Shown here: positions 1 through 16,863 of the stretch, one piece after another
How positions within the stretch are numbered: the stretch's first letter is position 1
How the letters are laid out: every line of letters begins with the position of its first letter
NCBI GenBank assembly: GCA_017414845.1
Contig: JAFQJY010000089.1
Location: 1 to 16,863 of the forward strand
DNA length: 16,863 nucleotides
Reading direction: 5' to 3'
Origin: Alphaproteobacteria bacterium
GTDB taxonomy: Bacteria; Pseudomonadota; Alphaproteobacteria; RF32; UBA3637
The notes under the pieces: model-generated
The model's input: only the letters and a program-made list of their open reading frames with translations
What the model was told of the DNA's origin: nothing
Database searches by the model: none
Program-made: the position numbers and the translations under genes

Positions 1-402
1 AACGGCGGCGATTCCTCCTAAAATCGTTGTAACGAGTGCTGTTTTTTGTGCTTTCTGAATATGCTCATATAAACTGGCCGTGTGTCCGCCGACAAGATGT
101 CCCGTTTCATGTGCCAAGACCCCGAGAAATTCATCACTGTTTTCAGCCTGTTCTATCAGCCCTGTGTGAATATAAACCGTTCCTCCGCCGGCAACAAAAG
201 CATTAAGCGAAGCGTCGTTGATAAGAACAACCTGCGCATTTTCCGTATCTAAACCCGCTACGGAAAACAAGGCTTTTACATTTTTAAGTGCGTATTCTTC
301 AATTTCCGTATCCCGAATTAAAGATAAAGGCTTGCAAAAAGCATCTTTTTGTGTCATAAAGAAAAAGAAGGTGAAAATGATGAATAAAAAACGTATACGC
401 AT
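1..402 (-). CDS. M48 family metalloprotease, 5' part only (partial)
   Basis: About 134 N-terminal residues are visible; the frame is still open at the window edge, so the C-terminal part is missing. Residues 1-24 or so form a signal peptide (MRIRF followed by a run of Phe/Ile), so the protein is exported. The zinc motif HETGH follows the hydrophobic FLGVLA segment, and a second GGH lies three residues on, as in the M48 family (HExGH...GGH). The upstream segment (NAFVAGGGTVYIHTGLI) is also typical of periplasmic M48 proteases such as BepA/YfgC and LoiP, which degrade or chaperone misfolded outer-membrane proteins. The downstream zinc-ligand Glu and any TPR region cannot be seen, so the subtype is open. 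The start at 402 is supported by AGGAG at 408-412, five bases upstream. The gene is divergent from the GGT-like gene and overlaps it by 26 bases. Confidence 0.9.
   Translation of the reverse strand, partial: MRIRFLFIIFTFFFFMTQKDAFCKPLSLIRDTEIEEYALKNVKALFSVAGLDTENAQVVLINDASLNAFVAGGGTVYIHTGLIEQAENSDEFLGVLAHETGHLVGGHTASLYEHIQKAQKTALVTTILGGIAAV
332..360 (+). promoter_or_regulatory. Possible promoter for the GGT-like/MCE operon
   Basis: TTGCAA (332-337), a 17-base spacer and CATAAA (355-360) lie just upstream of the ATG at 377, inside the 5' coding part of the divergent protease gene. The -10 box is only a fair match, so this is tentative. Confidence 0.35.
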
Positions 403-1699
403 AAACTCTCCTTGTTTTTCCCATTGTAAAGCGTTCAAAGGGAAAGGTCAATTTTTAATTGCCTGCATTGGACTTTTTCTTTTAGCCTCTTGTAGCGGTC
501 AGGCTGTTATTCAAGAAAAAAAAGAACCGATTTCCTATGTCGGCGCTGTTTTACCGGAAATCAAGTCCAGTGGTGAAAAAATCTTAAAAAACGGTGGGAA
601 TGCCGTTGATGCCGTTGCAGGTATGCTCATGACACAAGCCGTTCATCTGCCGTCTCGGGCCGGTCTTGGCGCCGGTGGTGTTTGTCAGGTGTTTTCTCCG
701 TCGGAAAAGAAAGTAAAAACACTCAATTTCCTTCCTGCCCCCATGGGCGAAGGAATCGGCGTTCCTGCATTAGCCAGAGGTATTTTTTCACTTCAAAACA
801 ACTATGGTATTTATCGGTGGGCAGATATCTTATCTGATGCCCAAAAATCAGCACAAAACGGCATAACCGTTTCTGAACTGCTTGCCGAAGACACCCGAAA
901 AATTGCTTTTTTAGAGTTGGAAGAAGGCGCTGTTTTGAAACAGGAAAAACTGGCACAAACCCTCAAAAAAATGATGACCTCCGGAAGTGGTATTTTGTAC
1001 AAAGGGGATTATGCCGATAAGATAACAAAAAACAGAAATGTTGACACAACGACCCTCTCCGGTTTCAAAGCGAAATGGAGTGATTCTATTGAAGTATCGT
1101 CAAAAATGGGAAACACTTATTTTCCCAATCTTGCTGTTTTCGGATCCAATGCTTATACCATTTGGGAAGATTTATCTTCTGACAGCGAAACAAAACGACA
1201 AAGGGCTTTTACGGAACTTAAAAACATAGATGAGAAAACCGTTTATTTAGGAGAAAGCGTTTACGGTGCCTCTGTAATGGCAACGGACACCGATGGTTTA
1301 ACGGTTATTTGTTCCGTTACAAACGGTAACCTTTTCGGGACGGGAAAAGAAGTCGGATCTCTCGGTTTTTATCTTGCAGAACCGTTGGATGAAACAAAGA
1401 TGAGCGCAACGCTTGTCAATTTAATACAAACTGACACAAAAAAAGAAGAACCTGTTTCTATGCTTTCTGCTGTCGGAGATTATGTAGTCAGAGACGCCGT
1501 TCTTCTTAGCCGTGAAAATATCCTGAACGGGAAAACGGTGCGTCAAAGTATCGCTTCTGCGCAGAAACAACTCCCTGATGACAGAAGACAGGTTTTAAAT
1601 CAATCTCCTGTTCTTTCCTGTTTTGGCGGAACAATTTCTTATGCCGGAAACTGCCGACATAATGATATTGTCACCCCGTTTAAAAAGGAGGTCAAATGA
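377..1699 (+). CDS. Gamma-glutamyltransferase-like lipoprotein, probable pseudoenzyme
   Basis: 440 residues, against about 580 for typical GGT. A hydrophobic stretch ending in LLASC (Cys39) looks like a lipobox, so this is probably a lipoprotein. GGT landmarks remain: GGNAVDAV (73-80), GLGAGG (96-101), a GVPALARG segment (128-135), KGDYADKI (209-216) and the small-subunit-like segment TDTDGLTVICSVTNG followed by FGTG (303-323). The catalytic Thr that begins the small subunit in active GGTs (TTHYS in E. coli) aligns here with Gly/Ala (YGASVM, 296-301). The substrate Arg in the REMAP-type motif is Leu (NFLPAP, 117-122), and the GSPGG motif is not seen. Self-cleavage and catalysis are therefore unlikely. 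The start is uncertain: 377 is the most 3' in-frame ATG/GTG/TTG region before the lipobox (380 also possible), but it gives a long n-region overlapping the protease gene. The stop overlaps the next start by 4 nt (ATGA). Confidence 0.75.
   Translation: MMNKKRIRINSPCFSHCKAFKGKGQFLIACIGLFLLASCSGQAVIQEKKEPISYVGAVLPEIKSSGEKILKNGGNAVDAVAGMLMTQAVHLPSRAGLGAGGVCQVFSPSEKKVKTLNFLPAPMGEGIGVPALARGIFSLQNNYGIYRWADILSDAQKSAQNGITVSELLAEDTRKIAFLELEEGAVLKQEKLAQTLKKMMTSGSGILYKGDYADKITKNRNVDTTTLSGFKAKWSDSIEVSSKMGNTYFPNLAVFGSNAYTIWEDLSSDSETKRQRAFTELKNIDEKTVYLGESVYGASVMATDTDGLTVICSVTNGNLFGTGKEVGSLGFYLAEPLDETKMSATLVNLIQTDTKKEEPVSMLSAVGDYVVRDAVLLSRENILNGKTVRQSIASAQKQLPDDRRQVLNQSPVLSCFGGTISYAGNCRHNDIVTPFKKEVK
423..451 (-). 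promoter_or_regulatory. Probable sigma70-type promoter for the M48 protease gene
   Basis: Read on the minus strand, a TTGACC -35 box (446-451) and a TACAAT -10 box (423-428) are separated by exactly 17 bases. Transcription would start near 416, giving a leader of about 14 nt that contains the AGGAG site. The promoter lies inside the first codons assigned to the divergent GGT-like gene. Confidence 0.6.
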
Positions 1700-2199
1700 A
1701 ATCCTTTTTGAAAAAAAACGCCGTTATAGAAACAATTGCAGGTCTCGTTGTTCTGATTTGTTTTGTTTCCCTTTTCAGTTTTGTTTATAGCCGTAAACAA
1801 ATCAAACCTGAGGCTACAAACTTTCAACTTTATGCCCATTTCAACAAAGTTGACGGCATTAAAGAAGGCGCTGTTGTCCAACTGAGCGGTATTCCTGTCG
1901 GCTATGTAACTGACATGGTTCTTGATCCGTTTTATGGCGTTATTTTAACCCTTTCCTTTAATAAACCGATGGAACTTCCGACAGATACGGCTGCCATTAT
2001 TGAAACAAACGGCCTTGTCGGCGCCAAGTTTATTGAACTGGTCCCCGGTGGAGAAGAAGATGTTCTTAAACACGGCAGTACAATCGGATATACACAAGAC
2101 GTTCTTTTAATTGATGATTTACTCAATCATGTTTTAGAGTTTATGCGTAAGCGCAAAGGAGAACTTCCCAACAGAATTGCAGAAGGAGTAGAAAAATGA
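1696..2199 (+). CDS. MlaD/MCE-domain protein (first of a tandem pair)
   Basis: 167 residues. One N-terminal transmembrane helix (about 13-32) anchors the protein in the inner membrane, and one MCE domain follows at about 42-120. The domain is recognised by its start (AHFNKVDGIKEGAVVQLSGI), PVGYV, the LPTDTAAIIETNGLVG segment and KFIELVPGG. MlaD proteins form hexameric rings that pass phospholipid between an MlaFEB-type ABC transporter and the outer membrane; no ABC genes are in this window. The C-terminal tail (about 130-167) is short and charged and lacks the long helical needle of PqiB or YebT. The strong AGGAGGT site at 1686-1692 supports the start. The start overlaps the GGT-like stop by 4 nt, implying translational coupling, and the same holds at its own 3' end. 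Confidence 0.88.
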   Translation: MKSFLKKNAVIETIAGLVVLICFVSLFSFVYSRKQIKPEATNFQLYAHFNKVDGIKEGAVVQLSGIPVGYVTDMVLDPFYGVILTLSFNKPMELPTDTAAIIETNGLVGAKFIELVPGGEEDVLKHGSTIGYTQDVLLIDDLLNHVLEFMRKRKGELPNRIAEGVEK

Positions 2200-2651
2200 A
2201 AAAAAATCCGGTAGAAGGTGTTCTTGGCTTTTTAGTTTTAATTTTTTGCTGTTTGTTTTTGTACACAGCATTTGACCGAATAGATTTAGGAAAAGCAGAC
2301 GGTTATTTATTACACGCCTCATTTAATAAAATCGGTGGATTGGAAATGGGCGCAGACGTTCGTATCAACGGCATTAAAGTCGGTTCGGTCACTCGTATTC
2401 ACCTCAACCCGCAAACATTTATGGCAGAGGTTGAAATGACGATTAAAGAGGGTATTTATCTGCCCGAAGACTCAACGATTGCCGTTGCTGATTCGGGGAT
2501 GCTCGGCACAAAGTATATTCGTGTAGACCCGGGGAAACAAAAAAGAACGATTGAACATAACGGTGTTGTTAAAAACACAAAAGATTACCGTTCGTTAGAA
2601 GAAAATGTCAGTGAATTTATTTTCCTGTCAACGAAAGAGGATAAAAAGTGA
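2196..2651 (+). CDS. mlaD: MlaD/MCE-domain protein (second of a tandem pair)
   Basis: 151 residues with an N-terminal membrane helix (about 8-26) and one MCE domain (about 38-117). The domain shows HASFNKIGGLEMGADVRINGI, KVGSV, LPEDSTIAVADSGMLG and KYIRVDPG. This is closer to textbook MlaD (anterograde/retrograde phospholipid trafficking across the periplasm) than its upstream neighbour. It is a diverged paralogue of that neighbour: same architecture and length class with moderate identity. The tail after the MCE domain is about 30 residues and contains LEENVSEFIF, which resembles the short helix that closes the MlaD pore. An AAGGAG site lies just upstream, within the end of the previous gene. 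The start overlaps the previous stop as ATGA, and the end overlaps the next gene's GTG start. Confidence 0.9.
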   Translation: MKKNPVEGVLGFLVLIFCCLFLYTAFDRIDLGKADGYLLHASFNKIGGLEMGADVRINGIKVGSVTRIHLNPQTFMAEVEMTIKEGIYLPEDSTIAVADSGMLGTKYIRVDPGKQKRTIEHNGVVKNTKDYRSLEENVSEFIFLSTKEDKK

Positions 2652-3079
2652 TAAAAAAAATCGGATTATGTTTAAGCGGACTTTTATTATCGGCTCCGGC
2701 ATTTGCCTCTGACATTCCGATGAACACGGCGCTTCTCAGAGGTCTTGATAAAGTCACCGGACGAATACAAACCTTTTCTGTCCCGGTCGGAGAAACAACC
2801 CGTTTCGGGAAAACATTTGTTACGGTAGAAAAATGCCTGAAAAAGCCACCGGAAGAATCGCCGGAAGACAGCGTTTTTCTGCATATCTTTGAAAAAACAC
2901 TTCAAGGCGAAAATATATCTCTGTTTAACGGATGGATGTTTTCTTCTAATCCGGCGCTTTCCTGTATGGAACATCCTGTTTATGACATTTGGATTATTGA
3001 ATGTTTGGACGAAGAAGCAAAACCAAATCTTCCGACCGAACCCGTTCCTTTCAAAGCAATGGAAGATGAAGATTTCTAA
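2648..3079 (+). CDS. DUF2155 domain-containing periplasmic protein
   Basis: 143 residues, starting at a GTG that overlaps the preceding TGA (GTGA). Residues 1-20 form a signal peptide with an AFA cleavage site. The rest matches the alphaproteobacterial DUF2155 family: ALLRGLDKVTGR near the mature N-terminus, the VTVEKC segment, then GWMFSSNPAL and the EHPVYDIWIIEC signature. Cys63, Cys106 and Cys119 are present, of which Cys63 and Cys119 sit at conserved-looking positions and could form a disulfide. The family has no established enzymatic function that I know of. Its position as the last gene of an MCE operon suggests a periplasmic role in outer-membrane lipid homeostasis, which is inference. 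The acidic C-terminal tail is short. The stop overlaps the stop of the convergent histidine kinase gene by 4 nt. Confidence 0.88.
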   Translation: MIKKIGLCLSGLLLSAPAFASDIPMNTALLRGLDKVTGRIQTFSVPVGETTRFGKTFVTVEKCLKKPPEESPEDSVFLHIFEKTLQGENISLFNGWMFSSNPALSCMEHPVYDIWIIECLDEEAKPNLPTEPVPFKAMEDEDF

Positions 3080-4455
3080 ATCGGGAAACGTAAAAGAACA
3101 CGAAGTCCGTTCATGGGACTGTCGGAAAGTATTATTTCTCCACCGTGAGAAAGGACAATATCTTTTGTAATGGCAAGTCCTAAACCGACACCGCCTGTTT
3201 TTGTATTTCTGGATTTATCCAAACGATAAAACGCCTTAAAAACTTCTGCTCTTTTATCTTCGGGAATCCCGGGACCGTCATCATCTATGGTGATTTCAAG
3301 AAAGTTTTCACGAACCCCCATATTGACATACGCATTTGTCGCATAACGATGCGCATTTGTCAGAATATTCGTAATTGCCCGACAAAAATCGTTCGGACGT
3401 AACACCATTTGCTGAGTTTGTTCTATATGAAGGTCTATGGAATGTCCGCTACGAACCAACTTTTCTACTAAATCCGTCAACAGTAAAGATACCTCTGTTA
3501 AAGAAGACGGCTCTTTTCCCTCACCTCGTGCAAAAGCCAAATAGCCCTCAAGCATTCGTTCCATTTCAGCAATATCTTCAAGCAAATCTTTTATGCCGTC
3601 ATCTTCGCCCATCATGGAAAGTTGTAGTTTCATCCGTGTCAAAGGCGTTCTTAAATCATGAGAAACGCCCGAAAGCATTCCGGTTCGTTCGCCAAGGTAT
3701 TTTTGGATACGTTCCTGCATTTTAAGGAAAGACATACCGGCTTGTTTTACTTCTGTTGCTCCTTCTGGTTTAAATTTAGCCGTACTGCGTCCCGTTCCGA
3801 AATCTTCTGCCGTTTTAGCCAAACGCACAACCGAACGCACCTGATTTTTCATAAACAAAAAGGCTATCCAGAAAAGAAGAACGGACGCCCCTATCATCCA
3901 AATCACAAACGCATAAGTCGTTGAACTGAAAAATCTCTTTTTCGGCATAGAAACATTCAATACACCTTGTGGTAATTGAAATGAAACGATAATATAACTT
4001 TTATCCGGTACTTCTGTAATAATGAACGGATACTTTAAATCTTCCAAACTTTTTTGAAGTTTGGAAACCATCATACTGTTCTCTTGTCTCGGATAGGATA
4101 AATCAAGTGAATCTCCTTTTTTATAGGCTATCTTAAACAGAAGAGGACTTTCCATCGCATCTATGGTTTCAGAAGTCTGTTTTGTATCAGGATAAGAATC
4201 TATCATAAAAATAATCGTTTCAATTTCACCGGCAATATCATTGGCTAACCTGCGACTGACAGACGACCAGTGATGATCATAGAAAACAAAAGCCGCCACT
4301 AATTGTAATAACAAGAGTGGAAACAAAACGATTAAAATAAATCGGGGCAATAACGCTTTCGGAAAAATACGGATATGCATCGGATTGATGATATAGGCTA
4401 AAAAATCGCCTATTTCTTTTATTCCGTCGTGCATTTTTTTCCAAAACTTTCTCAT
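3076..4455 (-). CDS. EnvZ-like sensor histidine kinase
   Basis: 459 residues. Two transmembrane helices (about 37-58 and 181-202) flank a periplasmic sensor region of roughly 120 residues. A HAMP domain (about 203-255) follows. The HisKA domain has the phospho-acceptor His266 in GVSHDLRTPLTRM. The HATPase domain has an N-box (ITNILTNAHRYA, 361-372), a G1 box (DDDGPGIP, 391-398), an F-box-like FKAFYRLD and a G2 box (GGVGLGLAI). All residues needed for autophosphorylation appear present. Layout and motifs match the EnvZ/OmpR class, which senses envelope or osmotic conditions in the inner membrane. The start lies 3 nt beyond the regulator's stop, so the two are cotranscribed; the Shine-Dalgarno site is weak (GGA within the end of the regulator gene). 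The porin gene elsewhere in the window is a conceivable target, but nothing in the sequence proves it. Confidence 0.93.
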   Translation of the reverse strand: MRKFWKKMHDGIKEIGDFLAYIINPMHIRIFPKALLPRFILIVLFPLLLLQLVAAFVFYDHHWSSVSRRLANDIAGEIETIIFMIDSYPDTKQTSETIDAMESPLLFKIAYKKGDSLDLSYPRQENSMMVSKLQKSLEDLKYPFIITEVPDKSYIIVSFQLPQGVLNVSMPKKRFFSSTTYAFVIWMIGASVLLFWIAFLFMKNQVRSVVRLAKTAEDFGTGRSTAKFKPEGATEVKQAGMSFLKMQERIQKYLGERTGMLSGVSHDLRTPLTRMKLQLSMMGEDDGIKDLLEDIAEMERMLEGYLAFARGEGKEPSSLTEVSLLLTDLVEKLVRSGHSIDLHIEQTQQMVLRPNDFCRAITNILTNAHRYATNAYVNMGVRENFLEITIDDDGPGIPEDKRAEVFKAFYRLDKSRNTKTGGVGLGLAITKDIVLSHGGEIILSDSPMNGLRVLLRFPI

Positions 4456-4458
4456 TTT

Positions 4459-5136
4459 TTAATCCGGTAATAAAATATATCCTTTACCTCTGACCGTCTG
4501 TAAATAACGGGGGTTTTTAACGTCTTCTTCTATTTTTTTACGAAGTCTGTTCACTTGAACATCTACCGTTCGTTCGTTTGCCGTTTTTGTCCTTGTTGCT
4601 AATTCTTCACGAGAAACTTCTTTTCCCGTTTTTTCGGACAAAATCGCAAGCAACTCTTTTTCTACTGTTGTCAACGCAATAAACTCATCACCACAAGAAA
4701 GTTCGGAACGCTGTCTGTCATACATAAATTTTCCAAACCTTAAAATTGTTTCTTTTTGAGGTACAGTCTGTATTCTGCGTAAAATATTATTCAATCGCAA
4801 CAACAACTCTTTCGGTTCAAACGGTTTTGTTAAATAGTCATCCACGCCCGTTTCCAACCCCTGTATTCTGTCTTGAATATCCCCCATGGCCGTCAGCATT
4901 AAAATCGGGACAAAACTTCCGGAAGAACGTAATTTTTCAGCAAAACTGAACCCACTCTCCCCGGGCATCATCACATCCAAAATCAGTGCGTCAAAAATAA
5001 ACGTCTGCATCATTTCTCGGGCATCAGCGGGACAGGAAGCCTCAGAAACAAGAAAGTCATTAGATGTCAAATACTTATTTAACAACTGACGTAATCTCGT
5101 ATCATCATCTATAATCAAAATGTGCTTTTTATCCAT
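4459..5136 (-). CDS. OmpR-family response regulator
   Basis: 225 residues. The N-terminal receiver domain (about 4-117) has the acidic pocket Asp10-Asp12, the phospho-acceptor Asp54 in LILDVMMPG, Thr82 and Lys104 (TKPF). A winged-helix DNA-binding domain (about 130-223) ends with RTVDVQVNRLRKKIEED and VRGKGYILLPD, diagnostic of the OmpR/PhoB family. It is the phosphorylation partner of the kinase encoded 3 nt downstream and acts in the cytoplasm as a transcription factor. The start at 5136 is preceded by a GGAAG site and overlaps the end of the TPR gene by 8 nt, so this regulator is translated from the TPR transcript. No separate promoter is evident, because the upstream sequence is TPR coding. 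Confidence 0.94.
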   Translation of the reverse strand: MDKKHILIIDDDTRLRQLLNKYLTSNDFLVSEASCPADAREMMQTFIFDALILDVMMPGESGFSFAEKLRSSGSFVPILMLTAMGDIQDRIQGLETGVDDYLTKPFEPKELLLRLNNILRRIQTVPQKETILRFGKFMYDRQRSELSCGDEFIALTTVEKELLAILSEKTGKEVSREELATRTKTANERTVDVQVNRLRKKIEEDVKNPRYLQTVRGKGYILLPD

Positions 5137-6901
5137 TTTTTTCTTCCGACTTTTTATCAGACAACCCTTTTTCCAGTTTTTCTTTCAAACTTTGAAGTAA
5201 TTTTTCGGAACTTCCTTTTTTTAAAATCATAGCGTGATTCCACTGAAAACGAGCCTCTCTTTTCCGACCTAAACGCCAATACAAATCCCCTAAATGCGCA
5301 TTGATTTCGGCATTACCGGCTTCTAACATAACAGCCTTTTCCAAAACAGGAAGAGCCTCCTGATAGCGTTCTAACTGAAAATAAGCCCATCCGAGACTAT
5401 CCAGTATATTACCGTCCTCCGGTATTTTTGCAGAGGCTTTTTTGATAAGTTCCAAAGCCTCTTCCTGTCTTTGATTTGTTTCAAGCCACATATAGCCGAC
5501 ATAATTGAGATAAACAGGATTATCCGGTACCAACTGTGCAGCAATTGTCAGAGACTTTATCGCATTTTCATTTTGTCCCAATTTCTCATAACAAACCCCT
5601 TTTGCGAAATGAAGAGGAGCCGCCTCTACCTGAATAGGTTCACCTAATGTCGTAAGCGATCTATCATACATTTCAAGGGCTTTTTCATAACGTTCCATAT
5701 CCCGATAAGCATCACCTAATGTCATATAAAAAATCGGATATTTAGCCCCTTTGTTCATTTCTTTTTCTAAAACGTCTATGGCTTTCTGAGGCTTTTCTTG
5801 TGTCACTAAATTCATCGCATGTCGTACTTTTTTAGAATAATAAAGCGAATCATTGACGCTTGTTTTTCCATAAACAGCGTTCGCCCCGTCATAAAGACGC
5901 ATACTTTCAAGAACTTCTGCCTCAAAAAAAGTTATAACGGCATTTTGCGGTGTCAGATAACTTGCCAACCTTGTTAAAAAAAGTGCTGTATCCGAATCGC
6001 CGGCATGTTGTAAAAAACCGGCCATATCAAACAAGGATAGAGCGATTCCCTGTTCCGTACGCACGGGGAAAACCGTTTTCGGTGCTTTTTCCAAAAGTTC
6101 CCTTGCCACGAAACTTTCTGATTGAACCTCGGTATAAAGTTTTTCTAATTCGGTTGGAATTTTTAACTTCGGATTTCTATCATAAAACCCTTTAATATAC
6201 GAAAGAACCTGCGCATTCTTAGCATCGGTCTGCTTTAACACTTTTTCAAACAATTGACTTGTTTTTTGCACATCACCTGAGCCATAGGCCATAAGCGCCT
6301 GATGAAACAAAGCCGTCGTCGGCAAATCTTTGACGATACCGACTTCTTTATACGCTTCTTCCGTCTTTTTTTCTCCCGCCAAAAGCCATGCACGGCAAAG
6401 GGCTTTCAGATAATACAGATATCCCTCGGAAGGAACTTTTTCAAGGTAAGAAAGGGCCTCTTTTTTATCTCCGTTTTTAACACCGTCTACAAATAAAGTC
6501 AGTGCGGGAAAGGTGATATCTTTTCCCAAAGACAACGCCTGATATGCATACGGAATACTTTTTTCAATCTGTCCGTCCATCACATAAAGCGCATACAGGG
6601 AATTGATTAAATCTTCATGATTCCTGTCACTTTCAAGCGCAGTTCTGTGATAAGACGCCGCCTTTTTAAAATCAGCCTGAGATTTGGCAAAAGAACCGGC
6701 AAGATAGGCTCCGAATTCTGCCGTTTCCGGTGCAGGACGAAAAACACGTTCACTCAAAAAACTCGCTATCAACTCCTGTGCGACAGCCTCCAATCCCAAA
6801 GCAACGGGAGACGCACCGGCAGAAAAGCACCACCCTAACGACAGTCCTAAAACAGCCGTTTTTAAAAATAAATTTCTTTTTTTAATTTTAGACTCGCTCA
6901 T
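5129..6901 (-). CDS. Tetratricopeptide-repeat protein, exported
   Basis: 590 residues. The N-terminus (basic, then LFLKTAVLGLSLGWCFSAGA) is a signal peptide with likely cleavage after residue 30, placing the protein in the periplasm or on the outer membrane. The remainder is a helical TPR solenoid. Repeats are weak in the first two thirds (about 65-360) and clear in the last third (about 390-555): TLGDAYRDMERYEKALEMYDRSL, a DNPVYLNYVGYMWLE unit, DSLGWAYFQLERYQEALPVLEKA and HLGDLYWRLGRKREARFQW. The last block is characteristic of a conserved proteobacterial TPR family (PA4667-like) of unclear function. The C-terminal tail is highly charged and Lys-rich. It is the first gene of an operon with the OmpR/EnvZ-type pair, so it may be a periplasmic accessory of that signalling system or of envelope assembly (inference). 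No good Shine-Dalgarno site precedes the start. Confidence 0.88.
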   Translation of the reverse strand: MSESKIKKRNLFLKTAVLGLSLGWCFSAGASPVALGLEAVAQELIASFLSERVFRPAPETAEFGAYLAGSFAKSQADFKKAASYHRTALESDRNHEDLINSLYALYVMDGQIEKSIPYAYQALSLGKDITFPALTLFVDGVKNGDKKEALSYLEKVPSEGYLYYLKALCRAWLLAGEKKTEEAYKEVGIVKDLPTTALFHQALMAYGSGDVQKTSQLFEKVLKQTDAKNAQVLSYIKGFYDRNPKLKIPTELEKLYTEVQSESFVARELLEKAPKTVFPVRTEQGIALSLFDMAGFLQHAGDSDTALFLTRLASYLTPQNAVITFFEAEVLESMRLYDGANAVYGKTSVNDSLYYSKKVRHAMNLVTQEKPQKAIDVLEKEMNKGAKYPIFYMTLGDAYRDMERYEKALEMYDRSLTTLGEPIQVEAAPLHFAKGVCYEKLGQNENAIKSLTIAAQLVPDNPVYLNYVGYMWLETNQRQEEALELIKKASAKIPEDGNILDSLGWAYFQLERYQEALPVLEKAVMLEAGNAEINAHLGDLYWRLGRKREARFQWNHAMILKKGSSEKLLQSLKEKLEKGLSDKKSEEKNG

Positions 6902-6932
6902 TTTATCAAAATCTTTTATACTGTATTTTATG

Positions 6933-6940
6933 ATTATAGT
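6933..6940. promoter_or_regulatory. Overlapping divergent -10 elements between the TPR and UDG genes
   Basis: The 68-base gap between the divergent genes is very AT-rich. On the minus strand TATAAT (6938-6933) would give a leader of about 25 nt for the TPR gene. On the plus strand TATAGT (6935-6940) would give about 23-24 nt for the glycosylase gene. The two boxes overlap, so only one polymerase could open here at a time. Neither has a convincing -35 box. Confidence 0.4.
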
Positions 6941-6969
6941 ATATTGAAATAAAAAAAGATAGTATTTTT

Positions 6970-7737
6970 ATGATAAATGAACAGAGTTTGGAATGGTATA
7001 TCACATCAGGGGTCACTGAAACAATCGGTGAAGTCCCCTTAAATCGGTTTGCTTCCGTACAGGAAAAAACACTGCTTAAAACACCTATTGCCCATCCGTT
7101 AGAGCCTTCTAAACCCGAATTACCTGACAATCTTCTTGTGGATGCCACACAAAAGGCCTTAAAAGCGACCTCTCTTGCAGAATTAAAAGAAGCCCTGCAA
7201 AACTTTAACGGCTGTTCGCTTAAAAATACGGCAAAACATACTGTCTTTGGCGAAGGCGTTGCTTCACCTGATGTTATGTTTATCGGAGAAGCCCCCGGTG
7301 CTGACGAAGACCAACTCGGTCGTCCCTTTGTCGGACTTAGCGGGAAACTTTTAGATAAAATAATGAATGCAGGTGGTTTTTCAAGAGAAAAAAATGCGTA
7401 TATTTCCAATATACTTCCTTGGAGACCTCCCGGCAACAGAAGCCCCTCTTTAACGGAAATTGCCTTATGTCTTCCGTTTATCAAAAAACACATTGAAATT
7501 ATTTCCCCAAAAATCTTAGTTTTAGTTGGTGGGGTTGCCACATCTGCCCTTTTGGAACGACAGACACCTATCAGTCAAATTCGGGGGGTTTGGCAAACTT
7601 ACACAACATCCGACGGCAAAAACATTCCGACATTACCGATTTTTCATCCGGCATTTCTGCTCAGAACACCGGCACAGAAAAAAGCTGTTTGGCGAGATAT
7701 GCTCCTGATTAAAGAAAAACTGAAAAATGTGATTTAA
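6970..7737 (+). CDS. Family 4-type uracil-DNA glycosylase, iron-sulfur ligands incomplete
   Basis: 255 residues. The enzyme removes uracil from DNA to start base-excision repair. The catalytic and binding motifs are clear: GEAPGADED (106-114), PFVGLSGKLLD (119-129), the ILPWRPPGNR segment (148-157) and HPAFLLR (226-232). The N-terminus (about 1-30, LEWYITSGVTETIGEVPLNRF) matches an alphaproteobacterial subfamily. Canonical family 4 enzymes hold a 4Fe-4S cluster with four Cys. Here only Cys82 and Cys167 sit at ligand positions, while the other two are Phe79 and Trp151, so a normal cluster is not expected. I recall alphaproteobacterial members described without the cluster, which would fit. The start has only a poor ribosome-binding site, in a short AT-rich leader. 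The gene stands alone on its strand before the metallopeptidase promoter. Confidence 0.9.
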   Translation: MINEQSLEWYITSGVTETIGEVPLNRFASVQEKTLLKTPIAHPLEPSKPELPDNLLVDATQKALKATSLAELKEALQNFNGCSLKNTAKHTVFGEGVASPDVMFIGEAPGADEDQLGRPFVGLSGKLLDKIMNAGGFSREKNAYISNILPWRPPGNRSPSLTEIALCLPFIKKHIEIISPKILVLVGGVATSALLERQTPISQIRGVWQTYTTSDGKNIPTLPIFHPAFLLRTPAQKKAVWRDMLLIKEKLKNVI

Positions 7738-7755
7738 CTCCCTATAAAAAAAGAG

Positions 7756-7784
7756 TTGACTTTCTGTCTAGTTTTTGCTATTTT
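7756..7784 (+). promoter_or_regulatory. Sigma70-type promoter for the secreted metallopeptidase gene
   Basis: TTGACT (7756-7761), a 17-base spacer and TATTTT (7779-7784). Transcription would start near 7791, just before the AAGGAG at 7792-7797, which lies 7 nt from the ATG at 7805. This rules against the upstream in-frame TTG at 7775. An imperfect 7-bp inverted repeat (7734-7740 with 7753-7759) touches the -35 box and could be an operator or a weak UDG terminator. Confidence 0.65.
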
Positions 7785-7804
7785 GGACAAAAAGGAGAAA
7801 GATT

Positions 7805-9193
7805 ATGTGGAACAACCTTGTTAAAAGAGCATTACTGACCAGTGTTTGTCTGACCTCATTTATGTGGCCGTATGAGGCTGAATCAGCGCCTCGTTCTTAT
7901 GATAACCGCCGAACGGCACGACAAACACAGCGGAGTCGTCGTCAATCCGGTCGTACACGAAACACACCCAGGACACCGGCTAAGCCGAGAAGAGCCGAAG
8001 TTCGTCCGGAACAAAAACTGGCGCATTTTAAACGGCAGATTTCAAGAACGCCGAATTCTAAAATGACACCGGAACAGAAACGACTGTACATTGAATGTTT
8101 GGATATGCTTGCCTCTTGCCCGAGAGGGTTATGGATTATCCAAAATGCCCCTTCTGATTTAAAGTTTGAAGTCGGTGGCGCCAACATGGGACGATATTCC
8201 AACAAAACACTTTATATTTCGGCAGATTATTTCAGACAAATGCAAACTCAAACTCCGGAAAACAAACAACTTATCAAGTATGCCACTGTTGCAACTATTG
8301 CTCATGAAATGACGCATGCCATTCAAATGAAAGAGGGAATTAATGAAACGCCCGGATGGGAACTGGAAGAAAGTTTTAGGCTTCTCAAACTCAACGAACT
8401 CCATGCCTATTTAGAGGAGATGACGGTTTCTCACCAACTGAATCCTAAGACAGATCACTTTTACGGACTGGTTGTGGAAGAAAAGAAAAAAGAGGGCTCT
8501 ACGCAAGAACAAGCCGAACGATATGCCCGTACCCAGTTTGTCAAAAAGTACTGGGAAGCGTCACCATCAACTCCTCTTCAGGTAAATGGTATCAACATTT
8601 ATTTAGGTCAAAACACCTTTAGGTGTTGGGACGGTATGTACAATAATCTATCTTATTGGAACGCTATGAACGGCTATCGCCCCGTTCCCAAACGAGGAAT
8701 TCGCCCCATTGTTCAAAAATTTGTTGATCTTATGGGTATTGATTTAAAACCTGAGTTTTTTACAGATTCACAACATTCTCCTTTCCGAATCAGTGAACGT
8801 CGTTTTATCACCTACATGGATGGGATCACTCACGCCGAAATGGAACAATTGACAATCGGAACACTTAGTAAAGCTTATATCAATGGTCAAATCACAAATG
8901 TCCGCATCATGTTTCCGAAAGAAAACCGTGTTACCAACGGAACACATCGTGTAGATTTAGAAGGCGACGGATATGCCACCTATACCGTCAGAAACGGGAA
9001 GATGAATGGTCCTTATCGTCAATATGATGCACACGGACAACAGGTTCTTGAAATCCCGATGCGAGATAATAAAGCTCAAGGAGTTGGCTGGCAAAGAAGA
9101 GACGGAAAAGTTCATAAAGTTGAATTCAGAAACGGATCATCAGAAGATTATCTTCGCGGAAGGATTCGCTATTCAGATAAAATCCGAGACTAA
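7805..9193 (+). CDS. Secreted HExxH zinc metallopeptidase-like protein with MORN-like C-terminus
   Basis: 462 residues. Residues 1-28 form a signal peptide. A strongly basic linker follows, with 13 Arg between residues 30 and 67. The central domain contains IAHEMTHAIQ (165-174): His167 and His171 are zinc ligands and Glu168 the catalytic base. NELHAYLEE (197-205) offers Glu198 as a gluzincin-type third ligand. This resembles the putative metallopeptidase family I would call DUF6782, an assignment made from memory and not certain. After about residue 385 come repeated short beta units (DGYATYTVRNGKMNGPYRQY, then GQQVLEIPMRDNKAQGVGW and GKVHKVEFRNG), which look like MORN/YwqK-type repeats. The product is probably periplasmic or secreted; the substrate is unknown. 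A consensus-like promoter, AAGGAG and a downstream terminator make this a single-gene unit. Confidence 0.8.
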   Translation: MWNNLVKRALLTSVCLTSFMWPYEAESAPRSYDNRRTARQTQRSRRQSGRTRNTPRTPAKPRRAEVRPEQKLAHFKRQISRTPNSKMTPEQKRLYIECLDMLASCPRGLWIIQNAPSDLKFEVGGANMGRYSNKTLYISADYFRQMQTQTPENKQLIKYATVATIAHEMTHAIQMKEGINETPGWELEESFRLLKLNELHAYLEEMTVSHQLNPKTDHFYGLVVEEKKKEGSTQEQAERYARTQFVKKYWEASPSTPLQVNGINIYLGQNTFRCWDGMYNNLSYWNAMNGYRPVPKRGIRPIVQKFVDLMGIDLKPEFFTDSQHSPFRISERRFITYMDGITHAEMEQLTIGTLSKAYINGQITNVRIMFPKENRVTNGTHRVDLEGDGYATYTVRNGKMNGPYRQYDAHGQQVLEIPMRDNKAQGVGWQRRDGKVHKVEFRNGSSEDYLRGRIRYSDKIRD

Positions 9194-9198
9194 ATGAA

Positions 9199-9236
9199 AG
9201 CCCTCTGCTTTTGTCAGAGGGCTATTTTATTTTTAG
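9199..9236. terminator. Intrinsic terminator, shared by two convergent genes
   Basis: A perfect 9-bp stem (9199-9207 AGCCCTCTG with 9215-9223) has a 7-nt loop and is followed on the plus strand by ATTTTATTTTT. It ends the metallopeptidase transcript. It also lies just beyond the stop of the convergent porin gene, and its minus-strand T tract (TTTCATTT) is weaker but usable. Confidence 0.85.
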
Positions 9237-10558
9237 AATATCAGGTTGGCGCGTATGCTGGCGACGGTTGCCGTTTTTTCATCTCTGTCGCCTGCCGGAT
9301 GATAATAAAACTGAATATCCGGTGTAATGGTCAAGAAATTTGTAAATCCCCACGCCCAATAAGCCTCTATAATTTTTTCATCACCTCTGGTCCCTTCGCC
9401 GTTGATGTTTTGATTGAGTTTATTCCACACAAGCGCAACACCGATTTGATCCAAAGCATTTCTGCCCAACGGATTATTGTACACAGCGCCGGCGACATAA
9501 GATTGTTTAATACTTTCTCCTTTTGAGACACCGTTGATACGACCGAACAAGCCGACTTTACCGAAATTTTGCATCATATTGAGACTCCAACCGTTACTGT
9601 CTGTCGGCTGTTCGTTTGTTGACGGTTGATGATAAACAAGTACGGAATATTCACCTGTTCCCCACCCCTCTATTGTCGGCATATAACTGACGGAAGCAAA
9701 ACTTGTATAGCGATGTTTTCCGAATGTGCTTGTTTCAATTTTATCCCCGTCTATATTATGAGCGTCTTGCATACCCATAGCAATTGTCCACTCGCTGTTT
9801 GGAGCAATCTGAACAAATCCGCCGAGACTTGCCGTCGGATAACTGTCTGTTGCATTTTGAGATAAGGCTTCGTTGATAAAGTTCGTCTGCTGGTTAGAAT
9901 CATAAGCTGTTCCGTCAAAATTAAAAATCGGGAATTGACCGACCGTAAAAGAAATCGGGCTGAGTTTCCCAGGTAATGTATGCGTATAACTGAGTTGATA
10001 AAAATAGTTATCTTTTGCCGTATAATCGTTTTGAGGCGTAATGACACCGATTCTATCTCCTAAAACATTACCGTCAATTCCCCAATAGCGAACGGCAGAA
10101 TATAAAAATTGAAGAGAACCTGAACCGATTTTTGAGTCATACATTTCCCAGTTGATACTCGGCGTATAAATTGTCTGCCATGAAGTCCCTTTTCCGGAAG
10201 GCGAACCACGTTGCGCCAAAAGAGAAACATCCATGCTGTATTCAAGCCCCATTTTATTTTGCAGATTTGTTTTAAAATCAGCATATCCTTTTTCCATTTT
10301 TTCCACAGCCGTTTGCGGATTTTTCTTTGCGTGTTTTTGATGATGTTGTTGTGCCTGTTTTACCCAACCTGCCCTTTTTTTAGGAGCTTTTTCTACGGTT
10401 GGCATTTCTGCGATAACAACTTCCTCTACAACTTCCTCTTCCACAACGAGAACGGGGGCTGATTGTGTATTGTTTTTTTCATCTGTTGTAACGGCATCAG
10501 CAGAAAAACACATTAAAGCCACGCCTGAAAACAGAAACATTTTAAAAACTGATTTCAT
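9233..10558 (-). CDS. OprB-type carbohydrate-selective porin
   Basis: 441 residues. Residues 1-22 form a signal peptide (cleavage after SADA). Residues 23-100 are an unusual spacer: an acidic Val/Glu run (LVVEEEVVEEVV), a Pro/Lys part, and a His/Lys/Gln segment (QQHHQKHAKK, 70-79) with coiled-coil character. From about 103 the alternating pattern and Gly/aromatic-rich strands form a beta-barrel. Segments such as FTVGQFPIFNF, ASLGGFVQIAPNS and YWAWGFTNFLTITPDIQFYYHP match the OprB/COG3659 family, which mediates sugar and other small-solute uptake across the outer membrane. The protein ends in RANLIF, with the C-terminal Phe recognised by BAM. AGGAGG at 10567-10572, 8 nt from the ATG, and a promoter upstream mark it as separately expressed from mutY. 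Confidence 0.88.
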   Translation of the reverse strand: MKSVFKMFLFSGVALMCFSADAVTTDEKNNTQSAPVLVVEEEVVEEVVIAEMPTVEKAPKKRAGWVKQAQQHHQKHAKKNPQTAVEKMEKGYADFKTNLQNKMGLEYSMDVSLLAQRGSPSGKGTSWQTIYTPSINWEMYDSKIGSGSLQFLYSAVRYWGIDGNVLGDRIGVITPQNDYTAKDNYFYQLSYTHTLPGKLSPISFTVGQFPIFNFDGTAYDSNQQTNFINEALSQNATDSYPTASLGGFVQIAPNSEWTIAMGMQDAHNIDGDKIETSTFGKHRYTSFASVSYMPTIEGWGTGEYSVLVYHQPSTNEQPTDSNGWSLNMMQNFGKVGLFGRINGVSKGESIKQSYVAGAVYNNPLGRNALDQIGVALVWNKLNQNINGEGTRGDEKIIEAYWAWGFTNFLTITPDIQFYYHPAGDRDEKTATVASIRANLIF

Positions 10559-10584
10559 TTATATATCCTCCTTTTGTAAAGGGA

Positions 10585-10613
10585 GATATAGAGCGTCTTT
10601 CACCAAAAGTAAA
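10585..10613 (-). promoter_or_regulatory. Probable porin promoter
   Basis: On the minus strand, TTTACT (10608-10613), a 17-base spacer and TATATC (10585-10590) lie in the 82-base gap between mutY and the porin gene. The leader of about 20 nt carries the AGGAGG site. The hexamers are moderate matches. Confidence 0.45.
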
Positions 10614-10640
10614 GTTTCAGATTTTAAAAAAAATAAAAAG

Positions 10641-11651
10641 TTATGCAGGTATCTCATCTAACTTCTTTAAAACCTTTTTCATCAATGTAGAAAAGGCATA
10701 ATTTTCCCGTTCTGCCACACTGACAAAAACACCACCCTTTAAAAAATCAGCCGGATACGATTCAGTGCACTCAAAAAAAGAAAGCGTTAAATCAAAATGC
10801 GTAAAAACATGCCGAACTTGAACCGAATATTTTTTCCATACGCTTTCAAAAGGCATAACTTCTTCTTCTGCCCAAGGTATTTCCCAAAGACCTGACAAAA
10901 GCCCTTTACCCTGTCGTTTACGAATAAAAATTTCTCCTTTTTTATTTTTAAGAATAAATACAGCACCCTGTTTCTTCTTTTTTTCCAATTTTTTTAAAAG
11001 AGGAATTTTATCCTGCAATCCCTTTTTTCTTGCGACACAATTTTCACGCCACGGACAAATATCACACAAAGGCGACGAAGGACGACAAACCGTTGCACCT
11101 AAATCCATAATGGCAGAAGCGTAATCCGCACCATATTCTTTGGGAGTCAGAGAGCAGGCTCTCGGATAGATTTTATCCCTATCCACCTCAGTTTCTATTC
11201 CATCATAACGAGCCATAACCCGAATGACATTTCCGTCCACAACCGTTTCCGGCAGGTTAAATGCAAAAGCGCATAAACTGGAAGCCGTATAGGGACCTAT
11301 TCCGGAAAGTTTAAGCAATTCCTCCCGTTTATTCGGGAAAACACCTCCGTAATTTTCCATAACTTCTTTGGCACATTGGTGCATTTTTTTAGCCCGTGTG
11401 TAATATCCCATACCCTGCCACATTTTAAGAACATCATCCAAAGATGCCTCTGCCAAACTTTGAAGTGTCGGGAAACGTTTCATCCAACGTTCAAAATAAG
11501 CATACACTGTCTGAACCGTCGTCTGTTGGAGCATAATTTCGGAAACCCAAACGGCATAAGCGTCAGGATGTGCACCACCTTTAACACGCCACGGTAAATC
11601 CCGTCCGTTTTTGGCATACCATTCTAAAAGAAGACGTGCTTCTTTTTTCAT
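10641..11651 (-). CDS. mutY: A/G-specific adenine DNA glycosylase
   Basis: 336 residues, a usual MutY length. It removes adenine mispaired with 8-oxoguanine. The HhH-GPD domain shows the catalytic Glu38 in WVSEIMLQQTTV, the helix-hairpin-helix LSGIGPYTASS (115-125) and the catalytic Asp139 in ETVVDGNV. Four Cys (189, 196, 199, 205) with C-x6-C-x2-C-x5-C spacing bind the 4Fe-4S cluster. The C-terminal NUDIX-like 8-oxoG recognition domain (about 228-336) contains GLLSGLWEIPWA and a VRHVFTHFDL segment. The start overlaps the stop of the AAA+ gene as ATGA, so translation is probably coupled to that gene, an unusual partner for mutY. An 82-base gap separates it from the porin gene. Confidence 0.95.
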   Translation of the reverse strand: MKKEARLLLEWYAKNGRDLPWRVKGGAHPDAYAVWVSEIMLQQTTVQTVYAYFERWMKRFPTLQSLAEASLDDVLKMWQGMGYYTRAKKMHQCAKEVMENYGGVFPNKREELLKLSGIGPYTASSLCAFAFNLPETVVDGNVIRVMARYDGIETEVDRDKIYPRACSLTPKEYGADYASAIMDLGATVCRPSSPLCDICPWRENCVARKKGLQDKIPLLKKLEKKKKQGAVFILKNKKGEIFIRKRQGKGLLSGLWEIPWAEEEVMPFESVWKKYSVQVRHVFTHFDLTLSFFECTESYPADFLKGGVFVSVAERENYAFSTLMKKVLKKLDEIPA

Positions 11652-13378
11652 TTTTTTGCTAAAATCACAGGTTTTTTACCTGCCTTATCCAAAGTTACAA
11701 GGACTTGATAACCGGGGAGGATTTTTTCCTGCATAATCAAAAATGCGAGTGGATTTTCAATCTGATGTTGAAGTAATCGTTTGAGGGCACGCACACCGAA
11801 CGGAGACGAAAAAACTTCGTCAATAAACCACTGTTTAGCGACATTATCCACCATCACTTCATAACCGGCGGCCTTTGCCCTTTTTAAAAGTTTATTGAGG
11901 TGAATTTGAATAACTTTTGCCAAGTGTTCTTCCGTCAACTGATGGAACGTTACCGTATCGTCAATACGGTTTAAAAATTCAGGTCTGAAATACTGCGTCA
12001 ATGCGTCAATACGCTGATAACTCGGCAAATCGGCTGCCACGTTAGACGTCATAATAATAATTGTATTTCTAAAATCAACCGTAACCCCTTTACTGTCAGT
12101 CAAACGCCCTTCATCCAACACTTGTAATAATAATGTCAGAATATCGGGATTGGCTTTTTCAAGTTCGTCAAACAAAACTACTTGGAACGGTTTTAAACGA
12201 ACGCCCTCCGTTAAGATACCACCGAGTTCAAATCCGGGAGTCCCCGGTGGCGGACCGATTAAACGTGTCACGGATGATTTTTCCATATATTCAGACATAT
12301 CCAATCTGAGAAGTGCCGTTTCATCGTTAAACATAAATTCTGCCAAAGACTTTGCCAATTCTGTTTTACCGACACCGGTTGTACCGATAAAGAGGAAAGA
12401 ACCAATCGGACGGTTCGGATCTTGCAATCCAGAACGAGAGCGCCTTAAAGCATTTGCCACAACAACAACGGCAGGATCTTGTCCGATAACACGTTGTTTT
12501 AAATATTCTTCTGCAAGAGCCAGCCTTTTTTTATCTTCCGTATCCACTTTTTCCAAAGGAATACCCGTCCACGACGAAACTGTTTTCATGGCATAATCTA
12601 TGGAAAGTTCGTTTACATCAGGTGCAACAACTCCTTTTCCTTTATCCATTAAAAGCGCACCGGAAGCATCATCTAACAGGTCAATGGCTTTTTCGGGAAA
12701 GAAACGTTGTTTAATATAACGTCCCGTTAAATTGACGGCGACTTTCACAAACTCATCAGAAATAACAACACCATAATGTTTTTCAAAATCTGCCTTTCTG
12801 TTCATAACAATTTGCTCTGTTTCTAAAGCAGACGGTTCTTCCAAAAAAAGCGTTTGGAACTGTTGCATTACAGACGTATCTTTTTCAACGACACCTCTGT
12901 AAGTCAACATCGCCGTTTCCAAAATTACATTGACAGAGCCGTCTAAAAGTTTCAACTTTAAAAATTTAGATGCTTCGGCATTTTCCGGACTGACATCACT
13001 TCTGACAAGCAAACTGGCCTCATTGATATAAAGAATCCATTCGCCTTTATGTTCACAAATTGTTTCAAAAACACTTTTTAAATTTTGCGTATACTCTTCA
13101 TCAGTTTCACTGTTGAGCATAACTTCGGCAATATCAATCCCGACAATTCTTTTTTTCTTTAAAAATTCCGGCGCCGTATCCGAAAGCAGATACGAAGCCA
13201 ACCCCTCTATCAACGCCGTTTTACCGACACCGGCAGAACCGATAACCATCGGATTATTTCTTGTTTTACGAAGCAGTATATGAACCAAACGCCCGATTTC
13301 ATTTTCTCGTCCGACCAAATGGACAAGTTTTCCTTGTGACGCTAATTCCGTATAATCTTTAATATATTTCTCAGCCAT
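11648..13378 (-). CDS. ClpA/ClpB-like double AAA+ ATPase with degenerate first ring and no N-domain
   Basis: 576 residues, against about 750-860 for ClpA/ClpB. Residue 24 already begins the first AAA+ domain, so the Clp N-domain is absent; the ClpB middle coiled coil is also missing. D1 keeps Walker A (GSAGVGKT, 47-54). Its Walker B reads YINE (Asp to Asn119), the ERRFQ arginine-finger motif is MQQFQ (171-175), the sensor-1 segment is altered, and the pore motif KYRG is ETDE (91-94). D2 (about 325-540) is intact for ATP hydrolysis: GTTGVGKT (332-339), VLFDE (401-405), TSN (444-446), NR arginine finger (471) and GVRALKR (528-534). Its pore motif GYVG, however, reads GTPG (379-382). No IGL/IGF ClpP-binding loop is visible between TSN and FRPEFLNR. 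The ATG at 13378 has AGGAG (13385-13389) 6 nt upstream, so the in-frame TTG at 13384 is not the start. Overlaps mutY by 4 nt. Confidence 0.88.
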   Translation of the reverse strand: MAEKYIKDYTELASQGKLVHLVGRENEIGRLVHILLRKTRNNPMVIGSAGVGKTALIEGLASYLLSDTAPEFLKKKRIVGIDIAEVMLNSETDEEYTQNLKSVFETICEHKGEWILYINEASLLVRSDVSPENAEASKFLKLKLLDGSVNVILETAMLTYRGVVEKDTSVMQQFQTLFLEEPSALETEQIVMNRKADFEKHYGVVISDEFVKVAVNLTGRYIKQRFFPEKAIDLLDDASGALLMDKGKGVVAPDVNELSIDYAMKTVSSWTGIPLEKVDTEDKKRLALAEEYLKQRVIGQDPAVVVVANALRRSRSGLQDPNRPIGSFLFIGTTGVGKTELAKSLAEFMFNDETALLRLDMSEYMEKSSVTRLIGPPPGTPGFELGGILTEGVRLKPFQVVLFDELEKANPDILTLLLQVLDEGRLTDSKGVTVDFRNTIIIMTSNVAADLPSYQRIDALTQYFRPEFLNRIDDTVTFHQLTEEHLAKVIQIHLNKLLKRAKAAGYEVMVDNVAKQWFIDEVFSSPFGVRALKRLLQHQIENPLAFLIMQEKILPGYQVLVTLDKAGKKPVILAKK

Positions 13379-13476
13379 AATCAACTCCTGTTATTTCTTT
13401 CAGAATAAGTCTTTTCTCTTAATAAATACTTAAAGAATTATCTGATACACTTCAAGAAAGAAAGGAGTTTATTGCC

Positions 13477-14088
13477 ATGAGCGAAATTAAAAATGTAACT
13501 GTTTTTTGCGGAGCGGCAAAATCTATTGACGCCAAATACTACCCTGAGGCTTTTCGTATGGGTGAATTGATTGGCAAAAAAGGAATGCGCCTTGTTTTCG
13601 GCATCGGAGATAACGGTTTAATGGGACAGGTTTTTCGCGGAGCCTTAAAAACAAACGCCCCTATCAGAGGCATAACGACCGAAAAACTGTTGGAATTGCA
13701 ATGCGACGACCCGACCCTGTTTAATGAGGGAGAGATAGAAGTTGTTCCTGATTTTGCAACACGCAAAATTAAAAAGTTTGAAGAAGGCGACATTATTGTT
13801 GTTCTCCCCGGCGGTTGGGGAACGGTTGACGAATATTCGGATTTTGCCGTCAGCATTCAGACAGGTTCTCAAAAGAAAAAGCCTCTTATTTTCGTCAATA
13901 TGGACGGTTTTTATAACGGCACGAAAATACAAACGGAACGAATGGTGGAAGACGGCACCTTAAATGAGGATAAAGTCGGCTATGTGGCTTTTGTCAATCG
14001 TGTTGACGATGTTTTTGAGGCTGCTGAAACACTTTTAGATGATATTAAAGAAACAGATGTGGATATCGGCATTTGCCATCACAAATGA
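13477..14088 (+). CDS. LOG-family nucleotide 5'-monophosphate phosphoribohydrolase
   Basis: 203 residues. The Rossmann-like LOG fold is shown by VFCGAAKS (9-16), NGLMGQV (46-52), FATRK (93-97) and PGGWGTVDE (111-119). In plant and bacterial LOG enzymes, the Arg/Lys pair and the final Glu of PGGxGTxxE bind and hydrolyse the ribose-5-phosphate bond of cytokinin or purine nucleotides; all three are present (Arg96, Lys97, Glu119). In bacteria outside plant associations the physiological role is usually nucleotide salvage or unclear. The usual GGG near residue 42 reads GIG. The C-terminus ends DIGICHHK, a possible metal-binding end but unproven. AAAGGAG lies 9-10 nt upstream of the ATG. The gene is divergent from the AAA+ gene and closed by a strong terminator. 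Confidence 0.9.
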   Translation: MSEIKNVTVFCGAAKSIDAKYYPEAFRMGELIGKKGMRLVFGIGDNGLMGQVFRGALKTNAPIRGITTEKLLELQCDDPTLFNEGEIEVVPDFATRKIKKFEEGDIIVVLPGGWGTVDEYSDFAVSIQTGSQKKKPLIFVNMDGFYNGTKIQTERMVEDGTLNEDKVGYVAFVNRVDDVFEAAETLLDDIKETDVDIGICHHK

Positions 14089-14095
14089 AATGAAA

Positions 14096-14122
14096 GGGCA
14101 GTTATAAAACTGCCCCTTTTTT
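14096..14122. terminator. Intrinsic terminator after the LOG-family gene
   Basis: An 8-bp GC-rich stem (14096-14103 GGGCAGTT with 14108-14115) has a 4-nt loop and is followed by CTTTTTT. It closes the plus-strand gene 8 nt after its stop. It may also serve the convergent pgpA operon, whose last stop is at 14142, although the T tract on that side is broken. Confidence 0.9.
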
Positions 14123-14141
14123 ATATCTGCGCCAAATAGAC

Positions 14142-14363
14142 TTATTCTTTTTTCAAAAAGAGATTACAGTGACAGTGTCCCTGCTGTTCAATTTCTTTTT
14201 TATGCTCACCGCAAGGACAGAACCCTCTGGACATATCACAGGGACATTTTCCCTCGCATACATTCAGCGTCCTGTTGATAATTTTATCAGCAAACGGAGA
14301 TAATTCATATTCGTTGCTTTTTGCATATAAATCTAAAATATGTTTAAAGTGCTCAGGAGTCAT
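14142..14363 (-). CDS. Small ferredoxin:thioredoxin reductase catalytic-chain-like cysteine protein
   Basis: 73 residues with seven Cys (36, 40, 42, 49, 51, 64, 66). The CPC ... CPC ... CHCNLFL order is the signature of the ferredoxin:thioredoxin reductase catalytic chain (CPC-x16-CPC-x8-CHC in plants and cyanobacteria). In that enzyme these Cys hold a 4Fe-4S cluster next to a redox-active disulfide. Here the spacings differ (x6 between the CPC pairs and x12 before CHC) and an extra Cys36 is present. The N-terminal 30 residues (MTPEHFKHILDLYAKSNEY) also fit the family's helical start. No variable chain or ferredoxin gene is nearby, so the partner is unknown. The start is 3 nt after the pgpA stop, with AGG inside the end of pgpA, so it is the second gene of that operon. 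A zinc or structural Cys protein is an alternative. Confidence 0.78.
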   Translation of the reverse strand: MTPEHFKHILDLYAKSNEYELSPFADKIINRTLNVCEGKCPCDMSRGFCPCGEHKKEIEQQGHCHCNLFLKKE

Positions 14364-14366
14364 TTT

Positions 14367-14858
14367 TTACCTCATAAAATAATAAATTAAAGTTAAAACC
14401 AACGCCGCATAAAAACCGGCGACAACATCATCCATCATCACGCCGAAAGCATTATGAACTTTCTTATCAAAAAAACTTGCCGGCCATACTTTGATGATAT
14501 CAAAAAAACGAAACAGAATAAATCCCCCTAAAAGAAGCCATACGGAAAGCGAGGTTATTCCGAAAAAGGACAGAAAAACAAAACTGAGCGTTTGCCCGAC
14601 GACCTCGTCAATAACAACAAGCGAAGGGTCTTCTTCCGTATACTTCAAGACTTCCCGAGTCGCCATCCAACCACTGACAAAAGTGATTAAAGAGGCAACA
14701 ATAATCCCCAAACTGCCATAAAACCGAAAGACTGCCCACGCCAACGGCAACGCCATAAACGACCCGACCGTTCCGGAAGCGACAGGTGCAAAACCGAAAC
14801 CGAACCACGAAGCCCATGCATAAGCCGTTTTTGTTTTTAAAGACTTTGTCATTTTCAT
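14367..14858 (-). CDS. pgpA: Phosphatidylglycerophosphatase A
   Basis: 163 residues, the usual PgpA length. It dephosphorylates phosphatidylglycerol-phosphate in the inner membrane, giving phosphatidylglycerol. Family motifs are the N-terminal WFGFGFAPVASGTVGS (18-33), VVIDEVVGQT (81-90), FRFFDIIKVWP (116-126) and the C-terminal GVMMDDVVAGFYAAL (139-153); the conserved acidic residues for metal and phosphate handling lie in the last three. Four hydrophobic helices are visible. The start may be 14858 or the second Met at 14852: AAGGA is only a few bases from the first ATG and about 9 from the second. A consensus promoter lies just upstream. It is cotranscribed with the small FTR-like gene. Confidence 0.93.
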   Translation of the reverse strand: MKMTKSLKTKTAYAWASWFGFGFAPVASGTVGSFMALPLAWAVFRFYGSLGIIVASLITFVSGWMATREVLKYTEEDPSLVVIDEVVGQTLSFVFLSFFGITSLSVWLLLGGFILFRFFDIIKVWPASFFDKKVHNAFGVMMDDVVAGFYAALVLTLIYYFMR

Positions 14859-14881
14859 TATTCCTTTTAAAACTGCGAGGG

Positions 14882-14910
14882 ATTATACGCTTTTTCTTTG
14901 CTAAATACAA
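14882..14910 (-). promoter_or_regulatory. pgpA promoter
   Basis: On the minus strand, TTGTAT (14905-14910), exactly 17 bases and a perfect TATAAT (14882-14887). Transcription would start near 14875, giving a leader of about 17 nt. It overlaps the divergent rlmH promoter. Confidence 0.7.
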
Positions 14911-14926
14911 GTTTTTATTTTATATT
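14898..14926 (+). promoter_or_regulatory. rlmH promoter
   Basis: TTGCTA (14898-14903), a 17-base spacer and TATATT (14921-14926), with a start near 14933. This gives a very short leader carrying GAAAGGA before the ATG at 14948. The -35 region interlocks with that of pgpA. Confidence 0.65.
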
Positions 14927-14947
14927 GTTGTATGAAAGGATTTTAAG

Positions 14948-15409
14948 ATGCGTTTAATTATTTCTGCCATCGGAAAAATGAAAAAAGGAAGCCCTGAACA
15001 TCAACTTGTCTCGGAATATATGCGTATTTGCAAATGGAAAACGGAAATGATTGAAAGCGAAGAAAAAACAAAACATTCGCCCGAAGAGATAAAACAGGCA
15101 GAAAGCGAACTCCTTTTAAAAACAGTTCCGACTGGCGCAAAAATCGTTGTCTTAGATGAAAAGGGCAAACTTCTATCCTCAAAAGAACTTTCAGCCGAAC
15201 TTGTTCGCTGGCAGGATATGGGGACACAATCAGTTGTTTTTCTCATCGGAGGCGCCGACGGCCACACGGACGAAACCCGAAAAAAAGCCGACTTGCTTTT
15301 GTCTTTGGGAAAAATAACGCTCCCCCATATGCTTGCACGAGCCGTTTTGGCAGAACAGTTATTCAGAGCAAAATGTATTGCCGATAACCACCCATATCAT
15401 CGGGAGTGA
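14948..15409 (+). CDS. rlmH: 23S rRNA pseudouridine-1915 N3-methyltransferase
   Basis: 153 residues, full length for RlmH (SPOUT family). It methylates pseudouridine 1915 in helix 69 of 23S rRNA, using S-adenosylmethionine on assembled ribosomes. Recognised by the N-terminal MRLIISAIGKMKKG, the KIVVLDEKGKLLSSKELS segment (65-82), the SAM-binding knot loop FLIGGADGH (98-106), and the highly conserved C-terminus HMLARAVLAEQLFRA followed by NHPYHRE. The start is supported by GAAAGGA 7 nt upstream and a matching promoter. In many alphaproteobacteria rlmH is followed by an EnvC-type or other envelope gene on the same strand. Here it is followed by a non-coding stretch and a convergent glycogen synthase gene. 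Confidence 0.96.
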   Translation: MRLIISAIGKMKKGSPEHQLVSEYMRICKWKTEMIESEEKTKHSPEEIKQAESELLLKTVPTGAKIVVLDEKGKLLSSKELSAELVRWQDMGTQSVVFLIGGADGHTDETRKKADLLLSLGKITLPHMLARAVLAEQLFRAKCIADNHPYHRE

Positions 15410-15443
15410 TTTGCTGAAAAAAACCAAAAAAAAACGCACTAGT

Positions 15444-15500
15444 ATGAAAAAGTGGTTGATTTTATTGTCCCTTTAAATTGACCACTTTTGGGACGACACA
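15444..15500. repeat. Inverted-repeat segment in the rlmH-glgA gap
   Basis: AAAAGTGGT (15448-15456) pairs perfectly with 15481-15489 across a 24-nt spacer. A second interleaved pair is GTCCC (15467-15471) with GGGAC (15490-15494). The layout resembles the repeat-rich ends of some insertion sequences, but no transposase is present. The rest of the 173-base gap (15410-15582) holds no gene I can support beyond the terminator at its right end. Confidence 0.5.
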
Positions 15501-15550
15501 GCACCCTTGCATCAGGAGAAATCTGCCATCTGACAGACCGATTAGGCACA

Positions 15551-15581
15551 AAAAAAGCGTGGTTTGAAACCACGCTTTTTT
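15551..15581. terminator. Bidirectional intrinsic terminator between rlmH and glgA
   Basis: An 8-bp stem (15557-15564 GCGTGGTT with 15568-15575) is flanked by six A on the left and six T on the right, so it has a T tract in both directions. It ends one base before the stop codon of glgA and serves both convergent genes. Confidence 0.88.
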
Positions 15582-15582
15582 C

Positions 15583-16863
15583 TTAAACTTTAACCTCACG
15601 ATACAGGTTTAAATATTCTTTCGCCGAACGGTTCCAGGAGAAATCCTGCCCCATTGCCATCTTGGTCATTTTAGCAATATGCTCAGGTCTGTCATAATAA
15701 GTCGCATTAGCCCAACCGATTGTGTTATAAAGTGCTGATGGCGCAATATCATAGAATTTAAAGCCCGTTCCAAGCCCCGTCATTTCGTCATAATTGACGA
15801 CCGTATCGGCCAGCCCCCCTGTCGCACGAACAATCGGAAGCGTTCCATAAAGTTGACTGTACATTTGTTTTAAACCACACGGCTCATAAATAGACGGAAC
15901 AATTGTAAAATCACTGCCTGCATCTATCAGATGTTCCAAAGAACTGTTAAAACGACTGACACTTATTTGACCGGCATAATAATTCGGCAAGTTCCCTAAA
16001 TACGCCTCAGCCCAAACTTCACCATCGCCCATCACAATCATCTGCGCCTGCATATTCTGAAGCACATTTTCAATGCACTCCGTAAACATACGGATTCCCT
16101 TTTGCTCCGTCAGGCGTATCACCATGGAAAACACCGGCGAATCGTTTTGTGCTAACCCGAAATGCTCTCTCAACGCTTTTTTATTTGCCTCTTTTCCCTT
16201 TTTAAAACTCTCTAAATCATAGGGATAGGCGATATTTTTATCATTCATCGGATTCCATAAATCCGTATCAATTCCGTTTAAAATACCTGACAAGTCCGAA
16301 CGACGTTCATTCAATAACCAAAAGAGACCTGCACCACCCAAAGGCGTAACGATTTCTTTCGCATAATTGGGCGAAACAGTCGTAATTTTATCAGCGAATC
16401 GGATACCCCCTTTTAGGAAATTGATCTGTCCGTAATGCTCAAAAGCATTCATATTAAAATCTGCCCAATCCACTTTGGCATACGGAACAACATCCGACGG
16501 ATAAATCCCTTGATACGGCAAATTGTGAATCGTCAAAATAGATTTGGTGTTCTGAAAGAACGGGTCCCCTTCCTTTTTTAAATAATAAGGAATCAAGCAC
16601 GTCTGCCAATCGTGGACATGAACAATGTCCGGTCTGAAATTCAAATCCTTTGCCAACTGCAAAGCCGCTCTGTTAAAAAAGGCATAACGAAATGCATTAT
16701 CATAATAGGCTTCATGCGTATTCTTATCGTCATAAACGCCGTTACGTTCAAAATACTTATTAAATTCAATAAAATACACAGGATAGTTATGCGTCGTTTC
16801 ATTGATATAAACGCTGTACCACTCTTCACAATTACCCATTTTGACGCAACAACCGTCAAACAG
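15583..16863 (-). CDS. glgA: Glycogen synthase (GT5), 5' end outside the window (partial)
   Basis: 426 C-terminal residues are visible. The frame stays open past the Met codon at 16839 to the window edge, so that Met is internal; roughly the first 80-100 residues, including the KTGGL ADP-glucose motif, are missing. The enzyme transfers glucose from ADP-glucose to the growing alpha-1,4-glucan in the cytoplasm. Motifs seen: VHVHDWQTCLIPYYL, TIHNLPYQGIYP, the ITTVSPNYAKEI segment, LNGIDTDLWNP, IRLTEQKG (Arg/Lys contacts to the nucleotide) and YEPCGLKQMYSQLYGTLPIVRATGGLADTV, with the GT-B Glu in EPCGL. The C-terminus (DFSWNRSAKEYLNLY) is complete and family-like. Other glycogen genes would be expected upstream, beyond the window. 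Confidence 0.95.
   Translation of the reverse strand: MFDGCCVKMGNCEEWYSVYINETTHNYPVYFIEFNKYFERNGVYDDKNTHEAYYDNAFRYAFFNRAALQLAKDLNFRPDIVHVHDWQTCLIPYYLKKEGDPFFQNTKSILTIHNLPYQGIYPSDVVPYAKVDWADFNMNAFEHYGQINFLKGGIRFADKITTVSPNYAKEIVTPLGGAGLFWLLNERRSDLSGILNGIDTDLWNPMNDKNIAYPYDLESFKKGKEANKKALREHFGLAQNDSPVFSMVIRLTEQKGIRMFTECIENVLQNMQAQMIVMGDGEVWAEAYLGNLPNYYAGQISVSRFNSSLEHLIDAGSDFTIVPSIYEPCGLKQMYSQLYGTLPIVRATGGLADTVVNYDEMTGLGTGFKFYDIAPSALYNTIGWANATYYDRPEHIAKMTKMAMGQDFSWNRSAKEYLNLYREVKV

What the first reader, a model, noticed from the sequence alone, without database searches (positions are those of the whole stretch)
11648..13378. Double AAA+ Clp-like protein with both pore tyrosines changed to Thr and an apparently dead first ring
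Ungapped comparison with ClpA/ClpB motifs shows the D1 pore motif KYRG as ETDE and the D2 motif GYVG as GTPG, so the aromatic that grips substrate is Thr in both rings. D1 also has Walker B Asp to Asn, both arginine fingers (RR) replaced by QQ and an altered sensor 1, while D2 keeps every ATPase residue. The N-domain, ClpB middle domain and ClpP-binding loop are all absent. This pattern argues for a remodelled machine that no longer threads proteins in the usual way, or grips them differently, rather than a ClpA or ClpB. The coordinated loss looks selected, since the rest of the protein is well kept.
Basis: partly seen in the sequence, partly recalled or inferred. Interest (0 to 1): 0.72.

Follow-up and report, generated by a model that had tools for sequence, protein, structure and literature searches.

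The report
Clp motor family with altered pore
This gene belongs to a family of ring-shaped protein-remodelling motors from uncultured bacteria in which one ring looks dead and the residue that normally grips protein is replaced in both rings, so it probably reshapes its targets in an unusual way.

Summary
Window 11648-13378 (-) encodes a 576-aa double-AAA+ Clp/HSP100 protein with all the stated changes, and they are family-wide. In 139 database relatives (redundant: 19 groups at 80% identity) the D2 pore residue is never aromatic (T 110, S 23, Q 4, M 1, A 1). An RR finger or an intact Walker B in D1 is found in 0 of 139. D1 Walker A lysine is kept in 138 of 138, and seven D2 ATPase residues in 139 of 139. 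Among 168 other HSP100 proteins the D2 aromatic and the D1 RR are present in 168 of 168. The family is one clade in D1 and D2 trees, apart from the ClpB group. D2 is far more conserved than D1 (mean identity 0.80 against 0.53), the reverse of the reference HSP100s. Fifteen further contigs appear to carry both this gene and mutY (about 0.5 expected by chance). I read it as a ClpP-independent remodeller: D2 as sole motor, a dead but probably ATP-binding D1 ring, and a Thr/Ser-Pro pore loop in place of the tyrosine grip. Function, partner and loss of threading are inferred. Whether the host has clpA and clpB could not be checked.

The parts
11648..13378 (-). Double AAA+ HSP100-like gene, 576 aa, ATG start with GGAG upstream
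13217..13240 (-). D1 Walker A (GSAGVGKT, residues 47-54), intact; K53 kept in 138 of 138 family members with a residue there (one gap)
13097..13108 (-). D1 pore-1 position (KYRG -> ETDE, residues 91-94)
13019..13030 (-). D1 Walker B (F-I-D-E -> Y-I-N-E, residues 117-120; family mostly Y-x-K-D)
12953..13003 (-). D1 pore-2 region (residues 126-142), with a nearly fixed family motif around PENxE(P/A)(A/S)KFLKL where ClpA/ClpB have a shorter Gly/Ala-rich loop
   Evidence: ClpA pore-2 numbering from PMC9663308 passages
12911..12919 (-). D1 sensor-1 region (residues 154-156), E154 in 139 of 139
12860..12865 (-). D1 Arg-finger pair RR -> QQ (residues 172-173); RR in 0 of 139
12362..12385 (-). D2 Walker A (GTTGVGKT, residues 332-339), K338 and T339 in 139 of 139
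12230..12256 (-). D2 pore-1 loop G-P-P-P-G-T-P-G-F (residues 375-383) in place of G-A-P-P-G-Y-V-G-F/Y
12164..12178 (-). D2 Walker B VLFDE (residues 401-405), DE in 139 of 139
11966..12043 (-). Shortened N446-R471 stretch (26 residues) without a ClpP-type tripeptide, ending in the D2 Arg finger R471
11789..11797 (-). D2 sensor 2 G-V-R (residues 528-530), R530 in 139 of 139
10641..11651 (-). mutY (A/G-specific adenine glycosylase); its start overlaps the Clp-like stop by 4 nt (ATGA, 11648-11651); apparently on the same contig in further relatives

Best explanation
This is a member of a distinct HSP100 (Clp) lineage from metagenome-derived sequences; of the 10 relatives with an organism label, 9 say Alphaproteobacteria. 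SHOWN from sequence: two AAA+ modules and nothing else except, in many relatives, an acidic C-terminal tail; D1 keeps its Walker A but has lost hydrolysis residues, Arg fingers and the pore aromatic; D2 keeps its ATPase residues but carries a nearly fixed PPPG(T/S)PG loop where all compared HSP100s have G(Y/F)(V/I)G; no N-domain, M-domain or ClpP-type loop. INFERRED: six subunits form a double ring; D1 binds ATP without hydrolysing it and acts as an assembly and recognition ring; D2 is the only motor; it works without ClpP and without the M-domain route to DnaK; because neither pore-1 position offers an aromatic grip, the D2 stroke moves a partner by a weak or non-aromatic contact (a stiff, polar, proline-rich loop), giving short remodelling pulls or a conformational switch and not processive high-force threading. 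The constancy of D2 points to one specific conserved partner, which is unknown. mutY linkage gives a position, not a function.
Against: No biochemistry. Backbone, pore-2 and PS-I contacts could still allow threading: those D2 regions are conserved, and residue 383 beside the loop is F or Y in 139 of 139, as in ordinary HSP100s. The window's own Walker B keeps E120, so some D1 hydrolysis is not excluded. Hexamer formation is assumed. The 139 are the best hits to two queries and redundant. The tree tool warned that the family's long stem meets a long-branched row (L047) in the D2 tree. The single-partner idea rests only on D2 constancy.
Confidence: 0.45

Rival explanations
1. It still threads polypeptides, with Thr/Ser-Pro loops giving weaker grip on easy (disordered or weakly folded) substrates: a normal translocase tuned to low force, D2 doing the work.
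For: D2 ATPase, PS-I and pore-2 regions kept; the glycines flanking the changed residues (379, 382) are kept in the motif of 139 of 139; p97 lacks aromatics in its D1 pore yet has reconstituted unfoldase activity (passage of PMC5559722), although its D2 pore has them (recalled).
Against: No aromatic at either pore-1 position in the family (0 of 139 at 380; 0 of 138 with a residue at 92), while 168 of 168 other HSP100s keep the D2 one; replacing the pore-1 Tyr by Ala impairs Clp/Hsp100 translocation (passage).
Confidence: 0.3
2. It is a regulatory subunit that co-assembles with a canonical ClpB, ClpA or ClpC of the same cell in mixed rings, supplying intact D2 sites but no grip.
For: Fold and D2 ATPase residues are HSP100-like; precedent of partners with degenerate AAA+ modules (Torsin with LAP1/LULL1, passages).
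Against: D1, whose nucleotide-bound form supports oligomerisation of ClpA and ClpB (passage of PMC5540906), is the more diverged part; no second Clp gene lies in the window. Not testable further here.
Confidence: 0.12
3. It uses the D1 pore-2 region (PENxEPAKFLKL) or the acidic tail as the new substrate contact: the grip has moved to another loop.
For: The D1 pore-2 region has several nearly fixed positions in the family; D1 pore-2 loops catalyse remodelling in ClpA (abstract and passages of PMC9663308); 81 of 139 members have tails over 20 aa, 29% D+E on average.
Against: The conserved stretch may simply repack a dead ATP site; the other 58 of 139 members have 20 aa or fewer beyond residue 576, and the window protein has none.
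Confidence: 0.1
4. Decaying or erroneous gene.
For: Loss of many D1 motifs.
Against: 139 related clusters with the same changes, D2 more conserved than in the references, 99% identical copies from other contigs, apparent mutY linkage on further contigs.
Confidence: 0.02

Closest known systems
ClpB / Hsp104
   Same: Tandem AAA+ fold; best NCBIfam match (TIGR03346, 594.8 bits); D2 46-49% identical to ClpB D2 crystal chains in the structural alignment
   Different: No N-domain or M-domain, degenerate D1, no pore aromatics; below the ClpB cut-off (1232.1); separate from the five ClpB rows in both trees
ClpA
   Same: Short D1-D2 linker (28 against 24 residues), same order D1-D2
   Different: No N-domain, no IGL-type ClpP loop, GYVG and KYRG lost, RR lost; 503.7 bits against a cut-off of 993.15
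TorsinA (Clp/HSP100 relative)
   Same: No aromatic pore loop (passages of PMC5425593)
   Different: Torsin lacks its own Arg finger, which LAP1/LULL1 supply; here D2 keeps R471 and the protein has two AAA+ modules
Pex1/Pex6
   Same: D1 ring with substituted Walker B and Arg finger, still ATP-binding; D2 the motor (passages of PMC10518020)
   Different: Pex D2 pore loops keep one aromatic (KFI, MYI); different AAA+ clade (recalled); hetero-oligomer

Membership tests
HSP100 / Clp double-AAA+ fold | Two AAA+ modules with AAA_lid_9 and ClpB_D2-small domains | tested here: met
HSP100 / Clp double-AAA+ fold | Aromatic in D2 pore-1 loop (GYVG) | tested here: not met
   0 of 139 family members; 168 of 168 controls have it
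HSP100 / Clp double-AAA+ fold | Catalytically competent D1 | tested here: not met
   By sequence only: Walker B DE 0 of 139, RR 0 of 139. No assay
ClpB | Coiled-coil middle domain | tested here: not met
   D1-D2 linker 28 aa against 140-142 in five ClpBs
ClpB | NCBIfam TIGR03346 cut-off | tested here: not met
   594.8 against 1232.1 bits
ClpB | Clusters with ClpB in trees | tested here: not met
   5 ClpB rows and 23 family rows are separate 100/100 groups in both trees by treekit's group test; deep order unresolved
ClpA | N-domain and IGL-type ClpP loop | tested here: not met
   Starts at D1; loop 26 aa, 0 of 139 with IGF/IGL/LGF/MGF
ClpA | NCBIfam TIGR02639 cut-off | tested here: not met
   503.7 against 993.15 bits
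ClpV/TssH | NCBIfam TIGR03345 cut-off | tested here: not met
   439.7 against 884.95 bits
Torsin-like non-threading AAA+ | No aromatic pore-1 residue | tested here: met
Torsin-like non-threading AAA+ | No Arg finger, cofactor-complemented | tested here: not met
   D2 R471 139 of 139
Torsin-like non-threading AAA+ | Slow, non-processive ATPase | not testable with these tools
   needs biochemistry

The most novel reading that the evidence does not exclude
A clade-wide bacterial HSP100 that has given up the tyrosine grip in both rings and works as a dedicated, non-threading (or backbone-gripping) remodeller of one conserved partner: a bacterial double-ring counterpart of the Torsin way of working, with a frozen ATP-bound D1 ring.
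Probability: 0.4. Interest if true: 0.8.

Novelty: new variant of a known kind. Interest (0 to 1): 0.62.

Why it matters
[quoted passage not shown] A natural HSP100 family with an intact D2 motor but no aromatic at either pore-1 position separates the motor from the grip. It would let one test whether the aromatic is needed for remodelling as such or only for forceful threading. It also suggests that the label sources give these proteins, 'ATP-dependent Clp protease ATP-binding subunit', is misleading, since no ClpP-type loop is present.

Tried and rejected
A viral-contig scan with a D1-only alignment of nine sequences found no relative. Plasmids: 0 of 2279 matching records at 60% identity or more (repeated with spread rows). 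Phages: 0 of 164. No tRNA and no Rfam match at gathering score in the window. Promoter-like sites 11 found, shuffles 6.7 sd 2.9; terminator-like sites 7 found, shuffles 3.1 sd 2.0: not used.

Considered and rejected: sequencing error or private change (99% copies, clade-wide changes); truncated ClpB (133 of 139 relatives have 3-8 residues ahead of residue 4; three have 0 or 1, the fragment P0006 among the short rows, and three have 12 or 15); a new aromatic beside the D2 loop (position 383 is F/Y in ordinary HSP100s too). P0098/P0197 as evidence for mutY linkage: probably a chance coincidence, since P0197 (65% to the window MutY) is closer than the partners of three other long-tailed relatives (60% each). 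The controls were fetched with Clp patterns and lean to canonical proteins.

Papers: searches cover only open-licence PubMed Central papers. Of these, 23 (20 of 21 listed), 53 (3 of 3), 65 (3 of 3) and 66 (12 of 78) looked for a report of such a family; no listed title or abstract start describes one. Only passages were seen of PMC5425593, PMC5415569, PMC10518020, PMC9663308, PMC5559722 and PMC5540906.

Full report
WHAT IS THERE. The minus-strand ORF 11648-13378 encodes 576 residues. The mechanical ORF starts at 13384 with TTG, but an ATG at 13378 follows a GGAG sequence, and the database entry has that length. Its stop overlaps the start of mutY by ATGA (11648-11651). Upstream, after 98 bp, a TIGR00730-family gene points the other way. 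Pfam finds AAA_2, AAA_lid_9 and ClpB_D2-small. NCBIfam gives ClpB 594.8, ClpA 503.7, ClpK 440.4, ClpV 439.7 and ClpG 415.1 bits, all far below their cut-offs of 1232.1, 993.15, 1900, 884.95 and 1900.

THE OBSERVATION. The missing domains are confirmed too: D1-D2 linker 28 residues against 24 in ClpA and 140-142 in five ClpBs, one of them from an unannotated record, and the stretch between sensor 1 and the D2 Arg finger 26 residues against 34-54 in 30 references.

THE FAMILY. Two protein searches (queries P0001 and P0052, 120 rows listed of about 8000 each) give 139 distinct clusters, 490-794 aa; the 490-aa P0006 is a fragment. Ten carry an organism label: nine Alphaproteobacteria and one Lactobacillales. 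In the 139: D2 position 380 is T 110, S 23, Q 4, M 1, A 1; position 381 is P 136, A 2, S 1; position 376 is P 136, A 2, S 1. D1 pore position 92 is T 42, S 43, N 44, D 7, G 2 and one gap. One of 139 has an F, Y, W or H elsewhere in the D1 stretch 88-95. The D1 finger pair is never RR (a single R in 5). D1 Walker B is never DE: position 119 is K 106, N 14, R 9, Q 8, T 1, P 1, and position 120 is D 132, E 7. The seven with E are P0001-P0007, the window's own group. E154 is invariant. D1 Walker A K is 138 of 138 (one gap). D2 K338, T339, D404, E405, N446, R471 and R530 are 139 of 139. Thinned at 80% identity (19 groups, P0006 left out), no group has an aromatic at 380, a DE Walker B or an RR pair.

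CONTROLS. Eighty bacterial loci, 80 viral-contig loci and eight named proteins (E. coli ClpA; ClpB of E. coli, Azospirillum, Sphingomonas and Pseudomonas; a Caulobacter AAA protein that I call ClpK-type, a ClpL and a TssH) were aligned. D2 aromatic 168 of 168; D1 RR 168 of 168; D2 DE 168 of 168; D1 DE 166 of 168; D1 pore Y or F 164 of 168. These loci were fetched by Clp patterns, so they lean to canonical forms.

EVOLUTION. Trees of D1 and of D2 (23 family members, 30 references) each put the family on one side of a branch with 100/100 support, and the five ClpB rows on one side of another. The deep order is unresolved, and in the D2 tree the tool warned that the family's long stem meets the long-branched row L047. 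Stems are long (0.88 in D2; 1.09 in D1 on the family side of a midpoint root). Of sites at least 85% one residue in the references, D1 has lost 33 of 100 and D2 11 of 98; two of the D2 losses are the Tyr and Val of GYVG. Within the family (11 representatives at 75%, 55 pairs) mean identity is 0.53 in D1 and 0.80 in D2; in the references (435 pairs) 0.60 and 0.55. So D1 is relaxed while D2, pore loop included, is held harder than in the references. The D1 pore-1 loop is variable, but the D1 pore-2 region has a nearly fixed motif around PENxE(P/A)(A/S)KFLKL. Tails longer than 20 residues occur in 81 of 139, on average 29% D+E and 10% P.

LINKAGE. No genome is held for the window. As a substitute, MutY relatives were searched (120 listed) and longest-contig lengths compared with those of the 139 Clp clusters. 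Sixteen lengths coincide: the window and 15 others. Shifting the lengths by 1-50 either way gives a mean of 0.46 and a maximum of 3 coincidences. One of the 15 (P0098/P0197, 3822 bases) is probably chance. Five of the rest are contigs of 4.9-6.7 kb, so the genes must be close there. This indicates shared contigs; adjacency and shared function are not shown.

HOW IT MOST LIKELY WORKS. Shown: intact D2 ATPase residues, degenerate D1 with intact Walker A, no aromatic at the D1 or D2 pore-1 position, no ClpP-type loop, no M-domain. Inferred, with support from passages: D1 as an ATP-binding, non-hydrolysing ring (as in Pex1/Pex6); D2 as sole motor; no forceful threading, because replacing the pore-1 Tyr with Ala impairs Clp/Hsp100 function, as argued for Torsins; a specific partner, because D2 is so constant. 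The main rival is weak-grip threading, since the PS-I and pore-2 regions of D2 are kept.

NOVELTY. Searches of open-licence papers list no title or abstract start reporting this family (20 of 21, 3 of 3, 3 of 3 and 12 of 78 papers listed). A 2022 structural paper calls the aromatic invariant in AAA+ unfoldases. I file it as a new variant of HSP100, neither ClpA nor ClpB.

Noticed in passing
L090-L169: Eighty viral contigs, several of 200-370 kb, carry ordinary double-AAA+ Clp proteins with an aromatic D2 pore loop (80 of 80).
   Followed up: partly
window 9233-10558 (-): OprB-type porin whose only listed NCBIfam match is the chlamydial porin AaxA model (282.6 bits, cut-off 600).
   Followed up: no
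window 1696-3079 (+): Two short overlapping MlaD-domain genes followed by a DUF2155 gene.
   Followed up: no
window 5129-6901 (-): 590-aa protein with a long TPR array next to a response regulator and EnvZ-like sensor kinase at 3076-5136.
   Followed up: no
window 7775-9193 (+): 472-aa protein with no Pfam match and only weak zinc-peptidase-type NCBIfam hits.
   Followed up: no
database relatives: Conflicting organism labels on MAG proteins: some MutY relatives are called Lentisphaeria, one Clp relative Lactobacillales, the other labelled ones Alphaproteobacteria; some labels are probably wrong.
   Followed up: no
window 12953-13003 (residues 126-142 of the Clp-like protein): Conserved D1 pore-2 stretch of unknown role, a candidate new contact.
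   Followed up: partly
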